DNA of 64,000 bases from Serinibacter salmoneus (lineage in GTDB: Bacteria; Actinomycetota; Actinomycetes; Actinomycetales; Beutenbergiaceae), in contig NZ_PDJD01000001.1 of NCBI RefSeq assembly GCF_002563925.1, positions 1,680,973 to 1,744,972 on the forward strand, in the 5' to 3' direction. This document shows, piece by piece, positions 1 through 64,000 of this stretch. Both the position numbers and the translations under genes were made by a program. The notes under the pieces were generated by a model, which made no database searches, was not told the DNA's origin, and saw nothing but the letters and a program-made list of their open reading frames with translations. Each line of letters starts with the position of its first letter. Position 1 is the first letter of the stretch.

Positions 1-309
1 ACCCTGGTCGCGCGTCAGGAGATCGAGTACCACCGTCCGATCCCGTTCGCGCGGACCGGGCTGCTGGTCCAACTGTGGATCGGGCACATGGGCGGGTCCT
101 CGCTGGAGGTGTGCTACTCGGTGCACGAGGCCGATGCCGATGCCGCACGCATCGGGGACGCCCTGGACACCCCCACATACGCCGTCGCCGCGACCACGCT
201 GGTGATGGTCACGACCGCCACCGGTGCCCCCACCCGGATCACGCGCGCCCAGCGCGAGGCGTGGGAGCCCTTCGTCGAGCCGCCGGCTCGGTTCCGGCAC
301 CGACGCTAG
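1..309 (+). CDS. Acyl-CoA thioesterase, hotdog fold (5' end outside window)
   Basis: The reading frame is open from the first base and ends at the TAG at 307-309, so only the last 102 codons are present. The protein starts inside a 4HBT/hotdog domain: the segment around EIEYHRPIPFARTGLLVQLW and IGHMGGSSLEVCYSV matches the long helix-to-beta part of YbgC/FcbC-like acyl-CoA thioesterases, which hydrolyse acyl-CoA thioesters in the cytoplasm. It resembles the complete thioesterase at 31103-31546 (shared EI.Y..PIPF and IG.SS..-.YEV/YSV pattern), so the two are paralogues. The C-terminal tail is Arg/Pro rich. It converges on the GTPase gene ending at 361. Substrate unknown. Confidence 0.8.
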   Translation, partial: TLVARQEIEYHRPIPFARTGLLVQLWIGHMGGSSLEVCYSVHEADADAARIGDALDTPTYAVAATTLVMVTTATGAPTRITRAQREAWEPFVEPPARFRHRR

Positions 310-360
310 CGACCAGGCGGCCGTGGCGTGACCGGCGCCGCGTCATCGTGCACGGCGCGC

Positions 361-2010
361 TCAGGCACCGGCGCGGACGGCGGCCGTGCGCAGCGCCTCG
401 CTCGCCGCGAGTTCGCCGTCGACCACCGCGAGCACCCGGTCGGAGGCATGGCGCTCGACCGCGCGCCGCAGCCTGGCGCGTACCTGCCGCATCCGCCGGG
501 CCGCCGATCGCCGCGCGGCGAGCCGGGCGAGCGCGGCCAACGCGATGCCCAGGACTGCGCCGCCGATCGCCAACAGGCTCGGCCATGGCCAACGCACCTC
601 CCCGAGGCTCAGCACCGGCACGGGCCACTGCGGGAGCTGCAGGAAGTCGATGACGGCCAGTGCCAGGAGCCAGGCGAGGCCCGCCAGCAGGGTCAGCATC
701 AGCACCCACTGCACCGTGCCCACCCAGCGCCACCACGCGGGCCGCTGCACACTGACCCCGCGTGCAATCTCCTGGTCGAGGGAGTCCGCGAGGTCGGCGG
801 CACCCGAGACGACGCGTGCGCTGACGGCATCGCCCCAGGCCGGCGGGAGCGCGGAGGCCGCGGCGTGCACATACGCCCGGGTCGCGCTGGTCACCTTGGC
901 CCGCGACTGCGGCGTGGCCGGAGGAAGGGAGGTACGGCGCGGCACATCCGTGGCCGGGTCGGCCTCGGTCCGCGCGCCGCCGGACTCGCCCCCGCTCCCC
1001 CCGCGCAACCCGAGCGTACGCAGCGGGTCGGACCGGAATCGCTGGATCCACCGGGTGGGCGGCCACCCGGTGGCGCGCGCGGCATCCCTCACCGTCGCAG
1101 CCCCCACCGCATCCACGACACGGGGGATGCCGGCAGCTTCCTCGAGGACCTCCACCAGGTGCTCGCGGGCGTGCTGTGCCGCCGCGGCTCCCTCGACCAG
1201 GCTCGGGAGTTCCCCGAGCAGCGATCGTGCCGCAGTGGCGACCTCGCCCGTGGCGCGTAGCCGGGCCGTCTCCCGGGAGCGCACCGCCCTCGCCACGTCC
1301 TGGGCCAGTGAGTCCATGCCGTCGCCGTCCAGCGCCGACCCGGTCAGCACGCGCGCGTCCACGCCGTCCGCACGCACCAGGCGCTCGAGGTCCTCGCGGC
1401 ATTCACGAGCCTGGTCCGGACTCAATCGGTCGCTCTGGTTCAGGAGGACCACCACCCGGGTGTCCGAACCCGCCAACGGCTTCAGGTAGCGCGTGTGCAG
1501 CACGTCGTCGGCGTACTTCTGCGGGCTCGTCACCCACACGAGCAGGTCCGCGCGGTCGGTGATGTGGTCGGCACGCTCGCGATGCTCGGCGACCACCGAA
1601 TCGTGATCCGGGAGATCCAGGAGGATCAGTCCGTCCGGGCTGGCTGCTGTGACCGGGCGCTCGTGCCGGTCGGGCACGCCGAGCCACTCCAACAGGGCTG
1701 TGGACCCCGCGGACAGGTCGGCGACCTCGCTGACCAGCGCCATCGCGTGGGAGGTGGTGGGCCGCATCGTGCCGGTCCGCGCGAGGTCGCTCCCGGCGAG
1801 AGCGTTGAACACGGACGACTTCCCGACCCCGGTAGCGCCTGCGACGGCCACCACGGTGTGCTCTGCCGACAGCGCCGCGCGCTCGCGTACCCGCTCGAGC
1901 GCCGTCGCCGCGTGTTGGACCACCTCGGGGCGCAATCGGCCGCGCGCGAGGTCCACGGCCTGGGCCAACGCGTCGACGCGCTCCGCCAGGGGTACCTTTC
2001 GTCGTCTCAT
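361..2010 (-). CDS. Dynamin-like GTPase, membrane-anchored partner B2
   Basis: A 549-residue protein with an N-terminal dynamin/Era-type GTPase domain: G1 GATGVGKSS (near residue 58), G2 RPTTS, G3 DLPDHDS, and G4 NQSD instead of NKxD. A long helical region follows, then two hydrophobic segments near residues 420-450 and 475-500 (WVLMLTLLAGLAWLLALAV and LLAIGGAVLGIALAALA), so it is probably a membrane protein. The ATG at 2010 is chosen over an upstream GTG because it overlaps the stop of the upstream gene as ATGA, giving translational coupling. Paired bacterial dynamin-like proteins often act as heteromers in membrane remodelling, fission or septation; the role here is inferred. It is the second member of the second A/B pair in this locus, a paralogue of 6712-8085. 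Confidence 0.85.
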   Translation of the reverse strand: MRRRKVPLAERVDALAQAVDLARGRLRPEVVQHAATALERVRERAALSAEHTVVAVAGATGVGKSSVFNALAGSDLARTGTMRPTTSHAMALVSEVADLSAGSTALLEWLGVPDRHERPVTAASPDGLILLDLPDHDSVVAEHRERADHITDRADLLVWVTSPQKYADDVLHTRYLKPLAGSDTRVVVLLNQSDRLSPDQARECREDLERLVRADGVDARVLTGSALDGDGMDSLAQDVARAVRSRETARLRATGEVATAARSLLGELPSLVEGAAAAQHAREHLVEVLEEAAGIPRVVDAVGAATVRDAARATGWPPTRWIQRFRSDPLRTLGLRGGSGGESGGARTEADPATDVPRRTSLPPATPQSRAKVTSATRAYVHAAASALPPAWGDAVSARVVSGAADLADSLDQEIARGVSVQRPAWWRWVGTVQWVLMLTLLAGLAWLLALAVIDFLQLPQWPVPVLSLGEVRWPWPSLLAIGGAVLGIALAALARLAARRSAARRMRQVRARLRRAVERHASDRVLAVVDGELAASEALRTAAVRAGA

Positions 2011-4007
2011 CCCCGGCCTCCCCTGCCGAACAGTCGAGCGAACCAACCGCGCCTGGGCGCCGGATCTGACGCGGCCCGGCCGGGCATCGCGGGAGCGGGC
2101 GGAGCAACGGCACCGCGCGCACCCGCGCCGCGCAACCGGGTGACCTCGCCTGACTCTGCCGGCCGGGGCTCGCTGCCCGCGTCGACCCTGGCGGCCGCCG
2201 ACTCCCGGCGGTCGCCCTGCAGCGCGGAGGCGATCTCTGCGGCCACCAGGCGGAGTCGCTCGGGAGCATCCGCATCCACCTGTTCACGGCGGACGATCGC
2301 CTCCACAGCATCCGCATCGGCGGCGATCAGACCCACCAGGCGACGGTCCAGGCTCGCCTGCGCCGTCGCGGTGAGTCGGCGTACGGCGTCGTCTCCGAAC
2401 GCCGCCTCGAGCACCTTCTGCGCCAACACGGCGGTGCCACCAGCGATCCCGACCTCTGCGCCGGTGAGTCCACCGGTACCCGCGAACACCAGGAGCATCA
2501 GCGCCACGCCGAGCCCGTTCACCCCGAAGCTCAGGGCTCGGGCGAGACCGCGCCTGCTCGATCCCTGCTCGCGCACCAGGTCGAGGACCTCACCCTGCCA
2601 CTCCCGGATCTCCCGCTCGATGCGCTCGCGCAACTCGGCGCTACCGGCCGGGGTAAGGGAGGTGCCGTGCTCGATCGCGTCCAGGAGGTCCGCGCCCGCG
2701 GGGTCGACGCGCCATCCGGTCCGCACCGCCTCCCGCGCTCCTTCGACGGCGTCGAGTGCCACCGCCGCGAGTCCGTGCGCAATCGCCACCTCGGCCTGGT
2801 GCGCGGATGCGGACCCTCCGCGCAGGAATGCCGTGACCCGGTCCCGGGTGCGGCCGACCCCACGTTCGATCGCCCGCATCATGTCGCTGGTGCCCACCAC
2901 GTCCTGCCATCGGGCGAGCACCTCCCCACGGAGCAGTCCGCCGTCCTTGGTGGCAGCGATCACCGTCTCCGCGGCCGTGCCGTAGGCCAGCTCGACCGTG
3001 ACCAGGAGTCGCTCCTCGGCGCGCGCCTGGTCCTGCGCGGCCTCCGCGAGCGCGCGTACCCCCGCGACCACGGCGTCCAATGCACCATCGCGTGTGGCGT
3101 GGGCGATGCTCTCACGCTCGACCCCGTCTGCGGCGACGTCGGACAACCACCCCGCGAGCTGGGCCACGGCTGCCTCCGGCAACAGGCCCTCGTCGTCCAG
3201 CCCCGTCTCGGGGATCTCGAACAGTCGAGCGTGCTCCAGACCCGCACGGACCATGTGACCGCGCAGGTCCTCGGGGACATCACGTGTGGCGGCATCCAGG
3301 CGGTCGAGGACGATGGCCACCTGGGTGCGCCGCTGGGAGGCGGCGTGAAGCAACGACCAGGGGACCGCGTCGGCATACCGCGCCGGTGTGGTGACGAACA
3401 ACCACAGGTCGGCGGCGGCCATCAACTGCTGCGCGAGTTCCCGGTTCGCCTGCTCCACGGAGTCGATGTCCGGGGCGTCCAGCAGGGCCAGTCCTCGCGG
3501 GATCCGCCGGGACGGTGCCAGTCGCAGCGACCGGTGCGCCGCGGCGTCGGGCGCCGCACCTGTCGGGGGGTGCGGCAACTCCTGGGCGGTGGCGTCGTCG
3601 CCCGCGACGGCGCGGGCGTGGGACCGCACGAGGTGCGGCAGCAGGCGCTCGTGGCCGAACCAGTCGGCGTCCTGGGGGTTGTGTACCAGCACCGGTGAGC
3701 GCGTGGTGGGGCGAAGCACGCCTGGGGTCGTCAGCGGTGCCCCCAGGAGGCTGTTGACGAGAGTCGACTTCCCGGCGCCCGTCGAGCCACCCACCACGAC
3801 CAGCAGGGGTGCACCCTCGGCGCGCAGTCGGGGAAGCAGGTAGTCCTCGAGTTGCGCGAGCAATTCGGCACGCTCCCGGCGCCGTGCTTCCACCTGGCGC
3901 GCGCGCAACGGCAGTGGCAGCGTGGAGAGTTCGTCACTCAGGTTCTCCAGCGCTGCGAGCAGCGCTGCCCGTGCGATCGGCGCCCTCGCCGTCGGCTCTC
4001 CCTGCAC
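2007..4007 (-). CDS. Dynamin-like GTPase, membrane-associated partner A2
   Basis: About 666 residues. The N-terminal GTPase domain has G1 GGSTGAGKST (near residue 75), G2 RPTTRSPV and G3 DAPDIDSV; the G4 position reads LDRLD, so the usual Asn/Thr-Lys-x-Asp is not kept. After a long helical middle there is a hydrophobic stretch near residues 495-540 (VALMLLVFAGTGGLTGAEVG) that could be a membrane paddle, and a basic amphipathic end (GWFARLFGRG) that could touch membrane. Two in-frame GTGs exist at 4016 and 4007; 4007 is preferred because AGGAGG lies nine bases before it but directly abuts 4016. Its stop overlaps the ATG of the B2 partner. Paralogue of 8082-9716. Function inferred from the dynamin family, not proven. 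Confidence 0.85.
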   Translation of the reverse strand: MQGEPTARAPIARAALLAALENLSDELSTLPLPLRARQVEARRRERAELLAQLEDYLLPRLRAEGAPLLVVVGGSTGAGKSTLVNSLLGAPLTTPGVLRPTTRSPVLVHNPQDADWFGHERLLPHLVRSHARAVAGDDATAQELPHPPTGAAPDAAAHRSLRLAPSRRIPRGLALLDAPDIDSVEQANRELAQQLMAAADLWLFVTTPARYADAVPWSLLHAASQRRTQVAIVLDRLDAATRDVPEDLRGHMVRAGLEHARLFEIPETGLDDEGLLPEAAVAQLAGWLSDVAADGVERESIAHATRDGALDAVVAGVRALAEAAQDQARAEERLLVTVELAYGTAAETVIAATKDGGLLRGEVLARWQDVVGTSDMMRAIERGVGRTRDRVTAFLRGGSASAHQAEVAIAHGLAAVALDAVEGAREAVRTGWRVDPAGADLLDAIEHGTSLTPAGSAELRERIEREIREWQGEVLDLVREQGSSRRGLARALSFGVNGLGVALMLLVFAGTGGLTGAEVGIAGGTAVLAQKVLEAAFGDDAVRRLTATAQASLDRRLVGLIAADADAVEAIVRREQVDADAPERLRLVAAEIASALQGDRRESAAARVDAGSEPRPAESGEVTRLRGAGARGAVAPPAPAMPGRAASDPAPRRGWFARLFGRGGRG

Positions 4008-4084
4008 GTGCCTCACCCTCCTGCCGAGCGCTCCGGCACGGCAGTGTGCCGGAGCGCCCGTCCGTCATCGATCGAGCGGGACTG

Positions 4085-5767
4085 TCAGTCCCGCGTGAGC
4101 TTGCGGTAGGTGACCCGGTGCGGGCGAGCCGCCTCAGGCCCCAGCCGCTCGATCTTGTTCTCCTCGTAGGCTGCGAAGTTGCCCTCGAACCAGTGCCAGG
4201 AGGCGGGGTTCTCCTCGGTTCCCTCGTAGGCGAGGATGTGCGTGGCGACACGGTCGAGGAACCACCGGTCGTGCGAGACGACCACGGCGCACCCGGGGAA
4301 CTCCAGCAGCGCGTTCTCCAGGCTCCCCAGGGTCTCCACGTCGAGGTCGTTCGTGGGCTCGTCCAGCAACAGCAGGTTCCCGCCCTGCTTGAGGGTCAGG
4401 GCGAGGTTCAGACGGTTTCGCTCTCCACCGGAGAGCACCCCTGCGGGCTTCTGCTGGTCCGGGCCCTTGAAGCCGAACTGCGAGACATAGGCGCGGGAGG
4501 GGATCTCGACGTTGCCGACCTGGATAAAGTCCAGCCCGTCGGAGACGACCTCCCACAGGGTCTTCTTCGGGTCCAGACCCGCACGGGACTGGTCCACGTA
4601 GGAGATCTTGACGGTCTCGCCCACCTTGACCTCGCCGGCGTCCAGCGGCTCCAGGCCCACGATGGTCTTGAACAGGGTCGTCTTCCCGACCCCGTTGGGG
4701 CCGATCACCCCGACGATGCCATTGCGCGGCAGGTCGAAGGAGAGACCCTCGATCAGGGTGCGGTCGCCGAAGCCCTTGACGATGTCCTTGGCCTCGATGA
4801 CCACACTGCCCAGCCGTGGCCCCGGCGGGATCTGGATCTCCTCGAAGTCCAACTTGCGGGTGCGCTCCGCCTCCGCCGCCATCTCCTCGTACCGGGCGAG
4901 GCGTGCCTTGCTCTTGGCCTGGCGCCCCTTGGCGTTCGAGCGGACCCACTCCAACTCGGTAGCGAGCCGCTTGGCGAGCTTGGCGTCCTTCTTGCCCTGG
5001 ATCTGCAGGCGTTCCTGCTTCTTCTCCAGGTAGGTGGAGTAGTTCCCCTCGTAGGGGTACAGGCGACCGCGGTCGACCTCGGCGATCCACTCCGCCACGT
5101 TGTCCAGGAAGTACCGGTCGTGGGTGATCGCGATGACAGCGCCGGCGTAGCGAGCCAGGTGCTGCTCGAGCCACTGCACGCTCTCGGCGTCCAGGTGGTT
5201 GGTGGGCTCGTCCAGGAGGAGCAGGTCCGGGGCCTCCAGGAGCAGTTTGCACAGCGCCACGCGGCGCCTCTCACCTCCGGAGAGCACCGAGACGTCCGCA
5301 TCCGGCGGCGGGCAGCGCAGGGCATCCATCGCCTGCTCCAGGCGGGCGTCGATGTCCCATCCGTTCGCGGCGTCGATCTCCTCCTGGAGCTTGCCCATCT
5401 CCTCGGTCAACGCCTCGTAGTCGGCGTCCGGGTCGGCGAACTCCTCGGCGATCGCCTCGAAGCGGTCCTTCTTCGCGAGCAGGTCACCGACGGCCTCCTG
5501 CACGTTGCCGAGGACTGTCTTCTCCTCGTTCAGCGGGGGCTCCTGCTGCAGGATCCCGACGCTGTAGCCCGGCGAGAGCCGCGCCTCACCGTTGGAGGGG
5601 GTGTCCAGGCCCGCCATGATCTTCAGGATGGTGGACTTACCGGCACCGTTCGGGCCGACCATGCCGATCTTGGCTCCGGGAAGGAATGCCATCGTGACGT
5701 CGTCGAGGATGACCTTGTCCCCGTGCGCCTTGCGCGCGCGGACCATCGAGTAGATGTACTCGGCCAC
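4085..5767 (-). CDS. ettA: Energy-dependent translational throttle protein EttA (ABC-F)
   Basis: A 560-residue ABC-F ATPase, close to the 555 residues of E. coli EttA. It has two ABC modules: Walker A GPNGAGKST (near residue 38) and GPNGVGKTT (near 357), signatures LSGGERRRVAL and LSGGERNRLNL, and Walker B LLLDEPTNHLD and LLLDEPTNDLD. The arm region and the charged inter-domain linker (KSKARLARYEEM) are present and there is no membrane domain. EttA binds the ribosomal E site and gates the first elongation step according to ATP/ADP ratio. The start is a GTG at 5767 with AGGAG four bases upstream. It lies between ssb and the second GTPase pair, all on the same strand. A TAGGCT hexamer upstream (about 5805) may give it its own promoter. 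Confidence 0.95.
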   Translation of the reverse strand: MAEYIYSMVRARKAHGDKVILDDVTMAFLPGAKIGMVGPNGAGKSTILKIMAGLDTPSNGEARLSPGYSVGILQQEPPLNEEKTVLGNVQEAVGDLLAKKDRFEAIAEEFADPDADYEALTEEMGKLQEEIDAANGWDIDARLEQAMDALRCPPPDADVSVLSGGERRRVALCKLLLEAPDLLLLDEPTNHLDAESVQWLEQHLARYAGAVIAITHDRYFLDNVAEWIAEVDRGRLYPYEGNYSTYLEKKQERLQIQGKKDAKLAKRLATELEWVRSNAKGRQAKSKARLARYEEMAAEAERTRKLDFEEIQIPPGPRLGSVVIEAKDIVKGFGDRTLIEGLSFDLPRNGIVGVIGPNGVGKTTLFKTIVGLEPLDAGEVKVGETVKISYVDQSRAGLDPKKTLWEVVSDGLDFIQVGNVEIPSRAYVSQFGFKGPDQQKPAGVLSGGERNRLNLALTLKQGGNLLLLDEPTNDLDVETLGSLENALLEFPGCAVVVSHDRWFLDRVATHILAYEGTEENPASWHWFEGNFAAYEENKIERLGPEAARPHRVTYRKLTRD

Positions 5768-5875
5768 AGTTCTCCTAGGCAGGTGGGTGGATTCTCGGCG
5801 CCCAGCCTACGCCAGCCGCGTGCACCGCGAGCACCTGGGGCGTGGCACCCACCGGGCCACCCCGGCGCGCCCCAC

Positions 5876-6550
5876 CTAGGCGGTGGACGGGACGCCGGCG
5901 GCCGCCACACCCCCGGGATCCTCACCCTGCGCCGGGGTCCCTGCGGGTGCGAGGCCGAGCGGGCCGTCCTCGCGCGCCTCGTCCTCGCGCGGTCCCTCCG
6001 GATCGTCGCCGACCAGGGCGTCCCCCGGCCGTTCCTCCAGTGCGGTGACGTCCACCGTGTGATCGGGGGCCGGCTCGCTGGGCCCGGTGGTGATGCCCTG
6101 GCTCATGCCGCCCCATCCGTCCGTGGTGGGGCGCTGCGCGTGCGTGGCCCCGGACGGTGTGGCATCGCCAGGTGCGCCGTCCGCGCGTGTGCCGCGGTCG
6201 AAGGTCACGACGCCGTAGGCCGCGATGTCGATGGCGACGGCCTCCGCGTGGATGGCGGTGCCGTGGTGCGCCACGCCGTCGCGATCGACGTAGCTGTCGT
6301 CGACGAGCCGGCCCCGCACCAGGAGCGGGTAACCGGCACGCACGCTCTGCGCGACCCGTGCGGCCAGGTGGCGGTAGGCGCGCACCGTGAACCAGAGCGT
6401 CTCGGCGTCCTCCCAGGAGCCGTCCTCGCCGCGGCGGGATCGGGTGCACGCCAGCCGGAACCGGGTCCAGGCGCCGTGGTCGTTCGTCCGAGCCAGTTGT
6501 GGGGTGGTCCCGGCGATGCCACGCACCGTCAGGGTCGTCTCGTTGCTCAT
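5876..6550 (-). CDS. ssb: Single-stranded DNA-binding protein, atypical C-terminus
   Basis: A 224-residue protein with an N-terminal OB-fold (roughly residues 1-110: TTLTVRGIAG, WTRFRLACTRSRR, ETLWFTVRAYRHLAARVAQSVRAGYPLLVRGRL in pieces) typical of bacterial SSB, which coats ssDNA as tetramers. ATG at 6550 is chosen because GGAGGAG sits just upstream; an upstream in-frame GTG lacks such a site. The C-terminal half is acidic and Pro/Gly rich but ends in GVPSTA, without the acidic DDDIPF-like tip that recruits repair and replication proteins. It is therefore probably an accessory SSB rather than the replicative one. It lies directly between a GTPase pair and ettA, in the same direction. Confidence 0.88.
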   Translation of the reverse strand: MSNETTLTVRGIAGTTPQLARTNDHGAWTRFRLACTRSRRGEDGSWEDAETLWFTVRAYRHLAARVAQSVRAGYPLLVRGRLVDDSYVDRDGVAHHGTAIHAEAVAIDIAAYGVVTFDRGTRADGAPGDATPSGATHAQRPTTDGWGGMSQGITTGPSEPAPDHTVDVTALEERPGDALVGDDPEGPREDEAREDGPLGLAPAGTPAQGEDPGGVAAAGVPSTA

Positions 6551-6711
6551 CGGCTTCTCCTCCGTGGTCGGCAGCCGGACGCGCTCCGGCACCACCACGG
6601 TGGATCACTCGGGCCCAGCGCCGTGGGCCGGGTGTGCACAACAGCCCGCAGGCTCGCGAACGCTCGCCTGGGGACAGCCGGGAACCGCGCGGCTTCGCCG
6701 ATCGCGCGCCC

Positions 6712-8085
6712 TCAGACCGAACGCACCTGTGCCAGCCGCTCGTGGGCCGATGTCAGCCGCGCCCGGACCGCGCGGGAGGGACCGAGAATGTCCAGCACCA
6801 CGTCCTGCAGCCGTTGCGTGACATCCGCCGCGTACTGGGCGCGCACCCGGTCCGCCTCCGCTTCCAGGCTCGCTCGCCGCATCTTCCGGAAGGCGCCCGG
6901 GGTCCGCACCGGTGGCGCCGGGACCGAGCGAACGGCAGCCATCGCACGCTCCCCGATCGTCTCGGCCGAGGGCAGGGCGTCACCGACGCCACGGTGCCAC
7001 TGCGCAGGAAGGCCTCGGCACTCCGCCGCCACCCATCCCTGGCGCAAGGCCTCGAGTCGCGCGGGCGTCGGCTCGCGCAACTCCACGGTCACCGATCCCT
7101 CGCCCCTCACGGCCGCGGCGTAGGAATCCGCGGCCGACCGGGCACCGGTCATGTCCCACAGCCGTTGCACCGCGTCGCCACCGCTCTGGCCGTGACCCGG
7201 CGGCGGGCCGAGGGCATCCTCGAGGGCACGGGCCACGCCGTCGAGCTCGTCGCGGACCGCGGTGCGATTCACGCTGGCTCGCTGAGCCCCCGCCACCAGC
7301 GCGCCGCGCAGTTCCTGCACGCCCACCCCGGAGGTGGCCGAGGCAGGAAGGATGCCGACCTCGTCCAGACCGTCCGCCACCAGGAGTTCGCGCACATCGG
7401 CCAGCACCTGTTCCGTGCCCTGCGGTGTGAGGGTGTCGACCTGATTGAGCACCACGAGCATGCCGTCCTGGCGCCCCGACAGCGCGCGCAGATAGTCCGC
7501 GTGCAGCCGGTGATCGGCGTACTTCTGCGGGTCCAGGACCCACACGAGCAGGTCCACGAACGGGACCAGCTTGTTCACCAGGTCACGGTGTTCCAGTTCG
7601 ACCGAGTCGTGGTCCGGCACGTCCAACAGGATGACCCCGGCCAGCTCCCGCGGATCCGGACCTTCCAGCGCCGTCTCCCCCCGCACCCGCGCAGCGGGCG
7701 CCACCCCGAGGTGATCGAGGAACGACGTCGCATCCGAACCCCACACACAGGCCGAGGGGCGCGAGGTGGTGGGCCGGCGCACGCCGACCTCTGCGACATC
7801 CAGCGCCGTCACCGCGTTGAAGAGCGAGGACTTACCCGACCCGGTGCCACCCACGAAGGCGACCACGGTGTGGTTCAGTCCCATCGCCAGGCGCTGCTCC
7901 ACGGCGCCGAGGTGCTCCCGTGCGGCGTCGCGGACCGGAGCGGGAAGCAGCGCGCCCAGGTCGTCCACGAGTCGCGCCAGGATCTCCAGGCGCCCTTCCT
8001 CACGGACCTGCACCTCGCTGACCGAATCTGCGGAGCCCGCCATGGCTCGTGCCGCCCGGCGCGATCCGGCGATGGGTGCGCTCAC
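6712..8085 (-). CDS. Dynamin-like GTPase, soluble partner B1
   Basis: A 457-residue paralogue of the GTPase at 361-2010: G1 GGTGSGKSS (near residue 82), G2 RPTTS, G3 DVPDHDS, and G4 NQVD. Unlike the paralogue it shows no hydrophobic segment long enough for a transmembrane helix; the C-terminal part is helical and Arg/Ala rich, so it is probably soluble or peripheral. The GTG start at 8085 overlaps the stop of the upstream GTPase (GTGA), so the pair is translationally coupled. It ends about 160 bases before ssb. Family knowledge suggests GTP-driven assembly with its partner on membranes or another scaffold; the target is unknown. Confidence 0.85.
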   Translation of the reverse strand: MSAPIAGSRRAARAMAGSADSVSEVQVREEGRLEILARLVDDLGALLPAPVRDAAREHLGAVEQRLAMGLNHTVVAFVGGTGSGKSSLFNAVTALDVAEVGVRRPTTSRPSACVWGSDATSFLDHLGVAPAARVRGETALEGPDPRELAGVILLDVPDHDSVELEHRDLVNKLVPFVDLLVWVLDPQKYADHRLHADYLRALSGRQDGMLVVLNQVDTLTPQGTEQVLADVRELLVADGLDEVGILPASATSGVGVQELRGALVAGAQRASVNRTAVRDELDGVARALEDALGPPPGHGQSGGDAVQRLWDMTGARSAADSYAAAVRGEGSVTVELREPTPARLEALRQGWVAAECRGLPAQWHRGVGDALPSAETIGERAMAAVRSVPAPPVRTPGAFRKMRRASLEAEADRVRAQYAADVTQRLQDVVLDILGPSRAVRARLTSAHERLAQVRSV

Positions 8086-9716
8086 TGTGCCTCCTGTGCC
8101 AATTGCTGAAGTTCGCCGGCTCGGACCCGTAGCGCGACCGCGTGCTCCGGCGCGAGCGTCCCGGTCAGGACGGCCGTGGCGTCCCGGACCTCCCCGGCGA
8201 GGACCTCCTGTGCGCGCGCGAGGAGTTCATCCAGGACCGCCTCGATCAGGCCGTCGGTCTCGGGCCACAGTCGCGCCACCGCTGCCTGCGCTCCGGCCGA
8301 CCCGGCGGCCGCCAGCGCCAGGAGCGCCTCGGCGTCGGACGCCGTGACCAGGTCCGGGTGCGAGGCCGGACCGATCGACTGGCTCGCCTGGGCGAGCGCC
8401 GCCATCCAGGCCTGCCACGCGCGGGCCACCCGGTCACTGCGGGGGGTGTCGGCATCCGCTGCCTCCCGGGTCGCCGCGAGCGCGGCGCCTGCTGCGTCAT
8501 GATCGCGCCACGCGGTCCGCAGGCTCGAGTCGGCGCGAGCCGCGGCGTGGCCGACCACGTCCGCGAACGAGCCGTGCACGAGGTCGAGCAGCGCGCCCAG
8601 GGTCTGCGAGCGTGCGGGGCCCTGCTTGAGTGCACGGCGTCGCGCGAAGAACCCGGTGACCTCGTGCCCGAGCGGCTCCAGGACACCCCCCGAACTGGCG
8701 GCGGCGGTCCAGCGCGAGGTCACCGCTCCCTCGACCAGTCCGCCGGAGCGAAGCACCTCGGCGAGATCGGCGGCGACACCACGCACGGGCTCGTGTGCGA
8801 GCTCAGCGAGTTCACCGGCGGAATCGACCTGGCGCACGAGCGCGTCCACCAGCTCTCGCACGTCGCCGCGCAATGGCTCCCAGACTCCGCGCAGTGTCCG
8901 CGCCACGATCTCGCGTGAGGTGGCACGCGAGCCGAGAAGCCGCAGCCAGGTGGCGAGATCCTGCACCAGGCCCGGCTCGAGCCGGCCCGTCACGGGCCCG
9001 GCATCCGGCACGAGGAACAGCGGTGCGCTGGAGAAACCGCTCGACTGCAGCCGGGTGAGGAGGTCGTGGCGCACGGTGTCCCGCGCAGCCGGGGTGACAC
9101 GGTCCAGGACCACACCCACCGTGATGCCTCGGCGTCGGACGTCGTCGAGGACCTCCCACGGCAGGGCATCGCCGTAGCGGTTCGCCGTGGTCACGAACAG
9201 CCAGACGTCCGCCGCTTCCACGAGTTCCAGGCCGAGGCGCCGGTTCTCGGCGTCCACGGAATCCAGGTCGGGAGCATCGAGCAACGCGATCCCGGCTGGC
9301 ATCCCGGGCGCCACCGCGAGGCGGCACGTCGTAGCGAGCGGATGCTGCGCCATGAGGGCCTCATCGTCGGGGTGCACCACGAGCACCGGTTCCCGGGTGG
9401 TCGGTCGAAGCACACCCGCCGGGGAGACCTCCTCACCGGCGATCGAGTTCACCAGAGTCGACTTCCCGGCACCGGTCGGCCCCCCGACCACCACGACGGC
9501 GGGCAGCGCGGCCGAGACCAGCCGCGGCTCCAGGTGGCTACCGAGTTGCACCAGGACCCTCTCGCGGAGCTCCCGGGCGCGCTCCGCACCGTCCAGTTCC
9601 AGGGGGAAGGACACACTCTCGAGCTCGGCGCGCAGTGAGCGCACGGCATCCAGCGCCGGGCCACTGGAACGGCCGGGCGTCTCGCGGCCGCGCGCAGGAG
9701 GGAAATCGGTGGTCAC
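8082..9716 (-). CDS. Dynamin-like GTPase, partner A1 with degenerate G4
   Basis: A 544-residue paralogue of the A2 protein at 2007-4007: G1 GGPTGAGKST (near residue 80), G2 RPTTREPV, G3 DAPDLDSV. The G4 position reads LDRVT, so even the Asp that normally contacts guanine is replaced by Thr. The region aligned with the hydrophobic stretch of A2 is only weakly hydrophobic (EALLALAAAGSAGAQAAV), and the basic amphipathic tail is missing. It starts with GTG at 9716 and is the first gene of the minus-strand run A1-B1-ssb-ettA-A2-B2. The divergent glutamate dehydrogenase gene lies 177 bases away. Confidence 0.83.
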   Translation of the reverse strand: MTTDFPPARGRETPGRSSGPALDAVRSLRAELESVSFPLELDGAERARELRERVLVQLGSHLEPRLVSAALPAVVVVGGPTGAGKSTLVNSIAGEEVSPAGVLRPTTREPVLVVHPDDEALMAQHPLATTCRLAVAPGMPAGIALLDAPDLDSVDAENRRLGLELVEAADVWLFVTTANRYGDALPWEVLDDVRRRGITVGVVLDRVTPAARDTVRHDLLTRLQSSGFSSAPLFLVPDAGPVTGRLEPGLVQDLATWLRLLGSRATSREIVARTLRGVWEPLRGDVRELVDALVRQVDSAGELAELAHEPVRGVAADLAEVLRSGGLVEGAVTSRWTAAASSGGVLEPLGHEVTGFFARRRALKQGPARSQTLGALLDLVHGSFADVVGHAAARADSSLRTAWRDHDAAGAALAATREAADADTPRSDRVARAWQAWMAALAQASQSIGPASHPDLVTASDAEALLALAAAGSAGAQAAVARLWPETDGLIEAVLDELLARAQEVLAGEVRDATAVLTGTLAPEHAVALRVRAGELQQLAQEAQ

Positions 9717-9893
9717 GCTGTGAAGACTGCCCTAGGCAACGCCTGACGCAAAACGTGCGCGCCGCGCGGGGGTCAATTTGCGTCGCCTCTTCCATCAGCC
9801 GCTACCTTGGCCTGGCGAGCGGGCGACGAGGCCCCTCGAGGAGGCACCGACATCCGGTGGGCCCACAAGGCCCGCGGAGGGGAGATCACAGAC

Positions 9894-11186
<1,293 letters not shown>

Positions 11187-11215
11187 TCGACGCACGAGCC
11201 GTCGCCCGGCCTTGC

Positions 11216-11238
11216 CCCGCGGTCCGGTGGACCGCGGG
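11216..11238 (+). terminator. Hairpin after glutamate dehydrogenase gene
   Basis: Perfect 10-bp inverted repeat (CCCGCGGTCC at 11216-11225, GGACCGCGGG at 11229-11238) with a 3-base loop, 30 bases after the stop. An outer pair, ACGAGCCG at 11194-11201 and CGGCTCGT at 11253-11260, could extend the structure. There is no T-run, as is common for actinobacterial terminators. The 276 bases between this gene and 11463 hold nothing else convincing apart from a TAGACT hexamer at 11414-11419, a plausible -10 for the next gene. Confidence 0.6.
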
Positions 11239-11462
11239 CGGCGCACGGGCGGCGGCTCGTTCTGGCCAGACATGGCGCAACGCATGGAGGTCGTCGTCAC
11301 CACCACGCAGCACGCCGTCGAGCACCAATTGCCGGAATCGGTGGAGGCGTTGATCGACCTCTCGCTCGCAGGCCGCCCCTCAGGCGCAGGCAGCGCCTCG
11401 CCGCGCTCACCCCCTAGACTCGCGCCTCGAGGGGCCGAGGGCCGTCCCCGCGAGGGAGTGAC

Positions 11463-13859
11463 ATGACCGCCGAGCGCACCACCCAGCCGATTGCCGATGC
11501 CCACGAGGTGATCCGCGTCGTCGGGGCACGGGAGAACAACCTGCGCGGCATCGACGTGGAGATCCCCAAGCGCCGCCTCACGGTGTTCACCGGCGTCTCC
11601 GGCTCGGGGAAGAGCTCGCTGGTGTTCGGGACGATCGCCGCGGAGAGTCAGCGGCTGATCAACGAGACCTACTCCGCGTTCCTGCAGGGGTTCATGCCCA
11701 GCCAGGCGCGGCCGGACGTGGACCGGCTGGAGAACCTCACCACGGCGATCGTGGTGGACCAGGAACGGATGGGCGCGAACGCGCGCTCCACGCTGGGCAC
11801 CGCCACCGATGTGGGCACCCTGCTGCGGATCCTGTTCTCCCGGTTGAGCGAGCCGCAGATCGGTGGGCCGCAGGCGTTCTCCTTCAATGTGGCCAGCGCC
11901 TCGGGCTCGGGCATGAAGACCATCACCCGACCGGACGGCACCACGGTGAACGAGAAGGCGTCCTTCTCGCTGACCGGCGGGATGTGTCCGCGCTGTGAGG
12001 GCATGGGCGTGGTCAACGACATCGACCTGACCCAGCTCTTCGACGAGTCCAAGTCGCTGCGCGAGGGCGCCCTGACGATTCCGGGGTACACCGCGGACGG
12101 CTGGTACGTGAAGATCTACACCGAGTCCGGGTTCGTGGACGGCGACAAGCCGATCCGGGACTTCTCCAAGCGGATGCGTGATGACTTCCTGTACAAGGAG
12201 CCGGTGAAGGTCAAGGTCGGCGGCGTCAACATGACCTACGAGGGCCTGATCCCCAAGATCCAGAAGTCGCTGCTGTCCAAGGACGTGGAGTCGATGCAGC
12301 CGCACATCCGCGCGTTCGTGGAGCGCGCGGTCACCTTCACCACATGCCCGGAGTGCGACGGCACCCGCCTGTCGGCGCCCGCGCGCACCGCGCTGGTGGC
12401 GGGGCGCAGCATCGCCGAGGTCAGTGCCATGCAGGTGTCCGACGTCGCCACCTGGCTGGGGCAGATCGAGGCACCCGGGGTGGCGCCCCTGCTGACGGGG
12501 CTGCGGGAGATGCTGGACTCGCTGGTGGAGATCGGCCTGGGTTACCTGTCCCTGGACCGGGCCGCCGGCACGCTCTCGGGAGGGGAGGCGCAGCGCGTGA
12601 AGATGGTGCGTCATCTCGGCTCAGCGCTCACCGACGTCACCTACGTGTTCGACGAGCCCACCTCCGGCCTGCACCCGCACGACATCGCCCGGATGAACGA
12701 GTTGCTGCTGCGGCTGCGGGACAAGGGCAACACCGTGCTCGTGGTCGAGCACAAGCCGGAGGCGATCGCGGTGGCCGACCACGTGGTCGACCTCGGGCCG
12801 GGTGCCGGGAGCGCGGGCGGCACGATCTGTTTCGAGGGCACGGTGGCGGCCTTGCGGGCCTCCGACACCCTCACCGGCCGCCACCTGGGCGACCGCACTG
12901 CGGTGAAGGACGCGGTGCGCGCCCCCAGCGGCGCGATACAGATCCGGGGGGCGAGCACCCACAACCTGCGATCGGTCGACGTCGATGTGCCGCTCGGCGT
13001 GCTGGTAGCCGTCACCGGCGTGGCCGGCTCGGGCAAGAGTTCCCTGGTGCACGGGTCCCTGCCCGGCGCGCTGGCCGCCGATCAGCAGGTGATCTCCATC
13101 GACCAGGGGGCGATCAAGGGTTCGCGCCGCTCCAACCCGGCCACCTACTCCGGCCTGCTGGAGCCGATCCGCAAGGCCTTCGCGAAGGCCAACGGGGTCA
13201 AGCCCGCCCTGTTCAGCGCCAACTCCGCCGGCGCCTGCCCGGAGTGCAAGGGCGCCGGGATGACGTTCACGGACCTCGGCCCGATGGCGACCGTCGCCAC
13301 CGTGTGCGAGGTGTGCGAGGGACGCCGATTCAACGACGAGGTGCTGCAGTACACCCTCGGAGGGCGCAGCATCGTGGACGTGCTCGCGATGTCCGCGCAG
13401 CAGGCGGCGGAGTTCTTCGCTGAGTCATCCTCGAAGGTGCCCGCGGCCGCCACCATCGCGGGTCACCTGGTGCGGGTGGGCCTCGGCTACCTGACTCTGG
13501 GCCAGCCCCTGACCACGCTCTCGGGCGGCGAGCGCCAGCGGCTGCGGCTGGCCGCCCACCTGGGTGACAAGGGCGGCATCGTCGTGCTGGACGAGCCGAC
13601 CACCGGCCTGCACCTCGCGGACGTGGAGCAGTTGCTCGCCCTTCTGGACCATCTGGTGGACTCGGGCAAGTCGGTGATCGTGGTCGAGCACCACCAGGCC
13701 GTGGTCGCTCACGCGGACTGGGTGATCGACCTGGGCCCGGGCGCGGGGCACGACGGCGGCACGATCGTCTTCACCGGCACGCCGGCCGAGCTCGTGGCCC
13801 AGCGGGCCACGCTGACCGGGGAGCACCTGGCGCGCTACGTCGGCGAGGGAACGCGGTAG
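11463..13859 (+). CDS. Class II UvrA-like ABC ATPase (DrrC/UvrA2-like)
   Basis: A 798-residue soluble double ABC ATPase of the UvrA family: first Walker A GVSGSGKSS (near residue 44), zinc-module cysteines CPRCEG, signature LSGGEAQRVKM and FDEPTSGLHPHD; second Walker A GVAGSGKSS (near residue 520), CPECKG, CEVCEG, LSGGERQRLRL and LDEPTTGLHLAD. Full UvrA has about 940-970 residues; here the segment between the STLGTATD motif and the first CxxC module is short, so the UvrB-binding insertion is absent. Such class II forms occur beside normal UvrA and are linked to DNA-damaging drug tolerance (DrrC in anthracycline producers). Start ATG follows GAGGGAG. It is not expected to replace UvrA in excision repair. 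Confidence 0.88.
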   Translation: MTAERTTQPIADAHEVIRVVGARENNLRGIDVEIPKRRLTVFTGVSGSGKSSLVFGTIAAESQRLINETYSAFLQGFMPSQARPDVDRLENLTTAIVVDQERMGANARSTLGTATDVGTLLRILFSRLSEPQIGGPQAFSFNVASASGSGMKTITRPDGTTVNEKASFSLTGGMCPRCEGMGVVNDIDLTQLFDESKSLREGALTIPGYTADGWYVKIYTESGFVDGDKPIRDFSKRMRDDFLYKEPVKVKVGGVNMTYEGLIPKIQKSLLSKDVESMQPHIRAFVERAVTFTTCPECDGTRLSAPARTALVAGRSIAEVSAMQVSDVATWLGQIEAPGVAPLLTGLREMLDSLVEIGLGYLSLDRAAGTLSGGEAQRVKMVRHLGSALTDVTYVFDEPTSGLHPHDIARMNELLLRLRDKGNTVLVVEHKPEAIAVADHVVDLGPGAGSAGGTICFEGTVAALRASDTLTGRHLGDRTAVKDAVRAPSGAIQIRGASTHNLRSVDVDVPLGVLVAVTGVAGSGKSSLVHGSLPGALAADQQVISIDQGAIKGSRRSNPATYSGLLEPIRKAFAKANGVKPALFSANSAGACPECKGAGMTFTDLGPMATVATVCEVCEGRRFNDEVLQYTLGGRSIVDVLAMSAQQAAEFFAESSSKVPAAATIAGHLVRVGLGYLTLGQPLTTLSGGERQRLRLAAHLGDKGGIVVLDEPTTGLHLADVEQLLALLDHLVDSGKSVIVVEHHQAVVAHADWVIDLGPGAGHDGGTIVFTGTPAELVAQRATLTGEHLARYVGEGTR

Positions 13860-13872
13860 GAGCCGGCGCTTC

Positions 13873-14712
13873 CTACATGTCGGCTTCCGGATCCCCCATC
13901 ACGTCCGCCACGTGGTTGGGAACGTAGGTGGACAGTTCCCGCGGCGGGCGCTTGTACGTGCCCGAAGAGGTCGGTCGCTTGGGCAGCTCGACCTTCTCCT
14001 GCGGCACCGAGTGGTAGGGCAGCGTGGAGAGCAGATGGTGGATCATGTTCAGCCGCGCGTGCTTCTTGATGTCGGACTCCACCACGAACCACGGCGAGGC
14101 CGGGGTGTCGGTGTGCACGAACATGTCGTCCTTCGCCCGCGAGTAGTCCTCCCACCGGTTGATGGACTCCAGGTCCATCGGTGAGAGCTTCCAGCGGCGG
14201 ACCGGGTCATTCAACCGGGAGCGGAAGCGCTTGAGTTGTTCCTCGTCGGAGACCGAGAACCAGTACTTGCGCAGCAGGATCCCGTCGTTGATGAGCATCT
14301 GCTCGAAGATCGGGGTCTGACGCAGGAACCGCGCGTACTCCGCGGGGGTGCAGAACCCCATCACGCGTTCCACGCCGGCGCGGTTGTACCAGGAGCGGTC
14401 GAACAGCACGATTTCCCCGGCGGCCGGCAGGTGCTGCACGTACCGCTGGAAGTACCACTGGGTCTTCTCCCGCTCGGTGGGCGCGGGCAGCGCGGCGATC
14501 CGCGCGACGCGCGGGGAGAGGTACTCCGTGATGCGCTTGATCGCGCCGCCCTTACCGGCGGCGTCGCGGCCCTCGAAGATCACCACCACCCGCTGCCCCG
14601 TGGCCTTCACCCACTCCTGGAGGGTCACGAGTTCGGTCTGGAGCCGGAACAGTTCGGACTCGTAGGTGTCGTTGTCGATCTTGCGCACTCCACCGTGCTT
14701 CTTCTTGCCCAT
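13873..14712 (-). CDS. ppk2: Polyphosphate kinase 2
   Basis: A 279-residue protein of the PPK2 family, which transfers phosphate between polyphosphate and nucleotides. Walker A FEGRDAAGKGG (near residue 47) and the Walker B-like FDRSWYNRAGVE (near residue 105) are intact, as are the lid arginines (RFRSRLNDPVRRWKLS) and the SPMDLESINRW segment. The length is that of class I, single-domain PPK2, which usually favours GDP or ADP. It faces the uvrA-like gene tail to tail (13-base gap) and is divergent from the ABC-F gene at 14858. The start at 14712 has a TAGGTT hexamer six bases before it and no ribosome binding site, so the mRNA is probably leaderless. Confidence 0.95.
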   Translation of the reverse strand: MGKKKHGGVRKIDNDTYESELFRLQTELVTLQEWVKATGQRVVVIFEGRDAAGKGGAIKRITEYLSPRVARIAALPAPTEREKTQWYFQRYVQHLPAAGEIVLFDRSWYNRAGVERVMGFCTPAEYARFLRQTPIFEQMLINDGILLRKYWFSVSDEEQLKRFRSRLNDPVRRWKLSPMDLESINRWEDYSRAKDDMFVHTDTPASPWFVVESDIKKHARLNMIHHLLSTLPYHSVPQEKVELPKRPTSSGTYKRPPRELSTYVPNHVADVMGDPEADM

Positions 14713-14718
14713 TCGCCG

Positions 14719-14724
14719 AACCTA
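14719..14724 (-). promoter_or_regulatory. -10 hexamer of leaderless ppk2 promoter
   Basis: On the minus strand TAGGTT is followed by six bases and the ATG of ppk2, placing transcription initiation at or next to the A of the start codon. This is the TANNNT pattern of actinobacterial sigma-A promoters. Confidence 0.55.
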
Positions 14725-14802
14725 GCGGAGAAATGGCGTTGACGGCACCGGTAGTTTGACGAGCGTGAAGTGATCCGAGCCGACCCACCCGCGCCCGAGG
14801 CC

Positions 14803-14818
14803 GCCGTCCCTGGACGGC
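14803..14818 (+). promoter_or_regulatory. Small hairpin in the ABC-F leader
   Basis: GCCGTCC and GGACGGC form a perfect 7-bp stem with a 2-base loop 40 bases before the ABC-F start codon. Regulated ABC-F resistance genes often have attenuating leader structures; here no convincing leader peptide accompanies it, so the role is only a possibility. Confidence 0.25.
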
Positions 14819-14857
14819 ACTGCCCGGCGGGTCTGCCGCGCCACCGAAGGATCCCGC

Positions 14858-16582
14858 ATGACCTCACCGCTCCCCTCCCCCGACGCCACCGCGCACCTGC
14901 GCCTGGACGGCGTCTCCTTCTCCTACCCCGACCGCCGGGTCCTCACCGATGTCTCGCTGGTCGCCGCGGCCGGCGATGTGCTGGCCCTCATCGGGGAGAA
15001 CGGCTCCGGGAAGTCCACACTGCTGCGCATCGCCGCCGGCCTGGTGCCGCCCGACGCGGGAACCGTGTCCGCGACGGCGCCCGGCTGGGCGCCCAGCATC
15101 GGCCTGCTGCACCAGGAGCCGCCGTTCGCGGCGAACGACACGGTCGCCGAGGCGCTCGAGGCCGCGGTGGCGCCGGCCCGGGCGGCGGTGGCCGCGCTGG
15201 ATGCCGCCGCGAGTGCGCTGGCCGGGGCCGGCGAGCGGGAGGCAACGGGTGCGGACGATCCGGCGGCGGCCTACGCCGACGCCCTCGAGCGCGCCGAACG
15301 CCTGGACGCCTGGCGCACCGACGCCCGCATCGGTGAGGTCCTCGCGGGCCTCGGGCTGGCCGCCCTGCCCCGGGATCGCCCGACGGCGCAGCTCTCCGGC
15401 GGGCAGCGCTCCCGCCTCGCGCTGGCGTGGCTGCTGCTGCGCGAGGTGGACGTGCTGCTGCTGGATGAGCCCACCAACCACCTGGACGATGCCGCGATCG
15501 CCTACCTGGCGGGGGTGTTGCGCAGCTGGCGGGGGCCGGTGCTGCTGGCCGGCCACGACCGCGCCTTCCTGGACGAGGCGGCCACCGCCCTGGTGGACCT
15601 CGACCCCGCCCCGGTGCCCCACGCCGTCGCCTCCCAGGTGTCCGACGCCTCCGACGCCGGGGGCGGGATCGGTCTGACCCGCTACACCGGCGGGTACACC
15701 AGCTACCTGCACGCCCGGTTGGATGCGCGGGAGCGGTGGGAGGCGCAGTACGCCGCGGAGCAGGAAGAGCTGAAGCGGCTGCGCGTGCAGGTGCGCGACT
15801 CCCACGTGGTGGGGCACCCGGGGGCCGAGCCGAGGAGCGAGGCCCGCGGGGCGAAGAAGTTCTACTCCGACCGCAACGCCACCGTCGTCTCCCGCCGCGT
15901 CGTCGACGCGCAGCGCCGACTGGCGGATCTCGAGGCGGCGCAGGTGCGCAAGCCACCGCCGGAGCTGAGCTTCGCGGGGTTCGTGCGCCGACGATCCGCG
16001 GCGCCGGCGCACGGGCCGGTGCTGGTCGCCGCCGGGGTCGCCGTGCCCGGGCGACTGGGCGCGGTGGATCTCAGCGTCTCGGCGGGTGAACGATGGCTGA
16101 TCACGGGGGCGAACGGCTCCGGGAAGTCCACGCTGCTGGGGGTGCTGGCGGGGCAGGTGGCGGCCGGGTCCGGCTCGGTCGTGCGGGCGGGGACGGTGGG
16201 ACTGCTGACGCAGGACGGCGACCTACCGGACGTCGCCGGGCGGGGTCCGGGGCGCACCGTGGCGCAGGCGTACGCCGACCTCGTGGACCCGGAGCGTGCG
16301 GAGCGGGTGCCGCTCGCCTCGTTCGGCCTGGTCGCGGGGCGGGACCTGCCGCGACCCCTCGCGGCGCTGAGCGTCGGGCAGCAACGGCGGGTGGCCTTGG
16401 CGGTGCTGCTGGCGCAGGCGCCCGATGTGCTGCTGCTGGATGAGCCGACCAACCACCTCTCCCTGGTGCTGGCCACCCAGCTCGAGGCGCTGCTCCCCCA
16501 GTACCCGGGCGCCGTCGTCATCGCCTCCCACGACGCGTGGTTGCGGCGCGGGTGGCAGAGCGAGCGCCTCGCGCTGGGGTAG
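14858..16582 (+). CDS. ABC-F family ATPase
   Basis: A 574-residue protein with two ABC ATPase modules and no membrane segments: Walker A GENGSGKST (near residue 47) and GANGSGKST (near 418), signatures LSGGQRSRLAL and LSVGQQRRVAL, Walker B LLLDEPTNHLDD and LLLDEPTNHLSL. The linker between them is long, charged and helical (ERWEAQYAAEQEELKRLRVQ), as in ribosome-bound ABC-F proteins. These either protect ribosomes from antibiotics or tune translation; the subgroup cannot be decided here. ATG at 14858 has GAAGGA six bases upstream. It is similar in build to the ABC-F gene at 46624-48297. Confidence 0.88.
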   Translation: MTSPLPSPDATAHLRLDGVSFSYPDRRVLTDVSLVAAAGDVLALIGENGSGKSTLLRIAAGLVPPDAGTVSATAPGWAPSIGLLHQEPPFAANDTVAEALEAAVAPARAAVAALDAAASALAGAGEREATGADDPAAAYADALERAERLDAWRTDARIGEVLAGLGLAALPRDRPTAQLSGGQRSRLALAWLLLREVDVLLLDEPTNHLDDAAIAYLAGVLRSWRGPVLLAGHDRAFLDEAATALVDLDPAPVPHAVASQVSDASDAGGGIGLTRYTGGYTSYLHARLDARERWEAQYAAEQEELKRLRVQVRDSHVVGHPGAEPRSEARGAKKFYSDRNATVVSRRVVDAQRRLADLEAAQVRKPPPELSFAGFVRRRSAAPAHGPVLVAAGVAVPGRLGAVDLSVSAGERWLITGANGSGKSTLLGVLAGQVAAGSGSVVRAGTVGLLTQDGDLPDVAGRGPGRTVAQAYADLVDPERAERVPLASFGLVAGRDLPRPLAALSVGQQRRVALAVLLAQAPDVLLLDEPTNHLSLVLATQLEALLPQYPGAVVIASHDAWLRRGWQSERLALG

Positions 16583-16759
16583 CGGACGACGCCGTCTCGC
16601 CATGGGCGGTGTACCCCTCGCTGCGGGCGGTGCACTGGGGCACGGTGTGAGCGTGCCCACGCATCGCCGCAGGTCAAACACCTACACCCGGTGGTGGGAA
16701 TTCGCGCCGACCCCCGGTGCACCGCCCTCAGCGAGGGACCACCCGCCCACCGCGAGGAA

Positions 16760-16835
<76 letters not shown>

Positions 16836-16939
16836 GGCGGTACCAGACTAGCGAGCCTACGCCGTCGGCCATGACTCGCGCCCCGCCCAGTCGATCGGCC
16901 CGGGCGTCGACCGTCCGCCCACCCGGCCCAGTGCCGCCC

Positions 16940-16945
16940 TACGCT
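16940..16945 (+). promoter_or_regulatory. -10 hexamer of leaderless DUF1905 gene promoter
   Basis: TACGCT followed by seven bases and ATG at 16953, with no ribosome binding site; fits a leaderless transcript. Confidence 0.5.
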
Positions 16946-16952
16946 GGGCGCC

Positions 16953-17261
16953 ATGGCGTACACCTTCACGGCCCCGCTGTGGCGCACCAGGATGGGTGAG
17001 AGCGACACGAGCTGGTTCTTCCTCACCCTGCCCGAGGCGATGGCGGACGAGATCGACGCCCGCACCACGGGCCTGCAGGGCGGGTTCGGCTCCGTGAAGG
17101 TGCGGGTGACGATCGGCTCGAGCACCTGGGACACCTCACTGTTCCCCAGCACCGAGGCCGGGTCCTACGTGCTGCCGGTGAAGAAGGCCGTGCGCACCGC
17201 CGAGAAACTGAGCGAGGCCGACGACGCCGAGGTGAGCCTCGTCGTCGTCGGCCTCGATTGA
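16953..17261 (+). CDS. DUF1905 domain protein
   Basis: A complete 102-residue protein matching the small DUF1905 family throughout: FTAPLWRTRMGESDTSWFF at the start, then a central GGFGSVKVRVTIG strand pair and the TSLFPSTEAGSYVLPVKKAVR segment. Family members fold as a compact beta structure and are widespread in Actinobacteria; their function is unknown. No signal peptide or membrane segment. Monocistronic by position, converging on the sugar permease gene at 17285 with a 23-base gap. Confidence 0.85.
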   Translation: MAYTFTAPLWRTRMGESDTSWFFLTLPEAMADEIDARTTGLQGGFGSVKVRVTIGSSTWDTSLFPSTEAGSYVLPVKKAVRTAEKLSEADDAEVSLVVVGLD

Positions 17262-17284
17262 CGGCCGATCGCTGGGTCGGTGCG

Positions 17285-18190
17285 TCAGCTCTTCACGGCG
17301 CCCGACATAATGCCGGCCACCAGCTGCTTGCCGGCGATCACGAACAGGATCAGCAGCGGGATGATCGACATCAGCGAGCCGGTGAGGATCAGGGACATGT
17401 CCGGGTTGTTCCCCGAGCTGGCCCACAGCTGAGCGAGCGCGGTCTGCAGGGTCTGCACGTCCGGGTCCCGCAGCACCAGGAACGGCCAGAAGAAGTCCGT
17501 CCAGGTGGTGATGAAGGTGAACAGGCCCAGCACCGCGGCGGCCGGCCGCGCGGCGGGGACCGCCACCGTCATGAAGGTGCGGAACTGACCGGCGCCGTCC
17601 ATCCGGGCGGCCTCGATGAGCTCGGTGGGGATCACGCCCTCCAGGTACTGGCGCATGAAAAACACCCCGAACGCACTGACGAGCACGGGGAAGATCACCG
17701 CGCCGATCGTGCCGGTCCAGCCCCAGTCCGCCATCAGGCGGTACAGGCCGACCGCGCCGAGCTGCGGCGGCACGGCGAGGGTGAGCACCACGAACGCCGA
17801 GAGCCACTTGCTGCCCTTGAACGGGAGCTTGGCGAAGGCGTACCCGGCCAGGGTGCAGAAGAACAGCGTGGAGGCGGTGACGACCACCGAGATGAACAAC
17901 GAGTTGGCCAGTGCACCCCAGAACGGGATGGTGTCGATCACCCGGGCGGCGTTGGAGAGGAAGTTCCCGCCCGGCACCAGCACGGGGATGCGCGCGTTCG
18001 CGTTCCCGGAGGTGGTGGACGCGATGACGTAGGACCAGTACAGCGGGAACAGTGAGCCCGCCACGATGGCACCGAGGATGGCGTAGACCCACCACCGGGG
18101 ACGCTCCACGAGCATCGTGCGGCGCGGCTTGCGCAGCGCCTTGTCCGGGGTGCGCTTCCCGGTGGTCTCCAGGGATCCGACGGCGCTCAT
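17285..18190 (-). CDS. Sugar ABC transporter permease, MalG/CebG type
   Basis: A 301-residue inner-membrane permease of the carbohydrate uptake-1 family with about six transmembrane helices, the first near residues 33-55. The EAA loop that contacts the ATPase is visible as IEAARMDGAGQFRTFMTVAVPAARPA (split here: ELIEAARMDGAG, then QFRTFMTVAVP). The ATG at 18190 overlaps the stop of the upstream permease as ATGA. It is the last gene of a three-gene operon (binding lipoprotein, MalF-type, MalG-type). No ATPase gene is present, so a shared MsiK/MalK-type ATPase encoded elsewhere is likely, as in actinobacterial ceb systems. Confidence 0.9.
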   Translation of the reverse strand: MSAVGSLETTGKRTPDKALRKPRRTMLVERPRWWVYAILGAIVAGSLFPLYWSYVIASTTSGNANARIPVLVPGGNFLSNAARVIDTIPFWGALANSLFISVVVTASTLFFCTLAGYAFAKLPFKGSKWLSAFVVLTLAVPPQLGAVGLYRLMADWGWTGTIGAVIFPVLVSAFGVFFMRQYLEGVIPTELIEAARMDGAGQFRTFMTVAVPAARPAAAVLGLFTFITTWTDFFWPFLVLRDPDVQTLQTALAQLWASSGNNPDMSLILTGSLMSIIPLLILFVIAGKQLVAGIMSGAVKS

Positions 18191-19269
18191 CGCGCACCCT
18201 CCTGCTCGTTGACGATGGCGGCGGCCTCACGGCGCAGTTGGCGCTTGCTGACCTTCTTGCCACTGCCGTCGGTGGCGATCCGACCCGAGAGCCAGAAGTT
18301 GAGGCCGGCGAAGATCAGGATGATGAAGAACAACAGCCAGGCGATCGCGGAGGCCTTGCCAAGATCACCCTTGGCGCCGTTGAAGCCCGTGTCGTACATG
18401 TACAGCACCACGGTGCGGAAGATGCCGCCGGGGCCGCCCACGGACCCGGGGCGGGGGTCGTACATCCGCACCTCGTCGAAGATGCGCAGTCCGCCCATGG
18501 TGGCGGTGATGACCACGAAGATCATCGTGCCGCGGATGGAGGGCAGCGTGACGCTGAAGAACCGTCGCATGGCTCCCGCGCCGTCCAGGGCTGCGGCCTC
18601 GTACAGGTCGCGCGGCACAGCCTGCATGGCGGCCAGCAGGATCAGGGCGTTGTAGCCCGTCCAGCGGAAGTTCACCATGAGGGCGATCGCGATGTGCGAG
18701 GGGATGCGGTCCGATTTCCAGTTCACCGGGTCCAGGCCCACCAACTCCAGCAGGGAGTTCATCAGTCCGCCCTGCGTGGGATCACGGAAGATCGCGGAGA
18801 AGATGATGGCAATGGCCACGGGCGCCACCACGTAGGGCAGCAGCACACCCATCCGCCAGAACGTCTTGGCGCGCAGGTTGCGGTCCAGCATCACCGCGAT
18901 GAAGGTCGCGATGATGATCTGCGGGATGGTGGAGATCAGGAAGATCGAGAACGTGTTGGCCAGGGAGGTCCAGAACACCGCGTTGCCAAAGAGCACGTCG
19001 GAGTAGTTCTGCAGGCCGATGAACGTGGCGTCGTCCACGCTCTGGGTGGTCAGCCGCCAGTCGTAGAAGGAGACGAATGCGGTGAACGCCAGGGGGAAGA
19101 GGCCCACGACGGCGAAGATGATGAAGAACGGGGAGATGTACAGGTACGGCGTGAAGCGGTAGGTGAAGCGCCGCCACTTGTCGCGCGGGCTCATCCGGCG
19201 GCGACGCTCCTCCCGCAGAGCATCCGGGGTGGCGGTGCTCTCGCCGTCGCGCGTTGCGAGGTCGGTCAT
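18187..19269 (-). CDS. Sugar ABC transporter permease, MalF/CebF type
   Basis: A 360-residue permease with an extended N-terminal cytoplasmic part of about 55 residues and roughly six to seven transmembrane helices (first: LYISPFFIIFAVVGLFPLAF). The EAA motif region reads LYEAAALDGAGAMRRFFSVTLP. The start is placed at ATG 19269, eight bases after AGGAAG; the in-frame GTG at 19278 abuts that site. It forms the membrane channel with the MalG-type permease encoded downstream (4-base overlap). The C-terminal 40 residues are charged and unusual in length for the family. Confidence 0.9.
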   Translation of the reverse strand: MTDLATRDGESTATPDALREERRRRMSPRDKWRRFTYRFTPYLYISPFFIIFAVVGLFPLAFTAFVSFYDWRLTTQSVDDATFIGLQNYSDVLFGNAVFWTSLANTFSIFLISTIPQIIIATFIAVMLDRNLRAKTFWRMGVLLPYVVAPVAIAIIFSAIFRDPTQGGLMNSLLELVGLDPVNWKSDRIPSHIAIALMVNFRWTGYNALILLAAMQAVPRDLYEAAALDGAGAMRRFFSVTLPSIRGTMIFVVITATMGGLRIFDEVRMYDPRPGSVGGPGGIFRTVVLYMYDTGFNGAKGDLGKASAIAWLLFFIILIFAGLNFWLSGRIATDGSGKKVSKRQLRREAAAIVNEQEGAR

Positions 19270-19377
19270 GGGTCTCACTTCCTGGGTGGCGGCGGGGCCG
19301 GCCGCCGATGCGCGGGGGGCTGCGCACCGACGGCCGACACCTCCGTCAGCGTGGGGCTGATGGGGAGGGGGGTTCGA

Positions 19378-20754
19378 TCACTCGATCCCGTTCTCCGCCA
19401 GCAGCGCCTGGAACCGCTCCCAGGCCTCCTCGGGAGTGGAGATCTGACCGGCGTTGAGCTCGGAGATCACGCCACCCATCACGGTGTCCTGGATGACCGA
19501 GTCCTGCGGGCCCTTGTATTGGGCCACCACACCCTCGGCGCGGCTGGAGAGGATCTCACCGACCGGAGCCTCGTTGAAGACCTCGTTGGTCAGCTCGGTG
19601 ACGGCCACGTCGGTCTGCGCCTCCACCTGGCTCGGGTAGGCACCGGCGTTCTGGAAGGCGATGATCTGCTGCTCCGGAGCGGTCAGCCAGTCGGCGAGCT
19701 CGGCCGCGGCGGTGGGGTTCTCCGCCTCGGTGGTCACGCCGAAGAAGGATCCGCCCCAGTTGGTCGCGCCGCCGGGGAACACGTCAGCGAAGTCCCACTG
19801 GTGGTCACCGGTGCTCACGGCCTCGGTGATCGCGCCGAGCATCCAGCCCGGGCACACGTGCACGCCGAAGTTGCCGTGGAAGTCCTCGTTGTTCCAGGTC
19901 CAGGCGTCGATCTTCGCGGTCAGCCCGTCGTTGGTGGCGTTCACGATCTGGGTGAGGAACGCCTGGATCTCCGGGTTGTCCGTGTTGAGCTCACCGTCGG
20001 CGGTGTAGTAGCCCTCCTCCTGCTGGTTCACGAAGGAGTTCATCGCGAAGGAGGAGACCCCGAGCCACGGCACACCGGTCGCGGAGGTGAACTCCTCACC
20101 CACGCTCCAGAAGTCGTCCCAGGTGGCGTCGGCGCCGCCGAGGGCCTCAGCGAACTCCTCGCGGCTGCTGGCGATGCCGGACTCCTCCAGCAGGGTGGCG
20201 TCGTAGCACAGGCCCTGCGGGCCGATGTCGGTGCCGTAGCCCCAGACCTTGCCGTCGGAGGAGACGGCCTGCTCGAACTTCCAGTCGACCCAGCGGTCCT
20301 TGATGTCCTCGGCGCCGTACTCGGTCAGGTCGACGAACGAGCCGCTGAGCTCGTCCATCTGGCCGCGCCAGCCCTCCTCGATCATCTGGACGTCCGGGAG
20401 GCCCACGCCGCCGGCGCCGATGGCGTTCAGGAGCGCGGTCAGCGCGTCGCCGCCCTGACCGGCGTTGGTCTCCTTGATGGTGACGTTGGGGTGGGTCTCC
20501 TCGTAGAGACGGAAGAGGTTGTTGTTCCCGTCCGCGTCGCCCTCGTAGCCGCCGTTACCGAAGACGGTGACGGTGAGCTCGATCTGCTCGTCGGAGGCCG
20601 CCTCGTCCGAGCCCTCGGTCTCCTCGGAGGTGTCGCTGCCGGCGTCCTCCGACTCCGTGTCGCTGGAGGAATCGCTCCCGCAGGCGGCCAGGACCATGGA
20701 CAGCGAGACGACGCCGGCCGCGAAGACCGCGCCCCTTCTGGTGTTCGTGCGCAC
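19378..20754 (-). CDS. Sugar-binding lipoprotein of ABC importer (family 1 SBP)
   Basis: A 458-residue extracellular solute-binding protein. The GTG at 20754 follows GAAGGAG by five bases and gives a normal lipoprotein signal peptide: RTNTRR basic start, hydrophobic core, lipobox LAAC, with the lipidated Cys near residue 24. An acidic Ser/Asp/Glu-rich tether of about 40 residues follows. The mature fold matches oligosaccharide-binding proteins such as CebE and MalE (NLFRLYEETHPNVTI, LPDVQMIEEGW). It is the promoter-proximal gene of the importer operon and lies behind four LacI-type operators resembling the CebR site, which hints at beta-glucosides; the actual sugar is not established. Confidence 0.92.
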   Translation of the reverse strand: MRTNTRRGAVFAAGVVSLSMVLAACGSDSSSDTESEDAGSDTSEETEGSDEAASDEQIELTVTVFGNGGYEGDADGNNNLFRLYEETHPNVTIKETNAGQGGDALTALLNAIGAGGVGLPDVQMIEEGWRGQMDELSGSFVDLTEYGAEDIKDRWVDWKFEQAVSSDGKVWGYGTDIGPQGLCYDATLLEESGIASSREEFAEALGGADATWDDFWSVGEEFTSATGVPWLGVSSFAMNSFVNQQEEGYYTADGELNTDNPEIQAFLTQIVNATNDGLTAKIDAWTWNNEDFHGNFGVHVCPGWMLGAITEAVSTGDHQWDFADVFPGGATNWGGSFFGVTTEAENPTAAAELADWLTAPEQQIIAFQNAGAYPSQVEAQTDVAVTELTNEVFNEAPVGEILSSRAEGVVAQYKGPQDSVIQDTVMGGVISELNAGQISTPEEAWERFQALLAENGIE

Positions 20755-20828
20755 AATGACTCCTTCGTCGCGATCGGGCTGGTTGGGGGTACCCGACCCT
20801 GGTGGCGGACCATCCTTGAGCCGCCGAG

Positions 20829-20842
20829 TGGAACCGCTTCCA
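20829..20842. promoter_or_regulatory. LacI/CebR-like operator, site 1
   Basis: TGGAACCGCTTCCA, inside the longer palindrome GTGGAACCGCTTCCAC (20828-20843), 75 bases before the binding-protein start codon. It agrees with the CebR palindrome TGGGAGCGCTCCCA at 11 of 14 positions. Position downstream of the likely promoter would block transcription. Confidence 0.6.
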
Positions 20843-20916
20843 CACTGCGCGTCCCGAGGTCTTGCTCGTGACCTACGGTGATCGCCCGGGGGGACCCGGA
20901 CGTCGTTGCTCGGGTG

Positions 20917-20930
20917 TGGAAGCGCTCCCA
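20917..20930. promoter_or_regulatory. LacI/CebR-like operator, site 2 (best match)
   Basis: TGGAAGCGCTCCCA differs from the Streptomyces CebR operator at one of 14 positions. It lies 163 bases upstream of the importer start codon. A LacI-family repressor relieved by cellobiose or another sugar would be expected; no such regulator gene is in the window. Confidence 0.7.
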
Positions 20931-20944
20931 ATGTGGTTCCAGTA

Positions 20945-20958
20945 TGGCCGCGCTCCCA
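20945..20958. promoter_or_regulatory. LacI/CebR-like operator, site 3
   Basis: TGGCCGCGCTCCCA matches the CebR operator at 12 of 14 positions and begins 28 bases after site 2, which could allow cooperative binding. The left half is weaker than the right half. Confidence 0.45.
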
Positions 20959-20998
20959 TGTGCCGTCAATCACACGGGGCGCCCGGGGGATAACGGTT

Positions 20999-21012
20999 TG
21001 GTATCGCTTCCA
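20999..21012. promoter_or_regulatory. LacI/CebR-like operator, site 4
   Basis: TGGTATCGCTTCCA matches the operator at 11 of 14 positions, about 245 bases upstream of the importer start codon. The remaining bases up to 21172 carry no gene; three short GGTCAGCGC units at 21141, 21161 and 21171 run into the end of the next gene. Confidence 0.45.
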
Positions 21013-21172
21013 CCGCCCGCGGAGAGCGCTGCGGTCGCCCGGGCGCGTGCGGACGCCAGCTCGCCGGGTCCCCCGCCCCGGGTCGTGGCCGGCCCGGCGC
21101 CTCGCGCCGCTCGCGGCGGTCCGCCGGCACGCCCGTCGCGGGTCAGCGCAGCCTGACGCAGGTCAGCGCAGG

Positions 21173-22126
21173 TCAGCGCGGCGCGGTCACGCGCTCGTGC
21201 GCTTCATCTGCCTCGGGCGCCGGGACTGGCGAACCCGGCTCCTCGGCGCCCGCGCGCGTGACACCGCCGTCACCGCCGGCGCGCCCCCGGTCAGCACCGC
21301 CCTCGTCCGCGCCACCACGCACGCCGACTCCCGCGGCCACCGCCGACGGCGAGGAGAACCACCCCGAGGCCACGAGGTACCCCAGGCCCACCACCACCGC
21401 GCCGCCCACCAGGTTCCCGGTGCCGACGAACAGCATGTTGCGCCCGAACTCGCCCCACGTGGTGAGTTCCTCCCCGGAGAACAGACCCAGGGAGAACGTG
21501 GTCATGTTCGCCACCACGTGCTCGAAGCCGCTGGAGATGAACGCGAAGATCGCCCAGAAGATCACGATCGCCTTGCCGGCCTCGCTGCGCAGCCGGTTCG
21601 CTCCCCAGATCGCCAGGCACACCAGCACGTTGCACAGCACGCCGCGCAGGAACAGTTCACCCGCACCCTCCCCCGCCTTCGCGGCGAGCATGTCCGCCAC
21701 CATGCCCCCCGCCGCGGCGTTGGAGTGCAGCACGCCGGAGTGCACCACCGCCCAGCCGAAGGCCATCGAGCCGAGCAGGTTCCCCAGGAAGCAGAAGACC
21801 AGCGTGCCCAAGGCCGCGAGCGCACCGATCCGGCGCGTCACGGCGCCCTGGGTGAGGATCATCATGGCGCTGGTGACCAACTCGCCCCCGCAGAACACCA
21901 CCAGGGTGAGAGCCACGCTGAACACCGCCCCGGAGACGAGCTTCGCCGCCGGATCGCCGTCCGCGAGGAAGGGCCCGGCGGTGGAGACCATGAGGACCAC
22001 CCCCACCCCGATGAACATCCCCGCGAGCATCGCGGACACGAGGTAGCGCAGCGGCCTGTGGGTGCCGGCCACCTTGTGGCGGGCCTGCTCGAGCTGGACA
22101 TCGACGGTCGCGGGGAGGGTGAGCAC
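21173..22126 (-). CDS. Formate/nitrite transporter (FNT) channel
   Basis: A 317-residue membrane protein of the FocA/NirC family with six transmembrane helices in the first 255 residues. Conserved pore features are visible: FCGGELVTSAMM in the first half-helix repeat and FEHVVANMTTFSLG, which carries the central pore histidine of the family. FNT channels move formate, nitrite or hydrosulfide as pentamers. The last 60 residues are hydrophilic, Gly/Ala/Glu rich and probably disordered, longer than usual. The GTG at 22126 is preceded by GGGAGG. Formate export would fit anaerobic metabolism together with nrdD, but no pyruvate formate-lyase or nitrite reductase is nearby to settle the substrate. 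Confidence 0.9.
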   Translation of the reverse strand: MLTLPATVDVQLEQARHKVAGTHRPLRYLVSAMLAGMFIGVGVVLMVSTAGPFLADGDPAAKLVSGAVFSVALTLVVFCGGELVTSAMMILTQGAVTRRIGALAALGTLVFCFLGNLLGSMAFGWAVVHSGVLHSNAAAGGMVADMLAAKAGEGAGELFLRGVLCNVLVCLAIWGANRLRSEAGKAIVIFWAIFAFISSGFEHVVANMTTFSLGLFSGEELTTWGEFGRNMLFVGTGNLVGGAVVVGLGYLVASGWFSSPSAVAAGVGVRGGADEGGADRGRAGGDGGVTRAGAEEPGSPVPAPEADEAHERVTAPR

Positions 22127-22295
22127 CCCACGATCCTCCCGAGGGTGGGCCCGCGATTCGCGGGGAGAAGGTCCCGACCCGCGCGTGGCGCGGCTCACGC
22201 CCCCGGTATCGCCCGGGCCCACCTGCCGTCCTGTGCGGTGAGACGGCAGCGTTTGGCAGCCTGCGCCGTCGTGCCCGCGTGGCACCCTTGTGCCC

Positions 22296-22829
22296 ATGAC
22301 CTGGACCCGTTCCCTCGCGCCCGCCCTGCTCGCTCTGCCGCTGCTCACCGCGTGCAGCGGAGCCGACTCCGACGGCGACGCCGACTCGACGGACTCCGCC
22401 ACCTCCTCCGACATCGCGACAGCGGACCCCGCCGAGTGCAGCGGGGTCGCCCTCGTGGTCGACACCGGCGACATGCCCGACACGGGCGTCGCGGGCACCT
22501 GGTGCATCGAGGCGGACGCCGCGATCGCCGCCACCGAGGTGCTCGCGCAGGCGGGCGTCGAGACGGAGGGCACCCAGGAGTTCGGCGACGCCGTGGTCTG
22601 CCGGGTCAACGGCGTCCCGGCCGAGGACACCACCCTGCTCGCCGACGACGGCAGCGAGATCGTGGAGACCTGCGAGGGCATGCCCTCGGCTGATGCGTAC
22701 TGGTCGCTGTGGCTGCAGACGGATGGCGCATGGGAGTACGCCCCGGAGGGTGTGGACACCCTGCAGGTCGAGCCCGGTTCCGCCCTCGGCCTGCTGTTCG
22801 TGCTGAACGGGCAGCCCGAGAGCCTCTAG
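22296..22829 (+). CDS. DUF4430-like (transcobalamin-like) lipoprotein
   Basis: A 177-residue predicted lipoprotein: short basic start, hydrophobic core and lipobox LLTAC near residues 14-18, then an acidic Asp/Ser tether. Two Cys pairs may form disulfides outside the cell. The C-terminal part (YWSLWLQTDGAWEYAPEGVD, then VEPGSALGLLFV) follows the YW...W.Y...G....V..G pattern of the DUF4430 beta-grasp domain found in transcobalamin-like proteins. It is followed three bases later by the ECF transporter gene, so it may act as a surface ligand receptor for that importer. The domain call is by eye and should be seen as probable. The start could also be the GTG at 22290. Confidence 0.65.
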   Translation: MTWTRSLAPALLALPLLTACSGADSDGDADSTDSATSSDIATADPAECSGVALVVDTGDMPDTGVAGTWCIEADAAIAATEVLAQAGVETEGTQEFGDAVVCRVNGVPAEDTTLLADDGSEIVETCEGMPSADAYWSLWLQTDGAWEYAPEGVDTLQVEPGSALGLLFVLNGQPESL

Positions 22830-22832
22830 CGA

Positions 22833-24779
22833 GTGATCCGGTTCCGCCCCGCACCGCTGCTGGCCGCCGCACTGGCGGCCGTGGCCTTCGTGCTGCTGCG
22901 GGTGGTCTACCGGGGAATCTTCGCGGGGCTCGACGGCGAGGGGCCGCTCCTGCTGTCCCTCCCGCAGGTGCGGCTGCCCTCACCGGTGGACCACGTGGTG
23001 CTGCTGGGCGACGTGACGCTCGACGGCGTGACGGCGGCAGCAACCTCGGCGCTCCCGATCGCCGGGCTGATCCTCGCGTTCGGCGCGGTCGCCGCCGTAG
23101 TGGACGTGCCGGCGGTGTGCGCCCGCCTCAGCGGGCGTGGACCCTTCGGCGGGGTGGCCCAGGCCCTCGTGATCGCGTGGGCCACGGCACCCGCGCTCGC
23201 GCACAGCGTGCGGGAGGTCTCCCGCGCCCGCCGGCTGCGTGGTGAGGGCGGGCCGGCGGCCCTGCTCGTGCCGGTGCTGGAACGCACCGTGGAACGGGCG
23301 GTGACGCTCGGCACCTCCATGCACCTGCGCGGTTTCGGGGGGCGCGCCGTCGCCGCCGCTGACACGGCGGCGCCCGCCCTGTCGCTGCACGCCGACCTGG
23401 CCTACGACCACTGGCACCTGCGGGCCGACCTCGACCTGCCGCCGGGTGGGTTCGCCGTGCTGACGGGCCCGACCGGCTCCGGGAAGACCACGCTGCTGCG
23501 CGCGGCCGCCGGCCTCGCCCCGAGCGATGGGAGCCTCGCCACCGAGGCCGAGTCCGCCTCCGTGGTGCGGATCGCGGGCGTGCCGGCCGAGACCGCCACC
23601 GGCCTGATCGGGTACGTGGCGCAGGAGCCCCGGTTGTCCTTCGCGACCGAGACGGTGGCGGAGGAGATCGGCCTGGCCTCACGCACCCTGGGCGCGGGCG
23701 ACCTCGATCGCCGCGTGGCAAGGATCGCGCAGGCCCTCGCCATCACCGCCCTGCTCCCCCGCCGCACCGCGAGCCTCTCCGCCGGGCAGGCCCAGCTCGT
23801 CGCGATCGCCGCGGCGAGCGCACACGGTCCGGCACTGCTGCTCGCCGATGAGCCGCTGGCGGACCTGGACGCCGCGAGCGCCGAGCGCGTCGCGGCGGCG
23901 CTGCGCGCGGTGGCCGCCTCCGGCACCGCGGTCCTCGTGGCCGAGCACCGGCCCGGGCCCCTGGTCCGCCCGGGCGTGCACATGCTGGCCATCGCGGACG
24001 GCTCCGTGCACGCGGACGACGGCACTGACGACGGCACGGACGACGGCACGGACGACGGCACGGACGACGGCGCGGACGCTTCGGCTCGGTGCGCCGCCGC
24101 GCCGAGCGTGGACCCCGCCGCGACCCCGACCGCGAACTCGGGCGAGCCCGACGCCCCGATCCTCGTGGCGCCCGCGCTCGAGGTGACCCGCGGCACCGTG
24201 AGCGTGATCCGCGGCGGCCGAATCGCCGTCGGGCAGGAGATAGTGGCGCTCACCGGCGCGGTCGGGTCAGGCAAGACCAGCCTGCTGCTGGCCCTCGCCC
24301 TCGGGGAGGTGCCGGTGAGCATCGAGGGTGAGCCGGCGCCGTCGGGCCGGGATCGCCCCCGCGCGATCGCCCTGGTGCCCGATGCGTGCGAGGACCTGTT
24401 CTTCCACCTCACCGTGGCGGCGGAGTGCGCGCGGGCCGACCGGCGGTGGCGGCGAACGCCCGGGGAGACGTTGCAGCGCCTGACGGCCTGGCTGGGCGCC
24501 GATGTGGCGCAGCGGCACCCCCGGGACCTCTCGCACGGGCAGCGCCGGGTGCTGGCACTCGCGCTCCAGCTCGCGGCGCGCCCCCGCGTGCTGCTGATCG
24601 ACGAACCGGGGCGCGGGCTGGATCCGCACACGAGCACGGCGATGCGGCGGGCGCTGCGGGAAATGGCGGAGTCGGGCACCGGGGTGCTCCTGGCCGGCCA
24701 CGATCCCGTGTTCGTCGCGCTGGCCGACCGGGTGATCGGGATCCGGGACGGGTCGCTGCGCGCGGGGGTGCCGGCGTGA
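22833..24779 (+). CDS. ECF transporter energising module: EcfT fused to two EcfA ATPases
   Basis: A 648-residue fusion. Residues 1-180 hold two or more hydrophobic helices and the two Ala-Arg-Gly coupling helices of EcfT (SRARRLRGE and SMHLRGFG). Two ABC ATPases follow: Walker A TGPTGSGKTT (near residue 212), signature LSAGQAQLVAI, Walker B LLLADEP; and Walker A TGAVGSGKTS (near residue 472), signature LSHGQRRVLAL, Walker B LLIDEPGRGLD. They are joined by an acidic linker containing a GTDD repeat. ECF importers carry vitamins and metals using a separate S component. Separate T, A and A' subunits are usual; this protein holds all three. Start is GTG at 22833, and the stop overlaps the S component start (GTGA). 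Confidence 0.85.
   Translation: MIRFRPAPLLAAALAAVAFVLLRVVYRGIFAGLDGEGPLLLSLPQVRLPSPVDHVVLLGDVTLDGVTAAATSALPIAGLILAFGAVAAVVDVPAVCARLSGRGPFGGVAQALVIAWATAPALAHSVREVSRARRLRGEGGPAALLVPVLERTVERAVTLGTSMHLRGFGGRAVAAADTAAPALSLHADLAYDHWHLRADLDLPPGGFAVLTGPTGSGKTTLLRAAAGLAPSDGSLATEAESASVVRIAGVPAETATGLIGYVAQEPRLSFATETVAEEIGLASRTLGAGDLDRRVARIAQALAITALLPRRTASLSAGQAQLVAIAAASAHGPALLLADEPLADLDAASAERVAAALRAVAASGTAVLVAEHRPGPLVRPGVHMLAIADGSVHADDGTDDGTDDGTDDGTDDGADASARCAAAPSVDPAATPTANSGEPDAPILVAPALEVTRGTVSVIRGGRIAVGQEIVALTGAVGSGKTSLLLALALGEVPVSIEGEPAPSGRDRPRAIALVPDACEDLFFHLTVAAECARADRRWRRTPGETLQRLTAWLGADVAQRHPRDLSHGQRRVLALALQLAARPRVLLIDEPGRGLDPHTSTAMRRALREMAESGTGVLLAGHDPVFVALADRVIGIRDGSLRAGVPA
24013..24078 (+). 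repeat. 12-bp in-frame tandem repeat encoding GTDD units
   Basis: About five copies of a 12-base unit (GACGACGGCACG) within the fused ECF gene encode an acidic DDGT run between the two ATPase domains. Copy number is likely to vary between strains by slippage without breaking the frame. Confidence 0.8.
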
Positions 24780-25570
24780 GCGCACCGAGCGCGCCGAGCG
24801 CACCGGCCGCGCCGTCGCAGGGCGCCAGCGCCCGCCGATGGCCGGGTGTGCTGGCGCTCGCGACGACGAACCTGATCGCGGCACTCGCGTTCGCGTGGCC
24901 GCTACTGGCGCCGGCCGCCCCCTCCCAGGCCCGCGCCGCCGTCCCCTACGCCGCCCTGGCGCTGGTGCCGCTGCTGGTGCTGCTCGCCGTGGTGATGCTG
25001 GACGGTTCTCTGCGCTCGGCCCGGACCCTGGCCATGCTCGGCACGCTGACCGCGGTGGGGGCGGCGGTGCGGATCGCGGGCACGGGCGCCGGCGGGGTGG
25101 AGCTGGTGTTCATCGTGCTGATCCTCGCCGGGCGGGCCTATGGTGCGCGCTTCGCCTACCTGCTGGGGGTGCTGGTGATCGCGGTGTCCTCGCTGGTCAG
25201 CGGGTTCGGGCCGTGGACACCGTTCCAGATGATGGCGTGCGCATGGGTGGGGGCTGGCGCGGGGCTCCTGCCCGCTCGCCTGCGCGGACGCGCGGAGATC
25301 GCGGCGCTGGCGGCCTACGGCGCGCTCGCCTCCTTCGGCTTCGGGCTGGCGATGAACCTGTGGTTCTGGCCGTTCGCGATCGGGTCCGGGGCGAGCATCA
25401 GCTACGACGGCGATGCGGGCCTGGGCACGAACCTCGCCTCGTTCCTGGCGTACTCCCTGGTCACCTCGACCCTCACCTGGGACCTCGTGCGCGCGGTGAC
25501 CACCGTGGTCGGGGTGTGTCTCGCCGGACCGGCGGTGCTGGCGGCCCTGCGACGGGCGCGCCTGGGCTGA
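24776..25570 (+). CDS. ECF transporter S component, probably cobalamin-specific
   Basis: A 264-residue hydrophobic protein with about six to seven transmembrane helices, built like larger ECF S components (FGPWTPFQMMACAWVGAGAG in the middle, NLWFWPFAIGSG and a luminal ISYDGDAGLGTNLASFLAYS loop near the end). S components bind the vitamin and pair with EcfT-EcfA. The GTG at 24776 overlaps the stop of the fused energising protein as GTGA. Cobalamin is proposed because a transcobalamin-like lipoprotein is encoded at the head of the operon and cobalamin-dependent MetH is the convergent neighbour; the sequence alone does not prove the substrate. The N-terminal 20 residues are Ala/Pro/Ser repeats. 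Confidence 0.8.
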   Translation: MSAPSAPSAPAAPSQGASARRWPGVLALATTNLIAALAFAWPLLAPAAPSQARAAVPYAALALVPLLVLLAVVMLDGSLRSARTLAMLGTLTAVGAAVRIAGTGAGGVELVFIVLILAGRAYGARFAYLLGVLVIAVSSLVSGFGPWTPFQMMACAWVGAGAGLLPARLRGRAEIAALAAYGALASFGFGLAMNLWFWPFAIGSGASISYDGDAGLGTNLASFLAYSLVTSTLTWDLVRAVTTVVGVCLAGPAVLAALRRARLG

Positions 25571-25587
25571 ACCCGCCCACGCTGGTG

Positions 25588-25654
25588 CCTGCAGAACCAC
25601 CTCGAGGTGCCTGCAGAACTGCCTCGCGGACGGGACGGGAGTGCCTCGCGGAGG
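25588..25654. repeat. Two to three copies of the 22-bp CCTGCAGAACCACCTCG repeat
   Basis: Copies at 25588-25609 and 25610-25631 share the 22-base unit seen four times at 42817-42901; a decayed third piece (TGCCTCGCGGAGG) follows. It fills the gap between the convergent S-component and metH genes. No hairpin terminator of usual form was found here. Confidence 0.8.
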
Positions 25655-25655
25655 G

Positions 25656-28600
25656 TCAGACGCTGAAGTACTTGGCCTCCGGGTGGTGGAACACGAACGC
25701 GTCCGTGGACTGCTCGGGGTGCAGCTGGAGCTCCTCGCTCAACTGCACGCCCATCCGCTCCGGGCGCAGCAGTTCCACCACCTTGCGGCGGTCGGCCATG
25801 TCCGGGCAGGCGGGATAGCCCAGGGAGAACCGCGCCCCGCGGTACTCCAGCTTGAACAGGCCCTCCTTCTGCGCCGGCTCCTCGTCGCCGAAGCCGAGGT
25901 CGGCGCGGATGCGCGCGTGCCAGTACTCCGCGAGCGCCTCGGTCAGCTGCATCACGAGGCCGTTGAGTTCGAGGTAGTCGCGATAGGAGTCCTGCGCGAA
26001 CATCTGCGCCGTCACCTCATCCACGTGGGCCCCGGCCGTGACGAGCTGGATGGGCAGCACGTCCACCCGCCCCTGCGCCTCCACCGCCTCCCGGGAGCGC
26101 ACGAAGTCCGCCAGGCACAGGTGCCGGTCGCGGCGCTGACGCGGGAAGGTGAAGCGCAGCCGCTCGGCGTCGAGCCCGAGCCCGCCGCCGCTGCCGCCGT
26201 CGGGCGCGAGCAGCCCGGGTGTGCCGAGCACGCCGGTGGGGTCGTCGCCGTGGTGGAGCACCACCACCTCGCTCCCCGCGCTGTACACGGGGAAGTACCC
26301 GTAGGCCACCGAGGCATCCAGCATCCCCTCGGCGAGGATCCGGTCCAGCCAGTACCGCAGCCGGGGCTTCCCCTCGGTGGCGACCAGCTCCTCGTAGGAG
26401 GCGCCGCCCTCCCCGCGCCCGGGCTTGAGGCCCCACTGCCCCATGAAGGTGGCGCGCTCGTCCAGGAAGGCGGAGAACTCCGCCAGTGGCACCCCGCGCA
26501 CGATCCGGGTGCCCCAGAACGGGGGCGCGGGTACGGCGTTGTCGGTGGCCACGTCGGAGCGCTGCGGCATCGCCTCGGGTTCGGTGACGCTCAGGGTGCT
26601 GCGGGCGGTGCGGCGCTTGCGCAGCGCGGGCAGGCCCACGGAGTCCGCATCCGCGCCGCGGGCGATCGCCACGAGCGGCTCCATGAGGGCGAGGCCCTCG
26701 AAGGCGTCCCGGGCGTAGCGCACCACGCCGGGGAACTCCCCCTGCAGGTCGTCCTCCACGAAGGGGCGGGTCAGGGCGGCGCCGCCCAGCAGCACGGGCC
26801 AGCGCTCGGCCAGGCCGCGGGCGGTGAGCTCGGCGAGGTTCTCCTTCATCACCATGGTCGACTTGACCAGCAGGCCGGACATCCCGATCACGTCCGCCCG
26901 GTGCTCCTCGGCGGCGGCGATGATGTCCGCGATGGGCTGCTTGATGCCGAGGTTGACCACGGTGTAGCCGTTGTTGGTCAGGATGATGTCCACGAGGTTC
27001 TTGCCGATGTCGTGCACGTCGCCGCGCACGGTCGCCAGCACGATGGTGCCCTTACCGGCCTCGTCGGTGCGCTCCATGTGGGGTTCCAGGAGTGCGACGG
27101 CGCTCTTCATCACCTCGGCGCTGGTGAGCACGAACGGCAGCTGCATCTCCCCGGCGCCGAACCGCTCCCCCACCACCTTCATGCCGGCCAGCAGGTGCTC
27201 GTTGACGATGTCCAGCGCCGAGAGGCCCCCGGCCATCGCCTCGGTCAGGTCGTCGGCCAGCCCCTTGGACTCGCCGTCGATGATGCGGCGCTGCAGCCGC
27301 TCCCCGACCGGCAGGGAGGCGAGCTCGGCGGCGCGGGCATCGCGCAGCGCCTGGGCGTTCACCCCCGCGAACAGGTCCAGCATCCGGGTCAACGGGTCGT
27401 CCACCAGGGTGCCATCCTCGTCGTAGCGGCGTCGGTCCCACACCAGGTCCAGCGCCGTCTCGCGCTGCTCGGGGGTGAGGGAGGCCAGCGGCACGATCTT
27501 CGCGGCGTCCACGATCGCGGAGTCCAGGCCCGCCTGCACGGCCTCGTGCAGGAACACGGAGTTCAGTACACTGCGGGCGGCCGGGTTGAGGCCGAAGGAG
27601 ACGTTGGAGACACCGAGCGTGGTGTGCACGCCGGGGAAGGCCTCGGTGACGCGCCGGATCGCCTCGATGGTCTCGATCGCGTCCCGCCGGGTCTCCTCCT
27701 GACCGGTGGCGATCGGGAAGGTGAGGCAGTCCACGATGATGTCGGAGACCTCCAGCCCCCAGGTCTGGGTGAGCTCGGTGATCAGCCGGGTGGCGATCGC
27801 GACCTTGTGCTCGGCGGTGCGGGCCTGCCCCTCCTCGTCGATGGTGAGGGCGACCACGGCCGCCCCGTGTTCGCGCACCAGCGGCATGATGCGTGCAAAC
27901 CGGGAGCCCTCGCCGTCGCCGTCCTCGTAGTTGACGGAGTTCACCACGGGCCGACCGCCGATCCGCTCCAGCCCCGCGGCGAGCACCGCCGGCTCGGTGG
28001 AGTCCACCACCAGCGGCAGGGTGGAGGCCGAGGCGAACCGGGCGACGACCTCGCTGACGTCCGCCACGCCGTCACGCCCCACGTAGTCCACGCACACGTC
28101 CAGCAGGTGGGCACCCACCCGGATCTGGTTGCGCGCGATCTGCACGCACTCCTCCCAGTTGCCCTCCAGCATCGCCTCGCGGAAGGCCTTGGAGCCGTTG
28201 GCGTTGGTGCGCTCCCCGATCGCGAGGTAGGAGGCGTCCTGGGCGAAGGGGACGTGTTGGTACAGGCTCGCCACCCCGGGCTCGGGGGTGGGGGTGCGCT
28301 CGGGCAGGGGCAGGTCCCGCACCCGCTCCACCACGGCCGCGAGGTGCTCCGGCGTGGTGCCGCAGCATCCGCCCACCAGGGAGATCCCGAACTCCTTGAC
28401 GAACTGCTCGTGCGCGCTGGCGAGCTCGGCCGGGGTCAGGGGGTACTCGGCGCCGTCCTTGCCGAGCACCGGCAGTCCGGCGTTCGGCATGCACACGATC
28501 GGCACCCGGGAGCGCTGGGAGAGCTGCCGCAGGTGCTCGCTCATCTCCGCGGGCCCGGTCGCGCAGTTCAGCCCGATGGCATCCACTCCGAGGGCCTCCA

Positions 28601-29306
28601 GGGCGGTCAGCGCGGCCGTGATCTCCGAGCCCACGAGCATGGTGCCGGTGGTCTCCACGGTGACCTCCACGAAGATGGGCAGCCGCACCCCCGCCGCCAC
28701 GATCGCGGCCTTGCAGCCGTTCACCGCGGCCTTCGTCTGCAGCAGGTCCTGGGAGGTCTCCACGAGGAACGCGTCGGCGCCGCCCTCGATCAGTCCGGTG
28801 GCGGCCTCGGCGAAGGTGTCCCGCAGTTGGGCGTAGGAGATGTGCCCGAGGCTCGGCAGCTTGGTGCCGGGACCCATCGAGCCGAGCACCCACCGCATCC
28901 GGCCGTCCTCGGCGGCCGCCGCCTCCACGCGTTCGCGCGCCAGGGCAGCGCCCGCGCGGGCCAGTTCGGTGATGCGCTCGGCGATGCCGTAGTCGGAGAG
29001 GTTGGAGTAGTTCGCGCCGAAGGTGTTCGACTCGATGCAGTCCGACCCGGCCGCGAGGAAGGAATCGTGCACGGCGGCGATGATGTCGGGCCGGGTGAGG
29101 GTGAGGATCTCGTTGCAGCCCTCCAGGTCGGCGTAGTCCGCCAGCGTCGGGTCGTGCCGCTGGATCATCGTGCCCATCGCGCCGTCGGCGACCACCACCC
29201 GGGTGGCCATCGCCGCCAGCAGCGCCCGCGAGCGCTCCGGGCGCGGGAACGGCGCGATGTCCAGCGGGTGCAGGGGCTGCGGGGGCGCGGATGCGGTGAC
29301 ACTCAC
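25656..29306 (-). CDS. metH: Cobalamin-dependent methionine synthase
   Basis: A 1216-residue protein with all four MetH modules in order. The homocysteine domain starts with VVADGAMGTMIQ and carries zinc cysteines in LNCATGP and GGCCGTTPEH. The folate domain follows (IGERTNANGSKAF, about residue 360). The cobalamin cap and binding domains come next, with the cobalt-ligating histidine in GDVHDIGKN (about residue 761). The C-terminal reactivation domain binds S-adenosylmethionine (RFSLGYPACPD). It methylates homocysteine using 5-methyltetrahydrofolate. GTG at 29306 is chosen because TAGACT lies seven bases upstream and no ribosome binding site exists, a leaderless arrangement. It converges on the predicted cobalamin importer genes. 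Confidence 0.97.
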   Translation of the reverse strand: MSVTASAPPQPLHPLDIAPFPRPERSRALLAAMATRVVVADGAMGTMIQRHDPTLADYADLEGCNEILTLTRPDIIAAVHDSFLAAGSDCIESNTFGANYSNLSDYGIAERITELARAGAALARERVEAAAAEDGRMRWVLGSMGPGTKLPSLGHISYAQLRDTFAEAATGLIEGGADAFLVETSQDLLQTKAAVNGCKAAIVAAGVRLPIFVEVTVETTGTMLVGSEITAALTALEALGVDAIGLNCATGPAEMSEHLRQLSQRSRVPIVCMPNAGLPVLGKDGAEYPLTPAELASAHEQFVKEFGISLVGGCCGTTPEHLAAVVERVRDLPLPERTPTPEPGVASLYQHVPFAQDASYLAIGERTNANGSKAFREAMLEGNWEECVQIARNQIRVGAHLLDVCVDYVGRDGVADVSEVVARFASASTLPLVVDSTEPAVLAAGLERIGGRPVVNSVNYEDGDGEGSRFARIMPLVREHGAAVVALTIDEEGQARTAEHKVAIATRLITELTQTWGLEVSDIIVDCLTFPIATGQEETRRDAIETIEAIRRVTEAFPGVHTTLGVSNVSFGLNPAARSVLNSVFLHEAVQAGLDSAIVDAAKIVPLASLTPEQRETALDLVWDRRRYDEDGTLVDDPLTRMLDLFAGVNAQALRDARAAELASLPVGERLQRRIIDGESKGLADDLTEAMAGGLSALDIVNEHLLAGMKVVGERFGAGEMQLPFVLTSAEVMKSAVALLEPHMERTDEAGKGTIVLATVRGDVHDIGKNLVDIILTNNGYTVVNLGIKQPIADIIAAAEEHRADVIGMSGLLVKSTMVMKENLAELTARGLAERWPVLLGGAALTRPFVEDDLQGEFPGVVRYARDAFEGLALMEPLVAIARGADADSVGLPALRKRRTARSTLSVTEPEAMPQRSDVATDNAVPAPPFWGTRIVRGVPLAEFSAFLDERATFMGQWGLKPGRGEGGASYEELVATEGKPRLRYWLDRILAEGMLDASVAYGYFPVYSAGSEVVVLHHGDDPTGVLGTPGLLAPDGGSGGGLGLDAERLRFTFPRQRRDRHLCLADFVRSREAVEAQGRVDVLPIQLVTAGAHVDEVTAQMFAQDSYRDYLELNGLVMQLTEALAEYWHARIRADLGFGDEEPAQKEGLFKLEYRGARFSLGYPACPDMADRRKVVELLRPERMGVQLSEELQLHPEQSTDAFVFHHPEAKYFSV

Positions 29307-29313
29307 GCAGGCG

Positions 29314-29319
29314 AGTCTA
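29314..29319 (-). promoter_or_regulatory. -10 hexamer of leaderless metH promoter
   Basis: Minus-strand TAGACT, then seven bases, then the metH GTG. With no leader there is no room for a cobalamin or SAM riboswitch. Confidence 0.55.
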
Positions 29320-29335
29320 GGGTCGGGGCGCCCGG

Positions 29336-29851
29336 TCACCTCGTTGGGCGCCCGGGGGTCTCAAGGTAGGTCCGCAGCCCGCGCTCCCCCGCGCTCATCA
29401 CGTGGGCGTGACTGGCCGCGAGTGCCCAGGGCGCAAGCCGCTCCCCCACGCGCAGGGCCGGACGCACGGTCCGCACCCGCCAATCGATGCGGACCAGGCA
29501 GGACGGCGCAGCCGCCCCAGCAACGCCGGTGGGCTCGATGCGGGCACGGGCCACGCCCCGCAGGTCCCCGACGGCGCGCAGCACCACCGCGGCTGGTTCC
29601 CCCGGGCGCTGCGGTGGCTGGGCCTCGCTCACCTCCAGCCCGAGCCGCAGCCGGTAGCCGGGTGCCCGGAAGTCCAGCGCGGAGCGGGCACCGATCCAGC
29701 CGTGCTCGGTGGTGCGGATCGGGACGACGCGCAGCCCCGGCCACCAGTGGGGCCAGGACGGGGTGTCGGTGAGCACCTCCCAGGCGCGGGTGGTGTCCAC
29801 CGGCAGCGGCCAGGCGCTGGTGAAATGCCACATCCGTCCAGGAGGGCTCAT
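29336..29851 (-). CDS. SRPBCC-fold (polyketide cyclase/START-like) protein
   Basis: A 171-residue protein of the SRPBCC superfamily, small alpha/beta grip proteins with a hydrophobic ligand cavity. The opening FTSAWPLPVDTTRAWEVLTD and the W..WWPGL segment match the family start (helix after the first strand), and a long C-terminal helix ends the fold. Ligand and role are unknown; relatives include polyketide cyclases and lipid or coenzyme carriers. ATG at 29851 is the natural start; TACCGT lies eight bases upstream (29860-29865), a borderline leaderless arrangement. It lies 29 bases before the metH start in the same direction, but metH seems to have its own promoter. Confidence 0.75.
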   Translation of the reverse strand: MSPPGRMWHFTSAWPLPVDTTRAWEVLTDTPSWPHWWPGLRVVPIRTTEHGWIGARSALDFRAPGYRLRLGLEVSEAQPPQRPGEPAAVVLRAVGDLRGVARARIEPTGVAGAAAPSCLVRIDWRVRTVRPALRVGERLAPWALAASHAHVMSAGERGLRTYLETPGRPTR

Positions 29852-30014
29852 GCTGTGCGACGGTACCGGCACGGGGCACACGTTGTCGCGGATGGAAGGG
29901 CCCAACGTCCCACGCCGCGCAGAAAGTGGTCTCCTACGGTCGAAGGAGATGGGTCCACCATCGGCCGTTCGGGCGAGACACCGCCTGCCTCGCCCCTCGC
30001 GTGAAGGAGCGATC

Positions 30015-31076
30015 ATGAAGGCTGCTCGATACTACGACCGCGGCGACATCCGCATCGAGGACATCCCCGAGCCCACACTCGAGCCCGGCACCGTGGGCAT
30101 CGACATCGCCTACTGCGGCATCTGCGGCTCCGACCTGCACGAGTACCTGGAGGGCCCGATCTTCGTGCCGCCCGCGGGTCACCCGCACCCGATCTCCGGT
30201 GAGTCGGCGCCGGTGACCATGGGCCACGAGATGTCCGGTGTGGTCAACGCCGTCGGAGAGGGTGTGACGGATCTCGCGGTGGGTGACCGCGTCGTGGTCG
30301 AGCCCTACATTCTCGGCGAGGACGTCGACACCAGCACCGAGAACGATGCCTACCACCTCTCGCCGAACATGACCTTCATCGGCCTGGGCGGCGGAGGCGG
30401 CGGCCTGTCGGAGAAGATCGTGGTGAAGCGACGCTGGGTCCACCCGGTGGGCGACATCCCCCTGGACGAGGCGGCACTGATCGAGCCCCTCTCGGTCGGC
30501 TACCACGCCTTCAAGCGCTCGGGCGGCAAGGCCGGTGACGTCGCCCTGATCACCGGCGCGGGGCCGATCGGCCTGCTGACCGCCGCCGTCCTGAAGGCCG
30601 AGGGCATCACGGTCGCGATCTCCGAACCGAGTCCGCTCCGCCGCAGCAAGGCGCTGGAGACGGGCGTGGCCGACCACGTGTTCGACCCGCGCGAGGTCGA
30701 CGTCGTGGCGAAGGTCCGCGAGCTCACCGGTCGGGGCGCCGACATCGCCTTCGAGTGCACCTCGGTGCAGCCCGCGCTCGACACCCTCTTCGAGGCGGTC
30801 AAGCCCACCGGGGTGATCGTCGTCGTGTCCATCTGGGGCAAGCCGGCCACGCTGGACATGCAGCACCTGGTGCTGAAGGAGGTCGATCTGCGCGGCACGA
30901 TCGCCTACGTCAACTCTCACCCGGAGACGATCGCTCTGGTGAAGTCCGGCAAGGTGGACCTCAAGCCGTTCATCACCGCCACGATCGGGCTGGACGACCT
31001 CGTGGAGAAGGGTTTCGACACCCTCATCAACCGCAACGAGACCGCGGTGAAGATCCTGGTGGATCCCCGCCTGTGA
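30015..31076 (+). CDS. Zinc-type 2,3-butanediol dehydrogenase
   Basis: A 353-residue medium-chain dehydrogenase closely following (R,R)-butanediol dehydrogenases: YCGICGSDLHEYLEGPIF with the catalytic-zinc Cys near residue 37, GHEMSG (near 71) and the EPLSVGYHA segment. NAD binding uses GAGPIGLL. It would interconvert acetoin and 2,3-butanediol, balancing NADH during fermentation. The loop that normally carries four cysteines for the structural zinc is replaced by a Cys-free stretch (YILGEDVDTSTENDAYHLSP), so only one zinc is expected. ATG at 30015 follows AAGGAG by five bases. A hairpin at 31088 terminates the gene. Confidence 0.9.
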   Translation: MKAARYYDRGDIRIEDIPEPTLEPGTVGIDIAYCGICGSDLHEYLEGPIFVPPAGHPHPISGESAPVTMGHEMSGVVNAVGEGVTDLAVGDRVVVEPYILGEDVDTSTENDAYHLSPNMTFIGLGGGGGGLSEKIVVKRRWVHPVGDIPLDEAALIEPLSVGYHAFKRSGGKAGDVALITGAGPIGLLTAAVLKAEGITVAISEPSPLRRSKALETGVADHVFDPREVDVVAKVRELTGRGADIAFECTSVQPALDTLFEAVKPTGVIVVVSIWGKPATLDMQHLVLKEVDLRGTIAYVNSHPETIALVKSGKVDLKPFITATIGLDDLVEKGFDTLINRNETAVKILVDPRL

Positions 31077-31087
31077 GGTGACGAGGA

Positions 31088-31122
31088 CCGCGCTGCGCGG
31101 CGCTACCAGCCGCGCAGCGCGG
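31088..31122. terminator. Bidirectional hairpin between convergent genes
   Basis: CCGCGCTGCGCGGC (31088-31101) and GCCGCGCAGCGCGG (31109-31122) form a perfect 14-bp stem with a 7-base loop. The right arm lies within the last codons of the minus-strand thioesterase gene, so it could terminate both genes. Confidence 0.7.
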
Positions 31123-31546
31123 GGACCTCGCCGAGGTACTGCTCGAACTCGGCACGCTCCGCGTCGTCGAACGGCTGCGAGCGCCCGGTGCCCTGGTTCA
31201 CCTGCACCATGCGGGAGCGCGCCACCAGGTAGGTGCGGTCGCCGCCGGTGGAGGAGACTTCGTAGCCGAGGTCGACCGAGGAGCTCCCGATCCGGGTGAC
31301 CCACACCTCCACGGCCACCGGGTCTGCGGTGAAGGGGATCGCGGCCTGGTAGTCGATCTCGTGCTTGACCACCACGAGCACCCGGTCGGTGATGCGACCG
31401 GCGGCGTCCACACCCATCGAGGGGAAGGCGGTGAAGCGCGCATCGTCCAGGAAGCGCAGGAACGCGGCATTGTTCACGTGGCCGAACAGGTCGATGTCGG
31501 ACCATCTCACGGGCATCACGACCCGGGCGCGCTGCGGGGAGTTCAC
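31103..31546 (-). CDS. Acyl-CoA thioesterase, hotdog fold
   Basis: A complete 147-residue 4HBT-type protein. The family signature is clear: RWSDIDLFGHVNNAAFLRFLDD, split as RWSDIDLFGHVNN with the catalytic Asp, then the long hotdog helix, and EIDYQAAIPFTADPVAVE. Such YbgC/FcbC-like enzymes hydrolyse short or aromatic acyl-CoAs. It is a paralogue of the truncated gene at 1-309. GTG at 31546 is the start; TACCGT lies six bases upstream and no ribosome binding site is seen, so the mRNA is probably leaderless. Its 3' end overlaps the terminator shared with the butanediol dehydrogenase gene. Confidence 0.9.
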   Translation of the reverse strand: MNSPQRARVVMPVRWSDIDLFGHVNNAAFLRFLDDARFTAFPSMGVDAAGRITDRVLVVVKHEIDYQAAIPFTADPVAVEVWVTRIGSSSVDLGYEVSSTGGDRTYLVARSRMVQVNQGTGRSQPFDDAERAEFEQYLGEVPALRGW

Positions 31547-31552
31547 GCGCCC

Positions 31553-31558
31553 ACGGTA
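31553..31558 (-). promoter_or_regulatory. -10 hexamer of leaderless thioesterase promoter
   Basis: TACCGT on the minus strand, six bases before GTG at 31546. A divergent counterpart for the next gene lies 32 bases away. Confidence 0.5.
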
Positions 31559-31589
31559 CCCGGTACTGCGAGTACCGGGTCGTCTTCCC

Positions 31590-31595
31590 TACCAT
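31590..31595 (+). promoter_or_regulatory. -10 hexamer of leaderless NTF2-like gene promoter
   Basis: TACCAT followed by seven bases and ATG at 31603, without a ribosome binding site. Confidence 0.5.
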
Positions 31596-31602
31596 CGTGG
31601 GC

Positions 31603-32055
31603 ATGAGCCGCACACCCGCAGAGCACCTTCACGAACTGCACCGCGCGCTGGAGTCCGGCGACCACGGTGAACAACTGCGCCACCTGTTCACCCCCGATGC
31701 CCAGACCCTGGAACGCCCGAACCTGCTCAACCCCCGCGGGGCGACCACGCCGCTGGAGGCGATGCTGGCGGCCTCGGCCGCCGGCGCAGGCCTGCTGGCC
31801 TGGCAGCGGTACCGCACCTGGGACGTGATCGAGAGCGGCCCGACGGCGATCGCGCGGGCCACCTGGAACGCCGAGATCGCCGTGGACGCCGGGCCCTTCC
31901 GCGCCGGTCAGCGCCTGACGGCGCACCTCGCGCAGTTCGTCACCATCCGGGACGGGGCGATCGCGCAGATCGAGACCTACGACTGCTACGAGCCGTTCGA
32001 CGGCGAGGGTTCCTCGGGCGGGTCGGCCGACCCAGCAGACCCAGCCGACGCCTGA
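31603..32055 (+). CDS. NTF2/SnoaL-like protein
   Basis: A 150-residue protein with the cone-shaped NTF2-like (SnoaL) fold: an N-terminal helix (EHLHELHRALESGDHGEQLRHLF), then the first strand with the family's short acidic segment, and a final sheet (LTAHLAQFVTIRDGAIAQIETYDCYEPF, given here in outline) typical of ketosteroid-isomerase relatives. No catalytic residues can be assigned, and function is unknown. The last 15 codons are Gly/Ser/Ala/Asp-Pro repeats and overlap the 3' end of the convergent DUF808 gene by 70 bases. ATG at 31603 is favoured over GTG at 31597 by the promoter position. Confidence 0.75.
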   Translation: MSRTPAEHLHELHRALESGDHGEQLRHLFTPDAQTLERPNLLNPRGATTPLEAMLAASAAGAGLLAWQRYRTWDVIESGPTAIARATWNAEIAVDAGPFRAGQRLTAHLAQFVTIRDGAIAQIETYDCYEPFDGEGSSGGSADPADPADA

Positions 32056-32999
32056 GGGGTGTGCCCCGGGCCGTGGCGCAGCCGGCCGATACCGGTGACC
32101 ACGGCCACCACCACGGCGCCCACCACCACGCCGGCGATCGCGGAGCCGATCGTGTTGGTCAGCCATCCGAGGAAGCCCCCGAGGGCGCCCGTGGCGTGCA
32201 GCACCCACTCCTCGGTGTGGTGCACCAGCTCGTAGGGGGCGTGCCAGCCGAGTTCATCCGCGCCGACCAGCAGGATGTGCCCGCCGACCCACAGCATCGC
32301 GGCGATCCCCACGGTGGCCAGCGCTGCCAGCACGGCGGGCATCGCACGCACCAGGCCCACTCCCAGGCGAGCCACGGCCTGGTTCTCCCGTTGCGCGAGC
32401 CGCAGCCCGACGTCGTCCATCTTCACGATCAGCGCCACGACCCCGTACACCAGGGCGGTGATGGCGAACGCGACCACGACAAGCACGACGGCGCGCATCC
32501 AGAACGTCTCCGCGGCGACCTCGTTGAGTGAGATCACCATGATCTCCGCGGAGAGCACGAGGTCGGTGCGGATGGCCCCGGAGATCATCACCTTCTCCGC
32601 CTCCGGCCCCTGCTCCACGGCGGGGCGGTGGGTGGTCTCGTGGTGGGCGAGCCTCTCCCAGATCTTCTCCGCGCCCTCGTAGGCGAGGTAGGTGCCGCCC
32701 AGCATGAGGATCGGGGTGAGCAGCCAGGGCAGGAACTCACTCAGCAGCAGCGCGGCCGGCAGAATGATCAGCAGCTTGTTGCGGATCGATCCGATGGCGA
32801 TCTTCCTGATGATCGGCAGCTCGCGGTTCGGCTTCGCGCCGTGCACGAATCGCGGCGTGACGGCGGCGTCGTCGACGACCACCCCGACCGCCTTCGCGCT
32901 CGCGCGACCCGCGGCGGCCCCGATGTCGTCCACCGAGGCGGCGGCGATCTTCGCGATCGCCGCGACGTCGTCCAGCAGTGCGGCTAGTCCCCCGGCCAT
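31986..32999 (-). CDS. DUF808 family membrane protein
   Basis: A 337-residue inner-membrane protein matching DUF808 (YedI family) over its length: GGLAALLDDVAAIAKIAAAS at the start, VDDAAVTPRFVHG, RELPIIRKIAIGSIRNKLLI and LMLGGTYLAYEGAEKI, with about six hydrophobic helices. Function is unknown. ATG at 32999 begins three bases after the stop of the antiporter gene, so the two are one operon. The C-terminal tail is a low-complexity Ser/Gly/Pro/Glu stretch that overlaps the tail of the opposite NTF2-like gene. Confidence 0.88.
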   Translation of the reverse strand: MAGGLAALLDDVAAIAKIAAASVDDIGAAAGRASAKAVGVVVDDAAVTPRFVHGAKPNRELPIIRKIAIGSIRNKLLIILPAALLLSEFLPWLLTPILMLGGTYLAYEGAEKIWERLAHHETTHRPAVEQGPEAEKVMISGAIRTDLVLSAEIMVISLNEVAAETFWMRAVVLVVVAFAITALVYGVVALIVKMDDVGLRLAQRENQAVARLGVGLVRAMPAVLAALATVGIAAMLWVGGHILLVGADELGWHAPYELVHHTEEWVLHATGALGGFLGWLTNTIGSAIAGVVVGAVVVAVVTGIGRLRHGPGHTPQASAGSAGSADPPEEPSPSNGS

Positions 33000-33002
33000 G
33001 CG

Positions 33003-34211
33003 CTATCCCCTCTCGGCCGGCACCTCGTCCGGCAGTCCGTTGCGGCGGCCGTAGGCCCCTACGGCCTGCGCCATCAGCGGCATCACGAGAACGCTGAGCG
33101 CGCCGGCGGCCACCAACACGCCCGCGATGTCGGAGGGCACGGCCTCGGCGGCGACCGCCACGCTCATCACAGCCACGATCATCGGCAGGCTGGTCGCGGA
33201 GTAGGTCGCGACCTGAAGCCTCCCGTTCGGGGTGAGATCGCTGCGCCGGTCCAGCCGCAGCTCGACCCAGACCGGCACGCCGCGCACCACGATCATCACC
33301 ACGAGGAAGCCGATCAGCAGCGTCGGGTCGGCCGCCACGCTCGCCGGGGAGATGCTCATGCCGGAGATCACGAAGAAGATCGGGATGAGGAACCCGTATC
33401 CGATCGCATCGAGCTTCATCTCCAGTCGCTCGTCGCCCTGGGGCAGGAGACGGCGCAGGATGAAGCCGGCGGCGAAGGCCCCCAGGATGATGTCCAGGTC
33501 CATCAAGGCGGCGACCGTGATCAGCAGGATCAGCAGCAGGAGGGTGATGCGCACGCCGAGCTGGGAGGTGGTCTCCGACTTGTACCTGATGAGCTCCTTC
33601 AGCCGCGTGGACACCCGCTGCAGGCGCAACGGGATCACGGCGGCGACCACGGCCACGGCGGCGAACGCCAGCAGGACCAGGAGCGAGACAAGGGTGTTGC
33701 GCGTCCCGATCAGCAGCGCCATGGCCAGCACCGGCCCCAGCTCCCCCACGGCGCCGTGCACAGTGACGGACCTGCCCACGGCGGTGTTCTTCAGCCCGGC
33801 CTCGTGCAGGATCGGCAGGAGGGTCCCCAGCGCCGTGGCGGTCATCGCGATCGCGACCGAGAGTCCGGCGGTGCCGGAATCGCCCATCACGCCGAGCACG
33901 GACACCAGCCCGATGGCCAGCGCCAGGCTGACCAGCCAGGCCACCCAGGCGCGCTTGCCCCGGCGCCCCGTGAGTTCGGGAACTTCGATCTCGTAGCCGG
34001 CGATGAGGAAGAGCATCCCCAGGCCCAGTTCGGAGAGCAGGTCGATCGCCTCGCCGTCCGTGGCGATGCCCATCACGTGGGGGCCGATCACCATGCCGCC
34101 GACCAGCAGCAGCACCACCTCGGGCACCATCCGCAGCCGCGAGGTGAGGATCGGGGCCATCACCGCAATGAGGACGACGAGGGAGAGCGAGACGACGACG
34201 TCAGCAGGCAC
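33003..34211 (-). CDS. Cation:proton antiporter (CPA2 type)
   Basis: A 402-residue membrane protein with about twelve helices and the Na+/H+ exchanger fold of the KefB/CPA2 family: LLLVGGMVIGP early, ELGLGMLFLIAGYEIE (helix carrying the conserved acidic turn), AMTATALGTLLPIL and FFVISGMSISP. No C-terminal TrkA-N/RCK domain is present, so it is a short form. It probably exchanges Na+ or K+ for protons. GTG at 34211 follows AAGGGA by five bases; an upstream GTG would add a soluble leader without a ribosome binding site. DUF808 follows in the same operon. Confidence 0.88.
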   Translation of the reverse strand: MPADVVVSLSLVVLIAVMAPILTSRLRMVPEVVLLLVGGMVIGPHVMGIATDGEAIDLLSELGLGMLFLIAGYEIEVPELTGRRGKRAWVAWLVSLALAIGLVSVLGVMGDSGTAGLSVAIAMTATALGTLLPILHEAGLKNTAVGRSVTVHGAVGELGPVLAMALLIGTRNTLVSLLVLLAFAAVAVVAAVIPLRLQRVSTRLKELIRYKSETTSQLGVRITLLLLILLITVAALMDLDIILGAFAAGFILRRLLPQGDERLEMKLDAIGYGFLIPIFFVISGMSISPASVAADPTLLIGFLVVMIVVRGVPVWVELRLDRRSDLTPNGRLQVATYSATSLPMIVAVMSVAVAAEAVPSDIAGVLVAAGALSVLVMPLMAQAVGAYGRRNGLPDEVPAERG

Positions 34212-34303
34212 GACGGTCCCTTTCGGCACGAAGAACTGACGCCCGGACGAGCGCAAGCGTCAGCGTACTCAGATCACGTCGACATGTGCGCCACGCCGAG
34301 GCG

Positions 34304-34777
34304 TCACCGGGCTCGCGAGTGCTGCTCCACCTGCGCCTTCGCCCGGGCGAGCAGCGCACTCATCCCCCGCAACCGCAGCGCGGAGACCGCCTCCGCCAGA
34401 CCCAGGGTCATCGGGTAGTCGCCCGGAACGGCGGCCACCTGCTCGGGGGTCAGGTTCGCCAGTCCCTCGGCGAGGATCCCCGCGAAGCCGCGCGAGGTCG
34501 GGGCGCTGGGCGGCGCCGAGGCGAAGAACTGCACCCGGGGCGTGCCCTCGTCGTCGGGCGTCACCTCGGTGAAGAACGCGATCGGCGCCTGACACTCCGG
34601 AACCGGCTCGAGGAGCTCGGGGTGGTCGGCGTACCGCGCCGGCAGATCGGGCAGGTCGTTGGCGAACTCCAGCAGCAGCTGCAGCCGGTCCGCCACGCTC
34701 AGGGCCACGAAGTCCTCCCGGATCCCGGCGAGGGTCTCGGGCAGGTCGGCGGGGGTGGCATCGCTCATGCCCTCCAT
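34304..34777 (-). CDS. SufE-like cysteine desulfuration protein
   Basis: A 157-residue SufE-family protein. SufE takes persulfide sulfur from a cysteine desulfurase on one Cys; the single candidate here is in EPVPECQAPIAFFTEV (near residue 62), matching the family's active loop. The fold continues with SRGFAGILAEGLANLTPEQV and MTLGLAEAVSALRLRGM. It lies 40 bases after the rhodanese gene on the same strand; the sseA-sufE pairing is common in Actinobacteria and implies a shared role in sulfur transfer. Either ATG 34777 or ATG 34768 could be used. Confidence 0.9.
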   Translation of the reverse strand: MEGMSDATPADLPETLAGIREDFVALSVADRLQLLLEFANDLPDLPARYADHPELLEPVPECQAPIAFFTEVTPDDEGTPRVQFFASAPPSAPTSRGFAGILAEGLANLTPEQVAAVPGDYPMTLGLAEAVSALRLRGMSALLARAKAQVEQHSRAR

Positions 34778-34817
34778 CCTGCCAGCCTGAACCCACGACC
34801 CGGCGAGCAGGGGGGGC

Positions 34818-35726
34818 TCAGGCGGGAACGGCGGCCATCCCCGGCTCCGGCCCCGCCACGATCGGCACCCGCACCGCGTTGCCCCACTCGGTCCAGGAAC
34901 CGTCGTAGTTGCGCACCGCGTCGTAGCCGAGCAGGTAGGTCAGCACGAACCAGGTGTGGCTGCTGCGCTCCCCGATGCGGCAGTAGGTGACGACCTCGTC
35001 CTCGGGGCGCAGCCCCACGCCGTCGGACCCGTAGATCGCCTCGAGCTCCGCACGCGGGCGGAAGGAGCCGTCCTCGCAGACCGAGCGCGCCCACGGCACG
35101 TTCCGGGCGGTGGGGATGTGCCCGCCTCGCAGCGCCCCCTCCTCGGGGTAGTCCGGCATGTGCAGGCGCTCGCCCGTGTACTCCTGCGGGGAGCGGATGT
35201 CGATCAGGGGCTTGCCGATGTGGGCGAGCACGTCCTCCTTGAAGGCCCGGATGCCGGAGTCGTCCCGCTCCACCACGGGGTAGTCCACCGGGGTGGGGGT
35301 CGGATGATCGGTCGTGAGCGGCCGGTCCTCGGCGATCCACTTGTCCCGGCCGCCGTCCAGCAGGCGCACGTCCTCGTGCCCGAAGAGTCTGAAGACCCAC
35401 AGCGCGTAGGCGGCCCACCAGTTCGACTTGTCGCCGTAGACCACGATCGTGCTGTCCCGGCTGATGCCCTTGGCTCCCATGAGCCGGGCGAACGCGGCGC
35501 CCCCCACGTAGTCGCGCACCACCGGGTCGTTCAGGTCCAGGTGCCAGTCCACTTTCACGGCGCCGGGGATGTGCCCGGTCTCGTACAGCAGCACGTCCTC
35601 ATCCGACTCCACCACCACCAGGCCGGGATCCTCCAGGTGCTCGGCCAGCCACGCGGTGCTGACCAATCGCTCCGGGTGGGCGTACTCGGCGAACTTCGCC
35701 TGGCTGCCATCGACGGCGACGGGCAT
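34818..35726 (-). CDS. sseA: Thiosulfate/3-mercaptopyruvate sulfurtransferase
   Basis: A 302-residue protein with two tandem rhodanese domains (about residues 18-140 and 165-290). The first is non-catalytic; the second has the active-site loop CRIGERSS with Cys near residue 249. [11 protein letters not shown] is typical of thiosulfate sulfurtransferases, which move sulfane sulfur to cyanide or protein acceptors. The interdomain motifs [11 protein letters not shown] and [12 protein letters not shown] (rhodanese signatures) are both present. ATG at 35726 follows AAGGAG by four bases. sufE follows 40 bases downstream, suggesting sulfur hand-over. Confidence 0.94.
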
Positions 35727-35880
35727 GATGCTCCTTGCGGGTGGCGGTGCGGGTGGTCGTGCGGGTGGTCGTGCGATCCGCTCCCAGGCTAGGCGACGGC
35801 GCGGGGCAACGCCGAGCGGCGGCGCCCGTCCCGGATGACGGACACCGCCACTGGATCACCGAATGGGCCGCGGCCTCGCC

Positions 35881-36153
35881 TCATGCGTCCTGCGGCAACT
35901 CGACCTCCACCTCCACGTCCTCGTCCTCGACCTGGACGGGCACCTCGACCCGAGAATGCCCGTCGGTCACCAGCACGCGGTAGGAGCCGCGGCCCACGGT
36001 CTCCAACTCGAAGGCGCCCTCCGGGGACGTCATCGCTGCCACATCGGGAGTCGGCGCCGGGGCCTGTGTTACCATCACGCTGGCCTCCGCCGTCGGCCCT
36101 CCGCCCGGGGCATGGACGTGGCCGCGGATCCGTGGTGTTGCGCCGGCACTCAT
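35881..36153 (-). CDS. Small beta-domain protein, CarboxypepD-regulatory-like
   Basis: A 90-residue protein without signal peptide. The pattern PRIRGHVHAPGGGPTAEASV, SPEGAFELETVGRGSYRVLV and a final strand resembles carboxypeptidase regulatory-like or transthyretin-like beta sandwiches, with the G.V....G.P...V and G.F.....G.Y.V hallmarks. The end is very acidic (VEDEDVEVEVELPQ). It starts one base after the stop of the protease gene and must be translated from the same mRNA, so it may bind, inhibit or target the protease. Function unknown. The 154 bases upstream of sseA (35727-35880) hold only short GTGCGGGTGGTC direct repeats (around 35738-35770). Confidence 0.6.
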   Translation of the reverse strand: MSAGATPRIRGHVHAPGGGPTAEASVMVTQAPAPTPDVAAMTSPEGAFELETVGRGSYRVLVTDGHSRVEVPVQVEDEDVEVEVELPQDA

Positions 36154-36154
36154 C

Positions 36155-37168
36155 TCAGACGTTCTTCCAGGACTTCATGATGTCGAAGACACCCTTGGTG
36201 ATCCGTGCGCCACTGTTGCTGCCGGTGCCGCCGTAGGCGTGGATTGCGAACGCGTGTCGTGCCCCGTTGCGCAGGCGGTAGACGGCGGAGCCGCTCTGGC
36301 CACCCATCGTGTCCGTGCGGTAGAACACCCGGAAGGGCGAGACGAACACCACGCTCGAGCCGTGGTACCACTGCGTCCCGGCCGGCTTGTCTCCCGGGTA
36401 CCCGGACAGGTTCGCCGTGCTCGACATGATCGTCGGCAACGAGAAGTTGCCGAATCCGAGCCACCCGGTGGAGTTGCCGAGCTCGGTGGGCAGGATGATT
36501 GCCCCGTAGTCCGAGCGCCGCCGGCCGGAGTTGACCCACCCGGTCACGCTGCGCAGGTTGGAACTGGTCACCGACCCGTAGGGGCGCACGGCACCGTTTT
36601 GGCCGGGGATCACCTCCACCGAGCGCACCCAGCCGTGACGGGCCGGGTTGCTGGAGCGGATGAACACGCAGTGCCCGGCCGTCATCACCGTCTTGGGGCC
36701 GATGAACCACCCGGTCCCGATCCACCTGGACCCGTCGCGGGCGGTGATCAGCAGGCTGCAGTGCACCCGCCACGGGTAGCTGGCGGTGTTCGTGATCTGT
36801 ACCCGGTCATCGGAGCCCTGAATGCTCTCCGCTCCCACCGTGTCGGGCTCGCCGTAGCTGGCCCACGCGATGTCCGGCAGGGTGTCCAGGTCCACCAGGG
36901 TGCTCTCCATCCCCGTGCTGACCTCGGCTCCCACCTCCGTCACGGGAGGGCTGCCGATTTCCACCTGGTCGGCGGCGCCGTCGTCCGGCTCCATCCCGGA
37001 GAAGGACTCCGTCTCGGCGAGCTCGGGGGCCGCCAGCGCGTGGCCCACGTTGCTCAGGGCCTGGTCGTCATCGGGGCCGTCGTCCTCCCCGGACTCGAGT
37101 ATCACGCCATCGGGGACCTGCTGGTCCTCCAGCGGCGTGGTCTCGAGGTCGTCGTGCGTCGTTGCCAT
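36155..37168 (-). CDS. Trypsin-fold serine protease, V8/glutamyl-endopeptidase-like
   Basis: A 337-residue protein. From about residue 130 it is a chymotrypsin-fold peptidase: catalytic His in TAGHC (near 172), Asp in RRSDYGAI (near 225), Ser in GGQSGSAV (near 295), preceded by SGYPGDKP as in V8-type enzymes. Residues 1-125 are acidic and low in hydrophobics, rather like a propeptide, but no signal peptide or Tat motif precedes them. Related secreted glutamyl endopeptidases have signal peptides, so this one is either cytoplasmic, exported by another route, or needs a different start; upstream sequence offers no obvious signal peptide. ATG follows GGGGAGAGG. The small beta-domain gene follows immediately. 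Confidence 0.85.
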   Translation of the reverse strand: MATTHDDLETTPLEDQQVPDGVILESGEDDGPDDDQALSNVGHALAAPELAETESFSGMEPDDGAADQVEIGSPPVTEVGAEVSTGMESTLVDLDTLPDIAWASYGEPDTVGAESIQGSDDRVQITNTASYPWRVHCSLLITARDGSRWIGTGWFIGPKTVMTAGHCVFIRSSNPARHGWVRSVEVIPGQNGAVRPYGSVTSSNLRSVTGWVNSGRRRSDYGAIILPTELGNSTGWLGFGNFSLPTIMSSTANLSGYPGDKPAGTQWYHGSSVVFVSPFRVFYRTDTMGGQSGSAVYRLRNGARHAFAIHAYGGTGSNSGARITKGVFDIMKSWKNV

Positions 37169-37323
37169 GATCCTCTCCCCGCGGGGACCGGAGCGCCGTC
37201 ACGACGCCAGGGGCCGATCCCCATCACCCGCACAGGAGGGGCGAGGCGCGCCCGTGATACACGCCGCGCTCCGACGCGCCGACAGCGACCGTGGCGTCGC
37301 TCACCGCATGCGGCACCACGGGC

Positions 37324-38055
37324 TCATCGCACGGTGAACTTCTCGAAGCCCAGCGCCCCGACCTGCTCCGCGAGCGCCGCGAACTCCTCGTCCCACCCCG
37401 GCGGGTGGGCCTCGCGCAGGTGCAGGGTGCCCTCGGCGCGAGCCTGCTGCAGCGCGTAGTGGCGCACCCCCGCGGCGTGCAGTTCCCGCGCGAGCTCCAA
37501 GGTGTCCTCTGCCATGCCTGGCGCCACGGTGGTGCGCACCTCGTAGTCGAGCCCCGCAGCGGCCGCCTGCAGGACCAGGGTGAGGGACGCCGTCGCCCGC
37601 CGCGCCGCGTTCGCCGCCCCGGCCACCCGGTCGTAGCAGCCGGCCGAGGCCTTCATGTCCAGCCCCACCCAGTCCAGGTGCGGCAGCAGCGCGGCCAGCC
37701 GCGCCGGGTAGGCCCCCGCGGTGTGCAGGCCGACGGCGAACCCCGCCGCGCGGATCCACCGCACCGCCTCGAGCGCGGCGGCCTGACGAGTGGGCTCACC
37801 GCCGGTCAGGACCACGCCGTCGAGCATGCCGGACCGGGAGCGCAGCAGGGCCAGGACCTCCTGCCAGGTGTGCGAACCGGGCGCGCGGGCCTCCTGCAGG
37901 TCGGGGTTGTGGCAGTAGGAGCATCGCCAGGGGCAACCCTGCAGGAACACCGTCGCGACCAGGTGCCCGGGCCAGTCGACCGTGGAGAACGGCACGATGC
38001 CCGCGATCACGAGGCCGGCGGGATCGGCGGGATCGCGCGTGGCAGCGGTAGGCAT
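37324..38055 (-). CDS. nrdG: Anaerobic ribonucleotide reductase activase
   Basis: A 243-residue radical S-adenosylmethionine protein. The cluster motif CPWRCSYCHN (near residue 39) holds the CxxxCxxC cysteines and TGGEPT follows (near residue 77). It installs the glycyl radical on NrdD. The ATG at 38055 shares one base with the nrdD stop (TGATG), so the two are coupled. At 243 residues it is longer than E. coli NrdG (154) and looks like the PflA-sized activases usual in Actinobacteria. The 155 bases downstream of it to 37323 hold no gene. Confidence 0.93.
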   Translation of the reverse strand: MPTAATRDPADPAGLVIAGIVPFSTVDWPGHLVATVFLQGCPWRCSYCHNPDLQEARAPGSHTWQEVLALLRSRSGMLDGVVLTGGEPTRQAAALEAVRWIRAAGFAVGLHTAGAYPARLAALLPHLDWVGLDMKASAGCYDRVAGAANAARRATASLTLVLQAAAAGLDYEVRTTVAPGMAEDTLELARELHAAGVRHYALQQARAEGTLHLREAHPPGWDEEFAALAEQVGALGFEKFTVR

Positions 38056-39866
38056 CACACCGGGGCCGGCGCCACGAAGGGCGTCCGCTGCGCGTACTCG
38101 CCCCGCTTGCCGATGTTGAAGGAGCTGACGGGACGGTGGTAGCCCATCACCCGGGTCCACACCTCGCACTCCTGCTCCCGCCCGGCGCCGGCGCACCGCG
38201 GGCAGGTGACCTGCTCCCCGGCCAGGTAGCCGTGCGTGGGGCAGATGGAGAAAGTCGGGGTGATCGTGAGGTAGGGCAGGGAGAACCGGGTCAGCGAGCG
38301 CCGCACGAGTTCCCGGCAGGCGACGGCGGAGCTCACCTGCTCCCCCAGGTACAGGTGCAGCACGGTGCCGCCGGTGTACTGCCGCTGCATCTCCTCCTGC
38401 GCCTGCAGCGCCTCGAACGGGTCGGCGGTGTGGTCCACGGGCAGCTGGGAGGAGTTGGTGTAGTACGGGTTGGCCTCGGTGCCGGCCTGCAGGATCCCTG
38501 GGTAGCGGCGGCGGTCCTCCTTCGCGAACCGGTAGGTCGCCCCTTCCGCGGGTGTGGCCTCCAGGTTGTACAGGTGCCCGGTGGTCTCCTGGAACTCCAC
38601 GAGACGCTCGCGCACGTGGGTGAGCACCCGCAGCACCAGCGCCCGCCCGGCCGGGGTGGTGATGTCCTCCTCCGACTCCCCCTCTCCGCTGGGGAAGAAG
38701 TTGCGCACCATCTCGTTCATGCCGTTGACGCCGAGCGTGGCGAAGTGGTTGTCCAGCGTGGCGAGGTAGCGGCGGGTCCAGGGGTACAGGCCGGCCTCCA
38801 GCAACTCGGCGACCACGGCGCGCTTGGCCTCCAGCGTGTCCCGTCCGATCTCCAGGAGGGCGTCGAGCTCGGCGATCAGCCCACGCTCGTCCCGGGCGTG
38901 CAGGTAGCCCAGGCGTGCGGTGTTGATCGTGACCACGCCGATGGAACCGGTCTGCTCCGCGGAGCCGAACAGCCCGTTGCCGCGCTTGAGCAGTTCCCGC
39001 AGGTCCAGTTGCAGGCGGCAGCACATGGAGCGGATCATCCCGGGGTCGAGCTCGGAGTTGATGAAGTTCTGGAAGTAGGGCAGTCCGTACTTCGCGGTCA
39101 TCGCGAACAGTCGCTCGGCGTTCTCGCTCTCCCAGGGGAAGTCGGCGGTGATGTTGTAGGTGGGGATGGGGAAGGTGAACACCCGGCCGTCCGCATCGCC
39201 CTGGGTCATCACGTCGATGTAGGCGCGGTTGATGAGGTCCATCTCGGCCTGCAGGTCGCCGTAGGTGAACTCCATGACCTCCCCGGCGATCAGAGGGTGC
39301 TGCTCGGCGAGGTCGGCGGGCACGGTCCAGTCGAAGGTGAGGTTGGTGAACGGGGTCTGGGTGCCCCACCGGGAGGGGACGTTGAGGTTGTGGATCATCT
39401 CCTGCAGCACCTGGTGGACCTGGTCGTAGGTCATCGTGTCCAGGCGCACGAACGGCGCGAGGTAGGTGTCGAAGGAGCTGAAGGCCTGGGCACCGGCCCA
39501 CTCGTTCTGCAGGGTGCCGAGGAAGTTGACGATCTGGCCACAGGCGCTGGACAGGTGGCGCGGGGGTCGGGAGGAGATGGCGCCCGGCACGCCACCGAAA
39601 CCCTCCTCGATCAGGGTGCGCAGGCTCCAGCCGGCGCAGTAGCCGGCGAGCATGTCGAGATCGTGGATGTGCAGGGCGCCGCTGCGGTGCGCCTCGCCCG
39701 CCTCGGGGGCGTACACCTCATCGAGCCAGTAGTTGGCGACCATCTTCCCGGAGGTGTTCAAGATCATGCCGCCGAGCGAGTAGCCCTGGTTCGCGTTCGC
39801 GTTCACCCTCCAGTCGGTGCGCTGGAGGTACTCGCGGATGGTGCTGACGGGGTCGACGTGCGGCAT
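38055..39866 (-). CDS. nrdD: Anaerobic ribonucleoside-triphosphate reductase, no ATP-cone
   Basis: A 603-residue class III reductase, which makes dNTPs under anoxia with a glycyl radical. Catalytic-domain features include ALHIHDLDMLAGYCAGWSL, SSACGQIVNFLGTLQNEWAG and NSSQLPV. The zinc site uses CPTHG and CPRC, and the glycyl radical glycine is expected in RVMGYHRPVSSF near the C-terminus. It starts directly with the catalytic domain (MPHVDPVSTIREYL, then NANANQGYSLGG), lacking the N-terminal ATP-cone found in E. coli NrdD (712 residues), so overall activity control by dATP is probably absent. ATG follows TAGGAG. Two NrdR boxes lie upstream. Confidence 0.94.
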   Translation of the reverse strand: MPHVDPVSTIREYLQRTDWRVNANANQGYSLGGMILNTSGKMVANYWLDEVYAPEAGEAHRSGALHIHDLDMLAGYCAGWSLRTLIEEGFGGVPGAISSRPPRHLSSACGQIVNFLGTLQNEWAGAQAFSSFDTYLAPFVRLDTMTYDQVHQVLQEMIHNLNVPSRWGTQTPFTNLTFDWTVPADLAEQHPLIAGEVMEFTYGDLQAEMDLINRAYIDVMTQGDADGRVFTFPIPTYNITADFPWESENAERLFAMTAKYGLPYFQNFINSELDPGMIRSMCCRLQLDLRELLKRGNGLFGSAEQTGSIGVVTINTARLGYLHARDERGLIAELDALLEIGRDTLEAKRAVVAELLEAGLYPWTRRYLATLDNHFATLGVNGMNEMVRNFFPSGEGESEEDITTPAGRALVLRVLTHVRERLVEFQETTGHLYNLEATPAEGATYRFAKEDRRRYPGILQAGTEANPYYTNSSQLPVDHTADPFEALQAQEEMQRQYTGGTVLHLYLGEQVSSAVACRELVRRSLTRFSLPYLTITPTFSICPTHGYLAGEQVTCPRCAGAGREQECEVWTRVMGYHRPVSSFNIGKRGEYAQRTPFVAPAPV

Positions 39867-39914
39867 GGCTGTCTCCTACGGGCTCGGGCCCGCGTCGGGG
39901 GTACGGAACACCAA

Positions 39915-39930
39915 CCACACTATGTAGGGG
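39915..39930. promoter_or_regulatory. NrdR box, proximal
   Basis: The core CACTATGTAG fits eight of ten positions of the NrdR core CwAtATaTwG. The site lies 48 bases before the nrdD start codon, and its centre is 32 bp from the distal box, the three-turn spacing usual for NrdR pairs. Confidence 0.65.
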
Positions 39931-39946
39931 TTCACTCGCCGTCACG

Positions 39947-39962
39947 GCACTACATCTGGTGT
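39947..39962. promoter_or_regulatory. NrdR box, distal
   Basis: GCACTACATCTGGTGT matches the 16-base NrdR palindrome at 12 positions, including both CxA and the GtGt end. Together with the proximal box it predicts repression of nrdDG by NrdR when dATP is high. nrdR is not in the window. Confidence 0.7.
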
Positions 39963-40062
39963 GTCGTGTGGGCTATCCCACACCGTCGCGGGACCTTCGG
40001 CCCTGGCGTGGGGCCGGCACCCGAGAGTGCGGGGCGCCCCGCTCCCGCGCCGGGTGCGGCAC

Positions 40063-40884
40063 TCACCCGAGCGGGATCCCCCGCTCGCGCCACACGGCCG
40101 CCGCAACCGAGGGCACGTCAGTCACCACGCCGTCGACCCCCATGTCCAGGAGGCGGTGCATCTGCGCCGCCTCGTTCACGGTCCACACATGGACCACGTG
40201 ACCCTCCGCATGCGCGCGGCGCAGGAAGGTGGGGGTCACGATCGGGAGCCCGCGAAAACTCAGCGGGACCTGCACGGCGCGGCCGGGCGGCACCGCCGCA
40301 GGGCGGGCGCGATCGTCCGCGGCGACTCCGGCACGGGCCCCAGCCCCGGCACCGCGCGCCGCCCGGGGCGCGAGGGAACGCACGCGCAGGGCTGCGACGT
40401 CGCGCATACCCATGCCCAGCGCGGTGCGTGCACGAGTCACCCGCGCCATCGTGTCGATCCGCCCGCAGTCGAATGCCGTCAGGCACACCCGATCGGCGGC
40501 ACCCGCGGCCCGCACCGCACGCAGGACCTCCCGCATGATCGAGTCGGTCTTCGCATCGAGATTGAAGGCGACCTGTGGGAACTCCTCCAGGGCGCCGGCA
40601 AGCGTGAGCGCTGCGGCGCCGTCCACATCCCGCATCGTCTCGAGCTCGGCCCAGGTCACCTCCGAGATCGGCCGGGGATCGCCGAAGCGGCGCTGCAGTG
40701 TGGGGTCGTGCGCGAGGACGGCTACGCCGTCGCGCGTGGGGCGGACATCGGTCTCCATCACCCGCACCCCGTGGCCGAGCATGCCCCGGATCGCCTCGCG
40801 GCTGTTCTCCGGGGCCTCATCCCCGCCGCCGCGGTGCGCGAGGATCGCGGGCAGGCCCGAGGTGTACAGCGATGTGGTGCTCAT
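40063..40884 (-). CDS. Glycerophosphodiester phosphodiesterase family protein
   Basis: A 273-residue cytoplasmic GDPD-family TIM barrel. Catalytic segments are present: LAHRGGGDEAPENS (His-Arg, near residue 16), ETDVRPTRDGVAVLAHDPTL (metal ligands Glu-x-Asp and the second His, near 43-63), NLDAKTD and the C-terminal VHVWTVNE. It hydrolyses glycerophosphodiesters from lipid turnover to glycerol-3-phosphate and an alcohol. A central Ala/Arg/Gly-rich insertion (about residues 170-200) is unusual. No signal peptide. ATG at 40884 is preferred to an upstream in-frame start that would run into the tRNA-Lys promoter side. Confidence 0.9.
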   Translation of the reverse strand: MSTTSLYTSGLPAILAHRGGGDEAPENSREAIRGMLGHGVRVMETDVRPTRDGVAVLAHDPTLQRRFGDPRPISEVTWAELETMRDVDGAAALTLAGALEEFPQVAFNLDAKTDSIMREVLRAVRAAGAADRVCLTAFDCGRIDTMARVTRARTALGMGMRDVAALRVRSLAPRAARGAGAGARAGVAADDRARPAAVPPGRAVQVPLSFRGLPIVTPTFLRRAHAEGHVVHVWTVNEAAQMHRLLDMGVDGVVTDVPSVAAAVWRERGIPLG

Positions 40885-40913
40885 CACCCCATGGTGCCCC
40901 CGCCCGCCCGAGT

Positions 40914-40942
40914 TTGGAGTCACCGGCGCAGAGTGCTAGAGT
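40914..40942 (+). promoter_or_regulatory. Promoter of tRNA-Lys
   Basis: TTGGAG (40914-40919) and TAGAGT (40937-40942) are spaced by 17 bases; initiation is expected about 12 bases before the tRNA 5' end at 40962. Confidence 0.7.
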
Positions 40943-40961
40943 CTCTTCTCGCCGCTGGCAT

Positions 40962-41034
<73 letters not shown>

Positions 41035-41041
41035 CAGACAC

Positions 41042-41089
41042 CGAAGGCCCCGACAGGCCCGGAAATTCCCGGGAGCGTCGGGGCCTTCG
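41042..41089 (+). terminator. Hairpin after tRNA-Lys
   Basis: CGAAGGCCCCGAC (41042-41054) pairs perfectly with GTCGGGGCCTTCG (41077-41089); the 22-base loop can form an inner CCCGG stem. No T-run follows. Confidence 0.75.
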
Positions 41090-41140
41090 CACGTGCCGGG
41101 TCCGCACGCGTGATCTTCCGACTGCAACGCGGTGGTGGGC

Positions 41141-41146
41141 TACGGT
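41141..41146 (+). promoter_or_regulatory. -10 hexamer of leaderless ATP-grasp gene promoter
   Basis: TACGGT, then seven bases, then GTG at 41154; no ribosome binding site. Confidence 0.5.
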
Positions 41147-41153
41147 GGTCCCC

Positions 41154-42107
41154 GTGACCAACGCCGGACCTCGCATTGCGCTCGTGACCTCCTCCGAACT
41201 CGCCGGTGGGGAGCCGGACGATCGCGCGCTCGCGGTCGCGCTCGCCGAGCGAGGCGCGCAGGTCGACTTCGCGGTGTGGGACGACCCGAGCGTGGACTGG
41301 CACGCCTACGACCTCGTGATGCTGCGTAGCGTCTGGGACTACAGCACCCGCCGCGAGGAGTTCCTGGCGTGGGCCGCCACGGTCCCCACCCTGCGCAACC
41401 CCGCGAATGTGGTGCGCTGGAACAGCGACAAGCACTACCTCGCCGAGCTCGCCAAGGCCGGTCTGCCCGTGGTCGAGACCCAGTGGCTCGAGCCTGACCG
41501 CACCTACGACAAGCGCGACCTGCACAATCGCTTCCCGGCTCGCGAGGACTTCGTGGTCAAGCCCGCCGTCTCCGCGGGCTCCGCGGACACCGGTCGCTAC
41601 ACCGCCACCGACGCCGACTCCCGCCGCCTGGCCATCAAGCACGCTCACCGGCTGCTGAGCGCGGGCCGTTCGGTGATGGTGCAGCGCTACATGCCGGAGA
41701 TCGACACCTACGGTGAGTCCGGCCTGGTCTTCCTGCACGGGCAGTACTCCCACGCCGTGCACAAGGGCGGGATGCTGGAGAGCGAGGACACCGGCGACGG
41801 CGAGGCCTACGTCAAGGAGGTCATGGAGCCCTGGCAGCCCTCGCAGCTCGAGATCGACACCGCCCAGCGGTTCGTCTCCGAGGTCCGGCGCCTCATCCCC
41901 GGGCGATCGATGGGGTCGCGCCCCCTGCTGTACGTGCGCGTGGACCTGGTGGTCCGCGGCGAGCGCCCGCCGCTGCTGATGGAACTCGAGGCGGTGGAGC
42001 CCGCGCTCTACCCGGCCCTGGCACCCGGCGCCCTGGACCGCCTCGCGAGCGCGGTGCTGCGCGAGGTCGCCTACGGCGCCGACGCGAACAACGACTCCGG
42101 CGCCTGA
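41154..42107 (+). CDS. ATP-grasp domain protein
   Basis: A 317-residue protein of the ATP-grasp superfamily, similar in plan to DcsG-like and RimK-like ligases. The pre-ATP-grasp Rossmann part (PRIALVTSSELAGGEPDDR, VMLRSVWDYS) is followed by WNSDKHYLAELAKAGLPVVE, ATP-binding lysine segments (FVVKPAVSAGSADTGRY) and metal-binding carboxylates in MELEAVEPALY. Such enzymes couple ATP hydrolysis to carboxylate-amine or thiol ligation; the substrates are unknown and no biosynthetic partner genes are nearby. The start is GTG at 41154. It lies between tRNA-Lys and orn and is probably transcribed alone. Confidence 0.85.
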   Translation: MTNAGPRIALVTSSELAGGEPDDRALAVALAERGAQVDFAVWDDPSVDWHAYDLVMLRSVWDYSTRREEFLAWAATVPTLRNPANVVRWNSDKHYLAELAKAGLPVVETQWLEPDRTYDKRDLHNRFPAREDFVVKPAVSAGSADTGRYTATDADSRRLAIKHAHRLLSAGRSVMVQRYMPEIDTYGESGLVFLHGQYSHAVHKGGMLESEDTGDGEAYVKEVMEPWQPSQLEIDTAQRFVSEVRRLIPGRSMGSRPLLYVRVDLVVRGERPPLLMELEAVEPALYPALAPGALDRLASAVLREVAYGADANNDSGA

Positions 42108-42139
42108 TACCCCAGCGAACGCCGACCCGAGAGAGACAC

Positions 42140-42763
42140 GTGGCTGCACGAACATCCGATCCCATCGTGTGGATCGACTGCGAGATGACGGGGCTCGACT
42201 TCGTCAACGACGCGCTCATCGAGGTGGCGGTGATCGTCACCGACTCCGAACTCACGCCAGTGGCACCGGGACTCGATGTGGTGATCGCACCGCCGGAGGG
42301 CGCGGTGGAGCGGATGAACGACGTGGTCCGGGAGATGCACACGCTCTCCGGGCTCCTGGAGGAGCTCCCGGACGGCGTGACGATGGCCGAGGCCGCCGAT
42401 CAGGTGCTGGACTACCTGCGGGAGTTCGTGCCGGAGGCCGGGAAGGCGCCGTTGGCCGGCAACTCCGTCGGCACCGACAAGGTGTTCCTGGACCGGGACA
42501 TGCCCGCCGTGATCGAGCACCTGCACTATCGGATCATCGACGTCTCCTCGATCAAGGAACTCGCCCGGCGCTGGTACCCGCGCGCCTACTACGCCTCGCC
42601 CAAGAAGAACGGCGGACACCGGGCGCTGGCGGACATCGCCGAGAGCATCGATGAGCTGCGCTACTACCGGGCCGCGCTGTTCCCGCACGGCGACGGGCCG
42701 GCCTCGGCGGACCTGCGCAAGCAGGCCCAGATGATCAGCCAGAGCGCCACCCCCGCCTCCTGA
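42140..42763 (+). CDS. orn: Oligoribonuclease
   Basis: A 207-residue DEDDh exonuclease that degrades di- to oligoribonucleotides, including pGpG. The motifs are in place: Exo I WIDCEMTGLD (near residue 12), Exo II NSVGTDKVFLDRDMP (near 109), and Exo III HRALADIAESIDELRYY (near 160-176) with the catalytic His. The C-terminal 20 residues extend slightly beyond the E. coli enzyme (181 residues). GTG at 42140 is the likely start. It faces rsgA tail to tail across a block of 22-bp repeats. Confidence 0.95.
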   Translation: MAARTSDPIVWIDCEMTGLDFVNDALIEVAVIVTDSELTPVAPGLDVVIAPPEGAVERMNDVVREMHTLSGLLEELPDGVTMAEAADQVLDYLREFVPEAGKAPLAGNSVGTDKVFLDRDMPAVIEHLHYRIIDVSSIKELARRWYPRAYYASPKKNGGHRALADIAESIDELRYYRAALFPHGDGPASADLRKQAQMISQSATPAS

Positions 42764-42816
42764 CACCGCGAGGCCGTTGCGCCCGCACCACGAGGACGTT
42801 CCAGGGGGAGCAGCGG

Positions 42817-42901
42817 CCTGCAGAACCACCTCGCGGTACCTGCAGAACCACCTCGCGGTACCTGCAGAACCACCTCGCGGTACCTGCAGAACCACCTCGC
42901 G
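42817..42901. repeat. Four tandem copies of a 22-bp repeat
   Basis: Units start at 42817, 42839, 42861 and 42883 (CCTGCAGAACCACCTCGCGGTA; the last is cut after 19 bases). The first three are identical. The same unit, diverged, sits at 25588-25631. Both blocks lie between convergent genes. Each unit contains the palindrome CTGCAG and a GGTACC junction where units meet. A 22-base period excludes a coding role. Confidence 0.95.
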
Positions 42902-42907
42902 AAGGCT

Positions 42908-43924
42908 CTAGCGGCGGAACTTCCCGACGCGCTTGAGGTCGCGCACCCGGCGCGCGTGCTGCCTGCCCTGCGCCTTGATCTCCTGCGCGAGGCGCCCGCT
43001 CATCCGTGCCCGTTGCCGGGCGGCCTCGCGTTCATGGGAGCGCCACGAGGCCAACCGGTCGGCGTCCAAGGTCCCGTCCGCCACCGCCGCCTCGATCGCG
43101 CAGCCGGGTTCGCCGTCGTGCTGGCAGTCGCGGAAGCGACACTCCTGGGTGAGTGCGACCACGTCCGGGAATCCGCGCTCGAGCGCATCCTCTCGCGCGA
43201 CCAGCCCGACCGCGCGCACGCCCGGGGTGTCGATCACCCAGGCGGTGCCACCGGCCAGGGGCAGCGGCAGGAGGCGCCGGTGGGTGGTCGTGTGCCGACC
43301 CTTTCCGTCCGAGCGCCGCTCCCCCGTCGCCATCACCTCGGCGCCCGCCAGGGCGTTGACCAGGGTCGACTTCCCCGCGCCCGAGGGGCCCACGAGCACC
43401 AGGGTGAGGTCGTCCGCCAGGAGCGCGCGCACGTCGTCGAGGCCCTCACCGGTGACGGCGCTGACGGATCTCACCTCCACCGCTGGCGCCACCCGTTGGA
43501 CCTCGGCCACCACGGCGCTGGGGTCGCGGTGCAGGTCCGCCTTGGTCAGCACCACCGCCGGGGTCGCACCGGAATCCCACGCCAGCGTGACGAACCGCTC
43601 GATCCGTCCGAGGCTCGGGGCGGGGTCCAGGTGCTCCACGATGAGCGCGAGGTCGAGGTTCGCGGCCATCACCTGGGTGTGGGAGGTGCGGTCGGCGGTG
43701 TCGCGTACGAGTTCGCTGCGGCGCGGGAGCAGCAGAGCCCGCTCATCCGCGAGCACGACGGCGTCGCCCACCGCGGGCACGGTCGGCTCACCGACGGTGC
43801 GCTCGAGCAGGCCGCCGGGCTTGAGGGGCACGGCGCGTTCGACGCGCGTGGCGCCACAGTCCAGGAGCAACACCTGCGTGCGGTCCACACGGGCCACGCG
43901 CCACTGCGGGGTGGTGGAGGTCAT
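42908..43924 (-). CDS. rsgA: Ribosome small-subunit maturation GTPase RsgA
   Basis: A 338-residue circularly permuted GTPase: an N-terminal OB-fold, then G4 LTKADL (near residue 125) before G1 GPSGAGKST (near 180) and G3 DTPG (near 230). The C-terminal zinc knuckle CRFRDCQHDGEPGC (near 260-275) is intact, followed by a basic helix (QGRQHARRVRDLKRV). RsgA binds and helps release late 30S precursors. ATG at 43924 has TAGCCT six bases upstream and no ribosome binding site, so a leaderless mRNA is likely. Its 3' end meets the 22-bp repeat block. Confidence 0.94.
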   Translation of the reverse strand: MTSTTPQWRVARVDRTQVLLLDCGATRVERAVPLKPGGLLERTVGEPTVPAVGDAVVLADERALLLPRRSELVRDTADRTSHTQVMAANLDLALIVEHLDPAPSLGRIERFVTLAWDSGATPAVVLTKADLHRDPSAVVAEVQRVAPAVEVRSVSAVTGEGLDDVRALLADDLTLVLVGPSGAGKSTLVNALAGAEVMATGERRSDGKGRHTTTHRRLLPLPLAGGTAWVIDTPGVRAVGLVAREDALERGFPDVVALTQECRFRDCQHDGEPGCAIEAAVADGTLDADRLASWRSHEREAARQRARMSGRLAQEIKAQGRQHARRVRDLKRVGKFRR

Positions 43925-43930
43925 GGGTTC

Positions 43931-43936
43931 AGGCTA
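43931..43936 (-). promoter_or_regulatory. -10 hexamer of leaderless rsgA promoter
   Basis: TAGCCT on the minus strand, six bases before the rsgA ATG. Confidence 0.55.
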
Positions 43937-43978
43937 GGAACGCCGTCCAGCGTAATTCGCCCGCGCCCCGAGCGGTGA

Positions 43979-44039
43979 GAGACGACGAAACCCGCGAGGG
44001 ACGACGCCGGGCGTCGTCCCTCGCGGGTTTCGTCGTCTC
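43979..44039 (-). terminator. 61-bp near-perfect palindrome after tRNA-Leu
   Basis: Arms of 30 bases (43979-44008 and 44010-44039) are exact reverse complements around one central base. On the minus strand it begins 12 bases after the tRNA-Leu 3' end, so termination of the tRNA transcript is the likely role. No T-run follows. It is also upstream of rsgA. Confidence 0.8.
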
Positions 44040-44050
44040 CCGTGGGCTGC

Positions 44051-44135
44051 TGGTGCGCGAGGCGGGACTTGAACCCGCACGTCCGAGGACACAGGAACCT
44101 AAATCCTGCGCGTCTGCCAATTTCGCCACTCGCGC
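44051..44135 (-). tRNA. tRNA-Leu (TAG anticodon)
   Basis: Minus-strand class II tRNA: acceptor GCGCGAG/CTCGCGC, D region TGGCGAAATTGGCAGACGC, anticodon loop TTTAGGT giving TAG, long variable arm (GTGTCCTCGGACGT), T arm GCGGG-TTCAAGT-CCCGC. Discriminator A at 44054 is followed by encoded CCA (44051-44053). TAGGCT at 44148-44153 is a likely -10. Confidence 0.96.
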
Positions 44136-44152
44136 CTGCGACGGTCCAGCCT

Positions 44153-44250
44153 ACCCGCGCGGTTCCGTGGGCCGGACCCCCGCGCGGTTCCGTGGGCCGA
44201 ACCCCCGCGCGGTCCCGTGGGCCGGACCCCCGCGCGGTCCCGTGGGCCGG
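44153..44250. repeat. 25-bp tandem repeat upstream of tRNA-Leu
   Basis: About four copies with a 25-base period (GCGCGG starting at 44157, 44182, 44207 and 44232; unit GCGCGGTTCCGTGGGCCGGACCCCC). Substitutions alternate TTCC/TCCC and GGAC/GAAC. It lies immediately upstream of the tRNA-Leu -10 hexamer and after the bcp gene. Short GGACTACCGCGCC-like repeats follow up to 44318. Confidence 0.9.
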
Positions 44251-44318
44251 TCCGTCTGGCGGGCTGCGCCGTCGGGACTACTGCCGCCGGACTACCGCGC
44301 CGCGGAACTACCGCGCCG

Positions 44319-44798
44319 TCAGGAGGCGAGGCCCAGGTCGCGGCGCAGCTTGGCGACGTGACCGGTGGCGCGCACGTTGTACTGCGCCAACGTGAGGGTG
44401 CCGTCGGGGGCGACGACGAAGGTGGAGCGGATCACGCCCGTCACCTTCTTGCCGTACATGCTCTTCTCGCCCCAGGCGCCGTAGGCCTCCAGGACCTCGC
44501 GCTCCGGGTCGGAGGCCAGCGGGTAGGGCAGCTTCTCCGCATCGGCGAAGCGCTCGAGCTTACCGAGCTTGTCCGGGGAGATGCCGACGACCTCGTACCC
44601 CGAGGCGCGCAGCGACGCGAGCGAGTCGCGGAAGTCGCACGCCTGCGTGGTGCAGCCGGGCGTGCCGGCCGCGGGGTAGAAGTAGACGATCACGCCCGCC
44701 TCGGTCCGCGTCCGCAGGTCGGCGAGGCTCACGGTGGCGCCGTCGGCCGTGGGGAGGGTGAACTCGGGGGCGACGTCGCCCACCTGCAGTCGTGGCAT
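44319..44798 (-). CDS. bcp: Thioredoxin-dependent peroxiredoxin, BCP type
   Basis: A 159-residue peroxiredoxin. The active site PAAGTPGCTTQACDFRD carries the peroxidatic Cys (near residue 48) and a second Cys five residues on, as in E. coli BCP (PrxQ), so it is an atypical two-Cys enzyme reducing hydroperoxides with thioredoxin. The fold starts with LQVGDVAPEFTLP and keeps VGISPD and the SYGAWGEK-like stretch (AYGAWGEKSMYGK). ATG follows GAAGGAG. A TAGGCT hexamer at about 44857 is a candidate -10. Confidence 0.95.
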   Translation of the reverse strand: MPRLQVGDVAPEFTLPTADGATVSLADLRTRTEAGVIVYFYPAAGTPGCTTQACDFRDSLASLRASGYEVVGISPDKLGKLERFADAEKLPYPLASDPEREVLEAYGAWGEKSMYGKKVTGVIRSTFVVAPDGTLTLAQYNVRATGHVAKLRRDLGLAS

Positions 44799-44987
44799 GT
44801 ACGGCTCCTTCGGGTTCGGGCGGGACCCCGCCGGGCGGGGCCATTCACACCTGCGAGCCTACCCGCCGGGCGCCCGCCCGCGGCCCGCGGCGGGGTGAGA
44901 CCACCGACGAATCACCCCTGCGCGCGCACACCCGGGAGCCCGTGTCGGCTCGCCGCGCGGGCCCCTCGAGGGCGGACACAGAGACGT

Positions 44988-45023
44988 CGAGAGGCCCGGA
45001 TCGCGGACGATCCGGGCCTCTCG
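44988..45023 (-). terminator. Hairpin after tRNA-His
   Basis: CGAGAGGCCCGGATCG (44988-45003) and CGATCCGGGCCTCTCG (45008-45023) form a perfect 16-bp stem with a 4-base loop, five bases beyond the tRNA CCA end on the minus strand. Between here and bcp (44799-44987) nothing else is evident. Confidence 0.78.
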
Positions 45024-45027
45024 CACG

Positions 45028-45104
45028 TGGGGTGAGTAACGGGGCTTGAACCCGCGACCTCCTGGACCACAACCAGGCGCTCTACCAGCTGAGCTATACC
45101 CACC
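45028..45104 (-). tRNA. tRNA-His (GTG anticodon)
   Basis: Minus strand: acceptor GTGGGTA/TACTCAC with the tRNA-His hallmark extra G-1 (45104) opposite discriminator C73 (45031), D stem GCTC/GAGC, anticodon loop TTGTGGT giving GTG, T arm GCGGG-TTCAAGC-CCCGT (last pair G-T). CCA is encoded at 45028-45030. TATAGT at 45135-45140 is the likely -10. Confidence 0.96.
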
Positions 45105-45249
45105 ATCGCACCGCATCGGTGTGTGGCGCCGGTCCACTATAGCCGACCACAGGCGTCGATTCGCACCGACCGGGCGCCTCCCCCTTGTGTCCCGCGCCAC
45201 AGGCTGCGCATGCTCGAAGCCCCCCCGAACCCGAGCAAGGGAAGGCATC

Positions 45250-45519
45250 ATGGCACGGCAGGAACCCGGACCCAGTGTCAAGGACAACGAGCTCTACGAA
45301 TCCCTCCGCGACGAGGGGAACTCCAAGGAGAAGTCGGCTCGCATCGCCAACGCCGCCGCGAACAGTGGCCGGTCCACGGTAGGACGGCGGGGCGGGAAAT
45401 CGGGTGCCTACGAGGACTGGACGGTCAGTGAGTTGCGCGAGCGTGCCGCCGAACTCGGCATCGAGGGTCGCTCACGAATGCGGAAGGCCGACCTCATCGA
45501 CGCCCTGCGGAGCCACTAG
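45250..45519 (+). CDS. Small basic protein with DUF7218 and Rho N-terminal-like domain
   Basis: An 89-residue protein. The first half (PSVKDNELYESLRDEGNSKE, KSARIANAAAN and RRGGKSG) matches a short family called DUF7218; the second half (WTVSELRERAAELGIEGRSR, then ADLIDALRSH) is a SAP/Rho-N helix-extended-loop-helix motif that may bind nucleic acid. Function is unknown. ATG at 45250 follows AAGGGAAGG. Its stop is followed at once by the GTG of the next gene, so the two are translated together. Confidence 0.8.
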   Translation: MARQEPGPSVKDNELYESLRDEGNSKEKSARIANAAANSGRSTVGRRGGKSGAYEDWTVSELRERAAELGIEGRSRMRKADLIDALRSH

Positions 45520-45996
45520 GTGACCGAGCGACTACCCGCCGACGATCGCGACGAGAGCGACTCCGAGCGCGCGGACCGGAACTGGGTCGAGTTGCTGCAG
45601 GAACTCCGCGTGATGCAGACCGGCGTCCAGGTGCTCACCGGTTTCCTGCTGACCCTCCCGTTCCAACAGCGATTCACCGAGTTGAGCACCGGCCAGGTGA
45701 CCCTCTACCTGGTGCTGGTCGCACTGTCCGTGGCCACCACCGGGGTCCTGATCGCGCCGGTGAGCGTACATCGCCTCGTCTTCCGGCGCGGCCTGAAGAC
45801 GCCGCTGGTGACCGTGGGTGCTCGGCTCACGCTGGTCGGCGTGGTGATGCTGGGCCTGGTAGTCACCGGTACGGCGGTGCTGGCGTTCAGCGTGGTGGTC
45901 TCCGGCACCGCCGGGCTCATCGCGGGTGCCATCACGGCGATCCTGCTCCTGGCCCTCTGGCTCGTGCTCCCCATCGGACTGACGCGGCGCGGGTAG
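45520..45996 (+). CDS. DUF6328 membrane protein
   Basis: A 158-residue protein with a charged N-terminus and four transmembrane helices in two hairpins. The signature ELLQELRVMQTGVQVLTGFL (residues about 23-43, as VELLQELRVMQTGVQ) and PVSVHRLVFRRGLK loop are those of the DUF6328 family of Actinobacteria. Function unknown. GTG at 45520 directly abuts the TAG of the preceding DUF7218 gene. Confidence 0.83.
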   Translation: MTERLPADDRDESDSERADRNWVELLQELRVMQTGVQVLTGFLLTLPFQQRFTELSTGQVTLYLVLVALSVATTGVLIAPVSVHRLVFRRGLKTPLVTVGARLTLVGVVMLGLVVTGTAVLAFSVVVSGTAGLIAGAITAILLLALWLVLPIGLTRRG

Positions 45997-46048
45997 CCGC
46001 GCGTGTCCACCCCGCACGGCCCTTGCGCCGTGAGGTAGGAATGAGGGT

Positions 46049-46594
46049 GTGAGCGAAGTACGCGCCGATGACATGGGGCCCTGGCTCGCCCCGGAGCAGT
46101 TGGAGTTCGTGCGCCGCAAGGTGCCGATGGTCTACGTGGACCTCGTACCCGTGCTCCTGGAGCCGGACGGGGCGCTGAGCAAGGTCGGCCTGCTGCTGCG
46201 CAACCCCCGCGAGGGCGGACTGTGGCGCACCGTGGTCTCCGGCCGGGTGCTGCTCGGCGAGACGATCCGCACCGCGATCTCCCGCCACATCGAGAAGGAC
46301 CTCGGCCCGATGGCGCTGCCCCGCATCCCGGCGAGCCCGCAGCCCTTCACCGTGAACGAGTACTTCCCCGTGCCGCGCACAGGCAGCGGCGTCAGTTACC
46401 ACGACCCCCGGCAGCACGCGGTCTCGCTGGCCTACATCGTGCCGATCGACGGCGATGCCCGGGCCCAGGAGGACGCGCTGCAGTTGATCTGGCTCACCCC
46501 GAGCGAGGCCCTGGACCCCGTGATCCAGGGCGACATGATCTCCGGGCACGGCCCGCTGGTGCGCGCCGCGATCTCCCACCTCGGCGGGATCTGA
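46049..46594 (+). CDS. NUDIX-fold protein, DUF4916 type, with degenerate Nudix box
   Basis: A 181-residue protein that matches DUF4916, a branch of the NUDIX fold. The region VSGRVLLGETIRTAISRHIE follows the spacing of the Nudix box (G-x5-E-x7-R...), but the REUXEE end is replaced by R-HIEKD, so several metal-binding Glu are missing; hydrolase activity is uncertain. The C-terminal part has the usual second half (HAVSLAYIVPIDGDA, LIWLTPSEAL). Start is GTG at 46049. It converges on the ABC-F gene. Confidence 0.8.
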   Translation: MSEVRADDMGPWLAPEQLEFVRRKVPMVYVDLVPVLLEPDGALSKVGLLLRNPREGGLWRTVVSGRVLLGETIRTAISRHIEKDLGPMALPRIPASPQPFTVNEYFPVPRTGSGVSYHDPRQHAVSLAYIVPIDGDARAQEDALQLIWLTPSEALDPVIQGDMISGHGPLVRAAISHLGGI

Positions 46595-46623
46595 CCCCAC
46601 CGATCGGGTGCGGCGCCGCCTGC

Positions 46624-48297
46624 TCAGACGAGGTCGAGCTGCGGCCAGTCGGCGAAGTCGGCGCGCATCACCCGGTCGTGTGTGGCGATCACCACCGCCG
46701 CCTCGGTCCGGCGCAGCCAGAAGGTCAGGGAGTCCACGAGGTCCACCGCGAGGTGGTTCGTCGGCTCGTCCAGCAGCAGCACGTGCGGCATGGCGGCGAG
46801 CACCAGCGCCAGGTCGAGGCGGCGGCGCAGCCCCACCGAGAGCTCGCGCACCGGACGGTCCAGGTCCTCCTCGCTCACCAGGCCCGTCTCGGCGACCGGG
46901 AGCACCTCGCGCGGGTTCAACCGCCGCTCCTCGAGCAGCGTCAGCGCGGTGCGGGCAGCCAGATCGAAACCGGTCTCCTCGCCGCGCTCATCGCGCCGGC
47001 TCTCCTGCCACAGCACGCCCACCCGCAGCGCGGGTGAGGTGGCCGCCCCGGCGAGCAGCCCGAGCAGGGTCGACTTCCCGGCGCCGTTCGGCCCGTTCAC
47101 CACCAGGCGGCCACCCGGCGGCACCGCCACCATGAGGTCCGCCCGCTCCAGCCGGCCCGGGACGTGAGCGCCGGGCAGCAGGAGCGCATCGCCGTCGTGC
47201 ACCGTGGGCCTGGCCTGCAGGTCGGGCCAGGTGACATCGGTGGGCGGCGGGGGCACGGCGGCGGCCCGCGCCGCGAGCTGCTCCATCCGCTTGTCCGCCG
47301 CCTTGACGTGCTGCCGGGCACGGGTGGCGCGGCGGTGCTTGCGGCTGCCCTTCTCCGGGCGCCACTCGTCCGAGAGGCCCTCGTAGGTGGCGTCCCGGGT
47401 CCAGTACAGCTGCGCCATCCGGCGCTGCTCCGCGGCGTAGCGGGCGCGCCAGCGCTCGACCGCGGCGTCCTTCGCGGCGCGGTAGTCCGCGTACCGCAGG
47501 GCGCCGTACCGCGCGGGCGGACCCTCCATCGTGGGGTCGAGGTCGAGGATGGTCTCCACCGCGTCGTCCAGCAGCGCCCGGTCGTGGGTGACCAGCACCA
47601 CGGCGCCCGGCCACTGCGCCAGGCGCGCGGTGAGGTGCTCGATCGCGGCGTCGTCGAGGTGGTTGGTGGGCTCGTCCAGCAGCAGCACGTCGGAGCGTTC
47701 GGCCAGGGCGCAGGCCAGCCGCACCCGGTAGCGCTGCCCCACGCTCATCTGCGCCAGCGGGCGCTCCCGGTCCCGCGGGGCGCCGAACCGGGTCAGGGCC
47801 TCGTCCAGCTCGCGGTCCACGTCCCAGGCGCGCAGCGCCTCGTAGCGTTCGACGGCGTCGCTCGCCTCCCGCGACGTGCTCGCCTGCCCGGAGCGGCTCG
47901 CGGCCGTGGGGTCGGTGAGCCGCTCCAGGGCGGTGGTCATCGCCGTCGCCGCCTCGCGGGCGCGCCGCAGGCTCGCCGCCAGCGCATCGCCCAGCGTCTC
48001 CCCGCCGGCCACGGGCAGCTCCTGCGCCACGGTGACGACCGACCCGCGCCGCTGGACGGTCCCCGAATCGGCCTCCAGCGCGCCGGCGAGCAGGCGCAGC
48101 AGCGTGGACTTCCCGCTGCCGTTCTCCCCCACCACCCCGATCCGGGCGCGCTCGGCCACCACGAGGTCCACCCTCGTGAGCACGGGGTGGTCGGGGTAGG
48201 CGAAGCTCAGCCCACGGGCGATCAGCCGCGGGCCGCTGCCGGCGGGGTCCACGGCGGGCGTGAGCGAGGAGCCCGCGGGGTGGTCGGGATCGGTCAC
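46624..48297 (-). CDS. ABC-F family ATPase
   Basis: A 557-residue soluble protein with two ABC modules: Walker A GENGSGKST (near residue 59) and GPNGAGKST (near 410), Walker B LLLDEPTNHLDD and LLLDEPTNHLAV. The signatures are altered: MSVGQRYRVRL in the first and LSVGLRRRLDL in the second, where the usual GGQ/GGE is lost. The linker is basic and helical (RKHRRATRARQHVKAADKRM). ABC-F proteins act on ribosomes in translation or antibiotic resistance. GTG at 48297 starts right after the rdgB stop (TGA then GTG), so it is co-translated with rdgB. Confidence 0.87.
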   Translation of the reverse strand: MTDPDHPAGSSLTPAVDPAGSGPRLIARGLSFAYPDHPVLTRVDLVVAERARIGVVGENGSGKSTLLRLLAGALEADSGTVQRRGSVVTVAQELPVAGGETLGDALAASLRRAREAATAMTTALERLTDPTAASRSGQASTSREASDAVERYEALRAWDVDRELDEALTRFGAPRDRERPLAQMSVGQRYRVRLACALAERSDVLLLDEPTNHLDDAAIEHLTARLAQWPGAVVLVTHDRALLDDAVETILDLDPTMEGPPARYGALRYADYRAAKDAAVERWRARYAAEQRRMAQLYWTRDATYEGLSDEWRPEKGSRKHRRATRARQHVKAADKRMEQLAARAAAVPPPPTDVTWPDLQARPTVHDGDALLLPGAHVPGRLERADLMVAVPPGGRLVVNGPNGAGKSTLLGLLAGAATSPALRVGVLWQESRRDERGEETGFDLAARTALTLLEERRLNPREVLPVAETGLVSEEDLDRPVRELSVGLRRRLDLALVLAAMPHVLLLDEPTNHLAVDLVDSLTFWLRRTEAAVVIATHDRVMRADFADWPQLDLV

Positions 48298-48924
48298 TCA
48301 GCCCCCGGCGCCGAGCACCCGCGCCACCTGCGGCGCGATGGCCCGGAAGGCGGCGCCGCGGTGGCTGATGGCGTTCTTCTCGGCGGGTGAGAGCTCGGCG
48401 CAGGAGCGGCTCTCGCCGTCGGGTCGCAGGATCGGGTCGTACCCGAAGCCGCCCTCGCCGTGCCGCTCGGTGAGCAGGGTGCCGGCGAGCCGACCCTCGC
48501 GCACGATCTCCTCCCCCGTGGGCGTCACCAGCGCCGCGGCGCACACGAACGCGGCCCCGCGGTGCTGCGCGGGCACATCGCTCAGCTGCGCCAGCAGCAG
48601 GTCGAGGTTCGCGGCGTCGTCCCCGTGCACGCCGCTCCAGCGGGCGGAGAAGATCCCGGGGGCGCCACCGAGCACGTCCACGGCGAGACCGGAGTCGTCC
48701 GCGAGGGCGGGCAGCCCGGTGGCCTCGGCGAGGGCGCGCGCCTTCTTCAGGGCGTTCGCGGCGAAGGTGACGCCGTCCTCGACCACGTCGGGTACCTGCG
48801 GGTAGGCGTCGGCTCCGACCACCGCGCCGGGCGCCAGGCCCGGCAGCGCCGCGGCGAGGATCGCCCGCAGCTCCCCCACCTTGTGGGCGTTGCGGGTGGC
48901 CAGCACCAGGCGCGGGGTGGTCAT
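48298..48924 (-). CDS. rdgB: XTP/dITP pyrophosphatase
   Basis: A 208-residue Ham1/RdgB protein, which removes non-canonical purine triphosphates. The family segments are present: [17 protein letters not shown] (near residue 5), [22 protein letters not shown] (near 72; shown in pieces [10 protein letters not shown] and [10 protein letters not shown]), GFGYDPI and SHRGAAFRA near the end. ATG at 48924 overlaps the rph stop as ATGA. The murI-(Rv1339-like)-rph-rdgB order is the classic actinobacterial arrangement. Confidence 0.95.
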
Positions 48925-49691
48925 GCCCGGTACCCGGCGGGCTCGGTGGCCAGGGCCTCACGCTGGATCCGGGCGAGGTCCGCGGTACCGGCGACGGCGA
49001 GGTCGAGCAGGCTGTCGAGTTCGGCGCGGCGGAACGGGGCGCCCTCCGCGGTGCCCTGCACCTCGATGAACTCCCCCGAGCCGGTGGTGACCACGTTCAT
49101 GTCGGTCTCGGCGCGCACGTCCTCGCTGTAGGGCAGGTCGAGCATCGGGGTGCCGTCGATGATGCCGACGCTGACGGCGGCCACGGAGTCGGTCAGCACG
49201 GCGCCCTTCTTCACGTGGCCCTCGCGCTGGCCCCACGCGATCGCATCGGCCAGGGCCACATAGGCGCCCGTGATCGCGGCGGTGCGGGTGCCGCCGTCGG
49301 CCTGCAGCACGTCGCAGTCCAGCACGATGGTGTTCTCCCCGAGCGCGGCCACGTTCACCACGGCGCGCAGGCTGCGGCCGATCAGGCGGGAGATCTCGTG
49401 GGTGCGCCCGCCGATCTTGCCGCGCACGGACTCCCGGTCACCGCGGGTGTTGGTGGCGCGCGGCAGCATGGCGTACTCCGCGGTCACCCAGCCCTTGCCG
49501 CTGCCCTTGCGCCAGCGCGGCACGCCCGCGGTGAAGGAGGCGGCGCACAGCACCCGGGTGTTGCCGAACTCCACCAGCACGCTGCCCTCGGCGGCGTCCA
49601 GCCAGCCTCGGGTGATGCGCACCTCGCGCAGCTGCTCGGGGGTGCGGCCGTCGGCGCGGGTGATCGTCTGCTGCGAAGCGGTGCTCGTCAT
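48921..49691 (-). CDS. rph: Ribonuclease PH
   Basis: A 256-residue phosphorolytic 3' exonuclease that trims tRNA ends. Landmarks: [20 protein letters not shown] (start of fold), [32 protein letters not shown] with the phosphate-binding arginines, and [23 protein letters not shown] at 49691 gives the standard start; a longer in-frame opening upstream is not homologous. TAGCCT lies seven bases before it (49699-49704), pointing to a leaderless promoter, though a run of G could serve as a weak ribosome binding site. A terminator of the upstream ppc gene lies just before. Confidence 0.95.
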
Positions 49692-49698
49692 GCCCCCC

Positions 49699-49704
49699 AG
49701 GCTA
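49699..49704 (-). promoter_or_regulatory. -10 hexamer of leaderless rph promoter
   Basis: TAGCCT on the minus strand, seven bases before the rph ATG and downstream of the ppc terminator, so rph-rdgB-ABC-F form their own unit. Confidence 0.5.
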
Positions 49705-49722
49705 CGTGCCCGGAACGCACGA

Positions 49723-49762
49723 ACGCGCCCCGCGGGCCTGGACCCAAGCCCGCGGGGCGCGT
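49723..49762 (-). terminator. Hairpin after ppc
   Basis: ACGCGCCCCGCGGGC (49723-49737) and GCCCGCGGGGCGCGT (49748-49762) make a perfect 15-bp stem with a 10-base loop, 15 bases after the ppc stop. Confidence 0.75.
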
Positions 49763-49777
49763 CACGCAGTCGGCGAC

Positions 49778-52429
49778 TCAGCCGGTGTTCTGCAGGCCGG
49801 CGGCCACGCCGTTCACCGACAGCAGGAGCAGGGACCGCAGCCCGGCGACCTCCTCCTCCGGGGCGCCGGCCCGCAGCCCGCGCAGTGCCCGCAGTTGGAT
49901 CAGCGAGAGGGCGTCCACATACGGCGAGCGCAGTTGCACGGCGCGGCCGAGCACCTTGGAGGTCTCCAGGGGCCGCTCGTGTCCGGTGGCCTTGAGCACC
50001 CACTCCCGGGTGAGCGCCATCTCCTCCATCACCAGGTCCGCGAGGTCCTCGCGGTCCCCGAGGGCGAGGTAGCGGCGGGCGATGCGCTCATCGGCCTTGG
50101 ACAGGGACATCTCCACGTTGTCCAGCAGGGTGGCCAGCAGCGGCCACTCCTCGTAGGCGGAGCGCAGGGTCGCCACGTCACCCACGGCGGCCAGCGCGGT
50201 GCCGAGGCCGAACCAGCCGGTGAGGTTGATGCGTGCCTGCGTCCAGGAGAACACCCACGGGATGGCCCGCAGGTCATCCAGGGAGTTCACCGACAGGCCG
50301 CGCTTGGCGGGGCGCGAGCCCAGCGCGAGCAGGCCCACCTCCTCCAGGGGGGTGACCTGGGCGAACCACTGCGGGAAGCCCTCGGAACGCACGAGTTGGT
50401 AGAACCGTTCCCGGGAGACCCGGTCCATGGTCGCGGCGATGTCGGCGAACTTCTCCGCGGCCCCGGAGTTGCGGGCCTCGATGGAGGGCGCGGAGGACAT
50501 CAGGGTGGCGGCGCCGACCTGGTCGATGTGCCGCGAGGCGATGGCCTTGTCCCCGTAGCGGGCGAAGATGACCTCGCCCTGCTCGGTGAGCTTGAAGCGG
50601 CCGTCCACCGAGTGCGGGGGCTGCGCGAGCACCGCGCGGTTGGCGGGGCCGCCGCCGCGCCCGAGCGCGCCGCCGCGGCCGTGGAACAGGGTGAGCTCGA
50701 GGTCGTTGTCCAGCGCCCACTGCGCGATGCGCTGCTGCGCGTCGTACAGCGCAAGCGTGGCCGAGACCGGGCCGACGTCCTTGGAGGAGTCGGAGTACCC
50801 GAGCATGACCTCGATCTTGCGGTCCCGGGCGGCCAGACGCTCCGCGAACGTCGGGTGCTTGATGGCCTCGTCGAGGATGTCGACGCTGTTGTTGAGGTCC
50901 TCGAAGGTCTCGAACAGGGGGATGGAGTCGATCACCGGGGGCGTGCCGCCGTGTGCGGAGATCTCCGCGAGCTCGAACACCGCCGCGAGGTCCTGTGCCT
51001 TCTGGGTGAAGGAGACGATGTAGCGGCGCGCGGCGCTGGGGCCGTAGCGGCGCTGGATCCGCCCGATCATCCGGAAGGTGTCCAGCACCTCCTTCGACCG
51101 GGGCGAGAGGTCGCCGTCGACCCCCTTCTCGCGCAACTCCGCGAGGGTCTCGGCGTGCACCTGGGAGTGCTGGCGCACCTCGAGCTCGGCCAGGTGGAAG
51201 CCGAAGGTCTCCACCTGCCAGATCAGGTGCTGCAGTTCGCCGTAGGCGCTGCGCCCGTCCCCGGCCTCCGCCAGCGAGGACTGCACCAGGCGCAGGCCCT
51301 CGAGGAACTCCTCCGGCCCGTGGTAGGCCAGGTCCGCGTTGCGTTCCCGGGTGGCCTTGATCCGCCCGGCCATGAACAACAGCACCTGGCGGTAGGGCTC
51401 ACCGGGGGAACGCTCCTCGATGGCGGTGGCGAGCTCCTCCGAGAGGTCCCGGTGCCGCTCCAGGAGGTCCAGCACCGCGCGGGAGGGCGGGGTGGTCGCC
51501 GCGTCCAGGGTGAGCTCGCGGCCAACCCGCGTGGTGTGCTTCTCCAGGCCGAGCAGGATGTGCTCGGCGGCGATGATGGAGGCCTCCCGGGTGATCTTCG
51601 CCGTGACGTTCGGGTTGCCGTCCCGGTCGCCACCGATCCAGGTGCCCATCCGCACGAACGCGGGGGCCTTCGGGGGCACGGTGCCGGTGGTCTCCGGCTG
51701 CAGCGCCGTGTCCAGCGCGCGGTACATCAGCGGGATCTGCTCGAACAGGGTGGTGTCGAACACCGACATCGCGGTGCGAACCTCGTCCAGCACGGTGGGC
51801 TTCTCGGTGCGCACCAGGGCGGTGCGCCACATCACGTCGATGTCCGCGAGGATCTGGCGGTGCAGTTCGCGCACCTCGGCCTCGTTGGCACGCGGATCAT
51901 CCAGCGCCGCGACGCTCGCGGAGATCCGCCGGATGGCGGAGGAGACGGCACGACGGCGCGCCTCGGTGGGGTGGGCCGTCAGGACCGGGCGGAACTCCAG
52001 TGCCGCCAGGCGGCGCATGGTCTCCTCCTCCCCGACCTCGCCCTTGAGTTGGGAGATGGCGCCGGGGATGGTGTCCACGGCGGGGAGGATGCCCTGCGGA
52101 TCGGAGAAGTCCCGGGCGCGCAGGGTGCGGGCCCGGTGGTACTCCTCGGCGAGGTTGACCAGATGGAAGTAGCAGGTGAAAGCCCGCGCCATGTCCGCCG
52201 CGCGCTTGTCGCTCAGACCCGCCACGAACTCCTCGGCCTGCGCCAGCGCATCCTCCGATCCGCCGTAGGCCTCGATCGTCAGGGATCGCAGCGCCTCGAC
52301 GTCGTCGAGCAGACCCTCATCGCCGCTCTCGGCGAGCACCCGCCCGAGCAGTTCCCCGAGGAGTCGTACGTCACGCCGCAGCGGCGCGGGCATCTCCGGC
52401 GCCGCGCTGCTCCTGGTGTCCTGCGTCAT
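49778..52429 (-). CDS. ppc: Phosphoenolpyruvate carboxylase
   Basis: An 883-residue enzyme that fixes bicarbonate on phosphoenolpyruvate to give oxaloacetate, replenishing the TCA cycle. Catalytic motifs are complete: [12 protein letters not shown] (His near residue 151), [11 protein letters not shown] (near 265), [10 protein letters not shown] (near 560) and [14 protein letters not shown] (near 595). The end QNTG is the normal C-terminus, contacting the active and allosteric sites. ATG follows AAGGA by nine bases; TACTGT at 52465-52470 is a likely -10. It lies between the Rv1339-like hydrolase and rph, genes that are adjacent in mycobacteria. Confidence 0.97.
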
Positions 52430-52568
52430 CCGATCGCATCCTTCCCTTGCCAGTCGTGACTGCGACAGTAGCCCGCATCTGTGACGCTGACATCACGAGA
52501 CTGCCACTACTTGGTCAATGAGAGACCAACATCACGCCATCCGTCCAGCGGGTGCGGCGCCGTCTCAG

Positions 52569-52640
52569 ATGGCGGTGCCCAAACGGCGGTGCCCAAACGG
52601 CGGTGACCAAATGGCGGGGCCCAGGTAGCGGTGCTCAGGC
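52569..52640. repeat. 14-bp tandem repeat after the metallo-hydrolase gene
   Basis: About five units of 14 bases (CGGCGGTGCCCAAA), with GGCGGT or AGCGGT at 52571, 52585, 52599, 52613 and 52627. The later units are diverged. They lie just beyond the 3' end of the minus-strand gene ending at 52649; the rest of 52430-52648 holds the ppc promoter. Confidence 0.85.
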
Positions 52641-52648
52641 GAGCGGGG

Positions 52649-53425
52649 TCAGAGGAGGTAGTCGGCTCCCGCGTGCGTGACCTCGACCGGGCCGCTGTAG
52701 GCACCGCGCGCGCCCGCCAGCACCCGGGCGGCATCGGTCCACGGCTGCAGGTGCGTCAGCACCAGCCGGCGGGCACCCGCACGCGTCGCGACCTGACCCG
52801 CCTCCGCACCGGTCAGGTGGATCCCCGGCGGGTGCTCCAACCCATCCTGGAACGCGGCCTCGGCGAGCAGCAGATCCACGCCCCGGCCCACGGCGATCGC
52901 GCCCTCGCACCACGCCGTGTCGCCGGTGTAGCCCAGGTGCGCGGCGCCGTCGTGCACATCCGAGGGGCCGCTGACCCGCAGTCCCCACGCGGGGATCGGG
53001 TGCCGCACCGGGTGCGCCTGCAGGCGAAGCGCCCCGATCCGCACCTCCTGCCCCTCGGTGAGGTGCTCGACGGCGAAGACCTCGGAGATCTCGGGGGCCT
53101 CCATCTCGCACAGCACGGCCAGGCGCTCCCGGGTCCCCTCCGGGCCGATCACCCGCAGCGGAGGCAGCGCGCCGTCGGGGCCGTAGCGGCGCCAGACCGC
53201 CATCGCGGTCAGGTCCGCGCAGTGATCGGGATGCAGGTGGCTGAGAACCACCGCGTCCAGTGCGGTGGGACTCGTCTGCGCCATCAGCGGACCGAACGCC
53301 CCGGAACCCAGGTCGAGCGCCACGACGGTGTCATCCTCGCCCGCGCCGGCCCGCACCAGATAACTGGAGGCGGCCGAGTCGGGGCCCGCCATCGAGCCGG
53401 AGCACCCCAGCACGGTCAGCCTCAT
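52649..53425 (-). CDS. MBL-fold metallo-hydrolase, Rv1339-like
   Basis: A 258-residue metallo-beta-lactamase-fold protein: metal motif [11 protein letters not shown] (near residue 62), later His in [11 protein letters not shown], Asp in GYTGDT (near 180) and a final HLQPW. It resembles RNase Z-like hydrolases and, by position after murI, M. tuberculosis Rv1339, reported as an atypical class II cAMP phosphodiesterase. The substrate here is inferred only. The ATG at 53425 overlaps the murI stop as ATGA, so the two are co-translated. Confidence 0.87.
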
Positions 53426-54297
53426 CGCGAGCCCCCCGGGTCGTAGGCGGCCAGCATCTCCGCGGTGATCCGCGGCAGTTCTCCGGTGACCTCCACCGCA
53501 TCGTGCACCGTGGGCACCTCCGGGCCCAGGAACCGGCGCGCCAGGGTGCGGAACGCGGCTCGGTCCCCGGTGGCCAGCCACTCGTGCACCGGCGGCGGGG
53601 CGTCGTCCGGGCGCAGCAGGTCGCGTTGCACGAGCTGGCGGAAGAGGTCCTTCGCGGTCTCCTCCGCCGAGGAGACCAGGGTGACGCCCTCCCCCATCGT
53701 GTAGGAGATCACGCCGGTCAACAGGGGGTAGTGGGTGCACCCGAGCACCAGGGCATCCACCCCGGCCTCCCGCAGCGGCGTCAGGTAGGTCTCCGCGGCG
53801 CTCAGCACCGCCGGCCCGGAGGTGATGCCACGCTCGACGAACTCCACGAACTGCGGACAGGCGGCCGTGGCGATGCTCAGGTGGGGCGCGGCGGCGAAGG
53901 CGTCCTCGTAGGCGCGGGAGGTGATGGTGGCGCTCGTGCCGATCACACCGACGCGGCCGTTGCGGGTGGCCGCCACGGCGCGGCGCACCGCGGGGTGGAT
54001 CACCTCGACCACGGGGATCCCGGCGGTCTCGTAACGCTCGCGGGCGTCTCGCAACACCGCGGAGGAGGCGGAGTTGCACGCGATGACCAGGGCCTTGACG
54101 CCGGAGGACACGAGCCGGTCCAGCATCTGCAGGGAGTACTCCCGCACCTGCGCGATGGGCCGCGGGCCGTAGGGGGTGCGGGCGGTGTCTCCCAGGTAGC
54201 GCACGGCCTCGTGCGGCATCTGGTCCAGGATCGCGCGGGCCACCGTGAGCCCACCGACCCCGGAGTCGAAGACGCCGATCGGCGCGTCGCACTGCAT
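53422..54297 (-). CDS. murI: Glutamate racemase
   Basis: A 291-residue enzyme that makes D-glutamate for peptidoglycan. Both catalytic cysteines are present: VIACNSASS (near residue 77) and LGCTHYPLL (near 190). The start [15 protein letters not shown] is typical. ATG at 54297 is favoured: TACCCT lies six bases upstream and the family N-terminus begins right after it, whereas the upstream in-frame region is not homologous. The Rv1339-like gene follows with a 4-base overlap. Confidence 0.96.
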
Positions 54298-54303
54298 GTC
54301 CTC

Positions 54304-54309
54304 AGGGTA
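54304..54309 (-). promoter_or_regulatory. -10 hexamer of leaderless murI promoter
   Basis: TACCCT on the minus strand, six bases before the murI ATG. Confidence 0.5.
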
Positions 54310-54398
54310 TCCAGGCCCACCGACAGCCACCGGCGTAGACCGGGGCCGGCGGGCTGTGGAACGCGTCACGCGCGGCGGTGGGGATGCCCTGCGCGCGG

Positions 54399-55076
54399 TT
54401 ACGCGCCGTCCGGGAGTTCCTCCAGCATCGCCTCCACGAGGGACTCCTGGAGCCAGGACAGCGCCACGTACAGGGTGGCCAGGGCCCGGGTGAGATCGTC
54501 CGGGGATCCCGCCGCGAGCTCCTCCACGGCCGCCACCGACCCCTCGTCGGTGATGCCCAATCGCTCGGCGAGCACGAGCCGCACGTCCGTGAGCGCGCCG
54601 GCCCAGTCCATCGCCCCCTCCGCGGGAACCGTGATCAACCCCCCGGTGCCCACCAGGTCGCCCCAGACGCGCTGCAGCCGGGTGCCCTTGGCGTCACGCA
54701 CCGTCTCCTGCGTCAGGTCGCGCAGCGAGTCGGCGATCTCCGGGTCCTCGCTACCGTCCGGCAGCAGGCGCGCGAGCGCGGGATCCGCCGGGAGGTCATC
54801 GCTGACACCCTCGCTGCGCCCGCGGGACTCCCCCGCGGTGAACGCGGCGTCCACCTCCCGCGCCAACCGTCGCATCCGGTCCGCGTGCTCCTCGGACTCC
54901 CGGGCCTGCGCGGCGGGGTCGGTGGGGCTGCCCTCATCCTGCGTGCGCTGCTGCGGACCGGGGGTCTCGAAGCCGAGCAGTTCGGCGACATCGGCCACCA
55001 CCCGCGCGATGATCGTGCGCTCGTTCGCGTCCATGCGCGTCACGAAGCCGGATCGGGTCCTGCGGAACGCCTCCAT
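54399..55076 (-). CDS. DUF2017 family protein
   Basis: A 225-residue protein found next to clpS across Actinobacteria (Rv1332 position in M. tuberculosis). The features [20 protein letters not shown], an acidic Ser/Pro-rich middle, and a helical C-terminal half ([37 protein letters not shown]) match DUF2017. Function is unknown, though constant linkage to clpS suggests a role in proteolysis. The ATG at 55076 sits six bases after TAGGGT (55083-55088); the GTG just before it at 55079 is the alternative. It begins 19 bases after clpS ends. Confidence 0.85.
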
Positions 55077-55082
55077 CACTCC

Positions 55083-55088
55083 ACCCTA
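55083..55088 (-). promoter_or_regulatory. -10 hexamer before DUF2017 gene
   Basis: TAGGGT on the minus strand, six bases before ATG 55076. GGTGGAG next to the start may instead act as a ribosome binding site. Confidence 0.4.
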
Positions 55089-55098
55089 GGCGGCGCGT

Positions 55099-55446
55099 TC
55101 AGGCGCCGGGACCCCCGCCGCCATCCGGGGTCGGTTCCAACGTGGCGCTGAGGCCGTAGGAGTGCATCGCCGCCACATCGGCCTCCATCCGCTCCCGGTC
55201 CCCCCGGGCGACCACGGCGCGCCCCTCGTGGTGCACCCGCAGCATGAGTTCCTCGGCGCGTTCCCGTGGGAAGCCGAAGTGGGCACGGAACACGTAGGTG
55301 ACATAGGACATCAGGTTGACCGGGTCGTCCCACACCACGGTGCGCCAGCCTCGGGAGGGCCGGGCATACGGCCGGGTATCGGCCTCGGTCTCGCTCTCCT
55401 GCAGCGGCGACGGCGCAGTCGCACTCACGCAGCCGGCTCGATCCAT
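55099..55446 (-). CDS. clpS: ATP-dependent Clp protease adaptor ClpS
   Basis: A 115-residue protein with a 37-residue variable N-terminus and the ClpS core: TVVWDDPVNLMSYVTYVF (near residue 38), with the Asp-Asp-x-x-Asn pattern that reads N-degrons, then LRVHHEGRAVVARGDRERME, whose His contacts the N-terminal amine. ClpS hands N-degron substrates to ClpAP/ClpCP. ATG at 55446 has TACCCT seven bases upstream and no ribosome binding site. It is divergent from the FixC-like gene. Confidence 0.94.
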   Translation of the reverse strand: MDRAGCVSATAPSPLQESETEADTRPYARPSRGWRTVVWDDPVNLMSYVTYVFRAHFGFPRERAEELMLRVHHEGRAVVARGDRERMEADVAAMHSYGLSATLEPTPDGGGGPGA

Positions 55447-55453
55447 GGTCACC

Positions 55454-55459
55454 AGGGTA
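55454..55459 (-). promoter_or_regulatory. -10 hexamer of leaderless clpS promoter
   Basis: TACCCT on the minus strand, seven bases before the clpS ATG. Confidence 0.5.
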
Positions 55460-55572
55460 TGCGCGCCGGGCACCGCGCGGCACCGGGTCGGGCGCAATGG
55501 TGTCCGGACGCCCGAGCGTCCGGGCGCCCGGGCGCGGGCCGAGGGTCCCCGCCCCTGCCGCGAGCCGCCGTC

Positions 55573-55578
55573 TAGGCT
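55573..55578 (+). promoter_or_regulatory. -10 hexamer of leaderless fixC-like promoter
   Basis: TAGGCT, six bases, then ATG at 55585; no ribosome binding site. Confidence 0.55.
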
Positions 55579-55584
55579 GGGCGC

Positions 55585-56934
55585 ATGACCGAGCCGGACT
55601 TCGACGTCGCCGTCGTGGGCGCCGGCCCCGCCGGGAGCATGGCCGCCATGCGCCTCGCGCAGCGCAACCTGAGTGTGGTGCTCGTGGAACGGGGCGAGAG
55701 GCCCGGGGAGAAGAACCTCTCCGGCGGGGTCCTCTACCCCGCGCCGCTGGCCGACGCGCTGCCCGACTTCCCCCGCGACCCCACCCCCGAGGCGCCCTGG
55801 GAGCGTCGGGTGGTGCGGCACGTGACCTCCAGCGTCCGCCCGGACTCGGTCACCAGCCTGGACTACGAGGACGCCGCGCTGCTGACCACGACCGGGTCGG
55901 CGGGCTCCACGGCAGCGCTGCCGAACGCCGTCACCGTGCTGCGCGCCCGCCTCGACCCGTGGCTCGCCGAACGCGCTCAGGAGGCCGGGGCGTTCCTGAT
56001 GCCGGGCATGCGGGTGGACTCCCTGGTCACCGAGCCCGGTCCCGACGGCGCGCCCCGGGTCACGGGGATCCGCGCGGACGGGCAGGACCTGCGGGCCCGC
56101 GTGGTGGTGGCCGCTGACGGCGTGAACTCCTTCCTGGCGCGCGGCGCCGGGCTGCGGCCGGACCCCGCCCCGCGCGACCTCGCGGTGGGGGTCAAGGCTG
56201 TCCTCGCCATGCCGGCCGGCCGCCTCGAGGACCGGTTCGGGCTCGAGCCCGGGCAGGGCGCCGCGCACGCGCTGGTGGGCGACGTCACCGCGGGGGTGGC
56301 CGGCGGCGCGTTCCTCTACACCAACCGGGAGTCCCTCTCCTTCGGGGTGGTGCTGCGCCTGGACGCCCTGACACGCTCCGGGCGCAGCGCCCATGAGGTC
56401 TTCGAGCACGCCCTGACCCATCCCCGGCTGCGCCGCTGGCTCGCCGGCGCCGAGGTGATCGAGTACGGCTCGCACCTGGTGTCCGAGTCGGGGCACACCG
56501 GCGTGGGGCAGGTCGCGTTCGACGGCCTGGTGGTGGCCGGTGACGCCGCGGGCCTGACGATCAACTCCGGGCTCGTGCTGCGCGGGATGGACCTGGCGAT
56601 CACCTCCGGCCTGCTGGCGGGCGACGCCGTCGCCGAGGCGATCGAGGCCGGCGACGCCTCCGCGACCGGCCTGCATCGCTACGCCGCGGCGCTGCAGGCC
56701 AGCACCGCGGGAGCGGACATGCGCACCTATGCGCGCACCCCGGCGCTGTTCCATCGCCCCGGCCCCTACGGCCCGTGGGGCGAGGCCGCCGAGCGGGTGC
56801 TGCGCGGCAGTTTCCGGCTCGACGGCGCGCCCCGCCGTCCACTGCGCCACCTCGCCGTCCAGGCCGTGCGCCGCTCCGGGGTGGGGCTGCGCACCTGGGT
56901 GGGCGACGCCGCTGCCCTGTGGCGGTCGGTATGA
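55585..56934 (+). CDS. FixC-like FAD-dependent oxidoreductase
   Basis: A 449-residue flavoprotein of the geranylgeranyl-reductase/ETF-quinone oxidoreductase group. The FAD dinucleotide fold begins with DVAVVGAGPAGSMAAMRLAQ, then LVERGERPGEKNLSGGVLY; VVVAADGVNSF is the second FAD segment and LVVAGDAAGLTINSG the flavin-binding Asp. FixC with its ferredoxin partner FixX takes electrons from the FixAB flavoprotein to quinone or low-potential acceptors. The ferredoxin gene follows 19 bases downstream; fixA and fixB are not in the window, so the electron donor is unclear. Confidence 0.85.
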   Translation: MTEPDFDVAVVGAGPAGSMAAMRLAQRNLSVVLVERGERPGEKNLSGGVLYPAPLADALPDFPRDPTPEAPWERRVVRHVTSSVRPDSVTSLDYEDAALLTTTGSAGSTAALPNAVTVLRARLDPWLAERAQEAGAFLMPGMRVDSLVTEPGPDGAPRVTGIRADGQDLRARVVVAADGVNSFLARGAGLRPDPAPRDLAVGVKAVLAMPAGRLEDRFGLEPGQGAAHALVGDVTAGVAGGAFLYTNRESLSFGVVLRLDALTRSGRSAHEVFEHALTHPRLRRWLAGAEVIEYGSHLVSESGHTGVGQVAFDGLVVAGDAAGLTINSGLVLRGMDLAITSGLLAGDAVAEAIEAGDASATGLHRYAAALQASTAGADMRTYARTPALFHRPGPYGPWGEAAERVLRGSFRLDGAPRRPLRHLAVQAVRRSGVGLRTWVGDAAALWRSV

Positions 56935-56953
56935 GCACGAGCGGAGAGCACCG

Positions 56954-57229
56954 ATGAGCGAACGCACCCCCGTGAACCTGCGCCTGGGCACCACGCGGTT
57001 CGTCACCGACTCCCAGTCGCACATCGACCCCTCCGCGCTACGCGCCGGTTCCCCGGCCGCCCGCGCCGTGATCGCCGTGTGCCCGGCCGGGGTCTACCGG
57101 GAGGTCGGCGATCGGGTCCTCGCCGATGCCGCCGCGTGCCTGGAGTGCGGCGCGTGCCTGGCGGTGGCGCCGGATCTGGGCTGGCACTACCCCCGCGGCG
57201 GCACCGGGGTCACCTTCCGCCAGGGCTGA
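56954..57229 (+). CDS. FixX-like ferredoxin
   Basis: A 91-residue ferredoxin-like protein. VCPAGVYRE (Cys near residue 43) and CLECGAC (near residue 65-71) supply four cysteines, enough for one [4Fe-4S] cluster, and the end YPRGGTGVTFRQG is the FixX hallmark. Compared with typical FixX (CLECGTCRVLC) the last cysteine of the motif is replaced. It is expected to pass electrons to the FixC-like flavoprotein encoded just upstream. ATG at 56954 has GGAGAG upstream. Confidence 0.85.
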   Translation: MSERTPVNLRLGTTRFVTDSQSHIDPSALRAGSPAARAVIAVCPAGVYREVGDRVLADAAACLECGACLAVAPDLGWHYPRGGTGVTFRQG

Positions 57230-57242
57230 GGGGTCGAGACCC

Positions 57243-57248
57243 TAGGGT
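57243..57248 (+). promoter_or_regulatory. -10 hexamer of leaderless pncB promoter
   Basis: TAGGGT, seven bases, then ATG at 57256; no separate ribosome binding site. Confidence 0.5.
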
Positions 57249-57255
57249 GGGGCGC

Positions 57256-58596
57256 ATGCAATCCACGGCCCTGCTCACCGACCGGTACGAGCTCACCATG
57301 CTCGAGGCCGCCCTCGCGGACGGCACGGCGCACCGCCGGTGCGTGTTCGAGGTGTTCGCGCGCCGCCTGCCCGCCGGCCGCCGCTACGGCGTGCTCGCCG
57401 GCACCGGACGGCTCCTGGAGGCCCTGACCGCCTTCCGGTTCGGCGAGAGCGAACTCGAGTGGCTGCGTGAGCAGGGCGTGGTCGGCGAGGAGACCCTGGC
57501 CTACCTCGCCGGGTACCGCTTCACCGGGACCATCTCGGGGTATGAGGAGGGGGACCTGTACTTCCCCGGCTCCCCCGTGCTCACCGTGCAGGGCACCTTC
57601 GGTGAGGCGGTGCTGCTGGAGACCCTGATCCTCTCGATCCTCAATCACGACTCCGCGGTCGCGGCCGCCGCCTCCCGGATGACCATGGCCGCCGGCACCC
57701 GGCCCTGTCTGGAGATGGGGTCGCGCCGCGCCCACGAGGAGGGCGCCGTGGCCGCCGCCCGCGCGGCGGTGGTGGCCGGTTTCACGGGGACCTCGAACCT
57801 GGAGGCGGGGCGACGCTACGGTCTGGAGACCATCGGCACCGCCGCCCATGCCTACACCCTGTTGCACGACGACGAGCGGTCCGCCTTCGCCTCTCAGGTG
57901 GCCGCCGCCGGGCCCGGCACCACACTGCTGGTGGACACCTACGACGTGCAGCGGGGCGTGGCGCGTGCCGTCGAGGTCGCGGGGCCGGGGCTCGGCGCGG
58001 TCCGTCTGGACTCCGGGGACCTGCCGACCCTGGCCAGCGAGGTGCGCGCGCAACTCGATGCGCTCGGCGCCACGGGCACCCGCATCGTGGTCTCCAGTGA
58101 TCTGGACGAGTACGCGATCGCCTCGCTCGCGGCCGCGCCGGTGGACTCCTACGGGGTGGGCACCTCGGTGGTGACGGGCTCCGGGCACCCCACCTGCGGG
58201 ATGGTCTACAAACTCGTGCTGCGCGAGGCCGCCGACGGCGTGATGCGGCCGGTCGCCAAGGCCGCCGCCGAGGGGAAGTCGAGCGTGGGCGGGCGCAAGG
58301 TCGCCGCTCGCCGGTTGGAGAACGCGCTCGCCACCGAGGAGGTGGTGGTGGTCTCCCGGGACGAGGACGCGCCGGACCTCGCAGCGCTCGGCGCACTGGA
58401 AGAGAACGAGCGGCTGCGCCGGCTGGTGGTGCCGCTGGTGTCCGACGGCGTGGTCGACACCCGCTATGTCGGCGCCGAGGGCGTGGCACGGGCCGCGCGG
58501 CGCCACGCCGCCTCACGCGCGGAACTGCCGCGGGCGTCGCACCGGCTCAGCGACGGCGACCCCGCGATCCCCACGGAGGTGCTGCGCCCCCGGTAG
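57256..58596 (+). CDS. pncB: Nicotinate phosphoribosyltransferase
   Basis: A 446-residue enzyme that joins nicotinate to PRPP with ATP, in NAD salvage. Typical segments: LLTDRYELTMLEAAL at the start, FEVFARRLPAGRRYGVLAG, EMGSRRAHEEGAV, TSNLEAGRRYGL, VDTYDVQRGV, LDSGDL and the SYGVGTSVV phosphate loop. The C-terminal tail is Arg/Ala rich. In M. tuberculosis pncB1 also lies next to clpS, which supports orthology. It converges on the helicase gene, with 36 bases between. Confidence 0.95.
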   Translation: MQSTALLTDRYELTMLEAALADGTAHRRCVFEVFARRLPAGRRYGVLAGTGRLLEALTAFRFGESELEWLREQGVVGEETLAYLAGYRFTGTISGYEEGDLYFPGSPVLTVQGTFGEAVLLETLILSILNHDSAVAAAASRMTMAAGTRPCLEMGSRRAHEEGAVAAARAAVVAGFTGTSNLEAGRRYGLETIGTAAHAYTLLHDDERSAFASQVAAAGPGTTLLVDTYDVQRGVARAVEVAGPGLGAVRLDSGDLPTLASEVRAQLDALGATGTRIVVSSDLDEYAIASLAAAPVDSYGVGTSVVTGSGHPTCGMVYKLVLREAADGVMRPVAKAAAEGKSSVGGRKVAARRLENALATEEVVVVSRDEDAPDLAALGALEENERLRRLVVPLVSDGVVDTRYVGAEGVARAARRHAASRAELPRASHRLSDGDPAIPTEVLRPR

Positions 58597-58632
58597 CGGG
58601 ACGGCGCGGGGCCTCCCGGGACCTCAGGGGCC

Positions 58633-60486
58633 TCAGGGGCGCCCGACGAACCAGTCCCGCACCTTCGCCACGCGGCTGCGCAGTTCCTCGGCGGTGGCCT
58701 GCGGCACCTCCGGTCCGCCGGAGTGCTGACGCAGCCGGGTGTGCACCACCGCGTGCGGTGTGCCGGAGCGGCGCGACCACGCCGAGACGAGTTGATTGAG
58801 TTCCTTGCGCAGGCGCGCCACCTCGCGGTGGTCCACCACCTGACGTTCGGCGTGCTCGTGCGCGGCCGTCGAGCCGGACCTGCGCAGATGATTGCTCTGG
58901 TGGGCGCGCAGCGCGCTGGCCATCTCGTCGGTCTCCATGAGTCCGGGGATCGCCAGGAAGTCCGACTCCATCTGCGAACCGACCTCGCCGCCGGTCCCGA
59001 AGGCGCCGCCGTCGAAGAGCACGTGGTCGAAGGAGGCCTGCGCTCCCAGGGCCTGGTAGCCGGGGCCCGCCAGGTCGTCGGAGGCCTTCTCGTTGCGGTT
59101 GGCCTGCTCCAGGGCGGCGTCGTCCAGGCCGTCCTCGTTCTCCCGCCGGGGTCGGTCCAGGGCGTGGTCGCGTTCCACCTCCAACTCACCGGCAAGTCCC
59201 AGCAGCACCGGCACGCTGGGCACGAACACCGAGGCGGTCTCCCCACGCCGCCGGGCACGCACGAAGCGGCCCACGGCCTGGGCGAAGAACAACGGGGTCG
59301 CGGTGGCGGTGGCGTAGACGCCCACCGCGAGGCGGGGTACGTCCACGCCCTCACTGACCATGCGCACGGCGACCATCCAGCGCTGGGTGCCGGCGGAGAA
59401 CTCCTCGATCTTCTCCCCCGCGCCCGCGTCGTCGGAGAGCACCACGATCGGGGCCTGCCCGGTGATCGCGCGCAGTTGCTTGGCGTAGGCGCGGGCGGAG
59501 GCCTGGTCGGTGGCGATGACGAGACCGCCCGCATCGGGCACCGAGCGGCGCACCTCCGTCAGGCGGGTGTCGGCCGCCTTGAGCACGGCGGGGATCCACT
59601 CCCCCTCGGGTGAGAGGGCGGTGCGCCAGGCCTGGGCGATCATGTCCTTCGTCAGCGGCTCCCCCAGTCGCGCGCTGACCTCGTCACCCGCGCTCGTGCG
59701 CCAGGTCATCTCCCCGGAGTAGGCGAGGAACATGACCGGCCGCACCACGCCGTCGCGCAGGGCGTCCCCGTACCCGTAGGTGTAGTCCGCCTTGGAGCGA
59801 CGGATGCCCTCGGCGTCGGCCTCGTAGGTGATGAACGGGATCGCGGCGGTGTCGCTACGGAACGGTGTCCCGGTGAGCGAGAGGCGGCGGGCGGCGCCCT
59901 CGAACGCACGGATCACGCCGTCGCCCCAGCTGCGGGAGTCGCCGGCGTGGTGCACCTCGTCGAGGATCACCAGGGTGTCGCGGGCGCGGGTGCGCTCGCG
60001 GTGGAGTTCGGGGTTGGCGCCGATCTGCGCGTAGGTGAGGGCCACGCCGTCGTAGTGGGAGCCGAGGTGCCCCTGCGCGTTGCGGAAGTTCGGGTCCAGG
60101 GAGATGCCCACCCGGGCCGCGGCGTCCGCCCACTGCGTCTTCAGGTGCTCGGTGGGCGCCACCACGGTCACCTGCCGCACCTCGCCCCGCGTGAGCAGCT
60201 CGGTGGCCACGCGCAGCGCGAACGTGGTCTTCCCAGCGCCCGGGGTCGCCACGGCGAGGAAGTCACGCGGGTTGGACTCCCCGTACAGCGTCAGGGCGGC
60301 GGCCTGCCATGCGCGCAGATTGCCGGCGGTGCCCCAGGCGGCGCGCTGCGGGAAGGCCGGGGAGAGTTGCTCGGCGGCAGAGCGGGAGGGGTGTGCGGGC
60401 GTGCGGGCAGGCTCGTGCAGGGAGTCGAACAGGTCACCCTGCTCGCTCGGCTGCTGCTGCGGCGTGCCCTGGGGTCCGCCGATCAC
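58633..60486 (-). CDS. DEAD/DEAH-box superfamily 2 helicase
   Basis: A 617-residue SF2 helicase. Motif I TPGAGKTT (near residue 84), motif Ia VVAPTEHLKTQWAD, motif II DEVHH (near 176), motif III-like LTGTPFR, and motif VI QAVGRFVRARRRGE (near 405) are intact, as in the XPB/RAD25-like and type I-restriction-like families. The C-terminal 180 residues are helical and Actinobacteria-specific. DNA or RNA substrate is unknown. GTG at 60486 overlaps the stop of the DUF3039 gene as GTGA; this gene pair is conserved in Actinobacteria. Confidence 0.88.
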   Translation of the reverse strand: MIGGPQGTPQQQPSEQGDLFDSLHEPARTPAHPSRSAAEQLSPAFPQRAAWGTAGNLRAWQAAALTLYGESNPRDFLAVATPGAGKTTFALRVATELLTRGEVRQVTVVAPTEHLKTQWADAAARVGISLDPNFRNAQGHLGSHYDGVALTYAQIGANPELHRERTRARDTLVILDEVHHAGDSRSWGDGVIRAFEGAARRLSLTGTPFRSDTAAIPFITYEADAEGIRRSKADYTYGYGDALRDGVVRPVMFLAYSGEMTWRTSAGDEVSARLGEPLTKDMIAQAWRTALSPEGEWIPAVLKAADTRLTEVRRSVPDAGGLVIATDQASARAYAKQLRAITGQAPIVVLSDDAGAGEKIEEFSAGTQRWMVAVRMVSEGVDVPRLAVGVYATATATPLFFAQAVGRFVRARRRGETASVFVPSVPVLLGLAGELEVERDHALDRPRRENEDGLDDAALEQANRNEKASDDLAGPGYQALGAQASFDHVLFDGGAFGTGGEVGSQMESDFLAIPGLMETDEMASALRAHQSNHLRRSGSTAAHEHAERQVVDHREVARLRKELNQLVSAWSRRSGTPHAVVHTRLRQHSGGPEVPQATAEELRSRVAKVRDWFVGRP

Positions 60487-60827
60487 GAGGGCGTGCCGGC
60501 GTCACCGCCGGAGCCACTCGACCCACCGGAATCTCCGCCGCCGTTCATGCTCGCGTAGATCTCCTTGCAGGCGGGGCACACCGGGTAGCGGTCCGGGTTG
60601 CGGGTGGGCAACCAGATCTTGCCGCACAGCGCGATCACCGGTTCCCCGGACATCGCGGCCGCGAGGATCTTGTCCTTGGGCACGTAGTGCGCGTACCGGT
60701 CGTTGTCCCCGGACTGCTCCTGGTGCCGGGTCTCGGTGCGCTCGAGCGTGCTGGTGGAGCCCTCCGTGGCGGGCCCCCCGGGGGCGCTCGGAGCTCCGGG
60801 GGCGCTGGGTGGCAACGGCTCGCTCAT
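60483..60827 (-). CDS. DUF3039 protein
   Basis: A 114-residue protein. The core (residues about 45-95) matches DUF3039: YAHYVPKDKILAAAMSGEPV, ALCGKIWLPTRNPDRYPVCP and CKEIYASM. Three cysteines (CG, CPAC) suggest a zinc-binding site. Both ends are low-complexity Ser/Gly/Pro. Function is unknown; it is translationally coupled to the helicase gene and may assist it. A ribosome binding site is not obvious before ATG 60827. Confidence 0.85.
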   Translation of the reverse strand: MSEPLPPSAPGAPSAPGGPATEGSTSTLERTETRHQEQSGDNDRYAHYVPKDKILAAAMSGEPVIALCGKIWLPTRNPDRYPVCPACKEIYASMNGGGDSGGSSGSGGDAGTPS

Positions 60828-60860
60828 GGCGCCCAGTCTACGCGGCCACCCCCGGCGAGG

Positions 60861-60910
60861 AAAAAAGCGAGGCGCGGGAGGAGCAGGAACACACCTACTC
60901 TTCCCGCGCC
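60861..60910 (-). terminator. Intrinsic terminator after hup, with T-run
   Basis: On the minus strand GGCGCGGGAAGAG (60898-60910) pairs with CTCCTCCCGCGCC (60871-60883), with one mismatch, and TTTTTT follows (60861-60866). It is the one classical U-tract terminator seen in the window. Confidence 0.85.
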
Positions 60911-60939
60911 CGGCGCGGTCGGGCCGTGGGCCCGATGGC

Positions 60940-61221
60940 TCACTTGCCGACGGCGGCCTTCAGCGTGGAACCGGCGGACAGCTTGACGCCGTAACCGGCG
61001 GGGATGGCGATCTCCTCGCCGGTGCGCGGGTTGCGGCCGGTGCGGGCGGCGCGCTCGACGCGCTCGGCCGAGAACAGGCCGGTGACCTTGACGGCCTCGC
61101 CGGCGCCCAGGCTCTCCACCAGCACGTCCTGGAAGGCGGCGAGAGCGTCGTCGGCCTGCTTCTTGGAGAGCGAGGCCTTCTCGGCGATGGCGGCGACGAG
61201 GTCGGAACGGTTGACAGTCAC
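60940..61221 (-). CDS. hup: DNA-binding protein HU
   Basis: A 93-residue HU-family protein, a histone-like nucleoid protein. VNRSDLVAAIAEKASLSKKQ (two N-terminal helices) and the beta-arm RNPRTGEEIAIPAGY are the hallmarks; the arm Pro that intercalates DNA is present. It ends KAAVGK and lacks the long lysine-rich tail found in mycobacterial HupB. GTG at 61221 follows AAGGGG. TAGTGT at 61277-61282 is a plausible -10, giving a leader of about 50 bases. Confidence 0.96.
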   Translation of the reverse strand: MTVNRSDLVAAIAEKASLSKKQADDALAAFQDVLVESLGAGEAVKVTGLFSAERVERAARTGRNPRTGEEIAIPAGYGVKLSAGSTLKAAVGK

Positions 61222-61276
61222 AGAATTCCCCTTCGAGACGTGGGTGTGCGCGCTGCTGCGCGCCCTTCGTGGGGAG

Positions 61277-61282
61277 ACACTA
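61277..61282 (-). promoter_or_regulatory. Candidate -10 of hup
   Basis: TAGTGT on the minus strand, 55 bases before the hup start codon; no clear -35 was found. Confidence 0.4.
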
Positions 61283-61329
61283 CGCCATCGTCGGCGCAGG
61301 ATCCGCACAATCCCGGCGATTCGGCGCGT

Positions 61330-62814
61330 CTACTTCACCTCGCGCTGGACCTTCTCGGGCGGGTAGCCAGTGACCTGCTCGTAGTCCTGCCAGAACTCCA
61401 CGTAGCCGCGGGGCTTGAAGTCCTTCACCGTGTACACGGGTTCGATTCCGGCCTTCCGCTTGGTCTCGTAGTCCTTCAGGGCCCGGAAGATCACCGGGGT
61501 GAGCAGGGCCACCGCGATGAGGTTCACCAGCGCCATCACGCCCATGATCTGGTCCGCGAACGTCCACACCAGGGAGGCGGAGGCCACCGAACCCGCCAGG
61601 ATCGCCAGCACCACGAGCATCCGGAAGACCGTGAGGATCCGCGGGTTCTCACCGGTGATGAACTCGATGTTGGCCTGGCCGTAGAAGTAGTTGCCCAGGA
61701 TCGAGGAGAACGCCAGCAGGAAGATGATGAAGGTGAGGAGCGAGCCGGCCCAGGGACCGAGCGCATCGACCATCGCGGTCTGCGTCATCTCGATGCCGGG
61801 GGTCCCGGTCTCGTTGGCGGCCACCAGGTCGGGCGAGGCGCTGAGCACGATGAACGCGGTGATCGAGCAGACCAGCAGGGTGTCGAAGTAGACGCCGAGG
61901 CTCTGCACGAAGCCCTGCTTGACCGGGTGCGTGACGGCGGCCGCGGCGCCGGCGTTCGGGGCCGAGCCCAGGCCGGCCTCATTGGAGAACATGCCTCGCT
62001 GCACCCCGATGAGCACCACGGTTCCCCAGGCGCCGCCGGTCACGGCGTTCATCGTGAACGCGTCGCGGAAGATGGAGACGATCATCTCGGGGACGTTCTC
62101 GATGTTGATCGCCACGATCACCAGGCCCACCAGCAGGTACAGCAGGGCCATCACCGGCACCACCTTGTCGGTGACCGAGGCGATCCGGCGAGCGCCGCCG
62201 AAGACAACGGCGGCGGTCATGAGGGCCAGCACGATCCCGATGCCCCAGCTCAGCGCGGCAGTCTCATTGCCCAGGGTGGAGGACAGCGAAGCGGAGATGG
62301 TGTTGGCCTGCAGGGCGCTGAACACGAACGGGAAGCAGATGATGAGGATGACGGCGAAGAGCACACCCGCCCAGCGCGCGCCGAGCCCGTGCTGGATGTA
62401 GTACGCGGGCCCGCCGCGGAAGCCCCGTGGGGAGTCCTTCACCTTGTAGATCTGCGCCAGCGTCGACTCCCCGAACGCCGAGGCGGCGCCGATGATCGAC
62501 ATCAACCACATCCAGAACACGGCCCCCGGGCCGCCGGTGACGATCGCCGTCCCCACGCCCGCGATGTTCCCGACGCCCACGCGCGAGGCCGCCGAGACGG
62601 TGAAGGCCTGGAAAGCGGAGATCGACTGCGCCTTCCCGTCCGGGCCCGGCGGGGTCTTGTCCGTGAGTCGTCGGATCATCTCCGGCAACAGGCGGATCTG
62701 CACGCCACCGGTACGGATCGTGAGGTACAACCCGAGGATCACGACGACGGGCAGGACGGCCCAGCTCCACAGGTAGCCGCCGATGGTGCCGATCCAGTCC
62801 TCAAGGGTGCTCAT
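61330..62814 (-). CDS. Alanine/glycine:cation symporter (AGCS family)
   Basis: A 494-residue membrane protein with about eleven helices, of the sodium:alanine symporter family. Family segments: FQAFTVSAASRVGVGNIAGV (substrate/sodium region), GGPGAVFWMW, RGGPAYYIQHGLG, GVQRGMFSNEAGLGSAPNAG and AFSSILGNYFYG. It would import alanine or glycine with Na+ or H+. ATG at 62814 has TAGGTT six bases upstream and no ribosome binding site. The C-terminal cytoplasmic tail is about 45 residues. Confidence 0.93.
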   Translation of the reverse strand: MSTLEDWIGTIGGYLWSWAVLPVVVILGLYLTIRTGGVQIRLLPEMIRRLTDKTPPGPDGKAQSISAFQAFTVSAASRVGVGNIAGVGTAIVTGGPGAVFWMWLMSIIGAASAFGESTLAQIYKVKDSPRGFRGGPAYYIQHGLGARWAGVLFAVILIICFPFVFSALQANTISASLSSTLGNETAALSWGIGIVLALMTAAVVFGGARRIASVTDKVVPVMALLYLLVGLVIVAINIENVPEMIVSIFRDAFTMNAVTGGAWGTVVLIGVQRGMFSNEAGLGSAPNAGAAAAVTHPVKQGFVQSLGVYFDTLLVCSITAFIVLSASPDLVAANETGTPGIEMTQTAMVDALGPWAGSLLTFIIFLLAFSSILGNYFYGQANIEFITGENPRILTVFRMLVVLAILAGSVASASLVWTFADQIMGVMALVNLIAVALLTPVIFRALKDYETKRKAGIEPVYTVKDFKPRGYVEFWQDYEQVTGYPPEKVQREVK

Positions 62815-62820
62815 ACGTGG

Positions 62821-62826
62821 AACCTA
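62821..62826 (-). promoter_or_regulatory. -10 hexamer of leaderless symporter promoter
   Basis: TAGGTT on the minus strand, six bases before the symporter ATG at 62814. Confidence 0.55.
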
Positions 62827-62876
62827 GCGCCCGCGGGCCCGGCGCGCGCGGACTGAGGAGCACGACACGCGCGTCG

Positions 62877-64000
62877 TCACACGCCGGTAACACGCAGAGC
62901 GGGGCGCGAGGTGCGCACCAGGGCCGCGGCGATCGCGGTGGTGATCGGGATCGCAAGGACCAACCCGATCGAGGAGACCAGGGTGCGCACGATCTCCTCC
63001 GCCAGCGAGGCGGAGGTGAGCAGGTCGAGCACGCTGCGATCGTAGATCGCGGTGGCCATCAGCAACGGCAGCGCGGTGCCGACGTAGGCGAAGGCCAGGG
63101 TGTACACGGTCGAGGCGATGTGATCCCGCCCGATGCGCATGGCGCGGGCGAAGACCCGACGGCGCGGAGCGCTCGGATCCGTGGCGTGCAGCTCCCAGAC
63201 GGCGGACGCCTGGGTGATCGTCACGTCGTTCAGCGCCCCCAGCCCTGCGATCACGAACCCGCACACCAGCAGGGCGCGCAGGCTCACCTCCGGGAAGAGC
63301 CCGGCCACGAGGAACCCCTCCTCCGAGCCCGTGCCGAGCAACCCGGTGGCGTCCGCGGACCACACCGCGAGCACCGTCGTGACGGCCAGCCCACCGAAGG
63401 TCCCGACCAGGGCGGTGGTGGTGCGGATCGAGATCCCGTGCGCGAGGTAGACCGAGAGGAACATCATGGCGCTGGAACCGGTGAGCGCGACCAGCAGCGG
63501 CGAGGTACCCAACATGAGGGCCGGCAGCACGAAGAACCCGATCACGCTCAGCGAGCCGAACAGCCCGACCACCGCCGCCAGGCCCCGCCACCGGGCGACC
63601 AGCGCCACCAGCGCCACATAGGCCAGGGCGAGCCACAGCAGCGGGATGTCTCGTTCGTAGTCCACGAAGGTGTAGGCGGCGCCGTCGGCGAGCCCCTGAC
63701 CATCGAAGACCACGGAGATCTCCGCGCCGATCGGGATCTCCTCCTTCAGCACGTCCGGCTGCACGGTGACCTCGACCACCTGCCCGGCCCCGGAGCCGGT
63801 GAGCAGTTCCGCCTCGACCTCCGCACCCGGTGTGAGCGGCACCGCCACGATGCGTGCGGTCTCGAAACTCACGCCGTCCACGGTCATGGGGACGGAACCG
63901 GCGATCGACTCGCTGCGGGGCCAGAGCGCGACCATGGCGATCACGGTCACCAGGAGCAGTGGGACGACGATCGAGGTCAGCAGGATCTGCGCGCGACGGC
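62877..64000 (-). CDS. YibE/F-like membrane protein (5' end outside window)
   Basis: The frame stays open to the window edge, so the N-terminus is missing; 374 codons are visible. A first hydrophobic helix (ILLTSIVVPLLLVTVIAMVA) is followed by an extracytoplasmic beta-rich region of about 110 residues and then seven to eight helices, the arrangement of YibE/F proteins. Landmarks: FVDYERDIPLLWLALAYVA, VCGFVIAGLGALNDVTITQA, and MRIGRDHIASTVYTLAFAYVG. The GxGALND and GRDH..ST.NTL-like motifs are the conserved core. Function is not established; members are sometimes linked to gene clusters for export. An internal GTG at 63950 could be a start, but the upstream codons look like signal-anchor sequence. 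Confidence 0.82.
   Translation of the reverse strand, partial: RRAQILLTSIVVPLLLVTVIAMVALWPRSESIAGSVPMTVDGVSFETARIVAVPLTPGAEVEAELLTGSGAGQVVEVTVQPDVLKEEIPIGAEISVVFDGQGLADGAAYTFVDYERDIPLLWLALAYVALVALVARWRGLAAVVGLFGSLSVIGFFVLPALMLGTSPLLVALTGSSAMMFLSVYLAHGISIRTTTALVGTFGGLAVTTVLAVWSADATGLLGTGSEEGFLVAGLFPEVSLRALLVCGFVIAGLGALNDVTITQASAVWELHATDPSAPRRRVFARAMRIGRDHIASTVYTLAFAYVGTALPLLMATAIYDRSVLDLLTSASLAEEIVRTLVSSIGLVLAIPITTAIAAALVRTSRPALRVTGV

Follow-up and report, generated by a model that had tools for sequence, protein, structure and literature searches.

A predicted dedicated ECF importer for cobalamin in Serinibacter salmoneus, with a transcobalamin-like lipoprotein and a fused EcfT-EcfA-EcfA protein

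The window, i.e., the whole stretch of 64,000 nucleotides of Serinibacter salmoneus that was analysed, contains a three-gene operon convergent with metH. The operon encodes a lipoprotein, a fusion of EcfT with two EcfA ATPases, and an S component, and the coordinates of this layout agreed exactly with the initial annotation. The junctions were likewise as described there: the lipoprotein gene and the fusion gene are separated by 3 bases (cga), and the stop of the fusion overlaps the GTG start of the S gene at 24776 (GTGA). The features are as follows.

22296..22829, + strand: lipoprotein (177 aa); ATG start, TAG stop
22833..24779, + strand: complete EcfT-EcfA-EcfA fusion (648 aa); GTG start, TGA stop
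22833..23372, + strand: EcfT part of the fusion (residues ~1-180), a putative reduced T domain with coupling helices, assigned from CbiQ similarity, hydrophobic segments and a homologue model
23373..24050, + strand: EcfA-1, first ATPase of the fusion; PF00005 at residues 198-343, motifs
24150..24776, + strand: EcfA-2, second ATPase of the fusion, start estimated; Walker A, signature and further motifs
24776..25570, + strand: S component (264 aa); GTG start, TGA stop
25656..29339, - strand: metH, convergent, presumed consumer and outside the transporter; TIGR02082, B12-binding and activation domains

Homologues of the S component were found in 43 of the 149 genomes of the order, and the gene order lipoprotein/beta domain, T, AA, S was kept among these relatives; the operon is therefore not a chance arrangement. 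Gene maps of the relatives were drawn with a codon-position heuristic that mis-called some frames, and the conclusions rest on tblastn and open-frame checks. The assignment of the convergent neighbour to cobalamin-dependent metH proved genuine, with a TIGR02082 score of 1343.9 bits (cut-off 1010.85) and matches to PF02607, PF02310 and PF02965, including the B12-binding domain.

The 648-aa protein contains two PF00005 stretches (E 2.4e-35), and both ATPases retain Walker A, signature, Walker B and switch histidine. In EcfA-1, Walker A lies at residue 212 and LSAGQ at 315, with LLLADEP and the H-switch AEHR; the corresponding motifs of EcfA-2 are Walker A at 475, LSHGQ at 566, LLIDEP and the H-switch AGHD. 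Residues 48-170 resemble CbiQ with E 2e-4; the score of 21.5 bits falls short of the cut-off of 25 bits. The T part has three hydrophobic segments, and helices were placed at 5-30, 62-88, 91-100, 105-135 and 141-164 in the model of a homologue. The S protein has six hydrophobic segments; it is membrane-embedded, dedicated and part of the operon, as judged from the overlapping gene and the order kept in relatives. Its match to PF12822 was weak (E 0.0056, below cut-off), and the same family matched 13 of 21 aligned S homologues (best 1.8e-11). A search of the S profile against PDB chains, in which likeness to CbrT was looked for, returned no hit at E<=10. Two intact ATPases, a CbiQ-like T part (sub-cut-off) and an S component in the operon support the dedicated EcfT-A-A module that had been proposed.

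The lipoprotein carries a lipobox (LLTAC, Cys20), followed by a low-complexity spacer and a transcobalamin-beta-like domain at residues ~48-172. Its structure model reached a pLDDT of 83, with domain blocks mostly at 85-98. When the model was compared with solved structures by VIA, transcobalamin, intrinsic factor, haptocorrin and 3u7z were matched with Z 9.6-10.3 over 92-98 residues. The best 15 entries were all transcobalamin-type or 3u7z, and the next unrelated chain had Z 6.8. With Foldseek the best hit had E 6.2e-3 and none reached 0.001. The domain is thus predicted, with support from the model, to adopt a beta-grasp, transcobalamin-like SLBB fold, which sustains the earlier description of a transcobalamin-like surface lipoprotein. 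The beta domains of human and bovine transcobalamin, intrinsic factor and haptocorrin (5np4, 2bb6, 3kq4, 4kki) share this fold (Z ~10), whereas the lipoprotein is bacterial, membrane-anchored and devoid of an alpha domain, with 14-19% identity in the aligned part.

A DUF4430-like C-terminus, as initially annotated, held by fold and was rejected by sequence: PF14478 gave no match to the lipoprotein at E up to 10, none to the 34 aligned lipoproteins and none anywhere in the genome, and the structure comparison took its place. NF040672 (SCO2322_fam) matched the lipoprotein at E 1.3e-6 with 28.9 bits, far under its 85-bit cut-off, and matched 14 of the 34 aligned lipoproteins at E<=0.01. A literature search for SCO2321-SCO2325 gave nothing that looked relevant, and a search of solved structures with the lipoprotein profile gave nothing useful.

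The results support a lipoprotein that consists of the beta domain alone, i.e., half a transcobalamin. A squalene-cyclase-like protein (NF053823) was encoded beside 22 of 28 unfused relatives and is the other half of a transcobalamin. This alpha-toroid partner was absent from the genome of the window in a profile search whose model had matches in no more than 6 of 31 genomes; a highly divergent alpha-toroid may be encoded elsewhere in the genome. Stand-alone beta domains are described within the transcobalamin-like SLBB family in the consulted part of PMC1796856, and crystallisation of the isolated human beta domain with cyanocobalamin is reported in that of PMC5599065.

Cobalamin riboswitches were located upstream and on the same strand, at 3.3-6.0 kb, of 23 S loci in 22 of the 43 S-carrying genomes (~0.07 expected). 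Nine of the 23 were above the gathering score of Rfam. Direct scans concurred at four loci (L040, L045, L059, L068). Among 16 named unfused loci, six likewise carried the element (L117, L118, L121, L132, L139, L148). The riboswitch-bearing orthologues are ~40-52% identical to the S protein of the window. No cobalamin riboswitch was found in the window, at a relaxed threshold either, in its genome or in its own clade, so the strongest evidence on the substrate is transferred from orthologues.

In the genome of the window, CbiC was not detected by profile search; in all, 27 of 31 tested carriers were without it. The MetE N-terminal domain and ABC_membrane_2 (BacA-type transporters) were not found in this genome either. 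The actinobacterium is regarded as dependent on B12. Seven of ten fused-type genomes encode MetE, and B12 is therefore dispensable for methionine in most of these. Among the 46 named loci of the fused type, 40 have metH downstream in convergent orientation.

Taken together, the operon very probably encodes a dedicated (group I) ECF importer for cobalamin. This reading, also that of the initial annotation, is based on the riboswitch linkage of orthologous operons, the transcobalamin-beta fold of the receptor, the alpha-toroid in relatives, the lack of CbiC, the MetE N-terminal domain and ABC_membrane_2, and the convergence with metH. Nothing named beforehand as speaking against it was encountered in substance; DUF4430 sequence similarity was absent and the fold was present. 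We infer that the gene products bind cobalamin, hand it over, transport it and serve MetH; the last point is presumed, because unfused relatives were found without a metH neighbour. Anchored on the outside of the membrane, the lipoprotein would capture cobalamin with its solitary transcobalamin-type beta domain and deliver the vitamin to the S component within the membrane. The T part would couple ATP binding and hydrolysis at the two ATPase domains to reorientation of S, and cobalamin would be released inside the cell, where it is needed by MetH. Joining T, A and A in one protein fixes the subunit ratios, and in relatives S would be tethered as well.

Import of a corrinoid other than cobalamin itself, such as cobinamide or a different incomplete cobamide, is unlikely. 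A cobalamin riboswitch is compatible with any corrinoid, ECF-CbrT carries both cobalamin and cobinamide according to the available text of PMC5997447, and cobinamide is bound by the isolated human beta domain in the portion seen of PMC5599065, but the adjoining MetH uses a complete cobamide. Salvage of cobinamide would also need genes that assemble the lower ligand. That the substrate has no relation to B12 (e.g., a precursor of methionine or folate) and that B12 is suggested by metH adjacency alone is hardly credible: the predicted fold of the lipoprotein, the riboswitches over orthologous operons and the alpha-toroid partner in relatives all argue against it, and no SAM or folate element was found in the window, even though the clade of the window is without a cobalamin riboswitch and S matches the riboflavin family and the generic S families weakly.

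The genome of the window further encodes FecCD-type importers (six permease matches over cut-off, one of them a single-permease system), so that B12 may also enter by another path. The operon might then be an auxiliary importer, with the single-permease system (L158) as the principal route. Lipoprotein and ATPase genes do adjoin this permease (G000:C1, ~926.8-929.8 kb). The neighbouring genes, read by eye, are however cofC/cofD-like (F420) without a visible B12 link, and it is the operon under study that has a B12-type receptor and metH as neighbour; an auxiliary role is rated as rather unlikely.

Architectures of the predicted cobalamin importer could be arranged in a series. It starts with separate T, AA and S accompanied by the alpha-toroid partner and the riboswitch, continues with a T-AA fusion and a separate S, as in the window and at locus L128, and ends with T-AA-S as one open frame, which 33 of the 80 named loci have (Microbacterium/Arthrobacter). 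A short locus in G139 had suggested a single chain, but the named record L128, taken to correspond to it, shows T-AA|S. In the fused loci the riboswitch and the toroid are lost and metH usually adjoins. The counts omit five truncated loci (L075, L104, L123, L131, L145) as well as L095, where the frames are broken between T and A and the sequence was judged to be frameshifted. Internal S starts in single-chain genes were scanned by a simple pattern test, and the tree was a quick build with long branches flagged. The T-A-A fusion, initially annotated as unusual, is real and is one step of a series ending in T-A-A-S.

A single-chain homologue of 951 residues was modelled as T, two ATPases and S (pTM 0.85). 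A fold search with this model gave lists filled by ATPases, in which no match to an S or T fold surfaced. The balance tilts slightly towards a natural single-chain B12 ECF importer in Microbacterium, Arthrobacter and relatives, with T, both ATPases and S joined in one chain by a linker of ~48 residues, and the T-A-A protein plus separate S of the window as an intermediate. If functional, such a chain would transport without a permanent departure of S, and its reduced T would consist of some two membrane helices and the coupling helices. It would offer a naturally occurring test case for the mechanism of these pumps. No single-chain ECF transporter was recognised in the literature searched; in its passages on fusions (PMC5037267 among the sources), fused ATPase pairs are the only fusions mentioned, and one further source concerns other ABC importers.

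According to the text available of each source, several known systems resemble the operon. ECF-CbrT of Lactobacillus delbrueckii likewise imports cobalamin as an ECF system whose S component lies in the membrane (PMC5997447, PMC12075633), but belongs to group II with a shared module, whereas in the system of the window the module is dedicated and fused and a receptor is added. YkoEDC, a thiamine transporter of group I, has dedicated S and T, a double ATPase in one protein (YkoD) and a riboswitch-controlled operon; it differs in its substrate and its separate T, and no lipoprotein receptor is mentioned in the excerpt of PMC5037267. A link of transcobalamin-like domains and CbiQO to B12 was predicted by Burroughs et al. 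2007 (PMC1796856, as far as accessible) for systems in which a secreted transcobalamin-beta-like domain is encoded with a CbiO-like ATPase and a CbiQ-like membrane protein, in bacteria without B12 synthesis and with predicted B12 scavenging, as here. Those systems were assigned to low-GC Gram-positives, planctomycetes and euryarchaea, whereas the present one is a divergent actinobacterial version missed by PF14478, and its fused clade is beta-only, lipid-anchored and T-A-A fused. The actinobacterial form, the beta-only lipoprotein and the single-chain transporter are new within the literature searched.

According to the accessible section of a large comparative study, in which CbrUVT is named (PMC6593275), it is an open problem to identify the B12 transporters of many genomes. 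The actinobacterial system is widespread, with at least 555 candidate stretches, and would receive an assignment to B12 uptake, with a receptor fold related to half of human transcobalamin.

The operon in the window is best read as a predicted group I ECF cobalamin importer with a transcobalamin-beta-like lipoprotein receptor. Its three genes were found exactly where the initial annotation had placed them:

ATG 22296, lipoprotein gene, with a clear lipobox (LLTAC)
GTG 22833, T-A-A fusion of 648 aa (EcfT with both EcfA ATPases), 3 bases after the lipoprotein stop
GTG overlapping the stop of the 648-aa protein as GTGA, S gene (264 aa, membrane S component)

The proposed presence of both ATPases in one protein was borne out, as PF00005 matched two stretches of the 648-aa protein (E 2.4e-35), and Walker A, signature, Walker B and switch histidine are all kept in both. 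CbiQ similarity of the short N-terminal part preceding the two ABC ATPases was sub-threshold. The Q-loop glutamine of the first ATPase is replaced by LVPDA/LVPEN in the second (window ~24363-24400), in the window as in the three fused relatives compared; given this replacement, the two ATP sites may differ. The linker between the ATPases (window ~24000-24080) contains an in-frame 12-base repeat encoding DGTD units. The convergent neighbour is, as had been supposed, a genuine cobalamin-dependent methionine synthase (metH). Divergent from the lipoprotein gene, a formate/nitrite-channel-like gene was identified by eye on the minus strand (window 21173-22160).

The S protein is present in 43 of 149 genomes of the order, and 40 neighbourhoods were fetched and mapped. 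A wider contig scan, performed with an alignment of 21 S sequences (A1), gave at least 555 relatives among the candidate stretches. The best 80 of these (named loci) include Cryobacterium, Agromyces, Microbacterium, Arthrobacter, Streptomyces, Micromonospora, Nocardioides, Amycolatopsis and other genera. T-A-A-S forms one open frame in 33 of the 80, T-A-A is accompanied by a separate S in 13, and all components are apart (unfused) in 28; one frameshifted locus (L095) and five truncated loci were left out of these classes. The order itself contributes further single frames, in G083, G054, G021, G024 and G005, as well as T-A-A fusions whose S is a gene of its own; the latter are in the window, G133, G119 and G125, the last apparently being the same genome as that of named locus L081.

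A DUF4430-like lipoprotein had been claimed. Pfam gave no such match in the lipoprotein, the 34 aligned lipoproteins or the genome; a transcobalamin-type fold was nevertheless predicted. AlphaFold2 on the 34-sequence alignment predicted the domain with good confidence, the pLDDT being 83 for the whole model and mostly 85-98 in the domain blocks. The top 19 Foldseek matches of this model were transcobalamin, intrinsic factor, haptocorrin and 3u7z (best E 6.2e-3), and a second structural aligner gave Z 9.6-10.3 across 92-98 residues for 15 transcobalamin-type or 3u7z entries, the next being 6.8. Human transcobalamin's beta domain on its own can form crystals with cyanocobalamin (PMC5599065); the predicted beta-only receptor is therefore reasonably plausible, though it would be weaker than one with both domains. 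The beta protein of most unfused relatives carries a C-terminal hydrophobic stretch and an Arg-rich tail in place of the N-terminal lipobox. Near the operon, 22/28 unfused loci also encode a squalene-cyclase-like protein (NF053823, SCO2321 family), which together with the beta protein makes up a split transcobalamin. This toroid protein was found in none of the 46 fused named loci, nor in the window's genome.

All 43 genomes carrying S were searched for cobalamin riboswitches with RF00174. In 22 genomes (23 loci, as one genome has two operons; 9 pass the Rfam gathering score and 14 are weaker at E<=0.001 per genome), a same-strand riboswitch precedes the S gene by 3.3-6.0 kb, a distance equal to operon length, against a chance expectation of ~0.07 such placements. 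The 21 S loci lacking one include 10 of the fused type, and several are at contig ends. Direct scans placed a riboswitch before the operon in L040, L045, L059 and L068. Among 16 named unfused loci, 6 gave the same result (once as the sister family AdoCbl); the remaining 10 had no same-strand upstream riboswitch at gathering score. A cobalamin riboswitch occurs somewhere in the genome in 26/26 named unfused genomes versus 0/22 named fused ones, and none was found in the 10 fused-type survey genomes of the window's clade.

CbiC, which is common to both cobalamin pathways, was not found in the window's genome or in 27 of the 31 carrier genomes tested. The MetE N-terminal domain is missing from the window's genome and present in 7/10 fused-type genomes, so that MetH is not the only methionine synthase across the clade. 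ABC_membrane_2, the family of BacA-type transporters, had no match in the window's genome. FecCD permeases gave seven matches there, six above cut-off, and a second B12 route through such importers is therefore possible. One FecCD system consists of a single permease with lipoprotein and ATPase (L158, G000:C1:921000-935000, ~5829-8820); its adjoining genes were read by eye as cofC/cofD-like.

The window's operon is an intermediate form of a fusion series. In a quick tree built from 100 S domains, with long branches flagged, a supported branch (SH-aLRT 96) has all unfused forms to one side of it, and the three states require three changes. Of the 46 fused named loci, 40 have a convergent metH downstream, 27 of them at a distance of no more than 700 bp, versus 0/28 unfused ones. 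The unfused survey locus L065, which also has metH along with toroid and beta protein, has the look of an intermediate. Examples of single frames are L032-L036, L098:5814-8669, L094:5931-8786 and L080:5910-8828. The stretch from second ATPase to S spans 41-252 residues (median 48) in 32 single-chain genes, and in just one of these a ribosome-site-like pattern accompanies an internal start. Since both termini of S components are cytosolic (PMC12075633), such a tether is topologically possible.

Unfused T proteins have a median of 381 residues (n=27) and 7-9 hydrophobic segments (six examined), versus a T domain shortened to ~180 residues in the window (22833-23372) and fused relatives. The Arthrobacter T-A-A-S protein (L098, 951 aa, 68 further alignment rows) was modelled with pLDDT 86.2 and pTM 0.85, the linker at 642-667 being of low confidence; its T part comprises two long membrane-length helices and coupling helices. 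Fold searches with this model returned ATPases, so it alone is no proof of the S and T folds. Going by sequence and model, the single frame possibly encodes a complete single-chain ECF transporter. To a specialist, the existence of a B12 ECF importer in actinobacteria would be no surprise, but a complete single-chain version would be; the latter would allow S-component expulsion to be tested as a transport requirement.

The idea of transcobalamin-like proteins and CbiO/CbiQ operons as B12 scavengers comes from Burroughs et al. 2007 (PMC1796856), where low-GC Gram-positives, planctomycetes and euryarchaea are listed for the clade, unlike the actinobacterial form described here. Within the literature searched, which did not extend to the 2009 ECF paper, the new elements are this actinobacterial form and the riboswitch evidence for it, the lipoprotein with a beta domain alone, and the fusion by steps into one chain.

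Family f1, to which the window belongs, includes both fused operons without riboswitch (G000, the window's genome, G133 and G119) and unfused operons with riboswitch (G063, G047, G105, G091, G031, G013, G077 and G147), a pattern suggestive of horizontal transfer or differential retention. In genome G094 the unfused operon occurs twice (G094:C1 near 853610 and 2051229), and each copy is preceded by a cobalamin riboswitch signal that falls short of the gathering score.
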